Assembly: GCA_025057155.1 (NCBI GenBank)
Contig: JANWYD010000013.1
Coordinates: 62,001-126,000 of the forward strand
DNA from: Chloroflexaceae bacterium
Lineage (GTDB): Bacteria > Chloroflexota > Chloroflexia > Chloroflexales > Chloroflexaceae
Reading direction: 5' to 3'
DNA length: 64,000 nt
A program made the translations under genes and the position numbers. Shown here piece by piece: positions 1-64,000 of the stretch (positions are counted from its first letter, which is position 1; each line of letters begins with the position of its first letter). The notes beneath the pieces are model-generated. The model worked only from the letters and a program-made list of their open reading frames with translations, did not search any database and was not told where the DNA came from.

Positions 1-550
<550 letters not shown>

Positions 551-829
551 AGCGTTTCTCAGAAAGGTTGACGCAAAGGCGCAATGCATTCGTGGTATTG
601 ACGCCAGACCTTTAGGCCATTGCGTCCCCGTAGTCACGGTTGACCGGGAAGTCTCCAAATGCTGTAAGAGGCGGCTGCCCCGCACGGACTTGAGGGCAAC
701 CGTTCGGAGGGGCGGAAGGCTGAGCCTTTCGCCACTCTTCGTTGCCCTGTTCGCTCCGGACGAAACAGGGTTGGGGGGAGGTTTCGCCTTCCCCCAACCC
801 TCCAGAAGGTGCAGTTGCCTTCCGCCTGC

Positions 830-2707
830 TCACTGCGCCCACAGGGGCCAGCGATCCTGCGCGGTATTGGTGGTGATCTGCCGGGTCACGCCGGTGACGA
901 GCCCGAGCGTGTAGATGTCATAATCGCCGTCGGTGTCGCTGGCATAGGCCAGATTGAGCCCGTCAGCCGACCAGGTCGGGGCCTCGGTATTGCCCGGCCC
1001 CTGGATCAGGACCCGCGTGCGCCCGGTGTTCAGATCGTAGAGCGCCAGGTCCCAGTCGCCGTTCGGGTTCATCGAGTAGGCGATGGCGCGCCCGTCGGGC
1101 GCGATGCGGGCGAAGCGATCGTCGAAGCTGTTATTGGTGAGCTTCGTCACCCGATCCAGGCGCGCTCCAACGATGCTCTGGCTATCGTAGAAGTACACCA
1201 CATCGGCCTGGTACAATTCGAAATCGCCGTCGCAGTTGCTCGTCCAGTAGATGCGCCGTCCATCGGGCGACCAGGTGGGCGTCTCGTTGGTACAGCCCTG
1301 CGTGGTGAGGCGCACCGGGAAGTTGCCAGCGAAGGTCATCAGGTACAACTCCTGCCCCTCCTCGCGGTCGGAGACGAAGACGATCTTTGTTCCGTCGGGC
1401 GAGACGCTCGCGTTGTAGTCGCTCGCCGTTCCCCTGGGCAGGTAGCCTGGGAAGGGGCCATCGGGCGGCGGCTGCGTGCCATCGCTGTAGCTCAGGCGCG
1501 TCACGCCAGCGTTCCACGTGAAGTCGCCGCCAAAGAAGGCCGGCGGATCGAAGGTGTAGATCTGCCGGTAGTTCGGGTTACTGCGCCGCGAGTCGACCAG
1601 CAGGCGAATCTGGCCGGGGTCCCAGCTACGTCGCCACGAGAAGGCCACCGTCTCGGCGGCATTGCGGGTAATGCGGATGCCCTCGCCGAAGAAGTTTGGC
1701 AGATACAGCTCCCAGTGGCTGCCTGTGTCAATGTTCGAGGCGTAGACCAGGGGGGGATCGAGGAGCGGGGAAGTCCAGGGCGTGCCCAGGTGGGGGTAAC
1801 GCCACTGGAAGTAGTGCTGGCCCGCGTTGCCCATTTCCACCTTGTAGCCGGGCGGGTTATCCGGCACATATGTCAGCACCCGCCGCTCGAAGAGTTGCAC
1901 CAGGACATCGCGCTCGCTGAAGCCGATCACCGCCCGCGTCCAGTACGCGTCGGTAATCGGCAGGCCCATTGTGAACAACCAGTCAACCACCGGGCTGCGT
2001 CGCACCACCCCGTCGAAGATTGGCCCCTGCTGGTTCATAAACTGCCAGAAGACGCGGGGGATGTTGTGACCGGTGATGGTGTTGTACTGGACAATCTCGG
2101 TCTCCGGAGTTGCCAGTTCTGGACGCAAACTGAGCGTACCGCTCCGATCAATTGTGGTCGCGATACGCTCCCCGAGACGCATCGGGTCGCGGTAGCCGTT
2201 GTCGAGCGTGGCAACCCCGGCAAAGGCGCTATAACCCGGCGCGCTCAGATTGGCATCGCGCGGGTTGCCCGCCACGGGAACGTCAGCCGGAGCGCGTTGC
2301 TCGACATCGAAGGGGTCGTTGCCGAGTTGCACCCGCCCACTCACCAGTTCCTTCACCAGCAGGCCATTGGTCACACCCTGGTTCGGCCCGGAGCGGTCCG
2401 CGGGGTTGTTCAGCTCCATGCGGGCCTTGTCAAAATACTGAACCGTGCGTAAACCATTCGCACCCTGCCGGTAGAACTCGGCGTAGTCGAACCACGGGCC
2501 CGGCCCCCAGTACCAGCTACGCCCGGTACGGACCAGCTCGGAGTCGGTGCGACTCCAGACGCGGGCAAAGCGTTCATCGGCGAAACGCTCGCGCCTGCCA
2601 TCGAAGGGGGCGGCGCTGACGCCGGGGACGACGCTGAACGCCAGGATGCCGACCAGCAGCGCGGCGATCAGGCGCGCGCCGCGACGATAAAGCCAGATGC
2701 CAGCCAT
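830..2707 (-). CDS. Secreted protein with C-terminal TolB-like beta-propeller
   Basis: A 625-residue exported protein of unknown role. Residues 1-32 form a signal peptide (basic start, hydrophobic LIAALLVGILAFSVV, then VSA-A cleavage). The middle region has segments such as VQYFDKARMEL and VQLFERRVLTYVPDN that match the repeat type seen in the secreted protein at 39813-40943. The last ~200 residues contain at least four PD40/WD40-like strands (SPDGTKIVFVSD, SPDGRRIYWTSN, APDGRAIAYSMN, SADGLNLAYASD), as in TolB-type propellers. The start follows a strong ribosome site (AAAGGAGGG, about 5 bases upstream). It is monocistronic as far as can be seen. Function is not recognised; extracellular binding or cell-surface scaffolding is inference. 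Confidence 0.85.
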   Translation of the reverse strand: MAGIWLYRRGARLIAALLVGILAFSVVPGVSAAPFDGRRERFADERFARVWSRTDSELVRTGRSWYWGPGPWFDYAEFYRQGANGLRTVQYFDKARMELNNPADRSGPNQGVTNGLLVKELVSGRVQLGNDPFDVEQRAPADVPVAGNPRDANLSAPGYSAFAGVATLDNGYRDPMRLGERIATTIDRSGTLSLRPELATPETEIVQYNTITGHNIPRVFWQFMNQQGPIFDGVVRRSPVVDWLFTMGLPITDAYWTRAVIGFSERDVLVQLFERRVLTYVPDNPPGYKVEMGNAGQHYFQWRYPHLGTPWTSPLLDPPLVYASNIDTGSHWELYLPNFFGEGIRITRNAAETVAFSWRRSWDPGQIRLLVDSRRSNPNYRQIYTFDPPAFFGGDFTWNAGVTRLSYSDGTQPPPDGPFPGYLPRGTASDYNASVSPDGTKIVFVSDREEGQELYLMTFAGNFPVRLTTQGCTNETPTWSPDGRRIYWTSNCDGDFELYQADVVYFYDSQSIVGARLDRVTKLTNNSFDDRFARIAPDGRAIAYSMNPNGDWDLALYDLNTGRTRVLIQGPGNTEAPTWSADGLNLAYASDTDGDYDIYTLGLVTGVTRQITTNTAQDRWPLWAQ

Positions 2708-3340
2708 AGGGCCCTCCTTTCAACGCTGAAAGGGCGCAACACCCGCGCAGAGGGCTGGCGCCGCCCTGTCCAGGCGTTGCGTGCTGCTTCCAGTGTAGGA
2801 CGGAGGGAACGCAGCGTGAATGTTCGGACCATGCGCGGGGGATCGCCAGCGGCTGACAGGTGTATGAGAGGCGGTCTACGGGACGCTCATACGATTTTGG
2901 ATTATGGATTTTGGATTTTCGAGCGCCGTATATGAGACCGGGCGATGATCGGCATGCACTCTGTAGGAATTGGTATCAGACGGGGCGCGAGGAATTGGCA
3001 TCAGCCCTTCCACCGGTGGTTGCTTCGTCAAGCCATTCAGGGCTGATGCAAAGTCCGTGGAGCTTGCTCCAGAGACCGTGCATCAGCCCTGCCAATGATC
3101 AGCCTGTCATCGCATAGCGCGTGACCCTCTGGTATCATAGAGCGCAAGGAACAAAACGGCCCTGTACCACCGGTCCCGGAAGCGTTTCGTCCTCCCAGAC
3201 CCTCCCGTCGGATAGCGGTGTGGGGAAACTGCGGGCACAATGCGGAGGATTACGCCACAGTGTTTCCTGTCAGGCAGGGAAACGGCTTCTCCTCTTATCA
3301 CATTGGCCAACAGGGTTTGCTACACCTCAGGAGCGCCAGT
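2708..3340. other. Intergenic region with dispersed repeats, no gene
   Basis: About 630 bases without a supportable gene. It holds a GATTTTGGATT-type run at about 2891-2918 and a nested inverted repeat. The arms CAGGGCTGATGCA (3038-3050) and TGCATCAGCCCTG (3079-3091) enclose a smaller TGGAGC/GCTCCA hairpin. The 18-mer at 3038-3055 recurs in opposite orientation at 14701-14718. The small open frames here are short, overlap each other and lack ribosome sites. Confidence 0.6.
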
Positions 3341-3694
3341 ATGAATCAGCAGCAACAGGCCCTCGCGCGACTGCGTCATCTCCTTAACGATCCAACCGCG
3401 CCCCTCACCGACATCGCCGAGAGCTACGTGAGCGTGATCAGCGAGCAGTTGCTCCACTTCGCCCGGCTGGCCTACTCGCGGGACGGGCGCGGCGTGATCG
3501 AGCTTGACCTGCGCGGCATTGATCTCCGCACTGCGACAGGTCACGCTCCCATCGCCTACTTTCCTGCCGACGCCGGCAGCGATGACTGGCCGCCGAACCT
3601 TGACGAAGTGCTCGCCACCTACGACCCGAGCCGCGAGGCGGTCGTGTTGCTCATGCAAGACGGCTGCGAGCCGTTGATCTACGTGCTGGAGTAG
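3341..3694 (+). CDS. Hypothetical acidic protein, 117 aa
   Basis: Not recognised. The frame is open further upstream, but ATG 3341 is chosen because CAGGAG lies 6 bases before it and the upstream translation looks non-coding. The product is soluble and acidic, starting MNQQQQALARLRHLL. It has an amphipathic helix-rich N-terminal half (PLTDIAESYVSVISEQLLHFA) and a C-terminal half with alternating hydrophobics ending GCEPLIYVLE. It is the only rightward gene between 830 and 11092 and stands alone, followed at once by a GGAGGTGTG repeat run. No catalytic motif is visible. Coding status rests on ribosome site, codon bias and composition. Confidence 0.7.
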   Translation: MNQQQQALARLRHLLNDPTAPLTDIAESYVSVISEQLLHFARLAYSRDGRGVIELDLRGIDLRTATGHAPIAYFPADAGSDDWPPNLDEVLATYDPSREAVVLLMQDGCEPLIYVLE

Positions 3695-3702
3695 ACCAGC
3701 CT

Positions 3703-3745
3703 GTAGAGGTGTGGAGGTGTGGAGGTGTGAAGGTGTGGAGGTGCG
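3703..3745. repeat. GGAGGTGTG tandem run (single array)
   Basis: Imperfect tandem copies of a 9-base unit GGAGGTGTG (variants TAGAGGTGT and GAAGGTGTG) directly after the stop of the 117-residue protein. The same unit recurs at 32690, 36372, 39600, 53195 and 59131. Here only one orientation is present. Confidence 0.8.
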
Positions 3746-3798
3746 GGCAAGACTCTCGAGACGAGGTTGCAACGCGCCTGACCGGGGAAATGAGGTTC

Positions 3799-5433
3799 TC
3801 ACGCATCGCCTCTGCTGAAAATCCGCCGCGCCAGATCACGTTCGGCGGCCCCAATGCCGCCCACGGCCCATAGCGCGACGCCGTAGGCCAGCGGCGCCAG
3901 CAGCGCCGCTGCGAGACTGCCCGGCCATCCAGGGACGACGGCCCCGGCGTGCTCAGGGAGCGCCGCGATCACGCTCAGCATTACGACGCCCATCGCCAGC
4001 GCCGCCAGTAGCGGGCGCCAGGCAAGCGCCAGCAAGGGCGGAACCAGCGCTTCGCTCCGCAGTAGCGGGAGGAACACCAGGTACAGCACCACCTCCGAGA
4101 GGATGGTGATGACCGCCGCAGCGTATAGGCCCCAGACCGGCTGGCCAAGACCGTAGGCGGCAAGGGGCATGGTCGTCAGATTGGCCAGGAGATTAAAGGC
4201 GGCGCCGATCACAAAGGCGCGAGTAATTGCCGCCTGCCGGTTCACGGCAATGAGCACGTACTGGATCAGGCCGTTGACAAAGGACAATGGCAGGAACCAG
4301 GCGAGAATGGCCAGCACCGTGATCGAAGGCTGATAATCGGGGAACTGCCGCCGCGTAAAGAGCTGAATCAGGTCGTGGGACAGCACCGACAGGCCCATCG
4401 CCAGCGGAAAGGCCAGCAGCAGCAACACCTGGAGCGTGCGGTTCTGCGCCGCGGCCAGGCCGGCCCGATCGCCGCCCGCCCGCCGCGACAGCAGCGGAAA
4501 CACGGCGAAGGTCACTGCCGGGGGGATGATCATGGCGATGTTGAGGAGCGTATAGGGCATATTGTACTGCCCTACCAGCCGCTCGGCAGCCGGGCCGCCG
4601 AAGGCGCGCACGACAAAGACATCGAACCGGAAGAACACCGCGCTGAGCATGTTGTTGAGCATCAGGGGAAGCGCCGTAAGCGCCAGCCAGCGCATGCTCG
4701 CCAGGTCCCATTCAACACGTGGCGGGAAGAAATCGCGGCATTGCAACGCGGCGAAGATGAGCGCGGTAATGGCGGTGACCGCCACCGCGGCCCAGGCCAG
4801 CCCCAGAATGCCCAGGCCCAGGATCATTACCCCCAGGCGGGCCAGGAAGTTGAGCGTCGCAGTAACCACCTCCATCAGCGCCGGCACCTCCATGCGCTCA
4901 CTGGCATTGTATAGCGCGGTCACCGCCCCGGAGAAGGCGCTCGGGATCAGGGTTAGCAGCAAGATAAACATCGTCTGCTGGCCCGCCACCGAGATCGGCT
5001 GCCCGAGCACCGCATAGCCGCCAATCACCAGCAGGGCGACCGGCAGCGCGATGGCACCGATCAGCACCAGGCGCAACACCAGGGTAGCGCCGAAGAGCCG
5101 CCGCGCCGAAGCGGGATCGCGGGCGACCTCGCGGGTGAGCAGCACTCCCAGGCCAAATTCGGTAAAAATGGTCAGATACTGGCCAACCAGCAGAATGGCG
5201 AATAGATAGTCGCCAAACGTCGCGACATCAAAGCTCCCGGCCAGGATAAAGAAGATCACCATGTCCAGCGCTCTGACCACCATGCGCATCGCAAGAGTGA
5301 CGGCGCTGTTTTTGAAGACGCGGCGAGCGGTGTTTGCGGGGGTGTCGCGATAGAACCATCGCCAGGCCCACAGGCCGGCGCCGGTAAGCGCCAGCAGGCC
5401 AAGCAGCCCGCCGATTAGCCAGAGGAGGCTCAC
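3799..5433 (-). CDS. Polysaccharide flippase (Wzx/PST family)
   Basis: A 544-residue polytopic membrane protein of the multidrug/oligosaccharidyl-lipid/polysaccharide superfamily, expected to flip lipid-linked saccharides across the cytoplasmic membrane. A leading membrane anchor (LLWLIGGLLGLLALTGAGLW) precedes the typical core. That core begins RRVFKNSAVTLAMRM and has about 12-14 hydrophobic helices, including an amphipathic segment GDYLFAILLVGQYLTIF. The start is GTG at 5433, which overlaps the stop of the upstream gene by four bases (GTGA), so the two are translationally coupled. Substrate cannot be read from sequence. Confidence 0.85.
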   Translation of the reverse strand: MSLLWLIGGLLGLLALTGAGLWAWRWFYRDTPANTARRVFKNSAVTLAMRMVVRALDMVIFFILAGSFDVATFGDYLFAILLVGQYLTIFTEFGLGVLLTREVARDPASARRLFGATLVLRLVLIGAIALPVALLVIGGYAVLGQPISVAGQQTMFILLLTLIPSAFSGAVTALYNASERMEVPALMEVVTATLNFLARLGVMILGLGILGLAWAAVAVTAITALIFAALQCRDFFPPRVEWDLASMRWLALTALPLMLNNMLSAVFFRFDVFVVRAFGGPAAERLVGQYNMPYTLLNIAMIIPPAVTFAVFPLLSRRAGGDRAGLAAAQNRTLQVLLLLAFPLAMGLSVLSHDLIQLFTRRQFPDYQPSITVLAILAWFLPLSFVNGLIQYVLIAVNRQAAITRAFVIGAAFNLLANLTTMPLAAYGLGQPVWGLYAAAVITILSEVVLYLVFLPLLRSEALVPPLLALAWRPLLAALAMGVVMLSVIAALPEHAGAVVPGWPGSLAAALLAPLAYGVALWAVGGIGAAERDLARRIFSRGDA

Positions 5434-6392
5434 GTTCCTGTTCCGTATTCCCTGAGAGGCAGGGGCGCGAGGAAACCGGGTTGCCCCGGGCGAGCAACCC
5501 GATTTCCTCGCGCGATGGCGGATTGCAGATTGCGCATCAGATACGGCGCATCCCGGCGGCGAGCAGCAAGAGACGCCGCGGTTTCGATCCAGGCGGTGGA
5601 CCCATTACTGATCAGGCTTACTGCGCCATCGTTCTCCGGGTGGTAGAGCCGGGGGGCGTAGCGCCGCCGGTCGGCGTAACTGAGCAGGGCGGGCGCCGGC
5701 GCTTCATAGGCCGCGCTGAACACGATCGCTTGCGGCCGCAGGGCGGCGATCAGCGGCGTATCCAGAGGCCGCTGCCACGGGTACACCAGCAGGTCGAGCG
5801 GCGCCAGCGCCGCTGCGACTTGTTGGACGGCAGCGTCGCCCTCAGGGCCGCCGGTATGGAGGAGCGCCCGCGTGCGACCGTAGCGTAAGAGTAAAACGGC
5901 GCCGCCGTGCTTGCCAGGGTTAGCCGCCAGGACCTCCAACGTCGCGCCGTCGAGGTTCAGCCGTTGTCCGGCGCGAAGGGAGGCGACGCGGGCGCCCATT
6001 GCCCGCGTCAGGCGTCGCCACTGTCCGGCTGTGCCGTCATCCTCAAGATCGGGCGGCGCCAGAGCCAGAGCGGCCTGGTAACGGGACAGGGCGGCCACCT
6101 GGCCAGGCAAGCGCCGCCCGTCGCCGCGCGTAAGGATCGCCGCCTCCAAGTCGCGCTGCCAGTACGGCATCGAGCGACCCAGGAGCAACGCCAGCAACCC
6201 CGGGTCGCGACCGCCATCAATCAGCACATACCGGCCTGCGGGCGTGCGGATCAGCAGCGCATCGCCGGGCACGGGCAAGACAGTCAGTCGCAGGCGCCCA
6301 TCGGGTCGCTGGAACCAGGCCGAGCCCGCCAGGGTCAGCAGCAGAGCCATACCGATCAGCAACGCGGCCCGCAAGGGTCTGCCGCTGGTCAT
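5430..6392 (-). CDS. ComEC C-terminal-like metallo-beta-lactamase-fold protein, metal site lost
   Basis: A 320-residue membrane-anchored protein. ATG 6392 is preferred over the longer frame because GGAGG lies 8 bases upstream and a signal anchor follows (LRAALLIGMALLLTLAG). The body resembles the beta-lactamase-like domain of ComEC/Rec2: LRLTVLPVPGDALLIRTPAGRYVLIDGG, then strands with ALLHTGG and DLLVYPWQRPLDTPLI. The HxHxDH metal motif is absent; its expected place reads LTRGDGRRL, so hydrolysis is doubtful. The last ~25 residues are encoded by a dispersed palindromic repeat (5466-5512). The stop overlaps the start of the flippase gene. Function unknown. Confidence 0.7.
   Translation of the reverse strand: MTSGRPLRAALLIGMALLLTLAGSAWFQRPDGRLRLTVLPVPGDALLIRTPAGRYVLIDGGRDPGLLALLLGRSMPYWQRDLEAAILTRGDGRRLPGQVAALSRYQAALALAPPDLEDDGTAGQWRRLTRAMGARVASLRAGQRLNLDGATLEVLAANPGKHGGAVLLLRYGRTRALLHTGGPEGDAAVQQVAAALAPLDLLVYPWQRPLDTPLIAALRPQAIVFSAAYEAPAPALLSYADRRRYAPRLYHPENDGAVSLISNGSTAWIETAASLAARRRDAPYLMRNLQSAIARGNRVARPGQPGFLAPLPLREYGTGT
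5466..5512. repeat. Palindromic repeat of the GAAACCGGGTT type inside a coding region
   Basis: Arms 5466-5484 and 5494-5512 form a 19-base inverted repeat with one mismatch around a 9-base loop. The core GAAACCGGGTTG belongs to the family found between genes at 12190, 19269, 25428, 33011, 41089, 59938 and 61058. Here it encodes the C-terminus of the ComEC-like protein. Confidence 0.8.
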
Positions 6393-6498
6393 CGCCACGC
6401 CTCCGGTCAAAGGGTTCCACCTCTGTACCGTGGGAGGACGCACAGAGTTGCGGCCCGGCCTGCCGGGCCGCGGGAAGATCAGGTCCGCTGGCTGGCGA

Positions 6499-6879
6499 TT
6501 ACACCAGCGCGATGACCTCAATCTCAATCCGCGCGTCACGGGGCAGACGCGCGACCTGCACCGTCGAGCGCGCGGGCGGATCGTGCGGAAAGAACTCGCT
6601 GTAGGCCGCGTTCATTTCCTGGAAATCGTTCAAATCAGTCATGAACACCGTCACCTTGACTACCTTGCTCAGGGTGCTGCCGGCAGCGGCGAGGACCGTT
6701 TCGATATTGCGAAAGATCTGGCGCGTCATCGCAGCAATATCGCCATCGATCAATTCCCCCGTAGAGCTATTGATCGGTAATTGTCCCGACAGAAAAATCA
6801 GGTTGCCCGCTACAATGGCCTGCGAGTAGGGGCCGATGGCGGCCGGGGCGCGCTCGGTGCTAATTACGGTCCGCTGCAT
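6499..6879 (-). CDS. ridA: RidA family enamine/imine deaminase
   Basis: A 126-residue RidA (YjgF/YER057c) protein. Family members hydrolyse reactive enamine/imine intermediates such as 2-aminoacrylate from PLP enzymes, forming cytosolic trimers. Visible hallmarks are APAAIGPYSQAI, FLSGQLPIN, the helix QIFRNIETVLAAAGSTL, VKVTVFMTDLNDF and the C-terminal ARSTVQVARLPRDARIEIE, whose Arg is the conserved carboxylate-binding residue. Length is normal. A strong ribosome site (GGAGGTGA) precedes ATG 6879, and an extended -10 promoter lies 32-40 bases upstream. Confidence 0.95.
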   Translation of the reverse strand: MQRTVISTERAPAAIGPYSQAIVAGNLIFLSGQLPINSSTGELIDGDIAAMTRQIFRNIETVLAAAGSTLSKVVKVTVFMTDLNDFQEMNAAYSEFFPHDPPARSTVQVARLPRDARIEIEVIALV

Positions 6880-6910
6880 GGATCACCTCCTCATGCGGAT
6901 TGGCGGCGGC

Positions 6911-6919
6911 ATTATAGCA
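6911..6919 (-). promoter_or_regulatory. Extended -10 promoter for ridA
   Basis: The reverse strand reads TGCTATAAT, a perfect extended -10 element, ending 32 bases before the ridA start. No good -35 is visible at the usual distance. Confidence 0.65.
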
Positions 6920-6931
6920 TGGGGGCCGTGC

Positions 6932-8878
6932 TTACCTGGTGAGGACGAGGAAGGCGATTAGCAGCAGCAACTGCCAGAGAACGGGGAGCAACCCGCCCAA
7001 CAGCGCCTGGCTTCCGCGCCACTCATAGAGCGCCTCGCACAGCCCGGCGGTGAGCCAGTAGGCCCAGACAATAGCGCCGACCCAGGCGAGCACTGGCAGT
7101 ACCGGCGCGCCGACAACAAGCAGCAGAAACGCGCCCAGCAGGGGCAGGACGCGTGGCATCTGGCTACGGGGATAGAGCGCCAGGGCGCGATAGTCCTCTT
7201 CGCCGCCGCCAGTGCGCTCGTCGAGCAGGATGGTGGCGAGAGCCACCAGCGGCCACTCCGCGACTCCCAGCACCCAGAGCGCCAGCACGCCCAGCGCCAA
7301 TCCAGGTGTGGGAACCCGATCGCCCAGGAGGCCATGCATCAGCAGCAACAGGGCGGGCATCAGCGCCAGGATGGCCATGGCGCGGGCAGCGGGCCACAAC
7401 CACGAAGCCGCGAGCTGCTTCGTTGTCGCGTCGGCCCGGGCTTCGACCACCAGCGCATCAAGAGCGGGACGGCGGCCCAGGGCCAGCCAGAAGAGCCATG
7501 AGCGCGCTTCCTGTTGCAGGATGGGCGTGCCGCCAGCCTGCTCGAGGCGCACGAGACGCTGCAACATATCGCTCACGAGGGGCCGGAACATCCCTATGGC
7601 CGACGTGATCAGCGTGCCTGGCGCCAGAGTGCCATCGTAGAGCAGACTGGTCAAACGGCTGCCCGGACGGCCGCGAACCTGGAGCAGCAGCACCGCACTC
7701 TGTTCCGACACTTCCGTCGCCTTGAAGGCCAGCACACGGCTCCAGGGGATGAGTCGCCAGGGACGACGGAAGCGAGGATGGATCAGCAAGCCCTCTTCGC
7801 GTGACTCGAGATCCGGCAGGAGACCAAGGAGCCACAGGATCAGCGGGATGGCAACCAGCAGCATCAGATGGGCGGCGACCAGCACCCACCAGGGCGCCGG
7901 GAGATCGGGGCGCCCCTCGACGCCAAACAGCGGAACGGCGCGCGTCCGGTAGGCATTGTACAGCTCGACATAGCCCGCATCGCCGTAGGTCCAGCGGAAG
8001 GGGGGGATGTTCCGCACCGGGGGCAGCATGAGCGCCAGGAAGCGCACCCAGTAGCCCAGATAGCTCCAGATCGCCCCGGCGGCAAACAGCGCGACGACCG
8101 TGGTGAGGACGGCTGTCACGCGCAAGGGGTAGACCGCGCGCACCGGAGCGCCCGGCGGGGGCGGCTGCTCTGCGGGGAGCGTTTCCGGGCGGCTGAAAAA
8201 GGCCCCGGGACCGAGGATCAGTTGAAAAAGGGGCGATCGCGCCTCTTCCTGGAGACGCACTTCCTGAACGCCTTCGATGGCTCGAGCCACGCGACGGTTC
8301 TCATCGAGGATGGTCTTGATCAGGGTCTCGAACTCGTTGATATTGGAGGTTATGTAGAACCCTGGTTGCCAGCTGAAACGGTACAGGAAGCTGTAGAGGC
8401 GATGCCAGGCGGTCAGATCGCGCGGGCTGGTTTCGACGAGGACGACGAAGCGTTCACCGGCCAGATCACTGGTGACCTTTAGCGTAGCCAGATGTTCCCA
8501 GGGGACGGGCAGCCAGCTACCGGCGAACTCTACGAGCAAGCCCTGGTGACTGGTGCGTATAGCCGGAAAGGCATTGCGGAGCATCAGTGCCACAAACAGG
8601 GCCAGCGCCGCCCAGACCAGTGGCCCGAACAGAGTGGGCGCCAGGTCCCAGATACTCGTCACGGGAGCGCCGGAGCCGCTGGCGATCCAGGTCACCACCG
8701 GTCGCAACCAGGGAACGGTGGCGAGCCAGGCATCATTACGACCATAGATGCCCCACAGGCCACGCAGGAGCGTCGCGCCGAGATTCACCATCGCGAACAC
8801 GACCAGCAGCGCCGAGAGCCAGGCAATCGCGGCAGTGACGAGGCGCGGATAGCGATGATAGCGTTCTTGGATACGCAC
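6932..8878 (-). CDS. Large membrane protein with two similar cytosolic segments
   Basis: Not recognised. The 648-residue product has about eight or more hydrophobic segments (near residues 12-35, 75-95, 250-285, 335-358, 495-515, 525-560, 580-605 and 620-645). Between them lie two hydrophilic regions that start alike: GLLVEFAGSWLPVPWEHLATLKV and, ~230 residues later, GLLIHPRFRRPWRLIPWSRVLAFKA. Each continues into strands ending in a helix (TLIKTILDENRRV; PLVSDMLQRLVRL). The pattern suggests a duplicated PH-like domain inserted between membrane bundles; this is inference. It starts 8 bases after the xseB stop, so it is probably co-transcribed with xseA-xseB. Confidence 0.75.
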   Translation of the reverse strand: MRIQERYHRYPRLVTAAIAWLSALLVVFAMVNLGATLLRGLWGIYGRNDAWLATVPWLRPVVTWIASGSGAPVTSIWDLAPTLFGPLVWAALALFVALMLRNAFPAIRTSHQGLLVEFAGSWLPVPWEHLATLKVTSDLAGERFVVLVETSPRDLTAWHRLYSFLYRFSWQPGFYITSNINEFETLIKTILDENRRVARAIEGVQEVRLQEEARSPLFQLILGPGAFFSRPETLPAEQPPPPGAPVRAVYPLRVTAVLTTVVALFAAGAIWSYLGYWVRFLALMLPPVRNIPPFRWTYGDAGYVELYNAYRTRAVPLFGVEGRPDLPAPWWVLVAAHLMLLVAIPLILWLLGLLPDLESREEGLLIHPRFRRPWRLIPWSRVLAFKATEVSEQSAVLLLQVRGRPGSRLTSLLYDGTLAPGTLITSAIGMFRPLVSDMLQRLVRLEQAGGTPILQQEARSWLFWLALGRRPALDALVVEARADATTKQLAASWLWPAARAMAILALMPALLLLMHGLLGDRVPTPGLALGVLALWVLGVAEWPLVALATILLDERTGGGEEDYRALALYPRSQMPRVLPLLGAFLLLVVGAPVLPVLAWVGAIVWAYWLTAGLCEALYEWRGSQALLGGLLPVLWQLLLLIAFLVLTR

Positions 8879-8886
8879 CGTGACTC

Positions 8887-9108
8887 TCAGGCCAGTAGAT
8901 CAGGACTCGGTTCCGCGAGTTGCAACTGGCGCACGCGCAACTCGGCGGCGTCGAGCAGGCGCTGGCACTCGGCGGCAAGGCGAACACCCTGCTCGTACAG
9001 TTCCAGGGTCTCTTCAAGGGGGAGTTCACCCGCTTCGAGCCGCGCGACCACCTGCTGGAGGCGCGCGTAGAGGGTCTCATAGGTTTCCATCGGTGTTTGC
9101 GCGTTCAT
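8887..9108 (-). CDS. xseB: Exodeoxyribonuclease VII small subunit
   Basis: A 73-residue XseB. Several copies coat the coiled-coil arms of XseA to form exonuclease VII, which degrades single-stranded DNA. The family signature is clear: YETLYARLQQVVARLEAGELPLEETLELYEQGVRLAAECQRLLDAAELRV. The start ATG 9108 gives a normal-length protein. The gene lies 185 bases downstream of xseA on the same strand and 8 bases upstream of the membrane protein gene, consistent with one operon. The 185-base spacer carries a GGGGGT/CCCCC hairpin but no gene. Confidence 0.95.
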   Translation of the reverse strand: MNAQTPMETYETLYARLQQVVARLEAGELPLEETLELYEQGVRLAAECQRLLDAAELRVRQLQLAEPSPDLLA

Positions 9109-9293
9109 GCACTGCTCCGCATTGCTGCCAGAGATCAGGAGCGCAACGCCCTTCGGCGAGGGATGCGGGGGTCACAAGCCCCCATACGATTTCCCTTGCC
9201 GGTGCGGCGTGGCTTCTCCGCGCCACACCGGAAAGAGGCTTGCGGCGGGAGTTTAACCCCCGAGACTCCCTACGGGGAAATCTCATTGTACTA

Positions 9294-10493
9294 TTAACCT
9301 GCCTCATCTGCCGTAGCGCGCAACTCACCATCGCGCAGGGTTATCGTCAACGGTGTGGTGGGAGGGGCCTGGAGCGGATCGGTAAGCACCTGGCCGGTAT
9401 CGGCACGGCGCGCCACGGCGTAGCCACGGGCCAGGGTGGCGCGGGGACTGAGGATCTGGAGTCGTCCGGCGAGACCGGCGAGGGCGACGCTCCGCAACTG
9501 AACGGCGGCGCTTACGGAGCGTTCCAGTCGGCGAAGCAGGTCGTCCACCTGTTGACGCTCGCGATCCAGTCTCCGGAGAGGGGCATGGCGCTCGACGAAG
9601 CGGGAGGCTTCGGCCACCTGACTACGGCGGAGGGCCAGGATGGCGCTTACGGCCGCATCGAGGCGCGCGCGGGCGCCGGCCACTTCAGCGAGGAGTTCCG
9701 GCAGGTCGGGCACGACCAGTTCGGCGGCGGCGGATGGGGTCGGAGCGCGCCGATCCGCGACCAGGTCAACAATGGTCGTATCGGTCTCGTGCCCGACGCC
9801 GGTGATGACCGGCACGGGACTGGCGAACACGGCACGCGCCACGGCCTCATCGTTGAACGACCACAGATCTTCGAGCGAACCGCCGCCCCGCGCCACAATG
9901 ATCACGTCCACTTCAGCCTGAAACAGGCTGGTAAGGGCCGCGACGATACTGTCCGGCGCCCGTTCGCCCTGGACCAGACAGGGCGCCACCAGCACTTCGA
10001 CCAGCGGACAACGGCGGCCGAGGATGGTGAGCATATCGTGCAACGCCGCGCTCTGGGGGGCGGTCACGATGCCGATGCGGCGAGGACGAGCGGGCAAGGG
10101 GCGCTTGCGCTCGAGATTGAAGAGGCCCTCGGCGGCAAGACGGGCCTTCAATTCTTCAAAGCGGGCATGGAGGACGCCGACGCCCGCAGGCAGGAGCATG
10201 TCGGCGTACAGTTGCAGATCGCCGCGTTGGGGATAGATTGACACATAGCCATGCACCAGGACGGCCTCGCCGGGTTGCGGCAGGGCGCCGAGACGCGCGG
10301 CGGCCGAGCGCCACATGACCGCGCGGAGCAGCGCCTGCGAGTCTTTGAGGCTAAAATAGCAGTGACCGGAAGCGGCATGCCGCTTGAACTCCGAGATTTC
10401 GCCCTCGACCCACACATCGCTAAGGAGCGGGTTGGTTTCGAGCAGTTCACGGAGGTAATTGTTCAACTCGCTGACGGAAAGGGCCTGGTACAT
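9294..10493 (-). CDS. xseA: Exodeoxyribonuclease VII large subunit
   Basis: XseA is the catalytic subunit of exonuclease VII, which cuts single-stranded DNA into oligonucleotides. It has the N-terminal OB fold ([46 protein letters not shown]) and the catalytic core with [43 protein letters not shown] and [31 protein letters not shown]. A helical region follows, with the C-terminal [15 protein letters not shown] motif. About 399 residues, normal for the family. The frame is open to GTG 10532; ATG 10493 (MYQALSVSE) fits family starts better, but neither has a clear ribosome site. Confidence 0.95.
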   Translation of the reverse strand: [399 protein letters not shown]

Positions 10494-10561
10494 GCGGGGG
10501 GCCGGGCGACCGATACCGGATGCGTGCCGCACACATCTGTCATGGGCGACCCGTGTGCGGC

Positions 10562-11092
10562 TTAGAGCGGCTCGATAACCATAAGCGGCTGGCCATACTC
10601 AACCGGCTGGCCGTTTTTCACCAGGATCCGCGCGATACGGCCGGCGGCATCGGCTTCGATCTCATTCATCATCTTCATGGCTTCGATGATGCCGATCGTA
10701 TCCCCGATGCGCACTTCATCACCCTCCTGAACGAAAGGCGCATCCTTAGGCGAGGGCGCGGCGTAGAACGTGCCAACCATCGGCGCGAGCACCGTATGCC
10801 CCGCGGGCGTCTCGACGGGCGGACCTTCCGGCGCCGGGGCGGACTGGAACACCGGCTGTAGCGGCGCACTCGGCAGGGGCGAAGGCAGCGTCGTCGGCAG
10901 GATCGGCGCCACAGGAAAAGACTGGGACGGCTGCGGAGGCACGCCGCGCTTGACGTGCAGTTTGGCGTCGCCACGCTCGATCAACAACTCTGAGATATCC
11001 GTCTCGTGGATCAGGCGCAGCACTTCGCGCACGGCATCAAGCCCGAAAACATCGGAACTGGTGTCAGGGCGATCAGACATTACGTTGCTCAT
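10562..11092 (-). CDS. accB: Biotin carboxyl carrier protein of acetyl-CoA carboxylase
   Basis: AccB carries biotin between the carboxylase and carboxyltransferase of acetyl-CoA carboxylase. The 176 residues show the usual order. A short N-terminal helical region (LDAVREVLRLIHETDISELLIERGDAKLHV) comes first, then a Pro/Ala-rich flexible linker (about residues 52-98), then the biotinyl domain with the modified lysine in IEAMKMMNE. No accC or carboxyltransferase gene is next to it. In Chloroflexia this enzyme also serves carbon fixation by the 3-hydroxypropionate bicycle; that role here is inferred. An extended -10 promoter lies about 40 bases upstream. Confidence 0.95.
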   Translation of the reverse strand: MSNVMSDRPDTSSDVFGLDAVREVLRLIHETDISELLIERGDAKLHVKRGVPPQPSQSFPVAPILPTTLPSPLPSAPLQPVFQSAPAPEGPPVETPAGHTVLAPMVGTFYAAPSPKDAPFVQEGDEVRIGDTIGIIEAMKMMNEIEADAAGRIARILVKNGQPVEYGQPLMVIEPL

Positions 11093-11130
11093 CGCTTTGG
11101 CCAGAGCCTCTGTGGTGCGGAAACGCCCCT

Positions 11131-11139
11131 ATTGTAGCA
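11131..11139 (-). promoter_or_regulatory. Extended -10 promoter for accB
   Basis: The reverse strand reads TGCTACAAT about 40 bases before the accB start. There is no recognisable -35, as at the other TGnTAYAAT sites in this window. Confidence 0.55.
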
Positions 11140-11386
11140 TAGAATTGCCGCAGCGCGGCAGGGCGGGCACGCGAGGGCTGCACCCTTCTCTTCCCCGCTG
11201 GCTGACTGACGATCGCGCTGAGAGCTGCCGGCCTCCTGCGCACCGGAGGGGGCGCAGAGGAACGCAGACGCCTGCCGCGTAGTCACCTCTTTACACAACG
11301 TAGCAGTCCTTTACCTTTCACCAGCGACTATCCGTGGTATCCTCGTGTGACACAAAATCGTGAAGTCATGCACAAGGAGCGCTTCT

Positions 11387-11605
11387 ATGCCCCAGAACCT
11401 CGGCACGTCCGACCGCGACATCCGTCTGGTGCTCACAGCGGTGTTCGGGCTGATAGCCCTGTTTGCCCCTTCCGCGGGCGTCTGGCAGATCATACCGGCG
11501 CTGCTGGCGCTGGCGATGCTCACCACCGCCGCCGTAGGCTTCTGCCCTTTATACTCCGTTTTTGGCATCAGTACGAACAAGGAACAAAGCGGCGTCGGGA
11601 AGTAA
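11387..11605 (+). CDS. DUF2892-type small inner-membrane protein
   Basis: A 72-residue membrane protein of the DUF2892 (YgaP transmembrane) type: MPQNLGTSDRDIRLVLTAVFG, a first helix (LVLTAVFGLIALFAP), a second helix (IIPALLALAMLTTAAVGFCPLYSVFG) and a short polar tail. The conserved GFCPLYSVFGI sequence between helix and tail is typical. AAGGAG 8 bases before ATG 11387 fixes the start. Family members are found alone or fused to rhodanese domains; no rhodanese is adjacent here. Role unknown. Confidence 0.85.
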   Translation: MPQNLGTSDRDIRLVLTAVFGLIALFAPSAGVWQIIPALLALAMLTTAAVGFCPLYSVFGISTNKEQSGVGK

Positions 11606-11811
11606 CGTATCACCTGCGAGGGGGAAGGTACACGAGCAATGGGCGCCGGTGCACGGTCTGCTCGGCGGCTGGCAACCCGGCTACCAGGCAAGGTTATCCA
11701 GGCGCGGAGGGCTACGCCCTCCGCGATGCTGTCTCTCCGGGTGAGGTTTGCCAATCTCCATTGCCGTATGGCGGTGGAGGGAGCCCGATCAACCATCGTT
11801 CACACGATGTC

Positions 11812-12099
11812 ATGTCACCGCCTTCCTTGATCACGGTAAGCGTCTACCGGCGCAACTACGGCTATCGCTACACCGATCTGCCAGTGGACCGGCTCGAAAC
11901 CTCGGGACTGCTGATTGACTGCAGCGAGAGCTTTACCCGCCCCGAACACTACGATCTCCGACCAGGGGACATTGTGCGCTGGCGGGCCGGCGACCGGTGG
12001 ATCGAGGCCGTTATTAGCTCGGTCATCCGCGACGCTACATCCGTGCGCGCGGACCTGTCCGGCGCGCATCTGCTTCCTGCTGACTTTTTTCCCTATTGA
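11812..12099 (+). CDS. Hypothetical protein, 95 aa
   Basis: Not recognised. The soluble product starts at about ATG 11812 (MSPPSLITVSVYRRNYGYRYTDL) and ends LLPADFFPY. The middle part, LRPGDIVRWRAGDRWIEAVISSVIRD, reads like a small beta-barrel (SH3-like or 'RPGDIVRWR' fold). The open frame continues upstream, but that part is low-complexity and overlaps a GGAGGGCTACGCCCTCC palindrome, so the later start is preferred although its ribosome site is weak. A 12-base perfect inverted repeat lies 120 bases after the stop. Confidence 0.55.
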   Translation: MSPPSLITVSVYRRNYGYRYTDLPVDRLETSGLLIDCSESFTRPEHYDLRPGDIVRWRAGDRWIEAVISSVIRDATSVRADLSGAHLLPADFFPY

Positions 12100-12221
12100 A
12101 CGCGGCCGGTTGCAGGAGGAGGACCAACAGGTCGCCCGCTGCCCCCGCTCCGGCGGGCGCCATCCGCCCTGATCCGGATTGGCAGGCAGGAAAACCGGGT
12201 TTCCCCGTGGGGCAAAAAAAC

Positions 12222-12260
12222 TGGTTCGCGTTCTATCAATCCAACAAGGAACGCGAACCA
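12222..12260. terminator. 12-base inverted repeat, possible terminator
   Basis: TGGTTCGCGTTC (12222-12233) and GAACGCGAACCA (12249-12260) are perfect complements around a 15-base loop. A short run CTTTTG follows about 10 bases later on the + strand, so it may act as a weak terminator for the 95-residue protein gene. A GAAACCGGGTTTCCCC repeat copy lies just before it (12190-12208). Confidence 0.45.
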
Positions 12261-12470
12261 TCTCTATCAACTTTTGTCATTTGCGCTCATGGTATGCGCC
12301 AGGGGGAGAAACGTCAATGCAATGACTGGTCATCCATACACCCTGGCAGATGAGCAATTGTCAATCACCCGGACAGGGACGAGGCCTGAAGGCGACCAGT
12401 CTGCCGCAAACCCCACACCGGCGACGACGGTGGGCGACAGGGCATCATGACAGTTTGTTCAGCCAGGCGA

Positions 12471-12538
12471 CCCGCCTCGCCCGAGGCGGGTTTGCCGATC
12501 GGACGGCGCCCCCGCAGAGTGTCTGCGGGGGCGTTTTT
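12471..12538 (+). terminator. Strong intrinsic terminator, + strand, with preceding hairpin
   Basis: An 11-base perfect stem (12507-12517 with 12523-12533, loop AGTGT) is followed by TTTTT at 12534-12538, a textbook intrinsic terminator reading rightward. A second GC-rich hairpin, CCCGCCTC/GAGGCGGG (12471-12490), lies just upstream. No rightward gene ends nearby; the nearest stop is at 12099. The transcript it ends is therefore unknown. Confidence 0.8.
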
Positions 12539-12545
12539 AGCCGCC

Positions 12546-12842
12546 TCAGAGATACTTCTCGCCACGGATCACCTCGGCATCCATACAATAGACGATGACA
12601 GCATAATCGGCAAAGTAGTGATCGGCCACGTAGGTCATGATCCGCTCGGCGACCTCGGGCGAGACCAGGGTCTCGATACGCAGATTGGGACCTTCCCAAC
12701 TGCTGGCGTGCACGCCTCGCGTTCCCTCGCCACGGGCCATCACCAGCGTGTAGCCTCTGGCGCCGAGTTGCCGAAGTTCGCGTAACAGGCGCTCTTCCAG
12801 CAGCGCCTCAGCGACGATGGTTACCAGCTTAAGTTTGTGCAC
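12546..12842 (-). CDS. PII-like signalling protein (SbtB type) partner of bicarbonate permease
   Basis: A 98-residue PII-superfamily protein. GTG 12842 is chosen because GGAGGAGG precedes it and the fold begins at once: KLKLVTIVAEALLEERLLRELRQLGARGYTLV. A loop with GEGTRGVHASSWEG (T-loop position) and IETLVSPEVAERIMTYVADHYFADYAVIVYCMDAEVI complete the ferredoxin-like fold. It is shorter than canonical GlnB (about 112) and lacks the uridylylated T-loop motif. It sits directly downstream of an SbtA-like permease gene; SbtB proteins bind adenyl nucleotides and regulate SbtA in cyanobacteria. That role here is inference. Confidence 0.8.
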   Translation of the reverse strand: MHKLKLVTIVAEALLEERLLRELRQLGARGYTLVMARGEGTRGVHASSWEGPNLRIETLVSPEVAERIMTYVADHYFADYAVIVYCMDAEVIRGEKYL

Positions 12843-13019
12843 CGGGCGCCTCCTCCACGATGGTACGGAACGGGCTTTCAGGAGAGGCCGGCCCCCTCCG
12901 CGCCTCCCCTTCGCGAGCGAAGCCTCACCGCAGCAGCAATTGTGCAACGAGACGTCGCCTGAAACGAGGCGTTCAGAGGGACTTCGCCCCTCCGAAGCGC
13001 CCCTCAGGGGATGGTTTTC

Positions 13020-13028
13020 ATTGTAGCA
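13020..13028 (-). promoter_or_regulatory. Extended -10 promoter between sbtA and sbtB-like gene
   Basis: The reverse strand reads TGCTACAAT immediately after the sbtA stop codon and about 178 bases before the sbtB-like start. This would allow the PII-like gene to be transcribed separately from the permease. Confidence 0.5.
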
Positions 13029-13991
13029 CTAATAGAACAGGTTTGATAAGCTGTAGTAGAGCGGAATGCCGAAGGCCAGATTAAACGGAAAGGTGATCGC
13101 CAGCGAGGCGGTCAGGTAATAGCTCGGGTTGGCCTGAGGCAAGGCGATACGCACGGCGGCGGGGGCGGCGATGTAGGAGGCGCTGGCCGCGAGGGTGCCC
13201 AGCACCACCGCACCTCCGGGCGAGAGACCGGTCAGACTGCCGAGCCAGATGCCGGCGATGCCCGAAGCAATTGGCATCAGAATGCCAAAGGCTACCAGAA
13301 ACAAGCCTACCTTGCGCAGATCACTCAACCGTCGCGCGGCGACCATGCCCATTTCGAGCAGGAAGAGCGTCAACGCACCTTTGAAGGGATCCACAAACAG
13401 AGGCGCAACCTGCTTCAAACCCGTCTGTCCAGAGAGAAGGCCTATTACCAGCCCGCCCAGAAGCAAGAGAATGCTCTTACCGGCCAGCAGTTCACGGAAT
13501 ACCTCGCCCCAACCGCCTCCATGTCCCATCGCTACGCGGGCGATCAGCAGGGCCACAACAATCGCCGGCACCTCCAGTATCGCGACCAGGGTGGGAGTAA
13601 AGCCTTCATACGGCACCTTCAGCGCTTCCAGGAAGGTTTGCACAGCGGCGAAGGTCACTGCGGAGACCGAGCCGTAATGAGCGGCCAGGGCCGCCGCATC
13701 GGCGATCTCAAAGCGGCCCAGGCGGCGGAGTATGACATAGGCCACTACCGGAATGATCAATCCCAGGGCCAGGGTTGCCAGAGCCGGCCATAGGATGACG
13801 GAGAACGGCGTCTCGGAGAGAGCCGCGCCGCCCTTCAAGCCAATGGCCAGCAAGAGGTAAATTGATAGACCGACATACAACTCCTCGGGAAACTTGAGAT
13901 CGCTGTGGACCAGCGTGGCGATTCCCCCCAGCACGAACGCAAGCACCATCGGCGAGAGCAGGTTCAGTCGCACCAGGTCGAGAATAGTCAC
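13029..13991 (-). CDS. sbtA: SbtA-like sodium-dependent bicarbonate permease
   Basis: A 320-residue, roughly ten-helix membrane protein of the SbtA (DUF897) family, which imports bicarbonate with sodium. Family features are the opening LDLVRLNLLSPMVLAFVLGGIATLVHSDLKFPE, the unwound motif GLKGGAAL, AAHYGSVSAVTFAAV, LFLLEMGMVAARRL and GTLAASASYIAAPAAVRIALP. These match the two structural repeats of the transporter. GTG 13991, preceded by GGGGG, is preferred over the upstream extension, which lacks coding character. The downstream PII-like gene strengthens the assignment. Confidence 0.88.
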   Translation of the reverse strand: MTILDLVRLNLLSPMVLAFVLGGIATLVHSDLKFPEELYVGLSIYLLLAIGLKGGAALSETPFSVILWPALATLALGLIIPVVAYVILRRLGRFEIADAAALAAHYGSVSAVTFAAVQTFLEALKVPYEGFTPTLVAILEVPAIVVALLIARVAMGHGGGWGEVFRELLAGKSILLLLGGLVIGLLSGQTGLKQVAPLFVDPFKGALTLFLLEMGMVAARRLSDLRKVGLFLVAFGILMPIASGIAGIWLGSLTGLSPGGAVVLGTLAASASYIAAPAAVRIALPQANPSYYLTASLAITFPFNLAFGIPLYYSLSNLFY

Positions 13992-14259
13992 CCGGAACCC
14001 CCTTGTATCCAGAACACGAAAAGGGCACAGAGGCCAGGCCAGTCCCTGACGCACTCTATGCCCTCAACAATCAACCGCAGGCCGTCTGCGGCGCTGTGCG
14101 CATAACTCCTGCTGATAGGGGGGAGCGCACGTTGCGCCCCTGACACTATGGCGCCTCCAATCAGCCTCCGGTCGCCTGTTCTTGCCACCGCAGAATCATC
14201 CCAGGTAAGGTAGGGAGTCTGGCCGCCACACGGCATCCTCACCGGTGGAGGCAACGGAA

Positions 14260-14445
14260 CTAATCGGCGGACAGGGCCGGCTCGGGCTCCTCAGACGGCG
14301 GAGAAAGCGTGTCCCATTCGTGATAGCCCGTTTCGTAGGCGTCAACACCAAACAATTCGGCGGCAATGTAGGCGGCGGTCTGGGGCGAAATACGCCCGTT
14401 CTTCAATCCTTCCTCAAGCGCGGCAAGCAATTCAAAACGGTCCAC
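14260..14445 (-). CDS. Hypothetical small acidic protein, 61 aa
   Basis: Not recognised. A helical start (VDRFELLAALEEGLKNGRISPQTAAYIAAELFGVDAY) is followed by an acidic Pro-rich tail. GGGAGG lies 8 bases before GTG 14445, which decides this start over GTG 14454. No neighbour suggests a role. Confidence 0.6.
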   Translation of the reverse strand: MDRFELLAALEEGLKNGRISPQTAAYIAAELFGVDAYETGYHEWDTLSPPSEEPEPALSAD

Positions 14446-14742
14446 GGTTTTCACCTCCCATCATCGGCGCCGGCGCGGCACCACGTCGTCACGCGCCATT
14501 CGGTCTGTAACGCCGTGAATGATATACGCAGCCGGCGCTTTGTGCAAGAGGAGACCTTCCCGGTAAAACGGCTGGTGCAGAGTCTCCGGAGCCTGCCCCA
14601 AACCCCAGGTTTTCGTTGGCTCTGGCGGCGTAGCTGCCAGAATCAACGAGAAATGGCCGTATCGAGCGATTACGCCGGCCCGATCCCTCCGCTGGAGGCA
14701 GACTTTGCATCAGCCCTGTTCCCGGTAAAGTGGTAAGGGATA
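14446..14742. other. Intergenic region without a supported gene
   Basis: About 300 bases. It contains the 18-mer GACTTTGCATCAGCCCTG (14701-14718) shared in reverse with 3038-3055. A leftward 61-codon frame (14461-14646) ends just before the small acidic protein but has no ribosome site and no recognised product. Confidence 0.5.
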
Positions 14743-14751
14743 TGCTATACT
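14743..14751 (+). promoter_or_regulatory. Extended -10 promoter for clpS
   Basis: TGCTATACT lies 48 bases before the clpS start, in the same extended -10 form as other sites in this window; no -35 is recognisable. Confidence 0.5.
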
Positions 14752-14798
14752 ACGTGGCGATATTCGCCGCAAGGGCCGGCGCCCACGGAGGTGTTGAC

Positions 14799-15122
14799 GT
14801 GACCACACAGGACCCGGACGTTCACGTCATCCCCAATCTTACCTTCAAAGTCGCCGAGCGCGAGGACCTGGAGAAACCCTACCGGGTGATTATCGAGAAC
14901 GATGATGTGACGCCGATGGATTTCGTCGTCACCGTCCTCCGCGTCTTTTTCGGACTGAGCTTCAACCGGGCGGTAGTGGTGATGCTGACAGCTCATTACG
15001 AAGGGCGAGCCCATGTGGCGACCTTGCCGTATGAAGAGGCGCGGGAACGAGTGTACAACGCCCACCATGCCGCTCGGGAGGCCGGTTACCCGCTGACGTT
15101 CTACCTGGAGCCTGACACCTGA
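14799..15122 (+). CDS. clpS: ClpS, Clp protease adaptor
   Basis: ClpS delivers N-degron substrates to the ClpA/ClpC unfoldase. Of 107 residues, the core is diagnostic: PYRVIIENDDVTPMDFVVTVLRVFFGLSFNRAVVVMLTAHYEGRA, then EEARERVYNAHHAAREAGYPLTFYLEP. It includes the NDDxTPMxFV signature and the central substrate-pocket helix. GTG 14799 follows GGAGG by 7 bases and is preferred over an upstream ATG that would add 23 unrelated residues. No clpA or clpC gene is adjacent. The lipoprotein gene starts 22 bases after its stop, so the two may be co-transcribed. Confidence 0.93.
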   Translation: MTTQDPDVHVIPNLTFKVAEREDLEKPYRVIIENDDVTPMDFVVTVLRVFFGLSFNRAVVVMLTAHYEGRAHVATLPYEEARERVYNAHHAAREAGYPLTFYLEPDT

Positions 15123-15144
15123 CCTTTACCACCGGGGATTACGC

Positions 15145-16704
15145 ATGACCTGGCCACGTTTCGCCGCGATCAGTTTGCTCTGTCTGGCGCTGGTCGCAAA
15201 CTGCGCCCCTGTTGCGTCGCAGCGGGACCCCTCTGCACCTGCCGGCCAGCCTGGGACGGCCGTTGCCGTCTTGAAAGCCTCTGCTCCCACGCCAACCCCC
15301 GTCTTCGCCACCGGAACCACCGTCGCGGGGATCACCGTGGCCGGTCTGACGTTGGACCAGGCCGAGCGGCGCCTCCGCGCGGCGCTCAGCGTCCCGCCGG
15401 AAATCGAGGTGCGGGTAGGATCGCTGCGTCGGTCGCTTGGCGCAGAGCTGATCGGGCTGACAGTGCCGGTAGAAGAACTGCTCACCCGCGCCGCGCCGGC
15501 CCTGGCCGGCTCAACGCCCGTCACGGTTTCGGCAGCCTTCGACTACGATCAGGCGGCCCTCCGCAGGGAGATCGCGGCGCTGGCCGCCGAAGTCGCCGTG
15601 CCGCCGACTATTCACGTCATCACCTCCACCGAGGCGCTCTCACGGAGCTTCGGGTTTACCCCCGGACGCATCCTCGAAGTTGACGCTGCCGTGGCCCGGA
15701 TCGGCCAGGGTCTTGCCGCCGGCGACGCGGGCCCCTTCACTCTGACGCTGAGCGAGGACGCGACGCCGCCGCGGGCGCCACTGATCCAGCTCCGCGAGGA
15801 GGTTGAGGCGCTGGCCGCTGAGTGGCCGGGTGTAGTTGGCTTTCAGCTCATCGATCTGCAAACCGGGGCCAGCGTCGGCTTCCATGAGCACACGGTGTTT
15901 GCCGGGGCCAGCACCATCAAAACGGCGATCATGCTCAACACGTATGTCAATCTCGACGATATCGGCGAGCGTGAGCAGGAGTTGCTCGCAAAGATGATCG
16001 GCGAGAGCGACAATCTGGCTGCGAACGACCTGCTGGCCGCCGCTGCGGGGGGCCGGGGAACCGAGTACGCTTTCGTTGGGGCCGACGCGATGAGCATCAT
16101 GCTGCAGGAGAAGCTTGGCCTGAAGCATACCTATCTGTATATCCCCTTCGAGGCGACAGATTATATCAGGCTGTATAAGCCGAAGTTTCGCTGCGGGCCG
16201 AAGGGCCCCGTGGGTGAAAAACCCTACACGGAGCATGGGAATTGCCTCCGCGCCGAGCCGGCCTCGATGGCCCGGCTTTACCAGTTGATTGACCAGTGCG
16301 CCGCGAACGAGGGGTTGCTTCTGGAACGCTTCGAGCGCCTGACCGCCGCTCGCTGCCAGGAGATGCTCGATTATCTCGCCGCCAACGATGACCAGACGCG
16401 GCTCGTCGCAGGGGTGCCGCCAGGGGTCAGGGTGGAGCATAAGAGCGGCTGGATTGAAGATATGCAGGCTGACGCGGGCATTGTGCGCTCGCCCAACGGC
16501 GCCTATGCCATCGCCATCTACATCTACCGGCCTCTGCCTCCGGGGCGGCACTTCTGGCCCGATGAACTGATGGCGCCGGTCGTGGCCGCGTTTTCGCGCC
16601 TGGCCTACACCGCCTACAACCCCGTGCGCCTTGATAGGCGGGTGGAAGAGAGCGGGCACACCAGACTTCTCCGCCCGCCTGCCGGTGGGGCGGAATTGAA
16701 CTGA
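15145..16704 (+). CDS. Lipoprotein with peptidoglycan-binding and class A beta-lactamase-like domains
   Basis: A 519-residue exported protein. The N-terminus LLCLALVANC-A is a lipobox, so it should be a lipoprotein. A VanW/YoaR-type 'PG4' domain follows (TVAGITVAGLTLDQAERRLRAAL and EALSRSFGFTPGRILEVD). The C-terminal ~270 residues have the serine beta-lactamase fold with GASTIKTAIM (SxxK), GESDNLAAN (SDN) and VEHKSGW (KSG), in order and at family spacing. It may be a cell-wall transacylase or hydrolase rather than a drug-resistance enzyme; the general-base Glu could not be placed with confidence. Confidence 0.85.
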   Translation: MTWPRFAAISLLCLALVANCAPVASQRDPSAPAGQPGTAVAVLKASAPTPTPVFATGTTVAGITVAGLTLDQAERRLRAALSVPPEIEVRVGSLRRSLGAELIGLTVPVEELLTRAAPALAGSTPVTVSAAFDYDQAALRREIAALAAEVAVPPTIHVITSTEALSRSFGFTPGRILEVDAAVARIGQGLAAGDAGPFTLTLSEDATPPRAPLIQLREEVEALAAEWPGVVGFQLIDLQTGASVGFHEHTVFAGASTIKTAIMLNTYVNLDDIGEREQELLAKMIGESDNLAANDLLAAAAGGRGTEYAFVGADAMSIMLQEKLGLKHTYLYIPFEATDYIRLYKPKFRCGPKGPVGEKPYTEHGNCLRAEPASMARLYQLIDQCAANEGLLLERFERLTAARCQEMLDYLAANDDQTRLVAGVPPGVRVEHKSGWIEDMQADAGIVRSPNGAYAIAIYIYRPLPPGRHFWPDELMAPVVAAFSRLAYTAYNPVRLDRRVEESGHTRLLRPPAGGAELN

Positions 16705-16761
16705 GAGAGTCGTCGCCCGGAAACGCAGCAAGCAGCCTTTGCCGGCAGGCAGGATCAACCG

Positions 16762-18714
16762 ATGGCCGTATTGCCGATTACACGCCTGGTGCTCTTCAAG
16801 CATGGAGTAGGCTACATTGAGCGCCGCGGATCCTTCCAGGGAGAACGCCTGGAGTTGAGCTTCCCGCGCGAGGCTACGGACGATGTGCTCAAGAGCCTGA
16901 TCGTGCTTGACAACCGTGGCTATGTACTCGGTGTGGACTTCGAGACGCCCGAGGATCGGGCGGCGCGTCTGGGCCGGGTCAGCATCGGTCTCTCAGAGGA
17001 GCGCCGCTTGCTCGATCTACTGCGCGATCTGCGCGGCCGCGCCGTGCGAGTGGCGCTCAACGGCGGCAACAAGCGACCTGAGAGCGTGGTCGAGGGTCTG
17101 CTCCTGGGGGTGGACTATGAACCGGAGATGACGCTGCGCCGGGCCACGCTGGCAATCTACCAGCCCGAAACGCGGCAGGTGCGCGTGTTGCCGGTCGTTC
17201 AGCTCGCGCACCTGGATCTGCTCGACGATCAGGCGGATAGCGACCTGCGCTACGCACTGCGCGTCGCTCGCGGCGAAGAGCAGCGCCAGAGCGCCATGCT
17301 GCGCCTTTCGCCCGGCGAGCACGACCTGCTGCTGGCCTACATCGCGCCTGCGCCCGCCTGGCGAGTGAGTTATCGCCTGCTCTACGAGGAGGAGCGGCTG
17401 AACCAGCCTGCTTCGGCCCCGCCACCCGCGGAAGTGCTGTTGCAGGGCTGGGGGCTGTTCGATAATCAACTCGACGAGGATCTCTGCGAGGTCGAGTTGA
17501 CGCTCATGGCGGGTATGCCTATCTCCTTTCGCTACCGGCTCGCATTGCCCCACACCCCCGAGCGCCCGCTGGTTGAGGACGAGGAGCGCACGGTAGCCGG
17601 ACCGCTGTTCTTTGACAGAGCGCCGCCCCCCGCGCCGGAGCTGGCCGCGGGGATAATGGCAAAGAGCAACGCCGAAGCCGACGCGGCCTCGCTCGCCCCC
17701 ACCGTGCGCCTGGCGACCCGTCGCCTGGAGGAAGGTATACCCGCGAGCGCCAGCGGCGACGAGCGCGGCGCGCTCTTTGCCTATCACATCACCCACCCGG
17801 TGAGCGTCGCCCGCGGCCAGTCGGCGATGGTTCCGATTGTCAGCCGGCGCCTGCCCGCCCGGCGCGAATTGCTCTACAGCGGCGCGAAGCACCCCCGCCA
17901 TCCAGTTGCCGCTTTGCGCTTCAGCAACGTTACCGGCCTGACCCTTGAACGCGGTCCGGTGACAGTGCTCGAAAATGGCGATTACGCTGGTGAGGCGGTG
18001 CTGCCCTTTACCCGCGCCGGAGATGAACTCATCGTGCCCTACGCCGTGGAGCTGGGGATAGAAGTCACCGAAGAACGGCGCGGCGAGCGCCGTACCGCCA
18101 GCGTCAGGCTGGAAGGCGAGTATCTGCGGATCGAGGAGCACGAATCGAGCATCACCGATTATGAACTCGTCAGCGCCCTTGATCGCGCCGTGGTGGTAAC
18201 TCTGGAACACGCCCGCAACCCGGCCTTTGAGGTGGTCGGGCCGCGCCCGCCTGAGGAGGAGCGTGCCGGGTTCGCCCGCTGGCGCGTGCCCTGTGAACCC
18301 CGCGCGCGCATTCGCTTCACGGTGACCGAGCGACGGCTGCTGAGCCGCTTCGAGTCTGTTCGCGGCCTTACCGGCGAGCAGTTGCGCGAGTTTCTTGCTG
18401 ACCGGCTCCTCGATGTGGCTACTGTCAAGGCCCTCGGTGCGGTGCTCAGGATCTACCAGCAGATCAACGCCGCCCGGGAAAAGCTCCAGCAACTCGGCCT
18501 TCAGCGCGACGAGATCTACAAACGCCAGCGGCAGATCCGCAGCAATCTGGAGCCGCTGGGCCGCGAGGGCGAGGAAGGCGTCCTGCGCCAGCGCTACGTC
18601 GCCACGCTCAACGAACTGGAGAACCGCCTGGCCGCGCTCGCCGAAGATGAGGCGGGCCAGCGCGCAGAGATCGCGCGCCTGGAGGAGCAGGCCGCGCGAA
18701 TCTTGCGAGGATGA
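16762..18714 (+). CDS. DUF4139-like protein with C-terminal coiled coil
   Basis: A 650-residue soluble protein without signal peptide. The start LPITRLVLFKHGVGYIERRG and the middle part (LSPGEHDLLLAYIAPAPAWRVSYRLL, then QGWGLFDNQLDEDLCEVELTLMAGMPISF) resemble DUF4139 (MuiA-like) proteins, as do the later SIT-like beta strands DYELVSALDRAVVVTLEH. The last ~110 residues (INAAREKLQQLGLQRDEIYKRQRQIRSNL to the end) form a long coiled coil. It begins 57 bases after the lipoprotein gene. Function unknown; beta-rich assembly and oligomerisation are inference. Confidence 0.75.
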   Translation: MAVLPITRLVLFKHGVGYIERRGSFQGERLELSFPREATDDVLKSLIVLDNRGYVLGVDFETPEDRAARLGRVSIGLSEERRLLDLLRDLRGRAVRVALNGGNKRPESVVEGLLLGVDYEPEMTLRRATLAIYQPETRQVRVLPVVQLAHLDLLDDQADSDLRYALRVARGEEQRQSAMLRLSPGEHDLLLAYIAPAPAWRVSYRLLYEEERLNQPASAPPPAEVLLQGWGLFDNQLDEDLCEVELTLMAGMPISFRYRLALPHTPERPLVEDEERTVAGPLFFDRAPPPAPELAAGIMAKSNAEADAASLAPTVRLATRRLEEGIPASASGDERGALFAYHITHPVSVARGQSAMVPIVSRRLPARRELLYSGAKHPRHPVAALRFSNVTGLTLERGPVTVLENGDYAGEAVLPFTRAGDELIVPYAVELGIEVTEERRGERRTASVRLEGEYLRIEEHESSITDYELVSALDRAVVVTLEHARNPAFEVVGPRPPEEERAGFARWRVPCEPRARIRFTVTERRLLSRFESVRGLTGEQLREFLADRLLDVATVKALGAVLRIYQQINAAREKLQQLGLQRDEIYKRQRQIRSNLEPLGREGEEGVLRQRYVATLNELENRLAALAEDEAGQRAEIARLEEQAARILRG

Positions 18715-18715
18715 T

Positions 18716-18736
18716 ACGATTTTGGATTTTGGATTG
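18716..18736 (+). repeat. GATTTTGGATTTTGGATT run
   Basis: AT-rich repeat of unit GGATTTT directly after the stop of the DUF4139-like gene. It shares its sequence with copies at about 2891, 32513, 41338 (diverged) and 56688 (reverse). Confidence 0.75.
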
Positions 18737-18803
18737 CGACCTGGCGCAGCCGGGAAGCGGTAAGGTTGCGCTGATGCTTTGCCTGGTCGCCTGAAACGAC
18801 ACG

Positions 18804-19214
18804 ATGAGCAATCGTCTTGATTTCCGCACGCTGTTGATCATGCTCGCGGCTCTCACCATTGGCGTGAGCTGGGCCGCCTTTAACTTCGCCTCGACGGGTG
18901 GCGCGCGCAACGATGCTGCCGTGCGCCCCCTGGTCTGGACGGTGTTTGCCACACCTGCGGCCCTGTTCATCGGCTGGATCATCGCCCGCCGGCAGGAAGC
19001 GGGGCTGGCGGCGTTCTGCTGCTTCTGTCTCTACTTTTTCGCCTTCTTTGTCGCCCAGCGCATCGAGACGCTCTTCTTTACCCTGGAAGAGGCGCGGGCC
19101 AGCGGGCATAGCTTCTACTTCACCACCATGCTGGTGATCCACGCCCTGACGGGCGCCGGCCTGAGCCTCTGGCGCGCCCTCGCACCAGCGTCTGTGTCCG
19201 CGGAGGCGGGATAG
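18804..19214 (+). CDS. Four-helix membrane protein, unknown
   Basis: Not recognised. The 136 residues contain four hydrophobic helices: FRTLLIMLAALTIGVSWAAF, LVWTVFATPAALFIGWIIA, GLAAFCCFCLYFFAFFVAQRI and FYFTTMLVIHALTGAGLSLW. Both termini are polar. The ribosome site before ATG 18804 is weak. It follows the DUF4139-like gene by 89 bases containing a GGATTTT repeat, so operon membership is uncertain. Confidence 0.65.
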   Translation: MSNRLDFRTLLIMLAALTIGVSWAAFNFASTGGARNDAAVRPLVWTVFATPAALFIGWIIARRQEAGLAAFCCFCLYFFAFFVAQRIETLFFTLEEARASGHSFYFTTMLVIHALTGAGLSLWRALAPASVSAEAG

Positions 19215-19307
19215 GCGCGCCTCCGGGAGAGCTTTGCCCTCCCGAACGCTCCCATGAGGCAGGGGCGTGTGGAAACCAGGTTTCTCCACCTCCCTCCAAT
19301 TCGGGTT

Positions 19308-19316
19308 TGCTATAAT
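19308..19316 (+). promoter_or_regulatory. Extended -10 promoter upstream of dgt
   Basis: TGCTATAAT on the + strand, with no -35. It lies just after a GGAAACCAGGTTTCTCC palindrome (19269-19290), and predicts transcription start near 19323. Confidence 0.6.
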
Positions 19317-19454
19317 TCAGTTGCGACCTGATACGTGGCGCATCTGGCATCTTCCCCTGAGCAAGCGGTCGGAGAAGAGAGTTTCTGGGAGGGCTTCGCT
19401 CTCGCAGAAACTCGCGTTCAGGAAGCTGACCAGGGCCCCAAAACGTCTGGCATC

Positions 19455-20519
19455 ATGATCCGCACACCCCGCGAGTACCAGGAAGACCTCGAAGCCCGGG
19501 TGCTCTCGACCTTCGCCGCCCGCAGCAGCGCCGCCGTGCGTGACTACCCCGAGCCGCCCTGCGCGGTGCGCCCGGCCTACCAGCGTGACCGCGACCGCAT
19601 CCTGCACTCCAAATCCTTCCGCCGCCTCAAACACAAGACGCAGGTGTTCATCGCCCCCCCGGGCGACCACTACCGAACCCGTCTGACCCACACCCTGGAG
19701 GTGACGCAGATCGCCCGCACGGTCGCACGCGCCCTGCGCCTCAACGAGGATCTGACCGAGGCCATCGGTCTGGGGCACGACCTGGGGCACGCGCCCTTCG
19801 GGCACGCTGGCGAAACCGCCCTGACGCGCATCTACCCCGACCACTTCCGCCACAACGAACAGTCGCGACGCATCGTTGAGGTGCTCGAACACGGCGGTCA
19901 GGGTCTCAACCTGACCTACGCCGTCCGCGAGGGGATCTACCTGCACTCCAAGGCCCGTCGCGACATTATGACAACCGCCTGGGGCACGGCCAGCACGCTC
20001 GAGGGCCAATTGATCAAGATCTGCGATAGCGTGGCCTACATTAACCACGACATTGACGACGCTATTCGCGCCGGGGTGCTGCGCGAGGAGGATCTGCCCG
20101 CCGAGGCCATCGCGGTGCTGGGACGCAGCCACCGCGAGCGCATCAATACCATGGTCGGCGACCTGATCCAGTTCAACTGGTGGGCCACCGGCGAGGCGAA
20201 CCCGCCTGACCCGCCACTGATCGGCATGAGTCCAGCCGTGCTTGCCGCCACCAACCAGTTGCGCGATTTTATGTTCCGCGCCGTCTACCAGGATCGGCGC
20301 GCCAGGGCCGAGAGCGAGAAGGCGCGCTTTATTATCGAAACGCTCTACGAATATTATGTCAAACATCCTGACGAGATCCCCGAAGAATTGCAGCGCATCA
20401 ACCAGCAGCGCAGCGAACCGGTCGAGCGCATGGTCGTTGACCACATTGCCAGCATGACCGACCGGTACGCGATTGAGACCTTCAAGCGGGTATTTATTCC
20501 CCGGACCTGGGGCGGGTAG
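19455..20519 (+). CDS. dgt: dGTPase-like HD-domain triphosphohydrolase
   Basis: A dNTP triphosphohydrolase of the Dgt family, splitting dNTPs to nucleoside and triphosphate. The HD metal motif is complete: RTRLTHTLEVTQIA, LGHDLGHAPFGHAGE and FRHNEQSRRIVEVL, then NLTYAVREGI and CDSVAYINHDIDDAIRAG. ATG 19455 (MIRTPREYQEDLEARVLSTFAARS) matches family starts, giving 354 residues. A GTG at 19335 would be possible but would place dispersed repeats in the protein and lie almost at the predicted transcription start. DnaG follows after 65 bases, which fits a nucleotide/replication pairing. Confidence 0.9.
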   Translation: MIRTPREYQEDLEARVLSTFAARSSAAVRDYPEPPCAVRPAYQRDRDRILHSKSFRRLKHKTQVFIAPPGDHYRTRLTHTLEVTQIARTVARALRLNEDLTEAIGLGHDLGHAPFGHAGETALTRIYPDHFRHNEQSRRIVEVLEHGGQGLNLTYAVREGIYLHSKARRDIMTTAWGTASTLEGQLIKICDSVAYINHDIDDAIRAGVLREEDLPAEAIAVLGRSHRERINTMVGDLIQFNWWATGEANPPDPPLIGMSPAVLAATNQLRDFMFRAVYQDRRARAESEKARFIIETLYEYYVKHPDEIPEELQRINQQRSEPVERMVVDHIASMTDRYAIETFKRVFIPRTWGG

Positions 20520-20584
20520 CGGCGAGAAACTTCCGTCAGGCGGGGGGTGAAGAACCTTGGTCTGCTCATCCCCCTCCAACCGCT

Positions 20585-22603
20585 ATGAACCAGATTGACG
20601 ACGTTCGCAACCGCACCGACATCGTGGAACTGATCACCTCGATGGGCGTGGGGCTGCGCCGCACGGGGCGCAGCTACGTGGGCTTCTGCCCCTTCCACCC
20701 CAACACCCGCACCCCGGCCTTCACGGTGTACCCTGAAACGCAGAGCTTCTACTGTTTTGGCTGCCACGCCTCGGGCACGGTCTTCGACTTCGTGATGCGC
20801 AAGCAAGGTCTCGACTTCCGCGGGGCGCTGGAGTTGCTGGCCGCCCGCGCGGGCGTCACCCTCGCCCCGCGGAGCGACAGCGCGCGCCAGGAGGACGCCC
20901 GGCGCGCGCGGCTGCTCGAACTCAACGCCCTGGCAGCGCGGGTCTTCAACCACATCCTGCTGGCTACCCGGCGGGGCGAACCGGGTCGCGCCTATCTAGA
21001 GCAACGGCAGGTCAACGCGGAGATGGTTGACGCCTTCCAACTGGGCTACGCGCCCGATGAGCGGCGTTTCCTGCTCGAATACCTGACCGAGAAGAAAGGT
21101 TACACGCCCGAAGAGGTTGAAGCCGCCGGACTGGCGGTGCGCCATGAGAGCGGGCGATTCTACGACCGCTTTCGGAGCCGCCTGATCTTCCCCATCCGTA
21201 ACGCGAAGGGCGAGACGGTAGGCTTCGGCGGGCGGATCATCGGCGATGGGCAGCCCAAGTATCTCAACTCGCCCGAAACTCCGGTCTTCAAAAAGGGCGA
21301 GTTGCTCTATGGTCTCGACCTGGCCCGCGAGGCCATCCGCACCGAGGACCGCACGATCGTCGTCGAAGGCTACTTTGACGTGATCAGCGCCCACCAGCAC
21401 GGCTTTCGCAACGTGGTTGCGCCGCTGGGCACAGCTCTGACCCGCGGCCACGTCGCGCTGCTCAAGCGTTTGTCGCACAACGTCCTGCTGGCCCTCGACG
21501 CCGACGCCGCAGGCCAGCGCGCCACCCTCAAGGGGCTGGACGCCCTGCGCGAGAGCGCCGAAGCCGACGGGCGGATGGTCGCCACGGCCCAGGGCATTGT
21601 GCGCCTGGAGAGCGACGTGGCCCTGCGCATCATCCGTATGCCCGAGGGCCGCGACCCCGACGAGGTGATCCGCGCCGACCCGAAACTGTGGCAGCGCCTG
21701 GTGGCCGAGGCCGCGCCGGTGATGGAGTTCTATCTGAGCGCCTACACCGCCGGTCTCGACCTCAGCCGCCCCGAGGAGCAACGGCTGGCCCTCGACCGGC
21801 TGTTGCCGCTGGTGGCTGAACTCGACGCGACCCAGCAGCGGGTCTATCTGTCGCGCCTGGAACAGGTGATCGGCGTCCGCGCTGAACTGATCCTCGACCT
21901 GCTGCGCGGCAACCCGGCTGCGCGCCGGCCAGTCCTCCGCGAGGGCAAAGGCCGCTCCCGGCTCGACGAGAAGCGCCCCGCCGCCCCGCCGCCCCCCGAC
22001 GAGGCTCCCCACCCTGCCGGGGACGGCGCCGCGCCCGCCGCTTCCCCGCACCCTGCCCTTGACGCCCGGCGAGCCACCGAAGCCTATCTGCTGGCCCTGG
22101 CCCTCTACCATCCAAGCGTGGACGCCGCGGTGGAAGCCTATCTCGAAGCCGGTCTGGCGCGCCATCCCTCGATGCGCGGTCTCTTTGGAGGCGGGCTTGA
22201 AGATCTGCTGGAAGAGCCGTTGCACCGGGAACTCTGGCGCCACTTCACAACCCTGCCGCCAGCGTGGCGTCCCGCCACCCCGGAGGAGGTGCAAGCCTGG
22301 GCTGAGGGACAGGACGAACCTTTCCGGGAAACGGCGCTGCGGCTGCTCGCCGTGGCCGGGCAACGCCCCCAGACGCTGCGCTACCGCCACGAGGCCGAGG
22401 CGTGCGCCCGCAAGTTGCGCCTGGGCCAGATTGAGGCGCGCATCAGCCGGCTCAAGGAGCGGGAGCAGGCCATCGAGGACGCCGAGGAGTTCGAGCACAT
22501 TGCGCGCATGCAGGCCAGCCTGGCCCTGTACCGCGCCACCGTTCAGCGCCCGCGGCGCAGCAGCACCTTTCCCGACGCCCGCGACACTCTGGGGGAGGAG
22601 TGA
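20585..22603 (+). CDS. dnaG: DNA primase
   Basis: DnaG makes RNA primers at the replication fork. Residues ~1-100 hold the CHC2 zinc domain (GFCPFHPNTRTPAF and FYCFGCHASGTVFDF). The catalytic core follows, with SRLIFPIRNAKGETVGFGGRII and KYLNSPETPVFKKGELLYGLD. Its TOPRIM part is VVEGYFDVISAHQHGF with LLALDADAAGQRA. From about residue 450 a Pro/Ala-rich linker leads to a C-terminal helical domain expected to bind DnaB helicase. Length (672) is slightly above the usual ~600 because of the linker. The start lacks a strong ribosome site. It is not followed by rpoD, unlike in many bacteria. Confidence 0.96.
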   Translation: MNQIDDVRNRTDIVELITSMGVGLRRTGRSYVGFCPFHPNTRTPAFTVYPETQSFYCFGCHASGTVFDFVMRKQGLDFRGALELLAARAGVTLAPRSDSARQEDARRARLLELNALAARVFNHILLATRRGEPGRAYLEQRQVNAEMVDAFQLGYAPDERRFLLEYLTEKKGYTPEEVEAAGLAVRHESGRFYDRFRSRLIFPIRNAKGETVGFGGRIIGDGQPKYLNSPETPVFKKGELLYGLDLAREAIRTEDRTIVVEGYFDVISAHQHGFRNVVAPLGTALTRGHVALLKRLSHNVLLALDADAAGQRATLKGLDALRESAEADGRMVATAQGIVRLESDVALRIIRMPEGRDPDEVIRADPKLWQRLVAEAAPVMEFYLSAYTAGLDLSRPEEQRLALDRLLPLVAELDATQQRVYLSRLEQVIGVRAELILDLLRGNPAARRPVLREGKGRSRLDEKRPAAPPPPDEAPHPAGDGAAPAASPHPALDARRATEAYLLALALYHPSVDAAVEAYLEAGLARHPSMRGLFGGGLEDLLEEPLHRELWRHFTTLPPAWRPATPEEVQAWAEGQDEPFRETALRLLAVAGQRPQTLRYRHEAEACARKLRLGQIEARISRLKEREQAIEDAEEFEHIARMQASLALYRATVQRPRRSSTFPDARDTLGEE

Positions 22604-22605
22604 GT

Positions 22606-23994
22606 TTACCCTTCTCCCAGCAACGGCTCCGCCAGGCGCAGGGCCATCTTGAGGTAGAAGGGCAGCATCAACTCCATCTCCCACTTCAGCTCGATATTGG
22701 GCAGCACCACGCCGTAGTAGGTGCTGGCGTGATGCAGGGCGGCCAGGGGCTGGGCCAGTTCAAATGCCGCCACCAGGTCGCGGTCGGGGAACGCGGCGGC
22801 CCAGGGGCGCAGGTAGGCGTCGCGCAAACGCTCGCGCACGCCGGGCAGGCGGGGGAAGAAGTCTTCGATTTCCACCAGGAAGAGCAGCGGGCTGAAGAAG
22901 GGGTGGCTGATCGAGCTATCGGACCAGTCGAGGAAGGCGAAGCCCGCGCCGGTCACCACCACCTGCCCGGCCCAGAAGTCGCCGTGCTCGAGGGTCGCGG
23001 GCAGGCCATAGGCGGCGAGGCGCGCAGTCAGGGCTTCCAGACGGGCGGCCAGGCCATGCAGGCGGCGGCGCTCATCGGCCGAGAGACCGGCGGGGCTGGC
23101 GGGCATGGCCGCGGCGGGATCGGCCAGTAACGGCGCCAGGCGCGCGGCGAGGGTGGCGAGGGGCCGTTCAGGAACCCCGGCGGCGCGCAGGACCGGCAGC
23201 CGTGCGGCGCTGGCGATCTGCACCTCGGCGAAGCCGGCGAGCGCCCGTTCCCACAGCTCCACATCATCGCAGCGCGTATCGAGAGTTGGCCCCCGCAATT
23301 CGCGCATGAGCAGCCAGCCGCGGGCGGGATCCACTGCCACCGGCCGGGGAAACCGGTCGGGGTCAGCGGCGGCCAGCGCCGCTGTCAGAGCCGGTTCGTG
23401 GGCGAAGATCGGCGGCACGGCTTTGAGGTACACCGGGCCTTCTCCGGTCGGCAGGCGCAGGATCGCCGAACGCTGCCACGAGCGCAACTGCTCCGCCGGT
23501 CCCGTTGGCGGCATGCCTGCGCTGGTCAACTGTGCGGCGGCCCAGCGGGTCGCGGCTTCGTGCCAGCCCGGCAGATACCAGGGCGCGCGTTGCCGGGGCG
23601 CGCCCGCGTACCAGGTGAACCACTCGGTGAGGGGGCGACGGTGGCCTTCCACCTCCAGCGGCAGGATGCCGATCTCCTCGCGGGCCACCCAGCGCCCCCC
23701 CGGCGGCGGGCGCCAGGAGGGATCGCGAGGGACCGCTGCGTAGAGCTTTGAGACCACCTCCGCCTCGCGCTGATAATCAATCGCCAGGCAGCGCAGCGTG
23801 GTCGCGGAGAGTCCCAGCACCTCGCGCAGCCCCTGGTTGACGGGGGCTACGTCTTGCCAGACCCGGCGCTCGCCCTGGGCAAAGTATGGCAGACGCCAGC
23901 CCTCCACGCCCGGCAGGAGGAGCAACCTGTCATCCTGAGGGTGAATGACCGCCACGTGGTACTCGTAGCGTACCGGCAGCGCGCGTGTGGGCAT
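22606..23994 (-). CDS. Nudix-like domain fused to aminoglycoside-phosphotransferase-like kinase
   Basis: A 462-residue fusion. Residues ~1-130 look like a Nudix-type fold (YHVAVIHPQDDRLLLLPGVEGWRLPYFAQ ... REVLGLSATTLRCL) but lack a clean Nudix box. Residues ~190-460 are an APH/choline-kinase-like domain: the nucleotide-binding strand with VYLKAVPP, MRELRGPTL, the catalytic loop ATLEHGDFWAGQVVV (HGDxxxxN-like, with Gln in place of Asn) and FAFLDWSDSSISHPFF (metal DxD-like). The domain order recurs in uncharacterised actinobacterial and Chloroflexota proteins as far as I recall. The gene converges on dnaG, its stop being 2 bases from dnaG's. Substrate unknown. Confidence 0.7.
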   Translation of the reverse strand: MPTRALPVRYEYHVAVIHPQDDRLLLLPGVEGWRLPYFAQGERRVWQDVAPVNQGLREVLGLSATTLRCLAIDYQREAEVVSKLYAAVPRDPSWRPPPGGRWVAREEIGILPLEVEGHRRPLTEWFTWYAGAPRQRAPWYLPGWHEAATRWAAAQLTSAGMPPTGPAEQLRSWQRSAILRLPTGEGPVYLKAVPPIFAHEPALTAALAAADPDRFPRPVAVDPARGWLLMRELRGPTLDTRCDDVELWERALAGFAEVQIASAARLPVLRAAGVPERPLATLAARLAPLLADPAAAMPASPAGLSADERRRLHGLAARLEALTARLAAYGLPATLEHGDFWAGQVVVTGAGFAFLDWSDSSISHPFFSPLLFLVEIEDFFPRLPGVRERLRDAYLRPWAAAFPDRDLVAAFELAQPLAALHHASTYYGVVLPNIELKWEMELMLPFYLKMALRLAEPLLGEG

Positions 23995-24126
23995 AGTAGT
24001 CGCTTTTCGGCTCCCTCCGGCGCGTCCCGACGCCCTGTTGCGAACCGACTGCAACTGGCGCGGCTTTCATTATGGTACCATACACCTGAAACGTAGATGG
24101 CGCCTGTCCCTTCATCGGAGCTCCCT

Positions 24127-24942
24127 ATGCCTGCCGCGTCTACTGTCACACCGCCTGCCCCTCGCGAGCGGGGCCTGGGCTACGCTCTGGCGGGCGGCCT
24201 GGCGATCACCGCCATCGCCGTGGTAATAGGGGGACTACTCTTTGGATGGCTGTTGCTGGCCACACGCGGCCCGAGCGCCCCGGAACTGCTCCCTGGCGAC
24301 GTGCAACTCTATGCCGCCACGACTCCAAATATCGGCGGCGTGGTCGAAGTCGCCCAACTCCGCAGCGTTCTCCAGGACGGGCTTGGCGTGCCCGAACCCG
24401 CCGCCCTGATCGCGCCGATCGAAACCCTGCTCGGAGTAAGCGTGCGCGAGCACATTGCGCCCTGGCTGGGCAGCGAAGTCGCCGTGGCGGTGCGCGGCGC
24501 CGACCCGGCGCGCCTCCGCGGCGCCGATCCCGGCGCGTCCTTGTTAGAGCACGCTGAGGTGCTGTTCCTCTTCGCATCCAAGAACGACCCCCAGGCCCTG
24601 GCCTTCCTCGAGAGGCACCGCGCCGCCCGCGAAGCGCGCGGCGAAACCATCGCCGCCCTCGAGCGGCAAGGGGCAACGATCTACTACGCCGAAGGCGGCG
24701 CGTCCCGCCCCATCGCTGTCTTCGCCCTCATCCACCACTATGTGGTCTTTTCCAACAGCCTGACCGCGGTGGAACATCTTGCCGTAGCCGGTGGGGAGTC
24801 GACAGCGACCCTGGCGCACAACCCCGCCTTTACGCGCTTCCAGGCCCGGAGAGAAGCGGCCGGGGCGATCTACACCGACGGGAGTCCCGCTGCCGAGGCC
24901 GTCCGGGCGGCCCTGCGCGACGTGCTCATGGGCCTGGCATGA
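24127..24942 (+). CDS. Membrane-anchored DUF3352-like protein
   Basis: The 271-residue product has a short Pro-rich cytosolic start and one membrane helix (GLGYALAGGLAITAIAVVIGGLLFGWLLLA). Its extracytoplasmic domain has the DUF3352 pattern: LLPGDVQLYAATTPNIGG, LLGVSVREHIAPWLGSEVAVAV, VLFLFASKNDPQALAFLERH and HYVVFSNSLTAVEHLAV. Typical members are about twice as long, so this is a short version. ATG 24127 has GGAG 9 bases upstream and is preferred over 24097. It is divergent from the kinase-fusion gene; the shared 130-base spacer holds the palindrome ATGGTACCAT. Confidence 0.8.
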   Translation: MPAASTVTPPAPRERGLGYALAGGLAITAIAVVIGGLLFGWLLLATRGPSAPELLPGDVQLYAATTPNIGGVVEVAQLRSVLQDGLGVPEPAALIAPIETLLGVSVREHIAPWLGSEVAVAVRGADPARLRGADPGASLLEHAEVLFLFASKNDPQALAFLERHRAAREARGETIAALERQGATIYYAEGGASRPIAVFALIHHYVVFSNSLTAVEHLAVAGGESTATLAHNPAFTRFQARREAAGAIYTDGSPAAEAVRAALRDVLMGLA

Positions 24943-25036
24943 ACGCGCACCTCTCCGCGCCTTTGCCATTCAGGGTGCAGCGCACCGCGCAGCCTGACGG
25001 TCGTTAGCGCGGCGCTTCCAGGAGAACCTTCGTCCA

Positions 25037-25324
25037 TCACTCGGACGGTTCTCCGGCCACTGGCGGCGGCTTGCTGGCGGCAGCCACGATCCGTTGCAGA
25101 TACTGCTGCCAGTTGGCCTGATTGGCGCGGGTGATCCGGCGCACAGCCTCAATGTCGCCGCGTTCGCCGGCCTCGTAAGCTGCCGCCAGCGACTCCTGAA
25201 AGGTGCGGGCAAGGTCGGCCACGGCCCGCCGCAACTCGCTATTCATCTGCCGCTGGCGCTCCAGTTGCTCCTGCAGCCAGGCGTTGAGGCGTTCCAGTTC
25301 GGCGATGCGTTCTTCGGGAGACAT
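25037..25324 (-). CDS. Small coiled-coil protein, 95 aa
   Basis: Not recognised. The start MSPEERIAELERLNAWLQEQLERQRQMNSELRRAVADLARTFQESLAAAYEAGE is a heptad coiled coil; the tail is a helix and Pro-rich end. AGGAG about 10 bases before ATG 25324 sets the start. It may be a small oligomeric protein; no neighbour explains it. Confidence 0.65.
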   Translation of the reverse strand: MSPEERIAELERLNAWLQEQLERQRQMNSELRRAVADLARTFQESLAAAYEAGERGDIEAVRRITRANQANWQQYLQRIVAAASKPPPVAGEPSE

Positions 25325-25427
25325 CTCTATGGCGCTCCTATGATATGGTCCATACCTGCATTGCCGTCCTGGAGGGACAAAGGGAGGCATAGTCCTCCGC
25401 ACCCTCGCCAAACGGTGGGAGGAGGGT

Positions 25428-25448
25428 GGGGAAACCAGGTTTCCCCAC
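25428..25448. repeat. GGGGAAACCAGGTTTCCCC palindrome
   Basis: A nearly perfect copy of the dispersed GAAACC(A/G)GGTTTC palindrome, within a 270-base spacer that also contains the hairpin CCGGATAAC/GTTATCCGG near 25522. Confidence 0.8.
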
Positions 25449-25551
25449 GACCCTGCCGCGGTAGCGTCATCCTCCAGGTTGCGCGCAGGGTTCGGGAGGG
25501 CGTAGTCCTTCCAGACCGTAACCGGATAACCGGGTTATCCGGACGGGCGCT

Positions 25552-25592
25552 AAACAAAAGCGCCCCGCCTGCCGGACTCAGGAAGGGCGCGC
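25552..25592 (-). terminator. Terminator of tRNA-Ser
   Basis: On the reverse strand, GCGCGCCC and GGGGCGC can pair (one bulge) after the tRNA 3' end and are followed by CTTTTGTTT, consistent with an intrinsic terminator. Confidence 0.6.
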
Positions 25593-25598
25593 CGTGCG

Positions 25599-25689
25599 TG
25601 GCGGGGAGAGCGAGATTCGAACTCGCGAGGGCTTTTTACACCCTACTCGTTTTCGAGACGAGCACGTTCAACCACTCCGTCATCTCCCC
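25599..25689 (-). tRNA. tRNA-Ser (anticodon CGA, reads UCG)
   Basis: The reverse strand folds as a class II tRNA. The acceptor stem GGGGAGA/TCTCCCC is followed by G and an encoded CCA. The anticodon stem CTCGT/ACGAG encloses the loop CTCGAAA. A long variable arm, as in tRNA-Ser, and the T-arm GCGAGTTCGAATCTCGC complete it. The gene has its own promoter 15-42 bases upstream and a terminator downstream. Confidence 0.95.
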
Positions 25690-25703
25690 GTATACCACCG
25701 TTC

Positions 25704-25731
25704 ATTATACGCCGTCGCGAGGTTGCGTCAA
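25704..25731 (-). promoter_or_regulatory. Promoter of tRNA-Ser
   Basis: Reverse strand: TTGACG (25731-25726), 16-base spacer, TATAAT (25709-25704). The predicted start is a few bases before the tRNA 5' end at 25689. Confidence 0.75.
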
Positions 25732-25792
25732 GACACCCGGTTTAGCAAGGCTTATGCAACGTCTTCGGGGCAAGCCCCAAAACCTGGTTGGT

Positions 25793-25829
25793 TCGAGGGT
25801 TTTGGCGGCGCGGCCGCCAAAACCCTCGA
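25793..25829. repeat. Long perfect hairpin between SPFH gene and tRNA
   Basis: CGAGGGTTTTGGCGGC and its exact complement flank a 3-base loop, giving a 16-base stem. No T-run follows on either strand, so it may be an mRNA 3'-end structure or a repeat rather than a terminator. Confidence 0.6.
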
Positions 25830-25971
25830 GCAGCAGCTGGACCGACCCACGGCCCAGCCCTGGAGACGCAGACGTCGCACAGGCCCTATGCCGGCACGAA
25901 CGAGGGCGGAGAACTCGGGTTTTGGCTGCATCCCTCCGCACGCCCCGTCGAAACTTCATCTCGTTGTCATG

Positions 25972-26970
25972 TCAGGGCGCTGAGGGAGACGGCTGCGCAT
26001 CGGGCCGCGCGGGCGGCGTGACTACTGTCGAGGTCTCGCCCATCTGGTTGAGCAACAAAGTTAGATCGGTATTCGGATCGATAAACCAGATGTTGCCATT
26101 ATCCAGCATCTGGACCATCAGTTCGCGTTTGCGCAACTCGAACAATTCAGGATTCTCGCGCCAGTAGCGCCCCTCAATGGCCCGCACCTGGGCCTCGCGA
26201 TTGGCCGCTTCCAGAGCCGCCGCAGTCTTGCCGCGTTCGCGGGTCAGAGCGACCTGGGCCTCCTGCTCGGCCTGGAACAGATTATTGGCCTGCTGGGCCT
26301 CGATCTGCTCCCGCCGCTTCTGCTCGGTTTCGATCTGCACCTCCAGATTAGCCTTCTCGGCCAGCAGGCGCGCATACTCTTCGCCAACCTTGATATCGAG
26401 CACTTTCACATCGTAGATCTGAATGTAGAGTTGCTCGCTGGGGCTGCGCCGGCCAGCTTCACCCGTCGTCAAAAACTGGCGAATGCGGGCGGCGAAACCG
26501 CCTCGATCAGAGAGGGCCTGGTCGAGGGTAAACTGCGTGCTGGCGCTCTTGAGCGCATCGTTGATATAACCATCGAGCGGCACAATTAACTGCTCATCGA
26601 GCACGCCGATCTCGCCGTAACTGGCCCGTAACGCATCAGGACTGGTGAGCCGGCTGTAGTCCACCTGAATGTCAATGTCGTAGAGTTGTTTGTCACTGCT
26701 GGCAACGTTCTGTGAGATGGTGCGGGTCTGCCGGCGGACATTCACGACCTCGATTGTCGTGAAGGGAGCGAAGGGCCGGAAAAAGATCCCCGGCTCTTGA
26801 ATGCCCTCAACACGACCCTGGGTCACAATGATGCCCCGTTCGCCTTCGTTGATCTGCGCAAATTTCATGGTGGAGAGACCAAGCCCCGCCACAATCAGGA
26901 TGAGCAGCAACACACCGACCAGACCCGTCCATGCGCGCGAACCGCGCGCTCCACCCTGCTTTGCGCTCAT
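25972..26970 (-). CDS. SPFH/prohibitin-family membrane protein
   Basis: A 332-residue single-span membrane protein (helix TGLVGVLLLILIVAGLGL) with an SPFH domain: INEGERGIIVTQGRVEGIQEPGIFF, FTTIEVVNVRRQTRTISQNVASSDKQLYDIDIQVDYSR, then the prohibitin-like LDQALSDRGGFAARIRQFL. A long charged coiled coil (AEKANLEVQIETEQKRREQIEAQQANNL) leads to a C-terminal region with ELFELRKRELMVQML and a Pro-rich end. Family members form ring-like membrane scaffolds that affect protease activity and lipid domains. It is monocistronic. A TATAAT -10 lies about 215 bases upstream (27183-27188, reverse strand). Confidence 0.9.
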   Translation of the reverse strand: MSAKQGGARGSRAWTGLVGVLLLILIVAGLGLSTMKFAQINEGERGIIVTQGRVEGIQEPGIFFRPFAPFTTIEVVNVRRQTRTISQNVASSDKQLYDIDIQVDYSRLTSPDALRASYGEIGVLDEQLIVPLDGYINDALKSASTQFTLDQALSDRGGFAARIRQFLTTGEAGRRSPSEQLYIQIYDVKVLDIKVGEEYARLLAEKANLEVQIETEQKRREQIEAQQANNLFQAEQEAQVALTRERGKTAAALEAANREAQVRAIEGRYWRENPELFELRKRELMVQMLDNGNIWFIDPNTDLTLLLNQMGETSTVVTPPARPDAQPSPSAP

Positions 26971-27482
26971 GTTCTGGCTCCTTCGTTACGCAATGTTGAA
27001 CCCTGGTTGACGGGCGCCGCGCATGAGGCGCAGAGCACCCGCGGTAGTATGGAGCGCTTGAGAGGGTGTCGCCCTTCCCAATCCTCCTCTACCTTCCGGT
27101 CGCGCGACGTGGCGTTCTGGTTCTCGGAAAGCTGTGCGCTCCTGGAACCGTTCCGTGCTTCGCGCTTCGTGGCGCGCTATTTATTATATGTATCAGGTGC
27201 AACGAACGGTCATTCATACGCCTCCGTTGCAGAGCTTACCCAACCTGAGGCAAGTCCCGAACTCCGGGCGGAGGTTCGGTGATTCTGGCAGCGTCGCCAG
27301 GATCACCGAACCTCCCCTGTGAGACGGCGCGCCGCTCCACGCCCATTGCTGGAGACGGACATTCCGGAAGTCCCGTGCCAGTCCGAGCGAGGGCGAGCAA
27401 CCTGGGTTCTATCGTACCGGGGGAAGACAGGCGCCTGCCACGCGCGTGGCAGGCGCGATGGCAAAACGGACGGAGTTCAGGG
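26971..27482. other. Intergenic region with two strong hairpins
   Basis: About 510 bases with no supported gene. GAGGTTCGGTGATTCTGG and its complement (one G-U) form an 18-base stem at about 27271-27313. A 24-base perfect palindrome, CGCCTGCCACGC and its complement, lies at 27431-27454. The region also holds the reverse-strand TATAAT at 27183-27188. Confidence 0.6.
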
Positions 27483-28514
27483 TCAATGTTGCAGACGTTC
27501 GACGCGCGCGCGCTCGGCTTCGGAGAAGCCAAGGGTCTCGGCGACAATGTACAGCGGGCGCCCTTTCACTTCGTCGTAGATCCGCCCCACATACTCGCCA
27601 ATGATGCCGAGGGAGATAAGCTGCACCGCGCCGATGAACAGCACGCTGGCCAGCGTCGAAGCCTGACCGTAGAAGGCCGCGTCCTGGGGCGTGGCGCTGC
27701 CGAGACGCATGACAAACACCACCAGGATGAAGATCAGGCTCATGGCAGCCACGATAAAGCCCATATAGGTGGCCAGTTGCAACGGCAGGTAGGAAAAGCT
27801 GGTAATGCCATCCAGGGCGAACTTGAGCATCTTGCGGAATGGGTATTTGGTGCTGCCGGCTTTGCGCGCATGGCGCCTATAGCTGACCCCCGTGCTGCGG
27901 AAGCCGACCCACACCGACAGCCCGCGCATAAAGCGATGATGCTCGCGGATGCGGTTCAACGCATCCACCACCTTGCGGTCCATCAGGCGAAAGTCGCCCG
28001 CGTCAACCGGCAGTTCGACGTTGGTAATTCTGGCAATTAGACGGTAGAAGGCCGAGGCGGTCGCACGCTTGAACCATGTCTCGCCCTCGCGTTCCTCGCG
28101 CACGGCGTAGACCACTTCGTAGCCCTCGCGCCACCTGGCGATCAACTCGGGGATGACCTCCGGCGGGTCCTGGAGGTCCGAGTCAATTACGATCACCGCG
28201 CGGCCCTGGGCGTAATCCGTTCCGGCCGTAATGGCGAGTTGATGGCCGAAATTGCGCGAGAAGTTGATCACCCGGACGCGCGGGTCACGCTCGTGGATCG
28301 CCCGCAGGATCACCCCTGTGCGGTCACGGCTCCCATCGTTGACCAGCACCAGTTCAAACGGCTCGCCGAGGGGTTCGAGGGCGGCGATGGTGCGCTGGCA
28401 AAACTCTTCAATCAGCGCCTCTTCGTTAAACACCGGGGCCACCACCGAGAAGGTGGGCGGGCCAGGCTCCGTCACAAGCTGGGGTTCGGGGGCCATTTCG
28501 GCGACCAATGCCAT
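27483..28514 (-). CDS. Family 2 glycosyltransferase (DPM/GtrB-like, membrane-bound)
   Basis: A 343-residue polyprenyl-phosphate sugar transferase. The GT-A domain shows [76 protein letters not shown] (DSDLQDPP metal and substrate motif) and [19 protein letters not shown]. Two C-terminal helices ([27 protein letters not shown] and [30 protein letters not shown]) anchor it, as in GtrB. It should move a sugar from a nucleotide donor to undecaprenyl phosphate on the cytosolic face. ATG 28514 has GGAGG 11 bases upstream. The flippase near 4 kb is too far away to call a shared operon. Confidence 0.92.
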
Positions 28515-28646
28515 AACAGTCTTTCCTCCAACCTGAAGTGGAACAAGATTTCGCGGCGCGACCTTATTTCGTACTCGTGAAAGGGCAGAGGGCTGCGCCC
28601 CCACACCTCGTGTGCGGCGAAGCCGCCCGGCGCCTCCGATGCCCCC

Positions 28647-31571
28647 TCAGCGGCGGGCGATGGCGAGCGGCCGCAGTTCGTCCCAGTTGGGACCGCTTTC
28701 GACTTCCACCGCGAGAGGCACTTCAAGCGCGTACACCTGTTCCATTACCTCGGCCACGAGATGCGCGGCGGTCTCTACTTCTCCTTCGGGGGCTTCGAGG
28801 ATCAGTTCGTCGTGCACCTGGAGCAAGAGGCGGGTCGCCAACCCGCGCTCTTGCAGTTGCCGGTGGACGTTGATCATAGCGATCTTCATCAGGTCGGCAG
28901 CGGTGCCCTGGATAGGGGCGTTGATGGCCTCACGCATGGCTGCCTGGGCGCGGGGGCCTTTCGCCTCGCGCATCAATTCAGGGAAATGGCGCCGGCGGCC
29001 AAACAGGGTGCTCACATAGCCGGTGCGGCGGGCGTGTTCCAGGGTCGCGTCAATATAGGCGCGTATCCCCGGAAAACTGGCGAACACTCCGTCAATCAGC
29101 GTCTGGGCCTCGGCGCGTTCGATCCCCAGGCGCTGGGCCAGGCCAAAGGCGCTGATCCCGTAGATAATGCCAAAGACCACCGTCTTGGCGATCCGGCGCT
29201 GGTTTTTATCCACCCGGTCTTGCGGGACGCCGAAGAGGAAAGCGGCGGTGGCAGCGTGGATGTCGCGTCCGGCGCGAAAGGTTTCGAGCAGGGCCGGATC
29301 GCGGGTGATGTGGGCCAGCACGCGCAGTTCGATCTGCGAATAATCGGCGGCAATGAACCGGTGGCCGGGCGCGGCCACGAAACCGCGGCGGATCTCGCGG
29401 CCCTCCTCGGTGCGCACAGGGATGTTCTGCAGGTTCGGCGAATCGGAGGAGAGGCGGCCGGTGGCCGTGCCGATCTGGTTATACGAGGTATGGATGCGCC
29501 CGGTGCGCGGGTTGACCAGGGCCGGCAGGGCGTCAACGTAGGTGCTCTTCAGCTTCGTCAGTTGGCGATAGCGTAGAATGCTCTCGGCGATAGGCGCCAG
29601 GGGCGCAAGCTGCTCCAGCACCTCGGCGGTGATCGAGTAGCCGCCTGTCTTCAGGCGGCTCAGACCGAGGGCCTTCGGGTCGAGCCCGAACTTGCCGCTC
29701 TCGAAGAGCACCTGGTTGAGTTGCTGCCCCGAGTTGATATTGAACCGCTCGCCGGCCTGGGCGTAGATCTCCTCTTCCAGCGCCGCGATGCGCGCCTCCA
29801 ACCTGGCGGCCAACTGGCGCATGTAGTCCACGTCGAGTAAAATACCGGCCCGTTCCATATCGGCCAGGACGGGGATCAGGGGCAACTCGAGGCGGGTGAA
29901 GAGTTCGCCAAGGCGGTCGTAGCGCGCCAGCTCCGCCTCCAGCACCGCCTTGAGCCGCAGGGTGAGATCGGCGTCGGCGGCGGCATAGGGGGCGGCCCGT
30001 TCCACCGGCACCTCGGCGAAGCTGCGCTGATCGCGCCCCCGGCCAATCAATTCCTCGATTGAGGTGGGCGGTTCGGGGAGGCGCAACTCGAAAAAGGCCA
30101 GTTCCTTCAGCCCGACGCGCTGCTTGCCGAGCAGCGCTGCCGCGATCATGGTGTCGAAGGCCAGCCCGCGCACCGCGATCCCTTCCGTCATTAGCATCTC
30201 AAGGTCGAACTTGGCGTTGTGGGCGTACTTGGCCCTGGCGGGATCTTCAAAGAACGGGCGCAGGGCCGCGAGCACCTGCGCGCGAGGCAACTGCGGGCCG
30301 CTGTGATGGCCGACAGGAACATACACCGCCGCGCCGGGCGCGATGGCGAGCGAAATGCCCACCAGTTCGCCATCGAAGGGCCGCAGGCCGGTGGCCTCGG
30401 TGTCGAAGGCGAACGCCGGCGCGGCGGTGAGGCGCGTCACCAGGTCGGCCAGGTCGGCCTCGGTGGCGATCAGCCGGTAATCGCCAGAACTGACCGGGGC
30501 CGGGGCGGTGGCCAGCGCGGGCCGTTCGGTTTCAAAGAGCGCTAACTGCTCCACACCGCCATGCTCCGCCGGCCCAGGCGACAGCGTCGCGGGCAGCGTC
30601 GCAGAGAACATGTCTTGCTGGACGACCGCCGGCTCGTCGGCGCCGTTGGCGGCGGGCGCCGCAAGCGCGGCGGCCGGCCCCGAGGACGGCGGCAACTTCT
30701 TAATCAGACCGGAACTGGCGCCGATTTCCAGCTCCTGAAACAGGCGTATCACCGCTGCGCGGTCGTAGTCGTGCACCGCCGCCGCCTTCAGGTCGAGCGT
30801 CACCGGCGCGTCACAAACAATCGTCGCCAGGCGCTTACTGAACTCGGCCACCTCGCGCTGGCCCTCCAGCACCTTCTTGTAGCGATTCGGCGCTTCGTCG
30901 AGATGGTCGAAGAGGTTCTCAATCGAGCCAAACTGCTTGAGCAGAGTGATGGCGCCCTTCTCGCCGATGCCCCTGACGCCGGGAATGTTGTCGCTCGCAT
31001 CGCCCTTCAGACCGCGCAGGTCGGCCAGTTGGGCCGGAAGCAGGCCATCGTAGCGCTCGCGCACCTTCGCCAGATCGTAGAGCGTAGTGGTGGTGCGGGC
31101 GCCGTAGGGATTGGCCAGGATCACGCGGACGTGCTCATCCACCAGTTGCAGGGTATCGGTATCGCCGGTGAGGATGAGCGTTTCAAGCCCCTGGGCGGTG
31201 GCCTGCCGGGCCAGGGCGCCGATCACATCGTCGGCCTCGTAGCCCTCGGCGGTGTAGATCGGAATGTTAAGCGCCCGAACGAGCTGTTTGATGCGTTCCA
31301 GTTGCGGCTCAAACTCCTCCGGCGTTTCGGCGCGACCGGCCTTATACTCAGCGTAGAGTTCATCGCGGAAGGTGCGGCCCACGTCGAAGGCCACGGCCAC
31401 ATACTCCGGCTGCTGTTCCTGGAGCATTGTTAGAAGCATCTGGGCAAAGCCGAACACCGCATAAGTCGGCTCGCCGCGCGACGAGCGCAGGTCGGCGTCC
31501 TTTAACGCATGAAATGCGCGAAAGGCAAGAGCGTGTCCATCAATCAGCGCCAGACGCCTCGGCTGCGACAT
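28647..31571 (-). CDS. polA: DNA polymerase I
   Basis: PolA fills gaps and removes RNA primers. The three domains are complete: 5' nuclease (residues ~1-290; LALIDGHALAFRAFHAL, GEKGAITLLKQFG), 3'-5' exonuclease (~380-560) and polymerase (~600-974; ADYSQIELRVLAHI, KTVVFGIIYGISAFGLAQRL, QVHDELILEAPE). The proofreading site appears intact: AFDTEATGL (DxE), YAHNAKFDLEML, and YAAADADLTL (YxxxD). This differs from Taq-type enzymes that have lost it. ATG 31571 has GGGAG upstream, with an extended -10 promoter 36-44 bases before it. Length 974 is slightly above E. coli's, due to a Pro/Ala linker near residues 310-370. Confidence 0.97.
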   Translation of the reverse strand: MSQPRRLALIDGHALAFRAFHALKDADLRSSRGEPTYAVFGFAQMLLTMLQEQQPEYVAVAFDVGRTFRDELYAEYKAGRAETPEEFEPQLERIKQLVRALNIPIYTAEGYEADDVIGALARQATAQGLETLILTGDTDTLQLVDEHVRVILANPYGARTTTTLYDLAKVRERYDGLLPAQLADLRGLKGDASDNIPGVRGIGEKGAITLLKQFGSIENLFDHLDEAPNRYKKVLEGQREVAEFSKRLATIVCDAPVTLDLKAAAVHDYDRAAVIRLFQELEIGASSGLIKKLPPSSGPAAALAAPAANGADEPAVVQQDMFSATLPATLSPGPAEHGGVEQLALFETERPALATAPAPVSSGDYRLIATEADLADLVTRLTAAPAFAFDTEATGLRPFDGELVGISLAIAPGAAVYVPVGHHSGPQLPRAQVLAALRPFFEDPARAKYAHNAKFDLEMLMTEGIAVRGLAFDTMIAAALLGKQRVGLKELAFFELRLPEPPTSIEELIGRGRDQRSFAEVPVERAAPYAAADADLTLRLKAVLEAELARYDRLGELFTRLELPLIPVLADMERAGILLDVDYMRQLAARLEARIAALEEEIYAQAGERFNINSGQQLNQVLFESGKFGLDPKALGLSRLKTGGYSITAEVLEQLAPLAPIAESILRYRQLTKLKSTYVDALPALVNPRTGRIHTSYNQIGTATGRLSSDSPNLQNIPVRTEEGREIRRGFVAAPGHRFIAADYSQIELRVLAHITRDPALLETFRAGRDIHAATAAFLFGVPQDRVDKNQRRIAKTVVFGIIYGISAFGLAQRLGIERAEAQTLIDGVFASFPGIRAYIDATLEHARRTGYVSTLFGRRRHFPELMREAKGPRAQAAMREAINAPIQGTAADLMKIAMINVHRQLQERGLATRLLLQVHDELILEAPEGEVETAAHLVAEVMEQVYALEVPLAVEVESGPNWDELRPLAIARR

Positions 31572-31606
31572 GCCGCTCCCTTCAGTCAAAGCGATCGCCA
31601 GAAGCA

Positions 31607-31615
31607 ATTATACCA
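31607..31615 (-). promoter_or_regulatory. Extended -10 promoter for polA
   Basis: The reverse strand reads TGGTATAAT, ending 36 bases before the polA start codon; no -35 is recognised. Confidence 0.6.
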
Positions 31616-31749
31616 TCGTGCACCTCAACGCCGCCTAAACAGCGCCTTGCGCGTGGATGACAAGAGTGCAAAGGGCCGTCAGGGCATCGGGAACGGCCTG
31701 ACCCACATCCCTCTGATAGGGCATGCTCACCATGCCAGAAGGAACAGGC

Positions 31750-32511
31750 ATGAAATCACTCAAGGAACAGGTTGTCCTGATCACCGGGGCGGGCGGGGGC
31801 TTCGGGCGCGCGTTAACGCGCCTGCTTTTGCGCGAGGGCTGCCTGCTGATCCTGAGCGATGTGCAGCGCGCGTCGCTGCTGGAGAGCGCCACGGCGGCGG
31901 CACAGACGGCGAAAGAGGCACCGGGGCGCGTCCTGGGCTTCGTCGAGGCCGATCTGAGCCAGGCAACGGGGGCGACGCGGCTCTACGCCGACGTGACGCG
32001 CATCAGCTCGCGCATTGATATCCTGGTGAACAACGCCGGCATCGCTGTCTACGGGCGCTTCGACCAGATCCCCCGTGACCACTGGGAGCGGTTGATGGAA
32101 ATCAACCTGCTGGCGCCGATGCGCCTGACCCACCTCTTTCTGCCGCAGATGATCGCCCGGCGCAGCGGGCACATCGTCAATATCAGTTCGGCGGCGGGGC
32201 TGGTTGGCGTGGCGGGCATGAGCGTCTACAACGCCAGCAAGTTTGGCCTGCGGGGCTTCACCGAGGCCCTCGCTGGCGATCTGGCCCCTCTGGGCATTGA
32301 TGTGACCGGGATCTACCCCTTCTTTACCCGAACGGCGATCCTCGATAGCCCCCACTTCGGCAGGCGGCCCTGGCGTCTGCCCGGCGTGGTCGTCGGCGAC
32401 CCCGAAGTGGTCATGGCCCGTCTGGTGCGCGCGCTGCGCCGGCGCGAACGCCACGTCTATCCGGGGTTCTGGGCGCGGGCGACTGATGTGCTCCGGCGCG
32501 TGCGAGCGTAG
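31750..32511 (+). CDS. Short-chain dehydrogenase/reductase
   Basis: A 253-residue NAD(P)-dependent SDR. It shows the glycine-rich coenzyme motif VVLITGAGGGFGRALTRLLL, the structural VNNAGIAVYGRF, catalytic Ser in VNISSAAGLVGVAGM and YNASKFGLRGF (YxxxK) for proton transfer. The C-terminal region resembles classical SDRs of the fabG/DltE type. ATG 31750 follows AGGAACAGGC; upstream ATGs at 31723 and 31732 are possible. Substrate cannot be told. The gene is divergent from polA. Confidence 0.88.
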   Translation: MKSLKEQVVLITGAGGGFGRALTRLLLREGCLLILSDVQRASLLESATAAAQTAKEAPGRVLGFVEADLSQATGATRLYADVTRISSRIDILVNNAGIAVYGRFDQIPRDHWERLMEINLLAPMRLTHLFLPQMIARRSGHIVNISSAAGLVGVAGMSVYNASKFGLRGFTEALAGDLAPLGIDVTGIYPFFTRTAILDSPHFGRRPWRLPGVVVGDPEVVMARLVRALRRRERHVYPGFWARATDVLRRVRA

Positions 32512-32512
32512 T

Positions 32513-32545
32513 GCGATTTTGGATTTGGGATTTTGGATTGCTGGA
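32513..32545 (+). repeat. GATTTTGGATTTGGGATTTTGGATT run
   Basis: Another copy of the GGATTTT-unit repeat, immediately after the SDR stop codon. Confidence 0.75.
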
Positions 32546-32689
32546 TATGGGTTGCTGGCGAGACCTGGCGATGATGGCCAGCCCCGGATTCAACAGGGAT
32601 CGGCATAGGACAGGCCGCAGGACAGGAATAGTTCAGATCCCGGCCTGCCTGCTTGACCGTCGCTCCGTCGCGCCACGTCGCCGGTCCGC

Positions 32690-32720
32690 GGAGGTGTGGA
32701 GGTGTGGAGGCGTGGAGATG
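32690..32720. repeat. GGAGGTGTG tandem run (single array)
   Basis: Imperfect tandem copies of GGAGGTGTG, immediately preceded by CCGGTCCGC. The related CCGGTCTGTAGAGG precedes the array at 36372. Confidence 0.75.
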
Positions 32721-32739
32721 CGCGCCAGAAAGGTCAACC

Positions 32740-32878
32740 CTTCTCAGGTGCAGGGTTTTTCCGAGCGAGAAGGGGTTTTCGACATTCCAATGCGCTTACG
32801 ATCCTCACCCCGCCGCCCCAACGCCCCGGATGGCGCATGCGACGCGAGCATGCGCCGGAAAACCCTGCACCTGAGAAG
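32740..32878. mobile_element. MITE-like hairpin element
   Basis: The ends CTTCTCAGGTGCAGGGTTTT (from 32740) and AAAACCCTGCACCTGAGAAG (to 32878) are inverted repeats of 22 bases with a single extra T. An inner inverted repeat GGCGCATGC/GCATGCGCC lies near the right end. The element is 139 bases with no open frame of its own. Confidence 0.55.
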
Positions 32879-33086
32879 TGGTCAGCCTGGTGACGCTGAG
32901 CATCAGCGGCAACGATCTGGTCAACACTTTCTGGCGCGCAACTTCGATTACCATTCGCGGGCCGCAGGGCACTGGAACCTGGCCAATGGCTGCCTTGAGG
33001 CGGCTAGCTGAAGAAACCGGGTTTCCCCACCTCCTGCCTGAAGCGAAGGGGCGTGAGGAACTCAGAGTTCCCCACGCCCCTCTTCC

Positions 33087-34967
33087 TTACTCGACGGTGT
33101 ACTCGCCCTCGACGACGCCCTCATCGCGCCGACCGCCGCCGGGGCCTTTCTGCCCGGAGGTCGCGCCATCGCCGTAGACGCTCTGCGAGACGCGGTACAT
33201 CGCCTGTTGCAGTTCGTTCATCAGGCTCCGGATGCGCTCCTTGTTCTCCTGGGCGATCACATCGCGCAGATCCTTGATCAGGCCCTCGATGCGCCCGCGC
33301 TCAACGCTGTCCACCTTGTCGCCGAGTTCGCCCAGGGTCTTCTCGCTCTGGTAGGCCAGGCTGTCGGCCTGGTTCTTGAGTTCGACCAGTTCGCGTCGCG
33401 CCCGGTCTTCGGCGGCGTGGATCTGGGCCTCGCGCACCATGCGCTCCACCTCCTCTTTGCTGAGGTTGGTGCTGGCAGTGATGGTGATGCGCTGCTCCTT
33501 GCCGGTGGCCTTATCGCGCGCGCTCACATTGAGAATGCCGTTGGCGTCAATGTCGAACGTCACCTCGATCTGCGGCACGCCGCGCGGCGCCGGCGGGATG
33601 CCCTCCAGGCGGAAGCGGCCCAGGGTCATGTTGTCGGCGGCCATCTCGCGCTCACCCTGCAGGATGTGGATGTCCACCGCGGTCTGGCCATCGGCGGCGG
33701 TCGAGAAGATCTCGGTCTTCTGGGTGGGAATGGTTGTGTTGCGCTCGATCAGCCGGGTCATCACGCCGCCAAGGGTCTCCACGCCCAGCGACAGCGGGGT
33801 CACGTCGAGCAGCACCACGCCCTTCACATCGCCGCCGAGCACGCCGGCCTGGATGGCCGCGCCAATCGCCACCACCTCGTCAGGGTTGACCGACTTGTTC
33901 GGCTCCTTGCCGATCATCTTCCGCACCAGGTCCTGCACTACAGGCATGCGCGTCGAGCCGCCGACCAGCACCACCTCGTCAATCTGGCTGGCCTGGAGAC
34001 CGGCATCCTTGAGGGCCTGGGTCACCGGGCCACGCAGGCGCTCGGTCAGGTGATTGGTCAGTTGCTCGAACTTCGCCCGGCTCAGGCGCATCTGCAGGTG
34101 CTTCGGCCCGCTGGCGTCGGCGGTGATGAAGGGCAGGTTGATCTCCGTCTCGGTCAGGCTCGACAGCTCCATCTTGGCCTTCTCGGCGGCCTCCTTGAGC
34201 CGCTGGAGAGCCTGGCGATCCTTGCTCAGATCGATACCCTGATCCTTGCGAAACTCTTCGATGATCCAGTTCACCACCGCGGCGTCATAGTCATCGCCAC
34301 CCAGGTGCGTGTCGCCGCTGGTCGCCTTGACCTCGACCACGCCATCGCCCACCTCAAGGATGGACACGTCGAAGGTGCCGCCGCCAAGGTCGAAGACCAG
34401 AATGGTCTCATTGGCCTTCTTGTCGAGGCCATAGGCCAGGGCGGCCGCTGTCGGCTCATTGATGATACGCAACACCTCCAGCCCGGCGATCTTGCCGGCG
34501 TCCTTGGTGGCCTGGCGCTGGCTATCGTTGAAGTAGGCCGGCACGGTAATGACCGCCTGGGTCACCGGCTCGCCCAGGTAGGCCTCGGCGTCGGTCTTGA
34601 GCTTCTGCAGCACCATGGCCGAGATCTCCTGCGGCGCGTACTCCTTGCCCGTCTGCGGCACATAAATACGCACATCGCCCCGGGGACCCTTGACGATCTT
34701 GAAGGGCAGCATCTTGCGCTCGGTCTCGGTCTCATCGAAATCGCGTCCGATGAGGCGCTTGACCGAGAAGATCGTATTATCGGGGTTGATGGTGGCCTGG
34801 CGCTTGGCCGTCAGACCAACGAGGCGCTCGCCATTCTTGGCGAAGGCGACCATCGAAGGGGTGGTGCGATTACCCTCAGCGTTGGGGATCACCACCGCGT
34901 CGCCGCCTTCCATCACCGCGACTACCGAGTTCGTGGTACCCAGGTCAATGCCAACAATCTTTCCCAT
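33087..34967 (-). CDS. dnaK: Hsp70 chaperone DnaK
   Basis: DnaK binds unfolded segments in an ATP-controlled cycle with DnaJ and GrpE. It shows [20 protein letters not shown] (phosphate loop 1), [52 protein letters not shown] and [13 protein letters not shown], then the substrate domain ([20 protein letters not shown]) and a helical lid ending EGEYTVE. Length 626 is normal. ATG 34967 follows GAGGAGG. Neither grpE nor dnaJ is adjacent and no CIRCE operator is visible upstream, so heat-shock control cannot be inferred from sequence. Confidence 0.98.
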
Positions 34968-35062
34968 ACTTTCACTTCCTCCTCTTTGAGACGTGGAAGG
35001 TTCCACACACTCTGGCTGAGGGTAGTGTAACGGGTTTTTACTTGCTACACACTAGCGGTGCG

Positions 35063-36307
35063 TTAGAAGATTGTTGGAATCGCGCCGCTGGCGAGGATTT
35101 CGGCCGCCGCCCGATAGCCGCTCTCGATGGCGCCGTGGACGGTGGCGAGATGGCCGCCGGTGACGGTGGCTTCCCCGGCGAAGTAGAGGGTTTCGGCCAG
35201 GGGAGCGGCGAGGATGGCGCGGGCGTCGCCCATGCTCACGGGGCTGTAGGTATAGGCTCCGAGGCTCCACGGATCGCGCGACCAGTCAGCGAGACGCCCC
35301 CCCAGGCAGGCGGCGCGCGCATCGGCGCCGAAGAGCGCCGTCAGTTCGGCCAGGCCGGTGGCGATAGCGCCGGCTTCGCCGCGAGCGGCCAGCCTGAGGG
35401 CTGCCGGGCCGCCCGCGTAGCCCATCAGGGTGGGCGTGGCGGCGCCGGGCGCGGGCCACCAGGTGACCACCTGCCCGTCGGTGCTGAGCACAGTGAACTC
35501 GGGCCAGAGCTGGCGGTCAAACCAGAGGATCAGTTTGGTCACGTGCCCGACGCCGATAGCATGGAGCGCGGCCAGGCGTTCGGCTGGCAACGGCGGGTCG
35601 AAGGCCGGGCGCCCGGCGCGAAGCACGCCAGCGGGCGCCGTGATCAGCGCGCGGCGGGCGGTCAGGGCCTCGCCGCGGGCCAGGCGCGCGACCACGGCCC
35701 CGGGCCGCCACACCAGACGCGCGACGGGCGCGCCGAGACGGATGGGCAGGCCGGCGGCCATGTGGTTGGTAAGGCAATCGTAGCCGTCGAGGAGGTGGAA
35801 GTTGCCGGAACCATTCTGGCTCTCGGCACGTTCGCGAGCGATAGCTACGGCGCTGAGACGGGCCGGATCGGCCGCTTCGAGGTTGGCGAGCCAGCGCAGC
35901 ACAAATTCACCGGCGGGATCGCCAGGTGTCGTGTGGCGAGCAATCAGTTCGGCCACGCTGACCTCGGGGCCATCGTAGGTGTTGACAAGCTCAAAAAGCT
36001 CGTAGGTGCGGGCAATGGCCGGATCGTCGGGCGACAGCAGGCGCCCGCCGCGAGCAAAGCGGCGACTGGTTCCCCAGGGCCGGGTACGCAGCCCGGCAGC
36101 CCGGATCTCCGTCCAGGTGCAGGCGCGATCGCCGTGAACAAACTCGGCGCCAAGTTCAACCGGACCGTAGGTGCGGTCGGTGGCGATGCGCCCGCCGACG
36201 CGCTCGCGGGCTTCCAGCACGCAGATGTGTTGACCAGCGGCTTGAAGTGCGCGAGCGGCGGCCAGGCCAGCGACGCCCGCGCCGATGATGAGGGTATCGT
36301 AGATCAT
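35063..36307 (-). CDS. Flavin monoamine oxidase-like protein
   Basis: A 414-residue FAD-dependent amine oxidase. The N-terminal Rossmann motif DTLIIGAGVAGLAAARALQAAG leads into CVLEARERVGGRIATDR (second FAD contact) and PVELGAEFVHGD. The C-terminal FAD motif is GVRYSP-like: DPWSLGAYTYSPVSMGDARAI, then ETLYFAGEATVTGGHLATVHGAIESGYRAA. It oxidises amines (polyamines or similar) with H2O2 production in most relatives; the substrate here is unknown. It lies downstream of dnaK in the opposite sense of reading order (both leftward) with a ~95-base spacer to dnaK's start, so dnaK transcription could originate inside this spacer. Confidence 0.9.
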   Translation of the reverse strand: MIYDTLIIGAGVAGLAAARALQAAGQHICVLEARERVGGRIATDRTYGPVELGAEFVHGDRACTWTEIRAAGLRTRPWGTSRRFARGGRLLSPDDPAIARTYELFELVNTYDGPEVSVAELIARHTTPGDPAGEFVLRWLANLEAADPARLSAVAIARERAESQNGSGNFHLLDGYDCLTNHMAAGLPIRLGAPVARLVWRPGAVVARLARGEALTARRALITAPAGVLRAGRPAFDPPLPAERLAALHAIGVGHVTKLILWFDRQLWPEFTVLSTDGQVVTWWPAPGAATPTLMGYAGGPAALRLAARGEAGAIATGLAELTALFGADARAACLGGRLADWSRDPWSLGAYTYSPVSMGDARAILAAPLAETLYFAGEATVTGGHLATVHGAIESGYRAAAEILASGAIPTIF

Positions 36308-36371
36308 GACGTAACAGGGTATGGTTCAGGGGCGGATGCTCCAACGTCTCTCCGTCGCTCCACATATCCGG

Positions 36372-36500
36372 TCTGTAGAGGTGTGGAGGTGTGGAGCTGT
36401 GGAGATGTAGAGGTGTCAACTAGATGTCGAGCCAATTTGACATGCTCCCTATTGAAAGATGCTCTACACCTCCACAGCTCTACACCTCTACAGCTCCACA
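36372..36500. repeat. Inverted pair of GGAGGTGT arrays
   Basis: A G-rich array (GTAGAGGTGTGGAGGTGTGG..., about 36372-36418) and a complementary C-rich array (CTCTACACCTCCACAGCTC..., about 36471-36500) flank a ~50-base centre. Together they can fold into a large imperfect hairpin. The centre TAGATGTCGAGCCAATTTGA shows no motif. Confidence 0.75.
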
Positions 36501-36578
36501 ATAGCCGGTCCATACCACGACAGAGTTATCAAGGTCAGGCCCTGCGCCCTCGCGGCTGCTCGCGGCGAAATCAACGTA

Positions 36579-37556
36579 TCAGGCACCGTCGGCGTGCACC
36601 GGCAGCGCCTGGCGCTCGGCTTCCCCGGAGGCTGGTTGCAGGCCGGCGCGGGCGATGATCGCCCGACCCGGGGACCCGGTGAGAAAGGTGAACAGCGACT
36701 GGGCGGGTCCGGGGCCGCTACGCTCGCGAACGCGAACGATGAACCAGCCCAGATTGAGGGACGCGCCGGCGAGATCGACGTGCCCCACGCCCTCGCCGCG
36801 GATCGGCGCGCAGCTTCGGGGCAAGAAAGCCAGCCCGAGACCGGCGCGCACGGCCTGCAACTGGGCGGTGGCGCTGTCGGTTTCCAGGCACGGGCGCAGA
36901 TCAGCCACATTCACGCCGCGGCGCCGGAGGAGATCCTCGATCGCCCGGCGCAGGGCCGTGCCGCTACGGGGCAGGATGAGGGGATGCTCACACAATGTGG
37001 CAGGAGGAAGCTGCTCTTGCCTGAGCAGGGGATGGCCCGCCGGGGCCGCCAGGATCAGCGGTTCGGTGGCGAGGAGGGTCGATTCGAGACCGCGGCGGCG
37101 CTGCGGCTCCTGGAGCAGCGCCAGGTTCAGACTGCGGTTGGCAAGACCGTCCAGCAAGGCTTCAGTGGAGGCAACCACGAGTTCCAGGCCGACACCCGGA
37201 AACTGCTCGTGAAAGCCGGCCAGCAGGCGCGGGAGCAGCCGCTCGCCGCCGCCCGGTGTACAGCCAAGCACCACACGCCCGGCCACCTGCCCTTTGAGCG
37301 CCATCAGCGTCTCTTCAGCCCGTTCGGCGAGGCGCACCAGCTCGCGGGCGCTGGCCAGCAACTCCTCACCGGCATGGGTAAGCACCATCCGCTGGCCCAC
37401 ACGCCGAAAGAGGCGGATGCCGCCCAGTTGCTCCTCCAGCGCGCGGATCTGCTGGCTCACCGCGGGCTGGGTCATATGCAGGGCCGCAGCGGCGGCGGAG
37501 TAATTCCCCGTGTCAACCACGGCGAGAAATGTGCGGAGATGGAACGTACTGAGCAT
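36579..37556 (-). CDS. LysR-type transcriptional regulator
   Basis: A 325-residue LysR protein. The N-terminal winged helix is STFHLRTFLAVVDTGNYSAAAAALHMTQPAVSQQIRALEEQLGGIRLFRR, followed by the linker helix (AGEELLASARELVRLAERAEETLMAL). The effector domain has two alpha/beta lobes starting VVLGCTPGGGERLLPRLLAGF. ATG 37556 lies 7 bases after the Nudix stop, so these two genes form an operon. LysR regulators usually control a neighbouring divergent gene, but no gene diverges here. The effector and target are unknown. A GGAGGTGT inverted array lies downstream. Confidence 0.93.
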   Translation of the reverse strand: MLSTFHLRTFLAVVDTGNYSAAAAALHMTQPAVSQQIRALEEQLGGIRLFRRVGQRMVLTHAGEELLASARELVRLAERAEETLMALKGQVAGRVVLGCTPGGGERLLPRLLAGFHEQFPGVGLELVVASTEALLDGLANRSLNLALLQEPQRRRGLESTLLATEPLILAAPAGHPLLRQEQLPPATLCEHPLILPRSGTALRRAIEDLLRRRGVNVADLRPCLETDSATAQLQAVRAGLGLAFLPRSCAPIRGEGVGHVDLAGASLNLGWFIVRVRERSGPGPAQSLFTFLTGSPGRAIIARAGLQPASGEAERQALPVHADGA

Positions 37557-37563
37557 GGCGCAA

Positions 37564-38208
37564 TCACAACCCGGCGCGGCGCAGGCGGGCCACCAGTTCG
37601 CTGAGCAGCAGCGCGGTGGCGCCCCAGACCTTGTAGCCCTCGAGGGCGAAAAAGGGCACCCGCATGCGCAGGCCACGCCGTTCCCAGACCTCTTCCTGAA
37701 CGGTCGCCGGGTCGAGCAGGATGCGCAGCGGCACACTGAAGGCCGCCTCAACCTCATCGGGATCGGGACGCAGATCGAGTTCGCTGCTGCTGAGGCCAAC
37801 CACCGGGGTAAGCCGGTTGTTGCTGGGCGGAATGTAAAAGGATGTGAGCGTGCCCAGCACCTCGACATTCGATGGCCGGACGCCCAGTTCCTCCCAGGCT
37901 TCGCGCAGCGCCGTGCCGACCGGTCCGCCATCATCAGGATCGGTGCCGCCCCCCGGCAGCGAGACCTCGCCGCGGTGGGTAGTCAGGCGGGCAGAGCGGA
38001 CCGTGAGGGGCATCCACAGTTCGCCTTCGCTCGGGTAGAACAGCACAAGCACGGCCGCTTCGCGCGGCGTCACGCCAGGGGGAGGATGCATGGGCCGGAT
38101 GATAGCGCCACTGAGATCGCGCAGAATGAGCAGTTCTTCGATAGCGACCGGCGCCGGATCGACCATCGCCCGGCGCAGCGCGTCTATTTGTTGCTCCAGA
38201 TGAGCCAT
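37564..38208 (-). CDS. CoA-pyrophosphatase-type Nudix hydrolase
   Basis: A 214-residue Nudix enzyme of the CoAse/NudL type, cleaving CoA derivatives. The box reads SLPGGGTDPDDGGPVGTALREAWEELGV, typical of this subfamily in having Asp where classical members have Glu. The subfamily upstream motif is LTVRSARLTTHRGEVSLPGG. Residues after the box (TLTSFYIPPSNNRLTPVVG) agree with CoAses. It leads the operon with the LysR gene. Regulation of CoA turnover is inference. Confidence 0.88.
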   Translation of the reverse strand: MAHLEQQIDALRRAMVDPAPVAIEELLILRDLSGAIIRPMHPPPGVTPREAAVLVLFYPSEGELWMPLTVRSARLTTHRGEVSLPGGGTDPDDGGPVGTALREAWEELGVRPSNVEVLGTLTSFYIPPSNNRLTPVVGLSSSELDLRPDPDEVEAAFSVPLRILLDPATVQEEVWERRGLRMRVPFFALEGYKVWGATALLLSELVARLRRAGL

Positions 38209-38400
38209 GGCTCAGATATGGCTACCTCGGCGTGAAGCACGAAGGGAAACCAGGTTGCCGTTTGCCCCTTATCCGCCGCGAGCGCCGGGACGGTCAGAAC
38301 ATCTGCTCGGAGAGCGGTTTGTTCGTAGCGGGACGGGCGCCTCCTGCACATCGCTCCTTCCGTCTACCAGGGCATAGCAGGGGCGACCGGCCGGTCGCCC

Positions 38401-39354
38401 CTACCTGTCCGTCCCTGAAGTTATAGGGGGATAACCCCAGGCGCCAGACGGAGGCGGGTAAGAAAAGCGGCTCTCCCCGCGTCCCGGCCAGGATGAGCGA
38501 ACATCTTCCATTTCATCAACGATCTGCCGGAGCGTGGCGGGATCGCCGTTGCGACGAGGAAAGCTATAGCTTGCCACAGGCACAAAGGCATCGGCGCCAG
38601 CCTGGTACAACAGTTGGGTAATACGAATGCTCCCAGTATCGATGTCAATCAGGTTGCAGGAGTTCTTGCCATGCTCGCGACCCTTGCCGCGTCGCGAGGT
38701 GGTGGTGCCGCTCTGGCAGATGATCGTCCCCCGGCGCAGATCAGGACTGACGTCACGGGTATGGCCGACGTAGGCGACGTGAACGTGGCCGCACAGCAGC
38801 AATTCTGCGCCCAGTTCGTCGAGCAGGCGCACGGCAGAGCGAGGGTTGCTTATCACCCGGTTGCGGCGCTGGCCAGGCGGGTTGACGACCGGGTGGTGCC
38901 AGACCACCACTTTGCACACCTCAGGCGGATAGCCGCGAAGCCGCTGCCGCAGCGCGTCTGCCTGGCTGCGGCTGAGTCTCCCCCCATCGGATGTCAGGCC
39001 ATGGGCGGTGCAGGCGCCAACTACGACGAGTCCAGGGCGCTCGAAGACCGGGTTGAGGTCGCCGCTAATATGGCGGCGGTACCGCCCAAGGGGGTCGAAC
39101 AGCCGGAGGTGCAGGTTGTAGAGCGGCACATCGTGATTGCCCGGCACAACGAGTTGCGGGCCGGGCAGAGCCGCGCGCAAGGCTCTGGCGACGAGCCAAT
39201 GAGTAGCAATATCGGCGCGCTGCACCAGGTCGCCGGAGATAACCACCAGGTCCGGTTTCAGGGTCGGCGCCTGACGGATCAAACACTCGGCGATTGCATG
39301 GTGAAATGGCGGGCCGGCGTGGAGGTCCGAGACGTGCAGGATCCGGTGGCGCAC
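38401..39354 (-). CDS. Calcineurin-like metallophosphoesterase
   Basis: A 317-residue metallophosphoesterase with complete metal motifs: RILHVSDLHAG (DxH), LVVISGDLVQ (GD), LVVPGNHDVPLYN (GNHD), VVVWHHPVV (H) and LLLCGHVHVAY (GHxH). The order and spacing fit the Icc/cyclic-nucleotide phosphodiesterase-type group; it is not SbcD-like although SbcC lies 2 kb away. The substrate is unknown. GTG 39354 follows GAGGAG by 7 bases and comes 3 bases after the stop of a tiny membrane protein gene, so the two are coupled. Confidence 0.9.
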   Translation of the reverse strand: MRHRILHVSDLHAGPPFHHAIAECLIRQAPTLKPDLVVISGDLVQRADIATHWLVARALRAALPGPQLVVPGNHDVPLYNLHLRLFDPLGRYRRHISGDLNPVFERPGLVVVGACTAHGLTSDGGRLSRSQADALRQRLRGYPPEVCKVVVWHHPVVNPPGQRRNRVISNPRSAVRLLDELGAELLLCGHVHVAYVGHTRDVSPDLRRGTIICQSGTTTSRRGKGREHGKNSCNLIDIDTGSIRITQLLYQAGADAFVPVASYSFPRRNGDPATLRQIVDEMEDVRSSWPGRGESRFSYPPPSGAWGYPPITSGTDR

Positions 39355-39357
39355 GCG

Positions 39358-39495
39358 CTACTCCTCGGCGGGCGGCGTCGCCGCGGCCGTAGCCTTCTCC
39401 CGCATAAGGCCCAGGAACGCCCGCGCAATCAAAATGGCCTCGATGGCCAGAGCGACAAGGAAGCCATAGCGGACAATCAGGGCGAGGGTGTACAT
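39358..39495 (-). CDS. Small membrane protein, 45 aa, coupled to phosphoesterase
   Basis: A short ORF ending 3 bases before the metallophosphoesterase start. ATG 39495 has GGAG 6 bases upstream. The product has one hydrophobic helix (YTLALIVRYGFLVALAIEAILIARAFLGL) and a polar tail with two Glu at the end. An extended -10 (TGCTACAAT, 39561-39569) lies about 60 bases upstream. It may localise or regulate the phosphoesterase; this is inference. Confidence 0.6.
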   Translation of the reverse strand: MYTLALIVRYGFLVALAIEAILIARAFLGLMREKATAAATPPAEE

Positions 39496-39560
39496 ACAGG
39501 CTCCGAACCAGGCGCCTGACAGGCGCATACACGCGCTATGTAAGGAGTGCGATGTGGCCT

Positions 39561-39569
39561 ATTGTAGCA
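39561..39569 (-). promoter_or_regulatory. Extended -10 promoter for small protein/phosphoesterase pair
   Basis: The reverse strand reads TGCTACAAT, without a recognisable -35. It predicts a transcript starting near 39554 with a ~60-base leader before the 45-residue protein. Confidence 0.55.
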
Positions 39570-39599
39570 CGGCCCGGCGGCAGGCGCTAGAGCCATCCC

Positions 39600-39757
39600 G
39601 AGGTGTAGAGGTGTGGAGGTGTGGAGGTGTGGAGGTATGCAGGTGTGGAGCAGTAGAGCGCTCGATCAGCCGATAGGCGCTCTGCCGGGGGCCTGGTTCC
39701 ACCTCGCAGGACCATCCGGTTTTCATCCCGGCAGTTCCACACCTCTACACTTCTACA
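39600..39757. repeat. Inverted pair of GGAGGTGT arrays
   Basis: A G-rich array (39602-39655) and a C-rich array (TTCCACACCTCTACACTTCTAC, 39735-39756) face each other around an ~80-base centre. This fills most of the 317-base spacer after the upstream secreted-protein gene; no gene is seen in the spacer. Confidence 0.7.
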
Positions 39758-39812
39758 AAGCGGTTATGTGAAGTGGAAGGCAGCAGTTATGCCACGAAGG
39801 CAGCCTCTGAAC

Positions 39813-40943
39813 TTAACGCTGTTCCCAGTAGCTGTAGTGTGACCCGAAGACCCAGACCTGGTTGGTTTCCAGCAGGTGCACTACAAGCCCTCCGCCGCCA
39901 AAGAATTGCACGTTGGCGCGTTCGGCGCGTTCGGGAGCGGTGCCATAGCCGATCCACTGGCCCTGGCCCCGGCTGCCGTACCAGATCTTGTAGAAGCCCC
40001 GCACGGGCACGTACAGTCCAGGAGGCGGATCGGCGGCGGGAGGCAGCGGTTCGCCTTCCTGATACCTGTCGTCGGTAAGGAAATACGACGGTTCAGGCGC
40101 AGGACGTCCAGCGTCTTTGATCACGACGATCACACGGCGCCCTTCGCCCAGATCGAGCCAGATCATCGCGCCGTGCTGGAAGGGTTGAAAGGCCGCCGGG
40201 ATGCCAGCATAGGCCCGATCAGGGCAAAACAACGAGTTACGGAAGCGACTCTCGGCAATCCGCACCTCCAGGCCGAAGGCCACTGGACGAATGGGGTCGG
40301 CGCAGGAGGGCACGTTACGTGCATTGAGGAGGTCGCGTCCAAGCAACCCCAGCAGCACTTCGTAGGGCGTGCCGGCCAGTTCGGTATGGTGCTCCATGCG
40401 CCGGCGCTCAAAGTACTGCACCGTTCCTGTCCAGCTCTCCAGAGTTTCGACGCGCGGCTCGCTGATGGGGTACCCGAAGCGCATCAGGCCGCCGTTGCGT
40501 TCCCAGTAACGCAGGAAGAGGCCGCAGAGACTGTGGCCGGTTGCGGGGAAGAAGCGGCAACCGTGCGTCGGACCGACAGGGCCGGGCAGGGTCTGCCAGG
40601 GGCGGGCCTGCAACTCCAGAATGCGGGCCCCCAGGCGCCCGGCCAGGACGCCCAGGCCCTCATTGCTGTGGTCCTCCAGACGGTCGCGTTCAAACCACTG
40701 GACCGGGCCGGTCCAGATGCCCTCAACGGTTTCGATGCGTTGCTCGCTGATCGGATACCCGAACACGGCCAGGCCGCCATTACGCTCCCAGTAGTCGAGG
40801 ATACGTCCAGAGACGCAGTAGCCGGTTTCGGGGAAGCAGCGGGTGCGTGCCAGGGCCCGCGCGGGGACGGCGGCGGTCAGGGTCGCCAGCAGCACGAGGG
40901 CCAGCGACAGGATGACGGCGATGCGAAGCATGCGGTGGCACAT
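39813..40943 (-). CDS. Secreted protein with FGYPISE-type repeats
   Basis: A 376-residue exported protein of unknown role. Residues 1-30 form a signal peptide (IAVILSLALVLLATLTAAVPARA). Two repeats of ~75 residues follow, each with the order CFPETGYCVSGRILDYWERNGGLAVFGYPISE then VQWFERDRLE; the second reads CRFFPATGHSLCGLFLRYWERNGGL then VQYFERRRME. The C-terminal half is a different domain (GLYVPVRGFYKIWYGSRGQGQWIGYG and VQFFGGGGLVVHLLETNQVWVFGSHYS). Similar repeat segments are in the 830-2707 protein. Pairs of Cys in each repeat could form disulfides. Confidence 0.85.
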   Translation of the reverse strand: MCHRMLRIAVILSLALVLLATLTAAVPARALARTRCFPETGYCVSGRILDYWERNGGLAVFGYPISEQRIETVEGIWTGPVQWFERDRLEDHSNEGLGVLAGRLGARILELQARPWQTLPGPVGPTHGCRFFPATGHSLCGLFLRYWERNGGLMRFGYPISEPRVETLESWTGTVQYFERRRMEHHTELAGTPYEVLLGLLGRDLLNARNVPSCADPIRPVAFGLEVRIAESRFRNSLFCPDRAYAGIPAAFQPFQHGAMIWLDLGEGRRVIVVIKDAGRPAPEPSYFLTDDRYQEGEPLPPAADPPPGLYVPVRGFYKIWYGSRGQGQWIGYGTAPERAERANVQFFGGGGLVVHLLETNQVWVFGSHYSYWEQR

Positions 40944-41157
40944 ACGGGCCTCCTGCGGTCAAGACCCCTTCAGCGCGCCGAGATTTGCGAGCGGAAGGAA
41001 GCCGCGATGCGCCTTGATGGTACCACCGGCGGCGGCCGGAAGCGATGGCGCTTTCCTCGCATGCACCTCAGGAGAACCTGATGGCAACCTGGGGAAACCA
41101 GGTTTCCCCCCGCGCCCCTGCCAGAAGGTGAGGTTTTTGGGCCGGGTCGCCATAATG

Positions 41158-41297
41158 TAGTCTGTGAACAAAGTTTTTCGCTCAACCCCGCCCCCTCCCC
41201 AACTCTCCCCCGCTGGAGGAGGGAGCCGGGCGCCTCCCCCCAACGGGGGGAGGTTGGGAGGGGGGCGGAATTGCCAGGAAACTTCATTTACAGACTA
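41158..41297. mobile_element. MITE-like element with TA ends
   Basis: The left end TAGTCTGTGAACAAAGTTT and right end AAACTTCATTTACAGACTA are imperfect inverted repeats beginning and ending with TA. An inner near-perfect pair, CCGCCCCCTCCCCAAC (41188-41203) and GTTGGGAGGGGGGCGG (41253-41268), encloses a third short stem. The element is 140 bases with no open frame. It occupies much of the 425-base spacer between the secreted-protein gene and sbcC, along with a GGAAACCAGGTTTCC palindrome at 41089-41108. Confidence 0.55.
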
Positions 41298-41369
41298 ATA
41301 AGACCGTAATGCGCGCAGAGCCCTCAAAGTACGGTAATCGAAAATCCAGAATCAACATCCAGAATGGCC

Positions 41370-44300
41370 TTAGCGGATCTCCCAGCGCGAACCGCGCGGG
41401 GTCTTGGTCACCTCGATATGGGTTGGAAAACGGTCCTTCAGGTCATCAATATGGGTGATCACGATGATGCGCTTGAAGTCCTCTTGCACGCTGGTGATGG
41501 CCTCGACCATGCGTTCGCGCCCGACAGCGTCGAGGACGCCGAAGCCCTCGTCAATCACCAGGGTTTCGAGGCGAGCGCCAGCGCGGCGGGCAAGGAGGCG
41601 CGAGAGGGCGATGCGGATGGCGAAGTTGGCGCGCATGGCTTCGCCGCCGCTGAAGGCGTCGTAGACCCGCGTGCCGAGGGCGTCAGCGATGCGGATCTCC
41701 AGGGTCTCGACAGTGTCGCCCTTTTTGGTGTCGCGCTGCATCTCGAAGCTGACGTGCATCTGGTTATCGGTCATGCGACCGAGGAGGCGATTGGCTTCAT
41801 CTTCGATCTGGGGGATGGCGGTTTCGATGAGCATGGCCTGCACGCCTTTTTTGCCAAACGCTTCGGCGAGTTCAGCGAAGAGGCTGTAGCGTTCCTGCAG
41901 GGCGCGTTCTTCGGAGCGGGCCTGCTCCAGCTCAGCGGCGGCGGCGCGAGCCTGGCGCAGGTAGGAGCTTTTCTCGGCGTGATCACGCCGGGCGGCCTGC
42001 AACTCGCGGTCGGTGGCGCTCAGGGCCTGCCGGAGTTCGGCCAGCTGCGACTGCGTGCGGGGCAATTCGCGCAACTCCTGTTCCAGCAGGGCATCTTCGC
42101 GGGTCAGACGCTCAACATCGGCGGCGTCGCGGGCGCGCAGTTCTTCGTTCTGAAGGAGGATGGCGCGGTCGCGATTGAGGCCCTCCTGGGCGACGACCAG
42201 GGCGCGCTCTTCGTCCTCCCAGCGGCGGAGGGCGCGGGCCTGCTCGCGAGCGGCGGCGTGGGCCTCCGGGTCGTAGCCCAGGGCTTCGATCTCGGCGCGC
42301 ACGGCCAGACCCTCGTCGCGCACCGCGTGGGCGAAGTCGTTGGTGTCAATCACGCGCTGTAGTTCGGCAACCTCGGCGGTCAGCGCCGGCAGGTCCTTCA
42401 GTTCGGCCTCGATGTGCCGCAGTTCCTCGCGATAGGCCTCCTGGCGACCTTCGAGTTGCCCGCGGCTGTGGAGTTGCCGGTCGAGTTCCGCCAGGCGTTC
42501 GTCGAGCATGCGGCGCATCTGGGCCAGTTCCTGCGGATCGCCCAGCAGGTCGAGGTCGGCGGCGATGGCCGCCAGCTCGGCCTGGGTGGGGGGGTCAATC
42601 GCATCGGCAGCGAGGTTGGCGCGCAGCTCATCCAGTTCGGCGCGGCGCGCGGCGGCTTCGGCGCGCCAGGCGGGAACGGCTTCCAGTTGCCGCTCCAGGC
42701 TCTCGACGCGCGCCGCCGAGGCGCGGAGGCTGTTCATCTTCGCTTCAAGCTCGGCGATGGTGTCACGGGCGGCGGCAAGCTCCGTCTCTGCCTGCCGCCC
42801 GTCGCGGCGCGCAACGGCTTCGGCTTCCCGCAGGCGTTCCAACTCGGCCTCGTAGTGGCGGCGGGCCTCGGCGATGCCCTCGGCTCCCAGGGTCGAGCCA
42901 CAGACCGGGCAGACCCCGGCGCCTTCGTCGAGGAGGGCCTGGTTGCGTTCGAGCTTTTCGCGCTCATTCCGGGCGGCCTGCGCGGCGGCGCGCAGGGCGC
43001 TGAGGCGCTCAAGCGCGGTCTGCGCGGCAGCCCTCAGAGTGACGAGACGATCACCGGCTTCGTCCAGAGCGGTCTGGTCGGCGCGAGCCGCCGCCAGCTC
43101 GGCCCGCCAGCGCTCCGCCTGAACCAGTTGAGCCTCAAGGCGTTCCAGCTCAACGCGACGAGTGTCGCAAGCGGTTTGCAGGGCCTCGCGGCGGGCCTGA
43201 AGGGTCGCGGTGAGGCTCACGCGGCGGCGCAGCAAATCGTCGATCTGCGCCGCCTGCCGGGCCAGGCTCTCGGCCTCGCCGGCACAGCGGGCGCGTTCGG
43301 CGACGAGGGGCGCAAGAGCGTCGAGGGTCCTGGCGAGGCCATCAAGTTCGGCAAGGAGCATTTCGCGGCGCATCGCCTTGCGAGCGAGATCCTCCCGCCG
43401 GGCCTGGGCAGCGTGCAGGCGTTCGCGCAGCTTCGCCTTTTCCTCGGCGAACTGCTGGCGCAGATCGGCGTGGCGCCGTGACAACTCCTCATAGCGCTCG
43501 CGCAGGACATCCTGCCGTTCGACCTCGGCGCGGGCAGCGGCCAGAGCGCGCAGGCCGGCGTGGATCTCATCGCTCCGGGCGAGCAGCGTCTCGGCGCTGG
43601 CGATGCGGGCGCGCAATGCGGCCAGGTCCTGCTCGCGCCGCGTCAGATCGGCGCGGCGTTCGGCCAGGAGACGCTGCACTTCCTTACGCCGTTCAGCGCG
43701 CGTCTCCAGGAGACGCAGACGCTCGGCGGCGGCGGCGTGCTCATCGCGTGTCCGGGCGTAACGCTCCTCGACCCGGGCGACGTGCGTCTCCGCGGCCAGC
43801 ACCTGCTCTTCCCAGAAGGGCGCCTGATCGGCCTGCGCGCTGAGGTGGCTGATGCGTCCCCGGAGACCCTTCAATTGATCGTCAATGGCCCTGGCGCGTT
43901 CCCTGGCCCGTGTTTCCAGCGCGGCGTACTCGCCGAGATCGAGGATATCCGCAAGCACTTGCTTGCGTTCGGCGGGAGTGCGGGCGGTAAACTCATCGGC
44001 GCGACCCTGGAGCAAGAATGAGGCGTTGATGAAGGTCTGGTACGACATACGCAGCAGCGTGTTGATCTGCTGCTGCGTTTCGCGCACGCCATGCTCGCCG
44101 ACAGGGCGCCAGCGTTCGCCATCGTGCACGAACAGATCGAGCTGGCTTTTGCCGGGGGTCTGGCCGCCGCGCCTGCCCACCCCGCCGCGCTGGCGGGCGC
44201 GGCGCACGCGGTAGCGTTGCGGCCCCAGGCAAAACTCCAGATCCACAAACATTTCGCTGGCGCCCTGGGAGATCAGGTCATCGTCAGGTACACGGGCCTC

Positions 44301-44468
44301 GCCCCACAGCGCCCAGGTGATGGCATCGAGCAGGGCCGATTTGCCGGCGCCGTTTTCGCCGGAGAGGCAGACCACGTGCAGCCCATCGAAACACAGCGTC
44401 GGCGCCTCGGTGTCGCTCGCGGCGCGATAGCACATGAAGTTGGCGAGCGTGAGCCGGGTAGGGATCAT
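41370..44468 (-). CDS. sbcC: SbcC/Rad50-type SMC-like ATPase
   Basis: SbcC is the ATPase of the SbcCD nuclease, which processes DNA ends and hairpins. The 1032 residues have the N-terminal P-loop (VCLSGENGAGKSALLDAITWALWGEARV) and QGASEMFVDLEF. Two long charged coiled-coil arms (~200-480 and ~620-880) flank the zinc hook GVCPVCGSTLGAEG. The C-terminal signature FSGGEAMRANFAIRIALSRLL and Walker B region TLVIDEGFGVLD close it. ATG 44468 has GGGAG upstream. No sbcD is adjacent, which is unusual. Confidence 0.95.
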   Translation of the reverse strand: MIPTRLTLANFMCYRAASDTEAPTLCFDGLHVVCLSGENGAGKSALLDAITWALWGEARVPDDDLISQGASEMFVDLEFCLGPQRYRVRRARQRGGVGRRGGQTPGKSQLDLFVHDGERWRPVGEHGVRETQQQINTLLRMSYQTFINASFLLQGRADEFTARTPAERKQVLADILDLGEYAALETRARERARAIDDQLKGLRGRISHLSAQADQAPFWEEQVLAAETHVARVEERYARTRDEHAAAAERLRLLETRAERRKEVQRLLAERRADLTRREQDLAALRARIASAETLLARSDEIHAGLRALAAARAEVERQDVLRERYEELSRRHADLRQQFAEEKAKLRERLHAAQARREDLARKAMRREMLLAELDGLARTLDALAPLVAERARCAGEAESLARQAAQIDDLLRRRVSLTATLQARREALQTACDTRRVELERLEAQLVQAERWRAELAAARADQTALDEAGDRLVTLRAAAQTALERLSALRAAAQAARNEREKLERNQALLDEGAGVCPVCGSTLGAEGIAEARRHYEAELERLREAEAVARRDGRQAETELAAARDTIAELEAKMNSLRASAARVESLERQLEAVPAWRAEAAARRAELDELRANLAADAIDPPTQAELAAIAADLDLLGDPQELAQMRRMLDERLAELDRQLHSRGQLEGRQEAYREELRHIEAELKDLPALTAEVAELQRVIDTNDFAHAVRDEGLAVRAEIEALGYDPEAHAAAREQARALRRWEDEERALVVAQEGLNRDRAILLQNEELRARDAADVERLTREDALLEQELRELPRTQSQLAELRQALSATDRELQAARRDHAEKSSYLRQARAAAAELEQARSEERALQERYSLFAELAEAFGKKGVQAMLIETAIPQIEDEANRLLGRMTDNQMHVSFEMQRDTKKGDTVETLEIRIADALGTRVYDAFSGGEAMRANFAIRIALSRLLARRAGARLETLVIDEGFGVLDAVGRERMVEAITSVQEDFKRIIVITHIDDLKDRFPTHIEVTKTPRGSRWEIR

Positions 44469-44593
44469 GGCGTTGCTCCCAGCGGGCAGGGGCAAGGGGG
44501 AAACCGGGTTTTGCCCCAGACGTTACAACTAATAAAGGGCCAGGATGTCTCTGGAGTGGCTACCTCCTCCTCGCTTGGGGGGCGACGTTCACC

Positions 44594-45496
44594 TCAGAGA
44601 ATGCGTTTCCCCAGGATTGACAGGACCAGTTCGACCGCCAGTTCCGCAGTGGTGTTGCGTTCGTCGAGGATGGGATTGACCTCCACCACATCGAGGCTAC
44701 GCACCCCGCCGCTCAGGGCCAGCAGTTCCATCGCCAGGTGAGCTTCGCGGCGGGAGATGCCTCCGAAGACCGGCGTACCCACGCCAGGAGCCTCGCGCGG
44801 ATCAACCACATCGAGGTCGAGGCTGACGTGGAACCCGGCGACGTCCTGCGAGGCGTGGTGCACGGCCTCTTCAATCACGGCGGCCATCCCCCGCCGGTCA
44901 ATCTCGTGCATCGTAAATACGTGCAGATCCGAGGCGCGCAACGCGGCGCGCTCCAGGGGGTCGAGGTCGCGCACGCCGATGAGGGCCACACGCTCGGAGG
45001 GCACGGCGGGAATGCGGCGGGCCAGGCCGGTAAGCAGGGGATGCCCGCGACCGATCAGGGCCGCCAGGCCCATGCCGTGGATGTTGCCGCTGGGGGTGGT
45101 CTCGGCGGTATTAAAGTCGGCGTGGGCGTCGAACCAGATCAGGCCCAGGCTGCGCCCACGGGCGCTGCCGCTGACTGCGCCGATGGCCAGACTGTGGTCG
45201 CCGCCCAGAATGAGTGGAAGGTGGCCCTGCGCGACCATATCGGCCACGGTTTCGGCAAGGTCGGCGCAGACTGTCGCGATTGGTTCCAGGTAGCGCAGTT
45301 TAGCTTCGGGGGGTGGAGTCGGGCTGGTCTCGACCATGGGCACAGGCAGGTTGCCCAGGTCGCGCACATGGTAACCCAGCGTCTCGAGGCGCGCGCGCAG
45401 GCCAGCATAACGCATCGCGCTCGGCCCCATATCCACCCCCCGGCGCCCGGCGCCGAGGTCAATGGGCACGCCGATAATGGCGACCGTCGGGTCCAT
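44594..45496 (-). CDS. rocF: Arginase
   Basis: Arginase hydrolyses arginine to ornithine and urea. All binuclear manganese ligands are present: LPLILGGDHSLAIG (first His), LIWFDAHADFNT (DAHxD) and VSLDLDVVDPREAPGVGTP (DxD). GNIHGMGLAALIG lies between, as in arginases rather than agmatinases. The C-terminal SLDVVEVNPILDERNTTAELAVEL is also typical. Length 300 is normal for bacterial arginase. The start follows an A-rich spacer with weak ribosome site. The ArsA gene lies 38 bases upstream in the same orientation and the pair may be co-transcribed. Confidence 0.95.
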   Translation of the reverse strand: MDPTVAIIGVPIDLGAGRRGVDMGPSAMRYAGLRARLETLGYHVRDLGNLPVPMVETSPTPPPEAKLRYLEPIATVCADLAETVADMVAQGHLPLILGGDHSLAIGAVSGSARGRSLGLIWFDAHADFNTAETTPSGNIHGMGLAALIGRGHPLLTGLARRIPAVPSERVALIGVRDLDPLERAALRASDLHVFTMHEIDRRGMAAVIEEAVHHASQDVAGFHVSLDLDVVDPREAPGVGTPVFGGISRREAHLAMELLALSGGVRSLDVVEVNPILDERNTTAELAVELVLSILGKRIL

Positions 45497-45534
45497 ACCG
45501 TGAAGGTTCCCCTCTGGCAGGTTGCCGGCGGCGT

Positions 45535-46737
45535 TCAGGAAGCGGCGTCGCTTCCATTAGGCGAGTCGAGGGGCAACGTGTCTGGCGCGCCGAAGCGCAC
45601 CTCCAGCACGCCATTGCGGAAGACGGCGCGCGTCGCGGGGCGCTCGGCCAGGGTCAGCGGGAGGATCATATCGCGGCGGAAGTTGCCGATCTCGATAAAC
45701 AACTCATCGCCGCGCTTGGTCATCGAGATTTTGCCGACCTCCACATGCGGCAGAGGCAGGCGCATCACATACTCGTCGCCTTCGCGCACAATCTCCTGGG
45801 TCTTGCCGCGGAACTGCACCTGTACCGGGTCAATATCGCCAAAGATATCGCGGCCCACGCGGGCGAGATCGTCCAGGCCGGCCAGATCGCGGGCGTAGTA
45901 CGGACACTCCCAGATCGGCAGCGGCCGGAAAAGATCGTACACCATCTGGCGGTAGCGCTGCTGGATGCGGGCCAGTTCCTGCATAAACGAGCCCTCTGCG
46001 GCGTCCGCCGGCAGCACCCGGTTGAGCACCACGCCGTCAATAGGATAGCCAAAGAGCGAGAGGTAGGTCGCCGCCCGCTGGGCTTCCTTGATGACGATCC
46101 GTTCCGGATTGACCACCAGGCGGTACGAACTCACCTCCGGGTCGGTGAGCGTCTCGCGGAGGGCCTCAACGCCCTTGGTGAGGCGCTCAAGGGTGGCGAA
46201 CACATCCGCGGCAGGCATAAGTTGTTTGACCAGCGGGCGGGCGGCCTTGAGCGTCGTCGGTTCCCAGTCCATCACGCGGGCGGCATACCACTGGAAGGTC
46301 TCGGGCATGGTCAGCAGGCGCACCGTTTCGCCGGTAGGCGCGGCGTCAACGACAACAACGTCGAATTCGCCCGTCTTGGCCTGGCGGCGGATGTGCAACA
46401 GGCTGACGACCTCTTCCATGCCCGGAATAATCGCCAGCTCCTCGGCGGCGACATCATCCACGCCACGGCGGCGGAGCAGGGTGGAGAGGTAGCCACGCAA
46501 CTCGCCCCAGTGCTCGCGCACCTCATCGAGCACATTGATCTCCTGGCCCCACAACCGGTCGGTGAGCGGCGTAGGGAGGGAGCCGAGGGGCGCATCGAGG
46601 GCATCGGCGAGACTGTGGGCCACATCGGTGCTGACGACCAGCGTCCGATAGCCGAGTTCCGCCGCGCGCACGGCTGTTGCCGCCGAGGTAGTGGTTTTTC
46701 CGACGCCGCCTTTGCCGAGGTAGAGGATCAGCCGCAT
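45535..46737 (-). CDS. ArsA-family ATPase with HSP20-like C-terminal domain
   Basis: A 400-residue ATPase of the ArsA/Get3 type. It has the deviant P-loop LGKGGVGKTTTSAATAVRAAE, switch I VSTDVAHSLADAL, and VVVDAAPTGETVRLL (switch II). The last ~85 residues (VMRLPLPHVEVGKISMTKRGDELFIEIGNFRRDMILP) resemble the ArsA_HSP20 domain found in phototrophs and Chloroflexota. The arsenite-binding Cys residues of E. coli ArsA are not visible, and no arsB or arsR is near. Tail-anchored protein handling or another role is more likely than arsenic export. AAGGA lies before ATG 46737. Confidence 0.88.
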   Translation of the reverse strand: MRLILYLGKGGVGKTTTSAATAVRAAELGYRTLVVSTDVAHSLADALDAPLGSLPTPLTDRLWGQEINVLDEVREHWGELRGYLSTLLRRRGVDDVAAEELAIIPGMEEVVSLLHIRRQAKTGEFDVVVVDAAPTGETVRLLTMPETFQWYAARVMDWEPTTLKAARPLVKQLMPAADVFATLERLTKGVEALRETLTDPEVSSYRLVVNPERIVIKEAQRAATYLSLFGYPIDGVVLNRVLPADAAEGSFMQELARIQQRYRQMVYDLFRPLPIWECPYYARDLAGLDDLARVGRDIFGDIDPVQVQFRGKTQEIVREGDEYVMRLPLPHVEVGKISMTKRGDELFIEIGNFRRDMILPLTLAERPATRAVFRNGVLEVRFGAPDTLPLDSPNGSDAAS

Positions 46738-46908
46738 CGTCCGAGTTCCTTTTGCTAGAGTCGCACTGCCGGTCACGCCGGCCGGAGTAAAGCATATGGC
46801 TGCTGGCGCGTAAAGCCCTGTCGCGCAGGCGCCCGCAACGACCCGCGCAAGGCGCCGCGAGGTAGACGCACTAGCATTGTAATTCTTGCGCTACGGCGCG
46901 TCAAACCG

Positions 46909-46938
46909 TTGACAGGACGGCGGGCCGTGTGGTACCCT
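46909..46938 (+). promoter_or_regulatory. Promoter upstream of histidine phosphatase
   Basis: TTGACA (46909-46914), 18-base spacer, TACCCT (46933-46938). It precedes GTG 46973 with a short leader and AAGGAG. Confidence 0.55.
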
Positions 46939-46972
46939 GCCGGCGCGATGAGCCATTTACAAGGAGCGTTAC

Positions 46973-47488
46973 GTGCTCAGCGATCTGTTTTTGATCCGCC
47001 ATGGTCAGCCGGTTCACGATCCGCGCATTCCCTACCATACCCCTCCCGGTCCGGCACTCTCGGAGCACGGGCGCAACGAGGCCATCAGGGCAGCCGAGTT
47101 TCTGGCAAGCCGGGAGCTAGAGCATCTGTTTGCTTCGCCATTTGTCCGCACCAGCCAGACGGCCGAGGTGCTGGCGGAGCGTCTGGGCCTGCCGGTGACG
47201 TTCACCGCGCTGGTGCAGGAGCATGCGCCGGGCGAATCCTTTGCGCAGGTGCGCCAGCGCGTCCGCGAGTTGCTCAGCGCCGCCGAAGACTCGCCCTATG
47301 CGCGCATCGGGATCGTCACGCACGGCTCGCCGATTCGCGCCGCGCTGCTGGAACTGAGCAACGACAAGATTGACCTCAGCCGGCACGTGTACAGCGGCGG
47401 CAACCCCGCCCCCACCTGTGGCATCTGGCACGTGCACTTCCTCGATGCCTACACCCGCCGGTTTGAACTGGTGTTTAAGCCGTCATAG
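46973..47488 (+). CDS. Histidine phosphatase family protein
   Basis: A 171-residue phosphatase of the phosphoglycerate-mutase-like (SixA/CobC) superfamily. [11 protein letters not shown] carries the catalytic [24 protein letters not shown] the second Arg, [19 protein letters not shown] the general acid region and [17 protein letters not shown] the second His. Length and order are normal. GTG 46973 follows AAGGAG by 7 bases. The family is broad, so substrate is unclear. It is followed at once by a decayed HepT fragment. Confidence 0.9.
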
Positions 47489-47733
47489 ACACAGTAGTGC
47501 GCAACGTGGAAATCATCGGTGAAGCGACGAAGAGCGTATCGGTTGAGGTTCGCGAGAAGCGCCCATCCATTCCCTGGAAAAGCAAGGCCCGAGTTCGGGA
47601 CAGGCTCATCCATCACTATTTTGGAGTCAGCCTGGATGTGGTGTGGGAGATAGTCAGAGTTGAACTGGATGATGTGGCATTCTGAGTAGAAGAGATTCTG
47701 ACAGAGTTGGGCGAGCCGGGAGCCATGCCATGA
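47479..47733 (+). pseudogene. HepT/DUF86 (HEPN) remnant, truncated and with an internal stop
   Basis: The frame from 47479 reads ...[13 protein letters not shown]...[35 protein letters not shown], a clear HepT-type HEPN C-terminal half (RxxLIHxYFGV is the nuclease Rx4-6H region). The N-terminal half is missing: the homologous stretch begins where the histidine-phosphatase gene ends. A TGA at 47683 breaks the frame. After it, VEEILTELGEPGAMP continues in the same frame to a TGA (47731) that overlaps the sirtuin ATG 47730 as ATGA. No MntA antitoxin gene is adjacent. It appears non-functional as a toxin. Confidence 0.75.
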
Positions 47734-48488
47734 CGACTGCTGATGCTCTTCCCCCGGAACTGGTCGCGGCGCTGCGTCAGGCGCGGTACGTTGTGGCGCT
47801 CACCGGGGCAGGGGTGAGCGCCGAGAGCGGCATCCCCACCTTCCGCGACGCGCGGACCGGCCTCTGGGCGCGCTATAACCCCGAGGAACTGGCGACGCCC
47901 GAGGCCTTTCGCCGCAACCCGCGCCTGGTCTGGGAATGGTATGCCTGGCGGCGGCAACTGGTCAGCGCGGCGGCCCCGAACCCCGGACACCTGGCCCTGG
48001 CGCGGCTGGAGCGGTTGGCGCCGCGCTTCACCCTGATCACCCAGAACGTTGACGGGCTGCACCAGCGGGCGGGGAGCGCATCGGTGATCGAACTGCACGG
48101 CAACCTGCTACGGGTGCGTTGTTCGAGGGATGGCACGGTCTACACCACCTGGCCCGAGGTGGCCGATCCGCCGCCGCCGTGCCCGGCCTGCGGCGCGCCC
48201 CTCCGTCCCGACGTGGTCTGGTTCGGGGAAATGTTGCCGCCGGAGGCCCTGGAGCAGGCATGGCGCGCCGCCACCACCTGCGACCTGTTTCTCTCGATTG
48301 GCACCTCAGGGCTGGTGGAGCCGGCCGCCTCGCTGCCGCGCGCGGCCTACGCCAGCGGCGCGACGGTGGCGGTGATCAACCTCGATGTGACCAGCGCCGT
48401 CGAGGAGCGCCGCATGTACGTCCACGCCCGTTCCGGCGAACTGCTGCCCGCCCTGGTCAGCGCCGCCTTCCCCGATGCGGACGCCTGA
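47730..48488 (+). CDS. Sirtuin, NAD-dependent deacylase (SIRT5-like class III)
   Basis: A 252-residue sirtuin that removes acyl groups from lysine using NAD. It shows VALTGAGVSAESGIPTFRDA (GAGxSxxSGIPxFR), ITQNVDGLHQRAG (TQNxDxLH), VIELHGNLLRVRC, and LFLSIGTSGLVEP. The motif WEWYAWRRQL places Tyr and Arg as in SIRT5 desuccinylases (YxxR). Only three of the four zinc Cys are visible: CSRDG has one, CPAC two. ATG 47730 overlaps the end of the HepT remnant. Substrate preference for succinyl or malonyl groups is inference. Confidence 0.9.
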   Translation: MTTADALPPELVAALRQARYVVALTGAGVSAESGIPTFRDARTGLWARYNPEELATPEAFRRNPRLVWEWYAWRRQLVSAAAPNPGHLALARLERLAPRFTLITQNVDGLHQRAGSASVIELHGNLLRVRCSRDGTVYTTWPEVADPPPPCPACGAPLRPDVVWFGEMLPPEALEQAWRAATTCDLFLSIGTSGLVEPAASLPRAAYASGATVAVINLDVTSAVEERRMYVHARSGELLPALVSAAFPDADA

Positions 48489-48508
48489 TGGGACCTGAGG
48501 GCGCCGTC

Positions 48509-48622
48509 GCGCGGCAGGGCCGAAGGATTGGCTGCGCCAATATCGGAAGAAACCGTCTGGTCCCGACCCAGGACGTGTCGCGCGGCAGGGCCGAAGGATT
48601 GGTGCAGCCAATCCTTCGGCCC
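48509..48622. repeat. Direct repeat ending in a strong hairpin
   Basis: GTCGCGCGGCAGGGCCGAAG occurs at 48509 and about 48576, each going on to GATTGG. The second copy continues to its own complement: GGGCCGAAGGATTGG (48588-48602) and CCAATCCTTCGGCCC (48608-48622) form a 15-base stem. The hairpin sits between two convergent genes and ends at the methyltransferase stop, so it may serve as a bidirectional terminator. Confidence 0.6.
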
Positions 48623-49740
48623 TAGCGCTTGCGAAACACGAACACATACTCGTGGCGAAAGACGTAGAAGCCGCCGACAAGGGCGCGGTAACGCCACAGC
48701 TCCTGCTGCGCCCGCTTGCCTGCAGTGCCGTGGATGTCCTTGACCACGATGCTCTTAAGAGCGAAGCCGCGCTGCTGCACGGCCTGCATCGCCAGGAAGC
48801 CCAGGGGCACCCATTCGCCGCGAGCGTACTTGTCGCCGATCACCAGCGCCAGGTAGCGCCCCCGGTCAAGCGCGGCGGCAACCCCCTCCACCACTCGCCC
48901 CAGCAGGCTCAGGAAGATATCGAGGGAAGGAGCGTTGGAGAGATCGCGCGGATCCTCGCTGAAGCGGATAATATCGTGATAGGGCGGATGCAGAATGGCA
49001 AGCTGGGCGGAGGCGGCCCCGTGCTCGGCCAGCAGGGCGCGAAAATCGAGCGTAGCGCTGTCGCCCGGAATAACCGGCAGCGCCACCGCGAAGGGGTTCG
49101 GCTCGGCGGCCACCAGCCTGCGCGCCCGTTCGACCAGGGCAGGCTGCAACTCGACCCCCAGCACGTGCCGCCCAAGGCGCTGCCCCTCGATCAGGGTGGT
49201 GCCGGCGCCGACGAACGGGTCAAGCACCCACTCCCCACGGCGCGTGTAGCGACGCATCAACTGGTTGGGAATCTGTGGAACGAAATTGCCCCAGTAATCC
49301 GCGCGGTGCACGCCGCTGCCATCGCGGCGTTCAATGAGCCAGAGACTATCGGTGAAAATATCGCCGTATGACTTCCAGCGGTTCAGGTCAATTTCATTGA
49401 TTGCCGCCATGCGCGCGCCGCGGGCCGCCTTGCATAGCCGTGCGGCGTAGTAACGGGCGCGTTCCAGGGTCAGGGCCGCGCCGATCTGCGCCAGCTCGGA
49501 GCGGAGCAAGGCTTCGGGAAAGACCACCGCCTCCTCATGGTCGGCGGCTCGCAGACAGCCTCCGGGCGCCACATCTGCGCACAGGGCGCCCAGCGCCGCA
49601 TGCAGGGCGGGCAAATCCGGGCTGGCCCACAGTCCGTCAAGCGCCTCCAGAAACGCCTCGCGTCGCAAGCGCACCGAGGGCTCGGACCCCGCATTCGCGC
49701 CGTCGGGGGTCGCGGGTGCGGGCGGCTCCACGCTGGCCAT
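48622..49740 (-). CDS. Orphan DNA methyltransferase (N4/N6-type)
   Basis: A 372-residue SAM-dependent DNA modification methylase of the N6/N4 amino class. It has VLDPFVGAGTTLIEGQRLGRHVLGVELQP (motif I) and LAILHPPYHDIIRF as catalytic motif IV (DPPY-like with His for Asp). Order is IV after I with the SAM motif in the middle of the protein, as in the gamma/beta group. No restriction endonuclease gene is adjacent, so it is a solitary methylase. Its target sequence is unknown, and RNA targets (Trm11-like) are possible. The start has an extended -10 about 37-45 bases upstream. Confidence 0.82.
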   Translation of the reverse strand: MASVEPPAPATPDGANAGSEPSVRLRREAFLEALDGLWASPDLPALHAALGALCADVAPGGCLRAADHEEAVVFPEALLRSELAQIGAALTLERARYYAARLCKAARGARMAAINEIDLNRWKSYGDIFTDSLWLIERRDGSGVHRADYWGNFVPQIPNQLMRRYTRRGEWVLDPFVGAGTTLIEGQRLGRHVLGVELQPALVERARRLVAAEPNPFAVALPVIPGDSATLDFRALLAEHGAASAQLAILHPPYHDIIRFSEDPRDLSNAPSLDIFLSLLGRVVEGVAAALDRGRYLALVIGDKYARGEWVPLGFLAMQAVQQRGFALKSIVVKDIHGTAGKRAQQELWRYRALVGGFYVFRHEYVFVFRKR

Positions 49741-49776
49741 CGCGGTTCCTCATCTGCTGGTCAGAACACTGACGGT

Positions 49777-49785
49777 ATTGTAACA
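49777..49785 (-). promoter_or_regulatory. Extended -10 promoter for methyltransferase
   Basis: The reverse strand reads TGTTACAAT about 37 bases before the start; no -35 is seen. Confidence 0.45.
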
Positions 49786-49998
49786 CATTTTCTGGTTTCA
49801 TGTCTCTTTGATGGCATGAAATGCTAGAGGCTGTAAATGTATGTGTCAACGTGAAAACAGGGACGCCCGGTTTCCCGCGCCCCTGCTCCGGCAGGGCCAG
49901 GCCCTTCAGGGTCATAACCTATGAACACGGAGAACCCGCGGGTTCCCCGCGTTCCGCAGGAGGGTCCGGGAGGGCTTCGTCCTCCCAGGACATCCTTC

Positions 49999-50676
49999 TC
50001 AGGGGGCCTGGCGTGTGGCGGTCATCGCGCTCTCGGCGGCAGCGCGAAAGGCTGCCGTGGCGGCATTGATCACCGCTGCCGGATCACCGCCGGCCGAGCG
50101 CACGATCTGCTCCAGGCTCTCGCCATTGCGTAGACGCGCGACGATGTCGCTCACGCTCAGCCTGGTCGCCTCACTGGCGGCTTGCACCAGAGCCGCCATA
50201 ACTGCCCGCTCCTGGCGGTTCCCGATGCGGGTGTCAATCTTCTGGCCCAGTGTCGTGTCGTTAACCATCTCAGTCGCCTGAGCGGTCACGCTGGCCAGAC
50301 GCTGGTCAGCCTGCTGCCGGGTCAGGCGCCCCTCGGCCACCAGGCGATCCAGGCGCTCTTTGACCTTCGTCACAACCGCCTGGACCACGGCGTCGCCGCT
50401 GCTGCCGTTGGCGGCGGCGATCTGGGCCAGGCTCTTACCGGCGCGCAGTTCGCTGAGTACTTGCTCGCCGGTCAGGCCGGTCAGATCGCTGGTGGCGCGG
50501 ATCAGCGCCGCAGCCAGCCCGCCGCCGCGGCGGGAGAACTCCTGCTGCGCCGCGACCGGGGAGCCGGTCGGCGCGGGCGCAGCCTGAACGACAAAGGGAA
50601 TGGCCACGAGAAGGGTGAGGGCCAGGACCGTGATGAGACCGAGACGGGTGAGCGCCGAGCGTAGCATACCTCGCAT
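49999..50676 (-). CDS. Secreted protein with two similar helical repeats
   Basis: A 225-residue exported protein. ATG 50676 has AGGAGG 9 bases upstream. A signal peptide (TRLGLITVLALTLLVAIPFVVQAA-P) is followed by two similar helical units: LTGEQVLSELRAGKSLAQIAAANGSSGDAVVQAVVTKVKERLD and LSVSDIVARLRNGESLEQIVRSAGGDPAAVINAATAAFRAAAE. A linker helix with VAEGRLTRQQADQRLASVT lies between them. These units resemble those in secreted Chloroflexota and Firmicutes proteins of unknown function. It is divergent from the PspC gene. Confidence 0.75.
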   Translation of the reverse strand: MRGMLRSALTRLGLITVLALTLLVAIPFVVQAAPAPTGSPVAAQQEFSRRGGGLAAALIRATSDLTGLTGEQVLSELRAGKSLAQIAAANGSSGDAVVQAVVTKVKERLDRLVAEGRLTRQQADQRLASVTAQATEMVNDTTLGQKIDTRIGNRQERAVMAALVQAASEATRLSVSDIVARLRNGESLEQIVRSAGGDPAAVINAATAAFRAAAESAMTATRQAP

Positions 50677-50917
50677 AGACCTTGACCTCCTGTACATATT
50701 CTCCTGCCGCGCGCTGACTTCGCGCGCGGGTCGTCCGTCCAGGCGGACCGACGCCCTCAGTCTAGCCGGCGCCTGTGAACCGGATGTGAAGACGGCGTGG
50801 GACTCCTGTGAAAGCTGCGGCGGGCATCCCGCAACAATCCCGTGCGTCGGTCGTCTTATGGGCAGGAAAACAACCAGGGCCGCCAGACGCGGCCCATAGA
50901 CCAGAAGGAGAACCTCT

Positions 50918-51199
50918 ATGGCGAATCGACTGGCGCGCAGCAAGAGCGATCGCATCCTCGGCGGCGTATGCGGCGGCCTGGCCCGCTACTTCGGCATTGA
51001 CGCCACCATCGTCCGGCTGGTGTTTGTACTGGCGGTGCTGAGCGGCCTCAGCCCGCTCATCTACGTCATTCTGTGGATCATCATGCCCCTGGAAGGCACG
51101 CAGGGGCCCGCGAACGCGCCTGCCTCCCAGCAGACCAGCATCGATCCGACCGGCGAGTGGCAGTATGACCCCTACACCGGGCAGCCGCTCAAGAAGTGA
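50918..51199 (+). CDS. PspC-domain membrane protein
   Basis: A 93-residue protein with a PspC domain: ARSKSDRILGGVCGGLARYFGIDATIVRLVFVLAVLSGLSPLIYVILWIIMP. A helical pair spans the membrane and a polar tail (TGEWQYDPYTGQPLKK) follows. In enterobacteria PspC senses envelope stress; no pspA or other psp gene is adjacent. AAGGAG lies 9 bases before ATG 50918. Confidence 0.9.
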   Translation: MANRLARSKSDRILGGVCGGLARYFGIDATIVRLVFVLAVLSGLSPLIYVILWIIMPLEGTQGPANAPASQQTSIDPTGEWQYDPYTGQPLKK

Positions 51200-51540
51200 T
51201 GGCAAAGTCCTGATGTGGGAGAGCTTCGCTCTCCCGCGCCTTCTCCGTTTGTGGGAGAAACAAGGGTTGCTCAGGAAGGGCCCTGTCGCCACGCAGGGGT
51301 TGCCCTAACTCCGTTCCCCCTGCGGCAAGCGTAGCCCGACCTTCTCTCGGCGTGAAGTCTTCTTCGCGCACAAACGCGGCTCGGGAACGTATACTTATGC
51401 TACGCGGGCCGCGGCGCTGCTTCCCGCGATGTTGTGTTTCTTCCATGCCCGCCCCGCGTTGTGCCGTGTGCTGGTTGTGCTCCGGCCCAGGGCCGGTAGT
51501 GATAGTGCGTACCCGCGCCTGTAGCACTGGAGGTGGCGTC
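51200..51540. other. Intergenic region, no supported gene
   Basis: About 340 bases. It contains a GGGAGAGCTTCGCTCTCCC mini-palindrome near 51218-51236 and a possible -10 (TATACT) near 51391 on the + strand. A longer frame running into the YbaK gene is not supported, since GGAGG points to ATG 51541. Confidence 0.5.
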
Positions 51541-52035
51541 ATGGCATGCCTCGATAAGCTTACCGCGTATTTGCGCGACCAGCAGGTTGATTTTGTGCTC
51601 CAGCAGCACCCGCTGGCCTTCACCGCCCGGGAGGTCGCCGCCAGCGAGCACCTGCCCGAGTTCATGATGGCCAAGGTGGTCATTGTGATGGCTAACGAGT
51701 CGCCGATCATGTTGGTGTTGCCCGCGACGCACCATGTTGATATGGAGTTGCTCAGCGCAGCGCTGGGGGTCTATGATCTGCGTCTGGCCGAGGAACGGGA
51801 GCTTGCCCAGATCTTCCCCGATTGTCAGGTTGGCGCGATGCCGCCCTTCGGGAACCTGTATGGCGTTCCGGTCTACGTCGCTCCAGAACTGACGGCCCAG
51901 GAGCGCATCATCTTCCAGGCCGGCACGCATACTGAGACGATCGGGATGGCCTACGCCGACTTCGCGCGCCTGGCGCAGCCCAGGGTGGCCGACTTCGCCC
52001 GCCAGTTGCGCGAACTGGCCGCGCCTGAGTGGTAA
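51541..52035 (+). CDS. YbaK/aminoacyl-tRNA deacylase-like protein
   Basis: A 164-residue protein of the YbaK/ProX superfamily, which hydrolyses misacylated tRNAs. The fold shows LTAYLRDQQVDFVLQQHPLAFTAREVA, MMAKVVIVMANESPIMLVLPATHHVDMELLSAALG and VGAMPPFGNLYGVPVYVAPEL (GxxxPxG-like region) and IIFQAGTHTETIGMAYADF. GGAGG 7 bases before ATG 51541 sets the start. The AmrS gene follows after 35 bases. The substrate tRNA is unknown. Confidence 0.85.
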   Translation: MACLDKLTAYLRDQQVDFVLQQHPLAFTAREVAASEHLPEFMMAKVVIVMANESPIMLVLPATHHVDMELLSAALGVYDLRLAEERELAQIFPDCQVGAMPPFGNLYGVPVYVAPELTAQERIIFQAGTHTETIGMAYADFARLAQPRVADFARQLRELAAPEW

Positions 52036-52070
52036 AGAAGAACGGTTTCCCAGGCGTGAGGGGCCATACG

Positions 52071-53165
52071 ATGCCGGAACGAACGTTTCTTGAGCCAGGC
52101 GTGATTGTCGGCGAGTGGTGGCATCGCCTGGACGATGGGCGCGTGCGGTGCGACCTGTGCCCTCGGGGCTGCGCCCTGCGGGAGGGGCAGCGGGGCTTTT
52201 GCTTCGTGCGCCAGGCCCGCAATGGTGGCATCGCCCTCACGAGCTACGGGCGCGCCTCGGGGTTCTGTGTTGACCCGATCGAGAAGAAGCCGCTCTATCA
52301 TTTTTACCCCGGCACCGCCGTGCTCTCGTTTGGCACTGTCGGCTGCAACCTGGGTTGCCGCTTCTGCCAGAACTGGAACATCTCGAAGGCCCGCTCGCCG
52401 GATTGGCTCAGCGCCCGGGCCTCTCCTGGAGCCGTGGCCGATGCCGCGGTGGCCGCCGGGTGCCACAGCGTGGCCTTCACCTACAATGACCCGGTGATTT
52501 TCGCCGAGTACGCCATTGATTGCGCTGAAGCGGCCCGCGCCCGCGGCCTGCGCACGGTGGCGGTGTCGGCCGGCTACATCAGTCCCGCGGCCCGCGAAGC
52601 GTTCTTCGCCTCCATGGACGCCGCCAACATTGATCTCAAGGCCTTTGACGAAGACTTCTACCGCAAGATCTGCCTGGCTCACCTGGCGCCGGTCCTCGAT
52701 ACGCTGCGCTACATCCGTCATGAGACCGCGGTCTGGCTTGAAGTAACCAATTTGCTTATCCCTGGCTATAATGACGCTCCCGATCAGGTGGCCCGGCTGT
52801 GCGAGTGGTTTGTCGAGAACCTGGGGCCGGATGTGCCGCTGCACTTCAGCGCATTCCATCCCGACTACCGCATGCGCGATGTGCCGCCCACCCCCGCGGC
52901 CACGCTGATCCGGGCGCGTGAACAGGCCCTGGCCGCGGGGTTGCGCTACGTCTACACCGGGAACGTCCGCAATCCCGCCGGAGAAGCGACGTACTGCGCC
53001 ACGTGTGGCGCGCTGCTCATCGAGCGCGACTGGTACCGTCCTGGCCGCTGGAACCTCGACCGGCAGGGCCGCTGCAAGCAGTGCGGGGCCGCGCTTCCGG
53101 GGCGCTTCGAGCCGCAGCCGGGCCGCTGGGGACGGCGCATAGCTCCGGTGGAGATCCATGGTTAA
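52071..53165 (+). CDS. amrS: AmmeMemoRadiSam-system radical SAM enzyme
   Basis: A 364-residue radical SAM protein. The cluster motif is GCNLGCRFCQNWNIS (CxxxCxxC). The N-terminal Cys motif VRCDLCPRGCALREGQRGFC and the family's SYGRASGFCVDPIEKKPLYHFYPGT precede it, then TYNDPVIFAEY. The C-terminal YCATCGALLIERDWY and GRCKQCGAALPGRF form a zinc ribbon. The family occurs with AmmeMemoRadiSam proteins A and B, which are not visible nearby. ATG 52071 is preferred to GTG 52029. Its reaction is not established to my knowledge. Confidence 0.9.
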   Translation: MPERTFLEPGVIVGEWWHRLDDGRVRCDLCPRGCALREGQRGFCFVRQARNGGIALTSYGRASGFCVDPIEKKPLYHFYPGTAVLSFGTVGCNLGCRFCQNWNISKARSPDWLSARASPGAVADAAVAAGCHSVAFTYNDPVIFAEYAIDCAEAARARGLRTVAVSAGYISPAAREAFFASMDAANIDLKAFDEDFYRKICLAHLAPVLDTLRYIRHETAVWLEVTNLLIPGYNDAPDQVARLCEWFVENLGPDVPLHFSAFHPDYRMRDVPPTPAATLIRAREQALAAGLRYVYTGNVRNPAGEATYCATCGALLIERDWYRPGRWNLDRQGRCKQCGAALPGRFEPQPGRWGRRIAPVEIHG

Positions 53166-53194
53166 AGCGTGTTGCGGATCGGGGCGCTTCAGCT

Positions 53195-53300
53195 TGTGGA
53201 GGTGTAGAGATGTAGAGCTGTGGAGGTGAAACCCGGATCGTCAGGCGCATCCGGCTTTGCCGTTTCTCCACACCTCCACACGTCCACACCTCCACACAAC
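53195..53300. repeat. Inverted pair of GGAGGTGT arrays
   Basis: GTGGAGGTGTAGAGATGTAG... (53195-53228) and CTCCACACCTCCACACGTCC... (53266-53300) flank about 40 bases, filling the spacer between two convergent genes. Confidence 0.75.
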
Positions 53301-53303
53301 CAC

Positions 53304-54635
53304 CTACCGCTCCCCCGCAGCAGCCGGTGTCGCCGCCTCGCGACCCTCCAGGAAGAAGACCCCCTCGGTGTCGTCGTAGGCAAAAAGTTCGGCGTAGCGC
53401 CCCCACTCGCTGGCGATGTCCAGTTGCCGTTCGGCCTCTTCGGGCGGGAAGTCGCGCTCCAGGGCGGTAAGCAGCACCTCCCAGCGCAGCGCCTGGTCGC
53501 CCGCGGCCTGGAGCATGCGCAGCATCCAGCGGAAGAAGGGCAGGCGCCGCAGGCGCGTGGCGAAGATCTCTTTGCGCGCCAGGATGCTGGCCTCGGCGAA
53601 GGCCTCACCCAGCGGCGTGAGGATGAGCGCCCCGCCCTCGACCCGCGCGAAGCCCAGCAATTCGGCTGCTTCCACCAGCGGCAGCAGATGGTCGAGATCC
53701 AGGCCCAGATCCTCGCGCAACTGGGCGATTTCGTCGCGCTCGTAGGGGGTGGCGTTGGTGTGCTCGAGCAGGCCGGCCAGCGCCGTCACCGTGGCCATAG
53801 GCAGCGCGCGGGTCTTGCCGGCCTGTCCCGGCTCGGTGCCGAACTCGACCTCTTCCGGCTGGGTCTGGCCCATCAGCAGGGCATAGACGCGGTTGACCAG
53901 GGCGACAAAGGCGTCGGATTTGCGGTCGCGGGGATGGGGCATATTCACCGTCACCTCGGCCACGATACGGCCCGGCCCCTTGTCCATCACCACGATCCGG
54001 TCGGCCATAAAGACCGCTTCTTCGATGTTGTGGCTGACCATCAGTACTGCGCGGATCTGCAACTGGCCGCCGGTCCACAGTTCCAGCACCTCGCCGCGCA
54101 GGGTCTCGGCGCTCAACACATCGAGGGCGCTGAACGGCTCGTCGAGACAGAGCAGTTCCGGGTCCACGGCGAGGGCGCGAGCGATGCCGACTTTCTGGCG
54201 CATGCCGCCGGACAGCTCGCGCGGATAGGCTTGCTCGAAGCCGTCGAGACCGACCAGATCGATCAATTCGATGGCGCGGGCGCGGGCCGGTTCGGGGGCC
54301 ACGCCGCGCGCCTGCAGGGCCACAGCCACGTTTTCTTCGACCGTCAGCCAGGGGAACAGGGCGAAGGTCTGGAAGACGATGGTAGCTCTGGGGTTAACCC
54401 CGCGGAGGGGCTGGCCACGGTAGAGAACCGTACCCTCGCTTGGCTCGTTCAAGCCGGTGATGATCCGCAGCAGGGTGCTCTTGCCACAGCCCGAGGGACC
54501 GAGGAGGGCCACGAACTCGCCTTCGCGGATGCTCAGGTTAATGTTTTCCACAGCGGTAAAGCGTTTGTCGCCGCGCCCGTAGCGCTGGGCCACGCCACGC
54601 ACTTCAACCAGCGCCGGGTTTCGAGAGGCGGTCAT
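53304..54635 (-). CDS. NitT/TauT-type ABC transporter ATPase with AAA-associated C-terminal domain
   Basis: A 443-residue ATPase. It has GPSGCGKSTLL (Walker A), PRELSGGMRQKVG (signature), LLCLDEPFSALD (Walker B) and VSHNIEEAV (H-loop). After about residue 270 comes a ~150-residue domain (PMATVTALAGLLEHTNATPYERDEIAQLREDLG onward) that matches the AAA-associated C-terminal domain found in nitrate/sulfonate-type ATPases. The gene begins 17 bases after the permease stop, with AAGGAG before ATG 54635. Substrate class (nitrate, taurine, or similar) is inferred only from family. Confidence 0.92.
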   Translation of the reverse strand: MTASRNPALVEVRGVAQRYGRGDKRFTAVENINLSIREGEFVALLGPSGCGKSTLLRIITGLNEPSEGTVLYRGQPLRGVNPRATIVFQTFALFPWLTVEENVAVALQARGVAPEPARARAIELIDLVGLDGFEQAYPRELSGGMRQKVGIARALAVDPELLCLDEPFSALDVLSAETLRGEVLELWTGGQLQIRAVLMVSHNIEEAVFMADRIVVMDKGPGRIVAEVTVNMPHPRDRKSDAFVALVNRVYALLMGQTQPEEVEFGTEPGQAGKTRALPMATVTALAGLLEHTNATPYERDEIAQLREDLGLDLDHLLPLVEAAELLGFARVEGGALILTPLGEAFAEASILARKEIFATRLRRLPFFRWMLRMLQAAGDQALRWEVLLTALERDFPPEEAERQLDIASEWGRYAELFAYDDTEGVFFLEGREAATPAAAGER

Positions 54636-54652
54636 TCCTCGCTCCTTGTACG

Positions 54653-56374
54653 TCAATCCATGCGATAGGTCGTCTCGGCCAGCCGGTAGAGTCGTCGCCA
54701 GACCAGGCGGTTGATGGCTACTACAGTCAGTACCATAGCCAGGGTGGCCGCCAGCAGGCCCGGGTAGTCGCCAGTGGCAGTGGCGGAGGTGATCTGCGAG
54801 CCCACCCCCAGGGTCGTGTAGGTCTCGCCGCCGAACACCACGTACTCGGCGACGATGCTGGCGTTCCAGGCGCCGCCGCTGGCGGTGATCATGCCGGTGA
54901 TCAGGTACGGAAAGAGGGCGGGCAGGATCAGGACGCGCCAGCGCATCCAGCCCGAGAGTTGCAGCAGGTCGCTGGTGTAGCGCAGATCCAGGGGCAGAGC
55001 GGCGGCGCCGGCGATGACGTTGAAAAGCAGGTACCACTGGGTACCGAGGAGCATCAGCAGCACCGCGGCCAGGTTCAGCCCGCCGGGAGCGGCGAGCAGA
55101 GCCAGCACCAGCACCGGGAAGAGGGCCGTGGCGGGGATCGAAGCGATAATCTGCACCAGCGGCTGCAACACCGCCGCTGCCCGTGGATGGGTGCCGATGT
55201 ACACGCCGACCGGCACCGTCCAGAGCAAGGCAATGATCAGGGCAGCCGACACGCGCAGCATGGTTGCGCCGACTCCCAGGACAATGCTGAGCCACTGGGC
55301 AGGCGGCACCTGGAGCAGCAGCCGCCCGCCCAGGAACGCGCCGCCCAGCGCCAGCGCCAGGACAACTGCGATGAGCAGCCAGGTGAGGAGCGAGCGTTTC
55401 GGGGCGGCGGGGTTGGCGGTGCTTACAGGCGCGGGATTGCGGCTCAGCGTGCGGTCGAGGGCGGCATTGACCGGCTCCCACAGGCGCCCGATCAGTTGCG
55501 GGAAGGCCGCCCGCTGCAGCAGTTCGTAGAACCACGAATAGGTCGGCTCATCGCTCTCCACCTGCTCGAGCTTGAAGCGGTCGGCCCAGGCCAGCAACGG
55601 CCGCCAGACCAGTTGGTCGAGCGCCACGATCACTACCACCAGGGTCAGCAGGCCCCAGCCAATGGCGGCGATGTCGCCGGCATCGGCAGCGGTTTGCAGA
55701 TAGGCCCCCAGGCCGGCCAGGCGAAAGTCGCGGTCGCCCAGGGTAAAGATCTCGGCGGCCATGAGGAAGAACCACCCGCCAGCCCAGCTCATCATACTGT
55801 TCCAGATCAGGCTCAGGGCGCCGAAGGGCAGTTCGGTGGTGGTAAAGCGGCGCCAGGGGGAAAAGCGAAAAATCGCGCTGGCTTCGCGCAGTTCGCCGGG
55901 CACGGTGGTGAGAGACTGGTACCAGGCAAAGGTCATGTTCCAGGCCTGGCTGGTGAAGATCAGCACAATCGCCGCAAGCTCCACAGCGACCCGTTCGGGC
56001 AGCACGGCGCTGAGGCTGAGCAGCACGACCGGAAGAAAGGAAAGAATGGGCACGCTCTGCAGCACATCGAGCAGCGGCAGCATCCAGCGTTCGGCCCGGG
56101 GATTGTACGCGGCAATGTAGCCGTAGGACAGCGTAAAGAGCAGCGAGAGGGTATAGGCCGCGGCCATGCGCCCCACCGAAAGCATCGCGTAGTAGGGCAG
56201 CGCAGTGGGCGACAGGCTGATCTCCGGGCCGCGCACCGCGGCGGGAGCGGTCCGCGCCAGCCACACTGCCAGGGCAAGCAGACTGGCGATGATCAGCAGG
56301 ATCGCGAGGTCAGCGCCCGTGATACGGGGTCGGGGAGATGGGATAGGAGTAAAAACCCTGCGAGTTGCAGCCAT
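54653..56374 (-). CDS. NitT/TauT-type ABC permease with two transport domains in tandem
   Basis: A 573-residue permease in which two binding-protein-dependent permease domains are fused. Both halves carry the EAA-type loop: GELREASAIFRFSPWRRFTTTELPFG in the first and the matching LDLRYTSDLLQLSGWMRWRVLILPALFPYLITG in the second. Each half has about six helices and a polar linker lies between (~280-330). Normally this family works as a homodimer of single-domain permeases. No periplasmic binding protein gene is adjacent. GGAG precedes ATG 56374. A candidate RNA with its own promoter and terminator lies upstream. Confidence 0.9.
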   Translation of the reverse strand: MAATRRVFTPIPSPRPRITGADLAILLIIASLLALAVWLARTAPAAVRGPEISLSPTALPYYAMLSVGRMAAAYTLSLLFTLSYGYIAAYNPRAERWMLPLLDVLQSVPILSFLPVVLLSLSAVLPERVAVELAAIVLIFTSQAWNMTFAWYQSLTTVPGELREASAIFRFSPWRRFTTTELPFGALSLIWNSMMSWAGGWFFLMAAEIFTLGDRDFRLAGLGAYLQTAADAGDIAAIGWGLLTLVVVIVALDQLVWRPLLAWADRFKLEQVESDEPTYSWFYELLQRAAFPQLIGRLWEPVNAALDRTLSRNPAPVSTANPAAPKRSLLTWLLIAVVLALALGGAFLGGRLLLQVPPAQWLSIVLGVGATMLRVSAALIIALLWTVPVGVYIGTHPRAAAVLQPLVQIIASIPATALFPVLVLALLAAPGGLNLAAVLLMLLGTQWYLLFNVIAGAAALPLDLRYTSDLLQLSGWMRWRVLILPALFPYLITGMITASGGAWNASIVAEYVVFGGETYTTLGVGSQITSATATGDYPGLLAATLAMVLTVVAINRLVWRRLYRLAETTYRMD

Positions 56375-56687
56375 GCCCTTCTCCAGAAATAGTGTGCTTG
56401 AGATAAGCGTGTTGAGGCGTCACTCCTCACCCTCCCCCTATTCGGGCCAGACCTGCAGCGCCGCGCGCACCTTGGCCCACCGTTGGGAAGCGATCAGGTG
56501 GCGAATGGTCTCTACACTGGTCGTTGGAACCGTGGTCATGTTCCGCTCCCTCTACGCCTGCGACTGTCCTGGCCATCGCCCGCAGCGGATGCGTCAGACA
56601 CGCGAGGCGCTGGCCGTCCTGACACCAACGCCTATTGCCCGGACTGCATGCCTACCGTCGCCAGGTCTCATCGGGACGCCATATTTT

Positions 56688-56722
56688 GCAATCCAAAATC
56701 CAAAATCTAAATTCCAAAATCG
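56688..56722 (-). repeat. GATTTTGGATTTTGGATT run, reverse orientation
   Basis: The reverse strand carries GGATTTT-unit runs as at 2891, 18716 and 32513. It lies between the candidate RNA terminator and the ABC permease start. Confidence 0.7.
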
Positions 56723-56768
56723 TATAACCCTCGCGGCAGCGCCACCTTACCTCACGGACCAGATGAAC

Positions 56769-56797
56769 AAAAACCCGGTGGGCCAGGCCCCACCGGG
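56769..56797 (-). terminator. Intrinsic terminator, reverse strand
   Basis: CCCGGTGGG (56774-56782) and CCCACCGGG (56789-56797) pair around a 6-base loop; on the reverse strand the stem is followed by TTTTTG (56769-56773). Confidence 0.8.
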
Positions 56798-57059
56798 AAC
56801 AACAACCGTCTGGCGCTCAGGCGTTTCAGCCGGCGCGCATAAGACCGGTGGAACTGGCCACGATTGCGGGCGATCCGCTACGCCGTTGACGTGGATGACT
56901 GCCGTCCATTCCCAGGCCTTAGGAAATGCTGGACCCCCTGTGACTGCACGAGCAGGACAGAGTATTTTCCTGGGAGACGCGGGACCTGCCAGATCCTCCC
57001 AGGCGGCAAGGGGGTATCGGTCCGACGTTACGTAGAAGGGTTTCACAGGTGCTCGAACG
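56769..57059 (-). ncRNA. Candidate structured RNA, about 290 nt, unassigned
   Basis: A reverse-strand transcript would start near 57059 from a consensus promoter and end at an intrinsic terminator (56769-56797). The transcript folds locally: CCTGGGAG/CTCCCAGG with a 19-base loop and CATTTCC/GGGAATG around 8 bases. It contains no open frame with a ribosome site; the only long frame covers the promoter and terminator and so is not coding. I find no match by eye to tmRNA, RNase P, SRP RNA or common riboswitches. It could be a 6S-like or unknown RNA, or a leader of the ABC permease 395 bases downstream. Confidence 0.5.
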
Positions 57060-57065
57060 CGAGGA

Positions 57066-57094
57066 AGTATACTCGTAGACCTCAGGAGTGTCAA
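57066..57094 (-). promoter_or_regulatory. Consensus promoter for the candidate RNA
   Basis: Reverse strand: TTGACA (57094-57089), 17-base spacer, TATACT (57071-57066). It is the best -35/-10 pair seen in this window and stands apart from any gene start. Confidence 0.8.
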
Positions 57095-57267
57095 CCGTTA
57101 TTTATGTGGGCAGGGCGTTCGTGCAAAGTTGCCGCCGAGGACGGGGAGAAACGCCAGGGTGAAACCCTGCGCACTCTCCGTAGCAAGCACGTTTTCGGTT
57201 ACACACAAACATCATCTCGGCCAGCAGGGCATTGCATGGCATCTGCGCCCTCGGCGAAGCCCGCGCA

Positions 57268-57663
57268 TCAAGCGCCTCCTTCACCGACACTGCGTACAAA
57301 GATCCGTTCGAGGGCCACGCGCGGATCGGTACAGAGACCGGTGTGAACCGGTGAAGGCTGAATCACGGTACTGCGGGGGGCGGTAAGCCAGCGGAAGCGC
57401 TCGTAGTGGGGCAAAGCGCCGATGGGACCGGCGGCAAGGCCCCCGGCGCAGATTATCGGAATGTGCGCCAGTTGCACCTCCAGCAGTTCCAGATCCAGGG
57501 TCGGATCGAGCGTGCGGAGGCGGGCCGGGTCAAGGCGCAGGCGCGCTTCGAGGAAGCCATGCTGCCGGCAGAGGAGCACCACGCCGACGTTAACGTATTC
57601 GCCGCGCTCGATGCGAGGCACCACGCGCATCAGGGCGTACTCAAAGACGCTGGTCGCGGGCAT
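57268..57663 (-). CDS. DUF3037 protein, partner of HipA-like kinase
   Basis: A 131-residue DUF3037 protein. Strand-rich with TSVFEYALMRVVPRIERGEYVNVGVVLLCRQHGFLEARL at the start, then PARLRTLDPTLDLELLEVQLAHI and GPIGALPHYERFRWLTAPRSTVIQPSPVHTGLCTDP, typical of the family. ATG 57663 has GAGGAGG 6 bases upstream and overlaps the kinase gene's end by 23 bases. DUF3037 proteins commonly sit beside HipA-like kinases; the function is unknown. Confidence 0.9.
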   Translation of the reverse strand: MPATSVFEYALMRVVPRIERGEYVNVGVVLLCRQHGFLEARLRLDPARLRTLDPTLDLELLEVQLAHIPIICAGGLAAGPIGALPHYERFRWLTAPRSTVIQPSPVHTGLCTDPRVALERIFVRSVGEGGA

Positions 57664-58423
57664 GGATTGCCTCCTCGACAAACAACCGCGGCGCGGACAC
57701 TCGCGTCAGCAGGTATTCCACATAGGCCGCCCGGTGCTCTTCCAGGCTCTCGAAGGGGCCGTCACCCGCCAGCCAGGCATCAGGCACCGCCGCTACCAGA
57801 CGCTCCACCAGGGCGGGGGTGATTCGAGGAGCCAGCGCGGCATCGGCGGCGCGCAGATCGCCCGCCACGGGAAGCAGCACGTGATTCTTGATCGCCGTGA
57901 AGCGACTCCTCGCCCGGTGGCGCCAGTCTTCCCAGGTATGGTGAACGATCAACGTCGCACCGTGATCTATCAAGTAGAGTTGCCGGTGCCAGAGGAGCAT
58001 ATTGGTATTCAGAGGCGTTCGATCCACATTGGTAACAAACGCATCGAACCAGACGATGCGCGCTGCCAGATCGGGCGCGACACTGGCGGCATTGAGCGCG
58101 TCGAAGGCCAGGGCGCCGGGCAGAAAATCCATTGCCAGGTTCAGCCCTCCACTGGCCCTGACGAGATCCTGGATCTCGCTATCGGGTTCGTTGTGTCCCA
58201 GGGTCGGATCGAGGTGCGCCAGAACGATTTCGGGCACCGGCAGGCCGAGGGCGCGGCCCAGCTCACCGGCGAGCAATTCGGCGATCAGGGCCTTGGGACC
58301 CTGGCCCGCGCCGCGAAACTTGAGCACATACAACCCGTCGTCGTCCGCTTCGACCAGGGCGGGCAACGAGCCGCCCTCACGCAGCGGCGTCACATAGCGG
58401 GTGGCGATGATGGTACGGAGCAT
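57641..58423 (-). CDS. HipA-like kinase (short form)
   Basis: A 260-residue kinase-like protein of the HipA_2 type. It lacks the N-terminal HipA subdomain of E. coli HipA. Visible motifs are SLPALVEADDDGLYVLKFRGAGQG (nucleotide-binding strands with Lys), IVWFDAFVTNVDRTPLNTNMLLW (catalytic Asp and N) and LYLIDHGATLIVHH (metal Asp). The gene overlaps the upstream uracil-DNA glycosylase by 34 bases and the downstream DUF3037 gene by 23. Substrate unknown; no HipB antitoxin is present, so a toxin role is not supported. Confidence 0.85.
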   Translation of the reverse strand: MLRTIIATRYVTPLREGGSLPALVEADDDGLYVLKFRGAGQGPKALIAELLAGELGRALGLPVPEIVLAHLDPTLGHNEPDSEIQDLVRASGGLNLAMDFLPGALAFDALNAASVAPDLAARIVWFDAFVTNVDRTPLNTNMLLWHRQLYLIDHGATLIVHHTWEDWRHRARSRFTAIKNHVLLPVAGDLRAADAALAPRITPALVERLVAAVPDAWLAGDGPFESLEEHRAAYVEYLLTRVSAPRLFVEEAIHARDQRL

Positions 58424-59091
58424 CGGGGTGCTACCTCTTTATACGCCGCTCTCAGCCCGGCGGCGAACTGCCGCGCGCCGCCCTGGGCAGGGTGCCGCAG
58501 CCGGCGGTGCGGCACGCCGAGGATTGTCAGCGCCTCCGCCGCGACGCGGCCCAGGGCCACGATCGGCACTCCGGAGTACAGGGCGCAGAAACGAGCCAGG
58601 AATGGCAAGCCCAGGGCGACCTCGCTCGCCCGCGGCGGGCGGTTGCTCCGCTCAATGCCGGGACGGTGCGGGTGCAGAGGATAGGCGTTCCAGCCTGCCG
58701 CGGCGAGACCGAGGGCCGCCAGCTCGCGGCAGACAATGGTCGCCGTCGGTTCGGCGCTGATGCGCCCATCATCGCCCGCCAGCGCCAGGCCCAGACCGGC
58801 TTCGAGGCGGCCCGGCGGCCAGCGTCCCTCCAGCAGCAGGCGCTCGCTGGTGAACGGCACCCCGGTGCGCCGGGCGCCGTTGTAGCCCGGCGCTTCGCCG
58901 ACCAGCAGCAGGTCGGGCCGGCGCGCGAGCGCCGTCTCCAGCGCCAGGGCCAGATTGCGCCGGCGCGCGCCGTTCCCTGGCGGCCCGTCGCTGGCGTACA
59001 TGTTCACCGCGTCAGCCGGGGCGGGCAGTGCGGCCAGATCGGCGATCAGCGCGGCGACTGAAGGAGTGAGCGCTTTGAGTTGGATGTCCAT
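58390..59091 (-). CDS. Uracil-DNA glycosylase superfamily protein
   Basis: A 233-residue UDG-fold protein. RPDLLLVGEAPGYNGARRTGVPFTSERLL carries the water-activating loop and the base-flipping pocket; IVALGRVAAEALTILG and RHPAQGGARQF (HPxxGG-like, distinct from HPSPLS of family 1) form the second DNA-binding loop. It fits the broad family-4/5-like group. Start is ATG 59091 (or 59094), without a strong ribosome site. It heads a three-gene overlapping operon with a HipA-like kinase and DUF3037. Repair role is family knowledge; the operon link is inference. Confidence 0.8.
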   Translation of the reverse strand: MDIQLKALTPSVAALIADLAALPAPADAVNMYASDGPPGNGARRRNLALALETALARRPDLLLVGEAPGYNGARRTGVPFTSERLLLEGRWPPGRLEAGLGLALAGDDGRISAEPTATIVCRELAALGLAAAGWNAYPLHPHRPGIERSNRPPRASEVALGLPFLARFCALYSGVPIVALGRVAAEALTILGVPHRRLRHPAQGGARQFAAGLRAAYKEVAPRCSVPSSPPAM

Positions 59092-59130
59092 CATCAGCGC
59101 GGCCGTACCAATCCACCACAAAGATCGCAG

Positions 59131-59324
59131 TGGAGCTGTAGAGGTGTGGAGGTGTAGAGCTGTTCTTTCACCTTCACAGGATAGCGTTCATAATTACCGA
59201 ACGCATTTGCACCGCAAAGGGCGCGGAGGAGCGCAAAGGCGCGCAAAAAGCTCATCCTCTGCATGCTCTAAGGTAAATCTGAACACGTACGTTCATGCCT
59301 CCACACCTCTGCACCTCTACAGAC
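59131..59324. repeat. Inverted pair of GGAGGTGT arrays
   Basis: G-rich (59131-59160, TGGAGCTGTAGAGGTGTGG...) and C-rich (59297-59324, CCTCCACACCTCTGCACC...) arrays flank 136 bases that contain CGCAAAGGGCGCGGAGGAGCGC-type repeats. The C-rich side ends in CTCTACAGACCGG, matching the reverse of the start of the array at 36372. The 290-base spacer holds nothing else. Confidence 0.75.
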
Positions 59325-59384
59325 CGGTCAGGTGGGACGGTGGAGCAAATCAGCACATCGGGGCGCCGGGATTTCGCGTGTACC

Positions 59385-59900
59385 TTACCCTTCCCGGCGG
59401 CGGTACAATTCTTTACGCTCGACATAGCGTTCAGCAGGCCCGCGGATCCGCGCCGCCTGTTCGGCGCTGAGGGGCCGGATGCTTCCCGGCACGCCCAGCA
59501 CCAGCGATCCCGGCGGCACCTGCATGCCTTCGGTTACCAGAGCGCGCGCGCCCACAATCGAGCCGCGGCCTATCCGCGCGCCGTTCAACACCACGGCGCC
59601 AATGCCGATCAACACCTCGTCCTCGATAATCGCGCCATGCACAATCGCTCCATGGCCGAGGGTCACGTAGTCGCCAATAATGACCGGAAACCCCGGATCA
59701 CCGTGGATAATACAACCATCCTGTACATTTGAACAGGCGCCGATCTGGATGGGCACGGTGTCGGCGCGAAGCACGCTCATCGGCCAGACGCTGCTCTCCG
59801 GGCCGATGGTGATCGTCCCGGCCAGAAAGGTGTTGGGAAAGACATACGCGCTCGGATGGACGCTGATCCGGTCAATCAAGACTGGTGCGTTTTCGTTCAT
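59385..59900 (-). CDS. Gamma-type carbonic anhydrase
   Basis: A 171-residue left-handed beta-helix protein of the gamma carbonic anhydrase/PaaY group, interconverting CO2 and bicarbonate or forming a hexapeptide-repeat trimer of other use. Hexapeptide repeats run from LAGTITIGPESSVWPMSVLRADTVPI on; zinc-type His are in CIIHGDPGF and TLGHGAIVHGAII. C-terminal helix (AEQAARIRGPAERYVERKELYRR) is normal. Some members lack activity. It is preceded by a GGAAACCAGGTTTCTCC palindrome. It could supply bicarbonate for carboxylation; inference. Confidence 0.9.
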   Translation of the reverse strand: MNENAPVLIDRISVHPSAYVFPNTFLAGTITIGPESSVWPMSVLRADTVPIQIGACSNVQDGCIIHGDPGFPVIIGDYVTLGHGAIVHGAIIEDEVLIGIGAVVLNGARIGRGSIVGARALVTEGMQVPPGSLVLGVPGSIRPLSAEQAARIRGPAERYVERKELYRRREG

Positions 59901-59937
59901 AGGATTGCTCGCGAGCGAGAGCCGGTCGAGAGGCTAC

Positions 59938-59961
59938 GGGGAAACCAGGTTTCTCCGTAGC
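59938..59961. repeat. GGGGAAACCAGGTTTCTCC palindrome
   Basis: Copy of the dispersed GAAACC(A/G)GGTTTC palindrome between the carbonic anhydrase and PfkB genes. A GAGGGCTT-type mini-palindrome lies close by. Confidence 0.75.
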
Positions 59962-60074
59962 CCTGTGCTAGAGGAAAAGACGCGGGACGGTCGCGCCCTT
60001 CCGAACCCCACCTGAGGGGAGGAGAGGCTTCGACCCTCCGCGCCCGCTCTCAATTGTAGCGTCTGGAGCCAGAC

Positions 60075-61043
60075 ATGCGCAATCTCCTGGTCTGCCTGGG
60101 TGAGATCCTGATCGACTTTCTGCCGCTGGAGACGGACGGGGAACTGAGGGGCTTTACGTTGCATCCCGGCGGCGGGCCGTTCAACGTGGCGGTGGGATTG
60201 GCGCGTCTGGGCCAACCTACCGCATTTGTGGGCAAACTCGGCGCCGATCTGTTTGGCCGGCGCCTGCGTCGCGCGGTGCGCGCCGAGGGTATTGACGACA
60301 CGTGGCTCACCGACGCGCCTGCACCCACCACCCTGGCCTTCGTGGCCCACGAAGACGGCGAGCCGGTCTTCACCTTCTATGGTGCGGGGGCCGCCGATAC
60401 GCTGCTGACGCCAGCGGACCTGCCTCCGACTCTATTTGAGCGGACCGCGAGCCTGCACTTCGGCGGCATCAGCCTGTTGCGCGGCGCCACGCCCGCAGCG
60501 GCGCTGGCGGCTGCCGAGGGCCTGCGTGGCCGGGCGCTGGTTTCGCTCGACATCAATGCGCGCCCGGGCCTGATTGACGACCCGGCGGCCTATCGCGCCA
60601 CGCTGACCCGCGCCATCGCCGCGTGTGATCTGCTGAAACTCAGCGCCGCCGATTGCGCCTGGTTCGCCCCTGCCGCCGATCCACTGCACCTCGCCGCGGC
60701 CCAGCTCGATGCCGGCCCGGCGCTGGTGGCGCTCACCCGCGGAAGCGCCGGGGTGACCGCCCTGCGGCGACGCGACGGTCAGGTTGAAACCCTGCACGTT
60801 CCTGGCTTCGCGGTGGCGGTGGCCGATACCGTGGGCGCGGGCGACAGCTTCAGCGCAGGATTGCTCGCGGCCCTGGCCGAACGCGCAGCTCTCTCGCGCG
60901 AAGCTCTGGCGGCGCTGCCAGCGGCGGAACTCACAGCGGCCCTGCGTTTCGCCGCGGCTGTTGCCGCCCTCACCTGCACCCGTCCGGGCGCCGATCCGCC
61001 CCGCCGCGCCGAGGTTGACGCCTTTCTGGCGGCGACCGGGTAG
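60075..61043 (+). CDS. PfkB-family sugar kinase
   Basis: A 322-residue ribokinase-fold kinase, probably a fructokinase. It has LVCLGEILIDFLP at the start, HPGGGPFNVAVGLARLG (substrate-binding GG), FVGKLGADLFGRRL and the catalytic anion hole ADTVGAGDSFSAGLLAAL. LVSLDINARPGLI matches the first family signature. Length is typical. ATG 60075 follows GGAGCC. The aldose-ketose substrate is not certain; no transporter or hydrolase is adjacent. Confidence 0.93.
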   Translation: MRNLLVCLGEILIDFLPLETDGELRGFTLHPGGGPFNVAVGLARLGQPTAFVGKLGADLFGRRLRRAVRAEGIDDTWLTDAPAPTTLAFVAHEDGEPVFTFYGAGAADTLLTPADLPPTLFERTASLHFGGISLLRGATPAAALAAAEGLRGRALVSLDINARPGLIDDPAAYRATLTRAIAACDLLKLSAADCAWFAPAADPLHLAAAQLDAGPALVALTRGSAGVTALRRRDGQVETLHVPGFAVAVADTVGAGDSFSAGLLAALAERAALSREALAALPAAELTAALRFAAAVAALTCTRPGADPPRRAEVDAFLAATG

Positions 61044-61310
61044 GCCGGGGACAAGGGAGGAAACCAGGTTGCCCCCGTGCGCAACCCTCCGGGTTGGGCT
61101 ACCGCCAGTTCCCTGTAACTCATGTTCCCATCATGGATGCAAAACAATCGTCCTCCAGACGCTCAGCAATAAACGTCTGATGCAGTGTGGCCTTGTGCTG
61201 GTGAGCGCCTTCGAAAGAGAAGTCTTGCGTCCCCCGACAGAAACACATGCACCGCGCAGAGAGTTGGGCCGCGTCGCCATTCTCAGTCACGGACCTGGAA
61301 AGGGGTTCCT

Positions 61311-62183
61311 ATGTCCCTGCCTGCCCCCTCCTTCGTTCGTCTTCCTTCTGGCCGTCTGGCCTACCGTCGCGCCGGAAGCGGCCCACCGATAGTGCTGATC
61401 CACGGCTGGGGCGGCTCATCACGACACTGGCTCGGAGCTTTCGCAACCCTGCGCGATGAGTACGATGTGATCGCTATCGATCTGCCGGGTTTTGGCGAGT
61501 CTCCACCGCCTGCGATGCCCGCGCGGCTGGGCACGCTTACCGTGGCGACCCTCGAACTGATTGAGGCCCTGGAACTCTCTGACATCGCCCTGGGGGGGCA
61601 TTCGCTCGGCGCGGCGGTGGCGCTGCTGGTCGCCAGCGCCCGTCCCAAGCTGGTCAATCGTCTGGCGCTGACCAGCTTCGGCCTGCCCCGTAGCGCAGTT
61701 GAAGCCAAATTGATGAGCTGCCTGCACGTGCAGTTGATCCTCAACTCCATGCTGTGGGCGCCCTGGCTGGATCTGTGGGGGATCTGGCAGACCGCGGTGC
61801 GCCCGCTGGCCCAGGCCGTATCGGTCATTCCGCCCGTGCCGCATATTCTGGCGGGGCAGGTTGTGCACGATGTCAGAGAGGTGCCCTACCCTGCGCTGGC
61901 AGTCGGCGCGGCCGACCTGGTGGCGATGCACGTGCGGGTGGGCCTGGAAGCGGCAACCACCACCGGCGACCCCACGGTGATCGGCGCCTCGCGCGCCGTC
62001 GTCGCGCCCACGCTGATCATCGGCGGACGCGAGGATCGCATCTTCCCGCCCGACTCGGCGCGGGCGCTCGCCAGCGCGCTGCCACGCTCGGGCCTGGTGC
62101 TCTTCGACCGGTGCGGGCACGTGCCCATGGCCGAACAGCCCGGTCCCTTCTACGGCACGCTGGGCGCATTTTTACGGGCGTGA
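61311..62183 (+). CDS. Alpha/beta hydrolase
   Basis: A 290-residue alpha/beta-fold hydrolase. Triad: nucleophile Ser in ALGGHSLGAAVAL, Asp near GGREDRIFPPDSA, His in DRCGHVPMAEQPG. HGWGGSSRHW supplies the oxyanion hole. The C-terminal half is standard and no signal peptide is present. ATG 61311 follows AAGGGG. It could act on esters, lactones or C-C bonds; the family is too broad to assign. Confidence 0.9.
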   Translation: MSLPAPSFVRLPSGRLAYRRAGSGPPIVLIHGWGGSSRHWLGAFATLRDEYDVIAIDLPGFGESPPPAMPARLGTLTVATLELIEALELSDIALGGHSLGAAVALLVASARPKLVNRLALTSFGLPRSAVEAKLMSCLHVQLILNSMLWAPWLDLWGIWQTAVRPLAQAVSVIPPVPHILAGQVVHDVREVPYPALAVGAADLVAMHVRVGLEAATTTGDPTVIGASRAVVAPTLIIGGREDRIFPPDSARALASALPRSGLVLFDRCGHVPMAEQPGPFYGTLGAFLRA

Positions 62184-62300
62184 TCGAGTATCATGGCAGT
62201 GAATGGAAAACGCAGGGGGCGCCGGCGGCGCCCGGCGCCGTCCACCGGCAAGAGCGACACAGCGCCTGGCAACCTCCAGGCCAGCGTGAAGGAAGCGCCG

Positions 62301-62870
62301 ATGCGTGTCTTGTTGATTGATAACTACGACTCGTTCACCTACAATCTGTTTCAGTACCTCAGCGAGCTGGGGGCGAGCGTGGATGTGCGCCGCAACGACG
62401 CGCTTAGCGTGGCCGACGCCGCGGCGCTGCGGCCTGAGCGCATCGTGATCAGCCCGGGGCCGTGCACGCCAGCCGAGGCGGGCATCAGCATCGCTCTGAT
62501 CCGCGAACTCGGTCCCCACATCCCCACTCTCGGCGTCTGTCTCGGACACCAGGCCATTGGCGCAGCCTTCGGAGGCGCCGTGGTACGGGCGCCCAGGGTG
62601 ATGCACGGCAAACTGTCGGCCATACACCACTGCGGCGTCGGCGTCTTCGCCGGGTTGCCCGATCCCTTCATTGCCACGCGCTACCACTCCCTGATCGTGC
62701 GCCGCGATGATCTGCCGGCTGAATTAGAAGTCACCGCCTGGACTGACGATGGGCTGATCATGGGTCTCCGGCACCGCGCCTATCCCATCCAGGGCGTGCA
62801 ATTTCACCCCGAGTCCATTCTCACCGAGCACGGCAAGCAGATCTTGCGAACGTTTCTGGAAGCCGCCTGA
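62301..62870 (+). CDS. Class I glutamine amidotransferase (TrpG/PabA)
   Basis: A 189-residue glutaminase subunit. [18 protein letters not shown] opens it; [14 protein letters not shown] and [16 protein letters not shown] (catalytic Cys) and [17 protein letters not shown] (His and Glu) complete the triad. It supplies ammonia to anthranilate synthase or aminodeoxychorismate synthase; no TrpE or PabB gene is in the window. The frame is open upstream to 62193, but AAGGAAG precedes ATG 62301, the family start. Confidence 0.93.
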
Positions 62871-62975
62871 AGGCTTGCCGGGAGATAGGGCCTCCTGGCC
62901 GCACCGTCAGGACCGGCAGGGACGACTGGACGGTCGTCCCTGCCGGCCCGTCTCACAGCCTCCCGAAACCACATT

Positions 62976-64000
62976 TCAGGCCAGGAAGGATGCGCCCAGG
63001 GCCGTCAGCGCCACCACCAGCCACGAAGGCGCCTTCCAGACCTGGAGCAATCCAAAGGCTGCCAGGGCCAGGGCCACATCCTGCGGCTGGCGGATGGCGC
63101 TGGTAATCACCGGATCATAGAGCGCGGCGAGTAAGAGACCAACTACCGCCGCGTTGACCCCCTGCATGGCCGCCTGGACCGCCGGGTTCTGCCGTAACCG
63201 GCCCCACAACGGCAGCGTCGCCCAGAGGAAGAGAAAGGACGGCGCGAAGATCGCCACGAGCGCCAGCGCCGCCCCGCTCCAGCCATTGGGAGGCACGGCG
63301 CTTATGGCGCCGAGAAAGGCCGCGAAGGTGAGCAACGGGCCCGGAACGGCCTGGGCGGCGCCGTAGCCGGCCACAAACTGCTCGGTGCTGACCCAGCCCG
63401 GCGCGACCACGAAGCGTTCCAGCAGCGGCAGCACCACGTGGCCCCCGCCAAAAATAAGCGACCCGGCACGGAAAAAGGCCGCGAACATCGCCACGGCCTG
63501 ACTTCCCGTGACAGTGGCCAGCAGCGGCAGCCCCAGCAGACAGAGCGGCAGCGCCGCCGCACTGCTCCAGGCCAGCGTCCGTGGCACTGCTATGCGCACG
63601 CCGGTCGCCCCGCCGACAACCGACCTGCTCAGCAGGCGCCAGCCTACCATGCCACCCGCAAGGATCACCAGCATCTGTCCCAGGCCGGTTGGCCAGAGCA
63701 GGAGCAACACCGCCGCCGCCAGGGCAATCGTCGCCCGCGGCCGATCAGGGGTCAGACGCACAGCCATGCCCCAGACCGCCTGGGCAACTACAGCTACTGC
63801 GACCACTTTCAACCCGTGGAGCCAGCCGGCGCCGATATGAGCGCCGAACGCGTTCAACCCCAGGCCGAAGAGGGTCATGGCTAGCGCCGAGGGTAACGCG
63901 AAGCCCAGCCAGGCCGCCACGCCACCGACCAGGCCGGCGCGCGCGGTTCCCAATGCGATGGCCACCTGGCTACTCGCCGGTCCGGGCAAAAACTGGCTCA
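62976..64000 (-). CDS. chrA: Chromate transporter family, partial (5' end outside window)
   Basis: The frame runs past the right edge, so about 341 C-terminal residues are present. It shows two CHR-type halves: FLPGPASSQVAIALGTARAG at the window edge (start of the first half), VVAVAVVAQAVWGMAVRL and, in the second half, AMFAAFFRAGSLIFGGGHVVLPLLERFVV then GYGAAQAVPGPLLTFAAFLG. PGP and FGGGH motifs are as in long-chain ChrA, which exports chromate. About nine helices are visible. Whether this one acts on chromate is not certain. Confidence 0.92.
   Translation of the reverse strand, partial: SQFLPGPASSQVAIALGTARAGLVGGVAAWLGFALPSALAMTLFGLGLNAFGAHIGAGWLHGLKVVAVAVVAQAVWGMAVRLTPDRPRATIALAAAVLLLLWPTGLGQMLVILAGGMVGWRLLSRSVVGGATGVRIAVPRTLAWSSAAALPLCLLGLPLLATVTGSQAVAMFAAFFRAGSLIFGGGHVVLPLLERFVVAPGWVSTEQFVAGYGAAQAVPGPLLTFAAFLGAISAVPPNGWSGAALALVAIFAPSFLFLWATLPLWGRLRQNPAVQAAMQGVNAAVVGLLLAALYDPVITSAIRQPQDVALALAAFGLLQVWKAPSWLVVALTALGASFLA

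Follow-up and report, generated by a model that had tools for sequence, protein, structure and literature searches.

A probable leader-peptide attenuator upstream of an mgtE-ABC transporter operon in a Chloroflexaceae bacterium

Sensing of Mg2+ through leader peptides is known in enterobacteria. The leader peptide of mgtA in E. coli and Salmonella is MgtL (PMC11282234, PMC3641672), and its EPDP motif leads to ribosome drop-off at low Mg2+ (PMC11282234). In the Salmonella mgtCBR leader, tandem attenuators contain two ORFs, mgtM and mgtP, which sense ATP and proline (PMC3641672). In Mycobacterium tuberculosis, a translational M-box (Mbox) with Rho-dependent termination is accompanied by uORF2/Rv1805A, whose peptide was called mycobacteria-specific and whose function was given as unknown (PMC12810186). 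Here we analyzed an element in a 64,000-nucleotide stretch of Chloroflexaceae DNA (the window), which we consider probably to be the 5' leader of an mgtE-ABC-transporter operon that acts as a leader-peptide attenuator through a short ORF (uORF).

The leader and its operon

The original prediction had described a free-standing consensus promoter and a terminator that enclose a non-coding transcript. Both signals were confirmed, and the features of the locus are as follows (G002 and G003 are further genomes of the same genus).

57066 to 57094, minus strand: sigma-70-type promoter, TTGACA-17-TATACT; hexamers and spacing also in G002 and G003
56947 to 57016, minus strand: part of the 5' untranslated leader, resembling a dispersed genus repeat and differing between species
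56769 to 56797, minus strand: intrinsic terminator, a 9-bp stem (56797-56774) followed by the T run TTTTTG
56438 to 56539, minus strand: mgtE stub, first 33 codons (MTTVPTTSVETIRHLIASQRWAKVRAALQVWPE*), the remainder of mgtE being deleted
54653 to 56374, minus strand: ABC transporter permease (double BPD_transp_1), second gene of the ancestral mgtE operon
53304 to 54635, minus strand: ABC transporter ATPase, third gene of the operon

The promoter (57094-57066) matches the consensus at 11 of 12 positions and is the sole site of this quality within 6 kb, a shuffled-sequence control giving a mean of 0.7 sites at ≥9/12 per 6 kb. In a DNA search that took in 60 relatives, the element was detected in three more members of the genus (G002, G003, and G004), in which the promoter and the 3' half are conserved and the middle is replaced by other sequence. 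TTGACA and TATACT are kept in G002 and G003 by alignment and in G004 by reading of the sequence, and a TTGACA-17-TATAGT promoter stands in front of the Chloroflexus mgtE leaders. The middle of the window leader (56947-57016) is 74-85% identical to a repeat present at many sites in the genus genomes. Directly upstream of the leader (57268-58423) lies a HipA_2-like kinase gene that overlaps a DUF3037 gene, and this pair is preceded by a UDG-superfamily gene.

Comparison with the relatives placed the element in an operon. In G002, an intact mgtE (Pfam MgtE, MgtE_N, and CBS; NCBIfam mgtE TIGR00400, E=9e-114) is located directly downstream of the element and is followed by the ABC permease as in the window; the gene on the 5' side reads like a short-chain dehydrogenase. 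In Chloroflexus (G012), the gap between mgtE and the permease is about 30 bases, which is operon-like. Because mgtE was cut to a 33-codon stub in the window genome (G000), the leader there now precedes the ABC permease-ATPase pair, and a search of the assembly for an orthologue of the lost mgtE gave none, the sole MgtE-like match being 31% identical. The gene is degenerate in G003 as well. A unit of uORF and terminator also precedes mgtE in Chloroflexus, Chloroploca, and Viridilinea, and no such unit was present in the 600 bases upstream of the second mgtE copy of the Viridilinea genomes (L139 and L140). An A+T-rich TTTTGGATTTTGGATTG repeat is located at approximately 56690-56718, between the terminator and the mgtE stub, and repeats like it occur close to the G004 element and, in Viridilinea, ahead of mgtE. 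The label "free-standing" thus proved wrong, and the proposal of a long leader for the ABC permease came close: in the relatives the element precedes mgtE and then that permease, which the loss of mgtE leaves as the first intact downstream gene in the window genome.

The dedicated promoter and the strong terminator would fit a free-standing, trans-acting sRNA whose 3' end is set by that terminator, and so would the location of the element and mgtE on different contigs in G004. Against it, mgtE, intact or eroded, stands downstream of the element in three of the four genus genomes, the uORF-terminator unit is followed by mgtE in the three other genera, and paralogous copies stand behind M-boxes. 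Moreover, the contig that carries mgtE in G004 extends just 172 bases beyond the 5' end of the gene and breaks off in sequence resembling the repeat that adjoins the element on the other G004 contig. We regard an sRNA as very improbable and ruled it out on this operon context.

The uORF and its candidate pairing partners

The claim that the transcript holds no credible reading frame was not upheld: a short ORF with a ribosome-binding site lies in the leader upstream of the terminator, as in a leader attenuator. The features concerned are as follows.

56917 to 56920, minus strand: Shine-Dalgarno (SD) sequence AAGG of the uORF, 7 nt before the ATG and within segment 1, which can pair with segment 2
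56826 to 56909, minus strand: uORF/leader peptide, 27 codons, MDGSHPRQRRSGSPAIVASSTGLMRAG, conserved in position, length, and frame
56845 to 56857, minus strand: segment 2, CCAGTTCCACCGG, candidate antiterminator half inside the uORF, with a duplex partner at 56796-56783
56783 to 56796, minus strand: segment 3, terminator 5' arm and loop, CCGGTGGGGCCTGG

The same order, namely SD, ATGGAC..., about 30 codons, stop, terminator, and mgtE, was found in Chloroflexus, Chloroploca, and Viridilinea. The uORF frame is open in all 16 copies first compared, most of which have stops in the other frames; the G004 uORF carries a six-base insertion that keeps the frame, and in 28 of 28 copies of a wider set, an AGT(AGT|CAT) motif stands at a varying distance from the ATG but in its frame. 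The window uORF ends 31 nt before the terminator, and the stop-to-terminator spacing is 22-40 nt in all lineages tested. For nine conservative representatives the product of the shuffle probabilities was 2e-10, a value that depends on the 22-40 nt range, which was chosen after inspection. At the level of amino acids, there was no third-position excess among the uORF codon positions (0.53/0.50/0.54) and pairwise tests were mostly non-significant, conservation being weak. Selection over the whole peptide was therefore dropped as a proposal, and selection on the peptide sequence itself is unsupported beyond the frame and the N-terminus. The window peptide, with MDGSHPRQRR at its N-terminus, has a single acidic residue (D2) and lacks the acidic/proline N-terminal motif of the MgtL type.

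These conservation data bear on the possibility that translation plays no part and that the element is a structured, non-coding RNA or a riboswitch with Mg2+ or some other compound as its direct ligand. The ORF would then be incidental to conserved nucleotides such as AUGGAC..GUCAU, a potential start-codon hairpin. Nucleotide conservation at the uORF start equals amino-acid conservation, with the flat third position noted above, and 26 of 51 copies have a GTCAT no more than 40 nt from the ATG, both as such an RNA would predict. However, distances shift by multiples of three without loss of the frame, the SD, or the position of the stop, and the folding and family searches also speak against it. 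The transcript had been said to fold locally, but the folding energy of its 291 nt was the same as that of shuffled sequence (z=-0.07), and unusual folding stability of the leader was ruled out. No Rfam family reached its gathering score at the element, and a search at E ≤ 10 gave just two chance-level matches; within the 64-kb window the gathering-score matches were tRNAs only. The covariance model of the M-box (RF00380) likewise found no match to the element at the gathering score or at E ≤ 10. Taken together, direct ligand sensing by the RNA appears unlikely. Two candidates were rejected in the course of these searches. One was the M-box, whose core is resembled by eye by GGTCCTATGC, close to the 3' end; this string is part of the SD-pairing segment within the uORF. 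For 6S RNA (RF00013) there was no match at the window locus, and 6S was located at other loci in G001, G002, and G003. The idea of a new RNA of Chloroflexota holds insofar as the element is conserved and undescribed, but the element is a uORF-bearing leader and not a non-coding RNA.

The late part of the uORF has two potential partners. In the window, the duplex of segments 2 and 3 has an energy of -21.9 kcal/mol (p=0.21 vs dinucleotide shuffles); the antiterminator of most genus mgtE copies, including this one, was no better than shuffles, in a test whose power is limited by the GC-rich background. Over 13 representatives, not all of them independent, the antiterminator duplex exceeded dinucleotide shuffles with a Fisher p=3e-7, and the SD duplex did so with p=3e-4, again with representatives that are not fully independent. 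In Chloroflexus, the partners possible for the uORF segment CCUCAUCGG are CCGGUGAGG, in the 5' arm and loop of the terminator, and alternatively the SD region. Roseiflexus and the ABC copy of Chloroflexus have UCUCGCCAG as the segment and CUGGCGAGA as its partner. Segment and partner thus change together between these lineages, and the complementarity across lineages is beyond chance. In the SD helix of the four genus copies, 23 of 24 cells (95.8%) are paired, five of the six pairs vary, and one double change is compensatory; column shuffles reached the score in 135 of 500 cases, four sequences being too few for a formal claim of covariation.

Whether the leader of the window genome still works is a separate matter. 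It may have decayed when mgtE was deleted and persist there by chance, as the reduction of mgtE to 33 codons in G000, its degeneration in G003, and a shift of the G000 uORF stop by three codons upstream would suggest. On the other side, the leader has kept every one of its parts (promoter, SD, uORF, potential antiterminator, and terminator), and the operon's ABC permease-ATPase pair still lies downstream of it. We think a loss of function rather unlikely; as judged from its sequence, the window leader could either still control the ABC pair or be a relic.

Association with M-boxes

In Viridilinea and Chloroploca, the mgtE orthologue has a genuine M-box upstream. In addition, a covariance model of the uORF-terminator unit detected second copies immediately behind M-boxes, among them one in the window genome (G000:C15:106006-106177, E=8e-19) before a paralogous ABC operon; the M-box of this genome is at that other locus on C15. 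The surrounding region (L215, G000:C15:101000-107500) forms a second Mg2+-type operon of M-box, uORF, 148-aa ORF, ABC permease, and ATPase, and the 148-aa ORF had no NCBIfam match. Chloroflexaceae and Roseiflexaceae have the M-box and a first terminator ahead of the uORF, which is followed by a second terminator and then the transporter genes.

A survey of Chloroflexota found M-boxes in 43 of 400 genomes, and many of these M-boxes are followed by an SD-preceded short ORF with peptides such as MDAGPSSS..., MDDDSHKQ..., and MDGDGSRQS.... Some M-boxes of the phylum directly precede Nramp-like or ABC-permease-like genes without such an ORF. Relatives of the window's ABC permease-ATPase pair stand behind M-boxes elsewhere; in L260 (G406), a permease resembling that of the window is directly behind the M-box with no uORF, an arrangement which suggests that this "nitrate/taurine-like" ABC family may belong to the Mg2+ regulon. 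Beyond Chloroflexota, M-boxes are followed by ORFs beginning MDGDPSPYG... in a Bacillota MAG, MDSDPGPRK... in a spirochaete, and MESDPGHRC... and MDDDPRSSK... in Actinomycetota. M-boxes of probable mycobacteria are followed by MSPSDSPY..., in one case with a PE-like protein downstream. In six such loci (L287, L289, and L309-L312) the peptides read MSxxDSP... with proline at residue 7, and by sequence they appear to match the published uORF2, which has proline at the same residue (PMC12810186).

We then compared ORFs picked mechanically (strong SD, 15-60 codons) behind M-boxes of several phyla with those of control stretches. Such an ORF was present in 40 of 71 M-box downstream regions, and about 4,070 control stretches gave 413 hits. 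At least two acidic residues at positions 2-6 were found in 17 of the 40 M-box ORFs vs 5.1% of the controls (p=3e-12), and residue 2 was acidic in 19 of 40 vs 8.7%; the p-values for acidic N-termini are optimistic because related genomes are not independent. Our literature search, which covered subscription journals thinly, returned no account of uORFs that follow the M-boxes of Chloroflexota. The M-box-plus-uORF arrangement is apparently widespread and, in the literature searched, undescribed outside mycobacteria.

A possible Mg2+ checkpoint and its relation to known systems

We folded the nascent leader with the ribosome footprint masked. In the window copy without a ribosome, the nascent terminator arm was paired with the uORF at 0.79; a masked ribosome lowered this value to 0.56-0.60 at codon 1 or 10, 0.08 at codon 6, 0.02 at codon 20, and 0.01 at the stop. 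A ribosome at codon 20 freed the arm in most copies, and one at the stop did so in several. G002, G003, and CfG034 deviate in that the antiterminator was kept or formed with the ribosome at the stop, and in full-length RNA folding the terminator mostly wins. In these models the masks favor OFF on complete translation and ON on translation failure, the decisive ribosome position varying by copy.

We propose that transcription from the sigma-70 promoter would yield a leader with the uORF and the intrinsic terminator, in which the late uORF segment could pair with the terminator 5' arm as antiterminator; the SD region of the uORF would be its alternative partner in the genus and Chloroflexus. If the uORF is translated to its end, ribosomes would cover the late segment, the terminator would form, and the operon would be OFF; if translation is blocked or aborted early, as expected at Mg2+ shortage, the antiterminator would form and the polymerase would read through (ON). 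We infer Mg2+ as the signal because of mgtE, the M-box association, and the parallel with MgtL. Translation of the uORF, this direction of control, and intrinsic ribosome destabilization as the trigger are likewise inferred, and destabilization by acidic residues would be weaker in the window copy than in the M-box-linked copies because it has a single acidic residue. Where the uORF-terminator unit follows an M-box, as it does in further operons of this genome and its relatives, the leader would provide two serial Mg2+ checkpoints, and in the window genome the loss of mgtE would have left the leader orphaned before the ABC genes. An apparent orphan non-coding RNA would thereby become readable as the relic of a transporter operon.

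A wider proposal is more tentative. M-boxes in Chloroflexota, Actinomycetota, Bacillota, and Spirochaetota might commonly precede an acidic, often proline-containing leader peptide that senses Mg2+ by intrinsic ribosome destabilization; MgtL and M. tuberculosis uORF2 would then be instances of one strategy and the window element an M-box-less, mgtE-less relative. If so, a single leader would test Mg2+ two times, first with the RNA aptamer and again through the stability of the ribosome. The recurrence of the M-box-plus-uORF arrangement in several phyla, the conserved uORF-terminator geometry in Chloroflexales, and the acidic N-termini suggest such a general two-step checkpoint, which also gives the mycobacterial peptide a testable role.

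Among described systems, MgtL shares with the window leader a short leader ORF before a Mg2+ transporter gene and, as expected here, termination upon full translation and expression upon its failure at low Mg2+; many M-box-linked peptides start acidic, often with proline, which recalls EPDP. In contrast to the MgtL system, in which termination is Rho-dependent, the terminator here is intrinsic, the window peptide has no EPDP, the transporter is MgtE plus ABC, and the RNA is unrelated. With M. tuberculosis uORF2 these elements have in common that the M-box of a Mg2+ operon is followed by a small, conserved uORF, and our Actinomycetota M-box scan itself recovered MSPxDSP... peptides; they differ in the intrinsic terminator downstream of the uORF, and the window mgtE copy is without an M-box. 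The M-box itself (ykoK leader, RF00380) precedes the mgtE orthologues of sister genera, upstream of the uORF-terminator unit; the window element is without the aptamer and represents the downstream partner only. Finally, as in mgtM/mgtP, there are two sensing elements per Mg2+ transport leader, at least one of them a short ORF, but in the paralogous copies described here these are an M-box and one uORF, with an intrinsic terminator after each.
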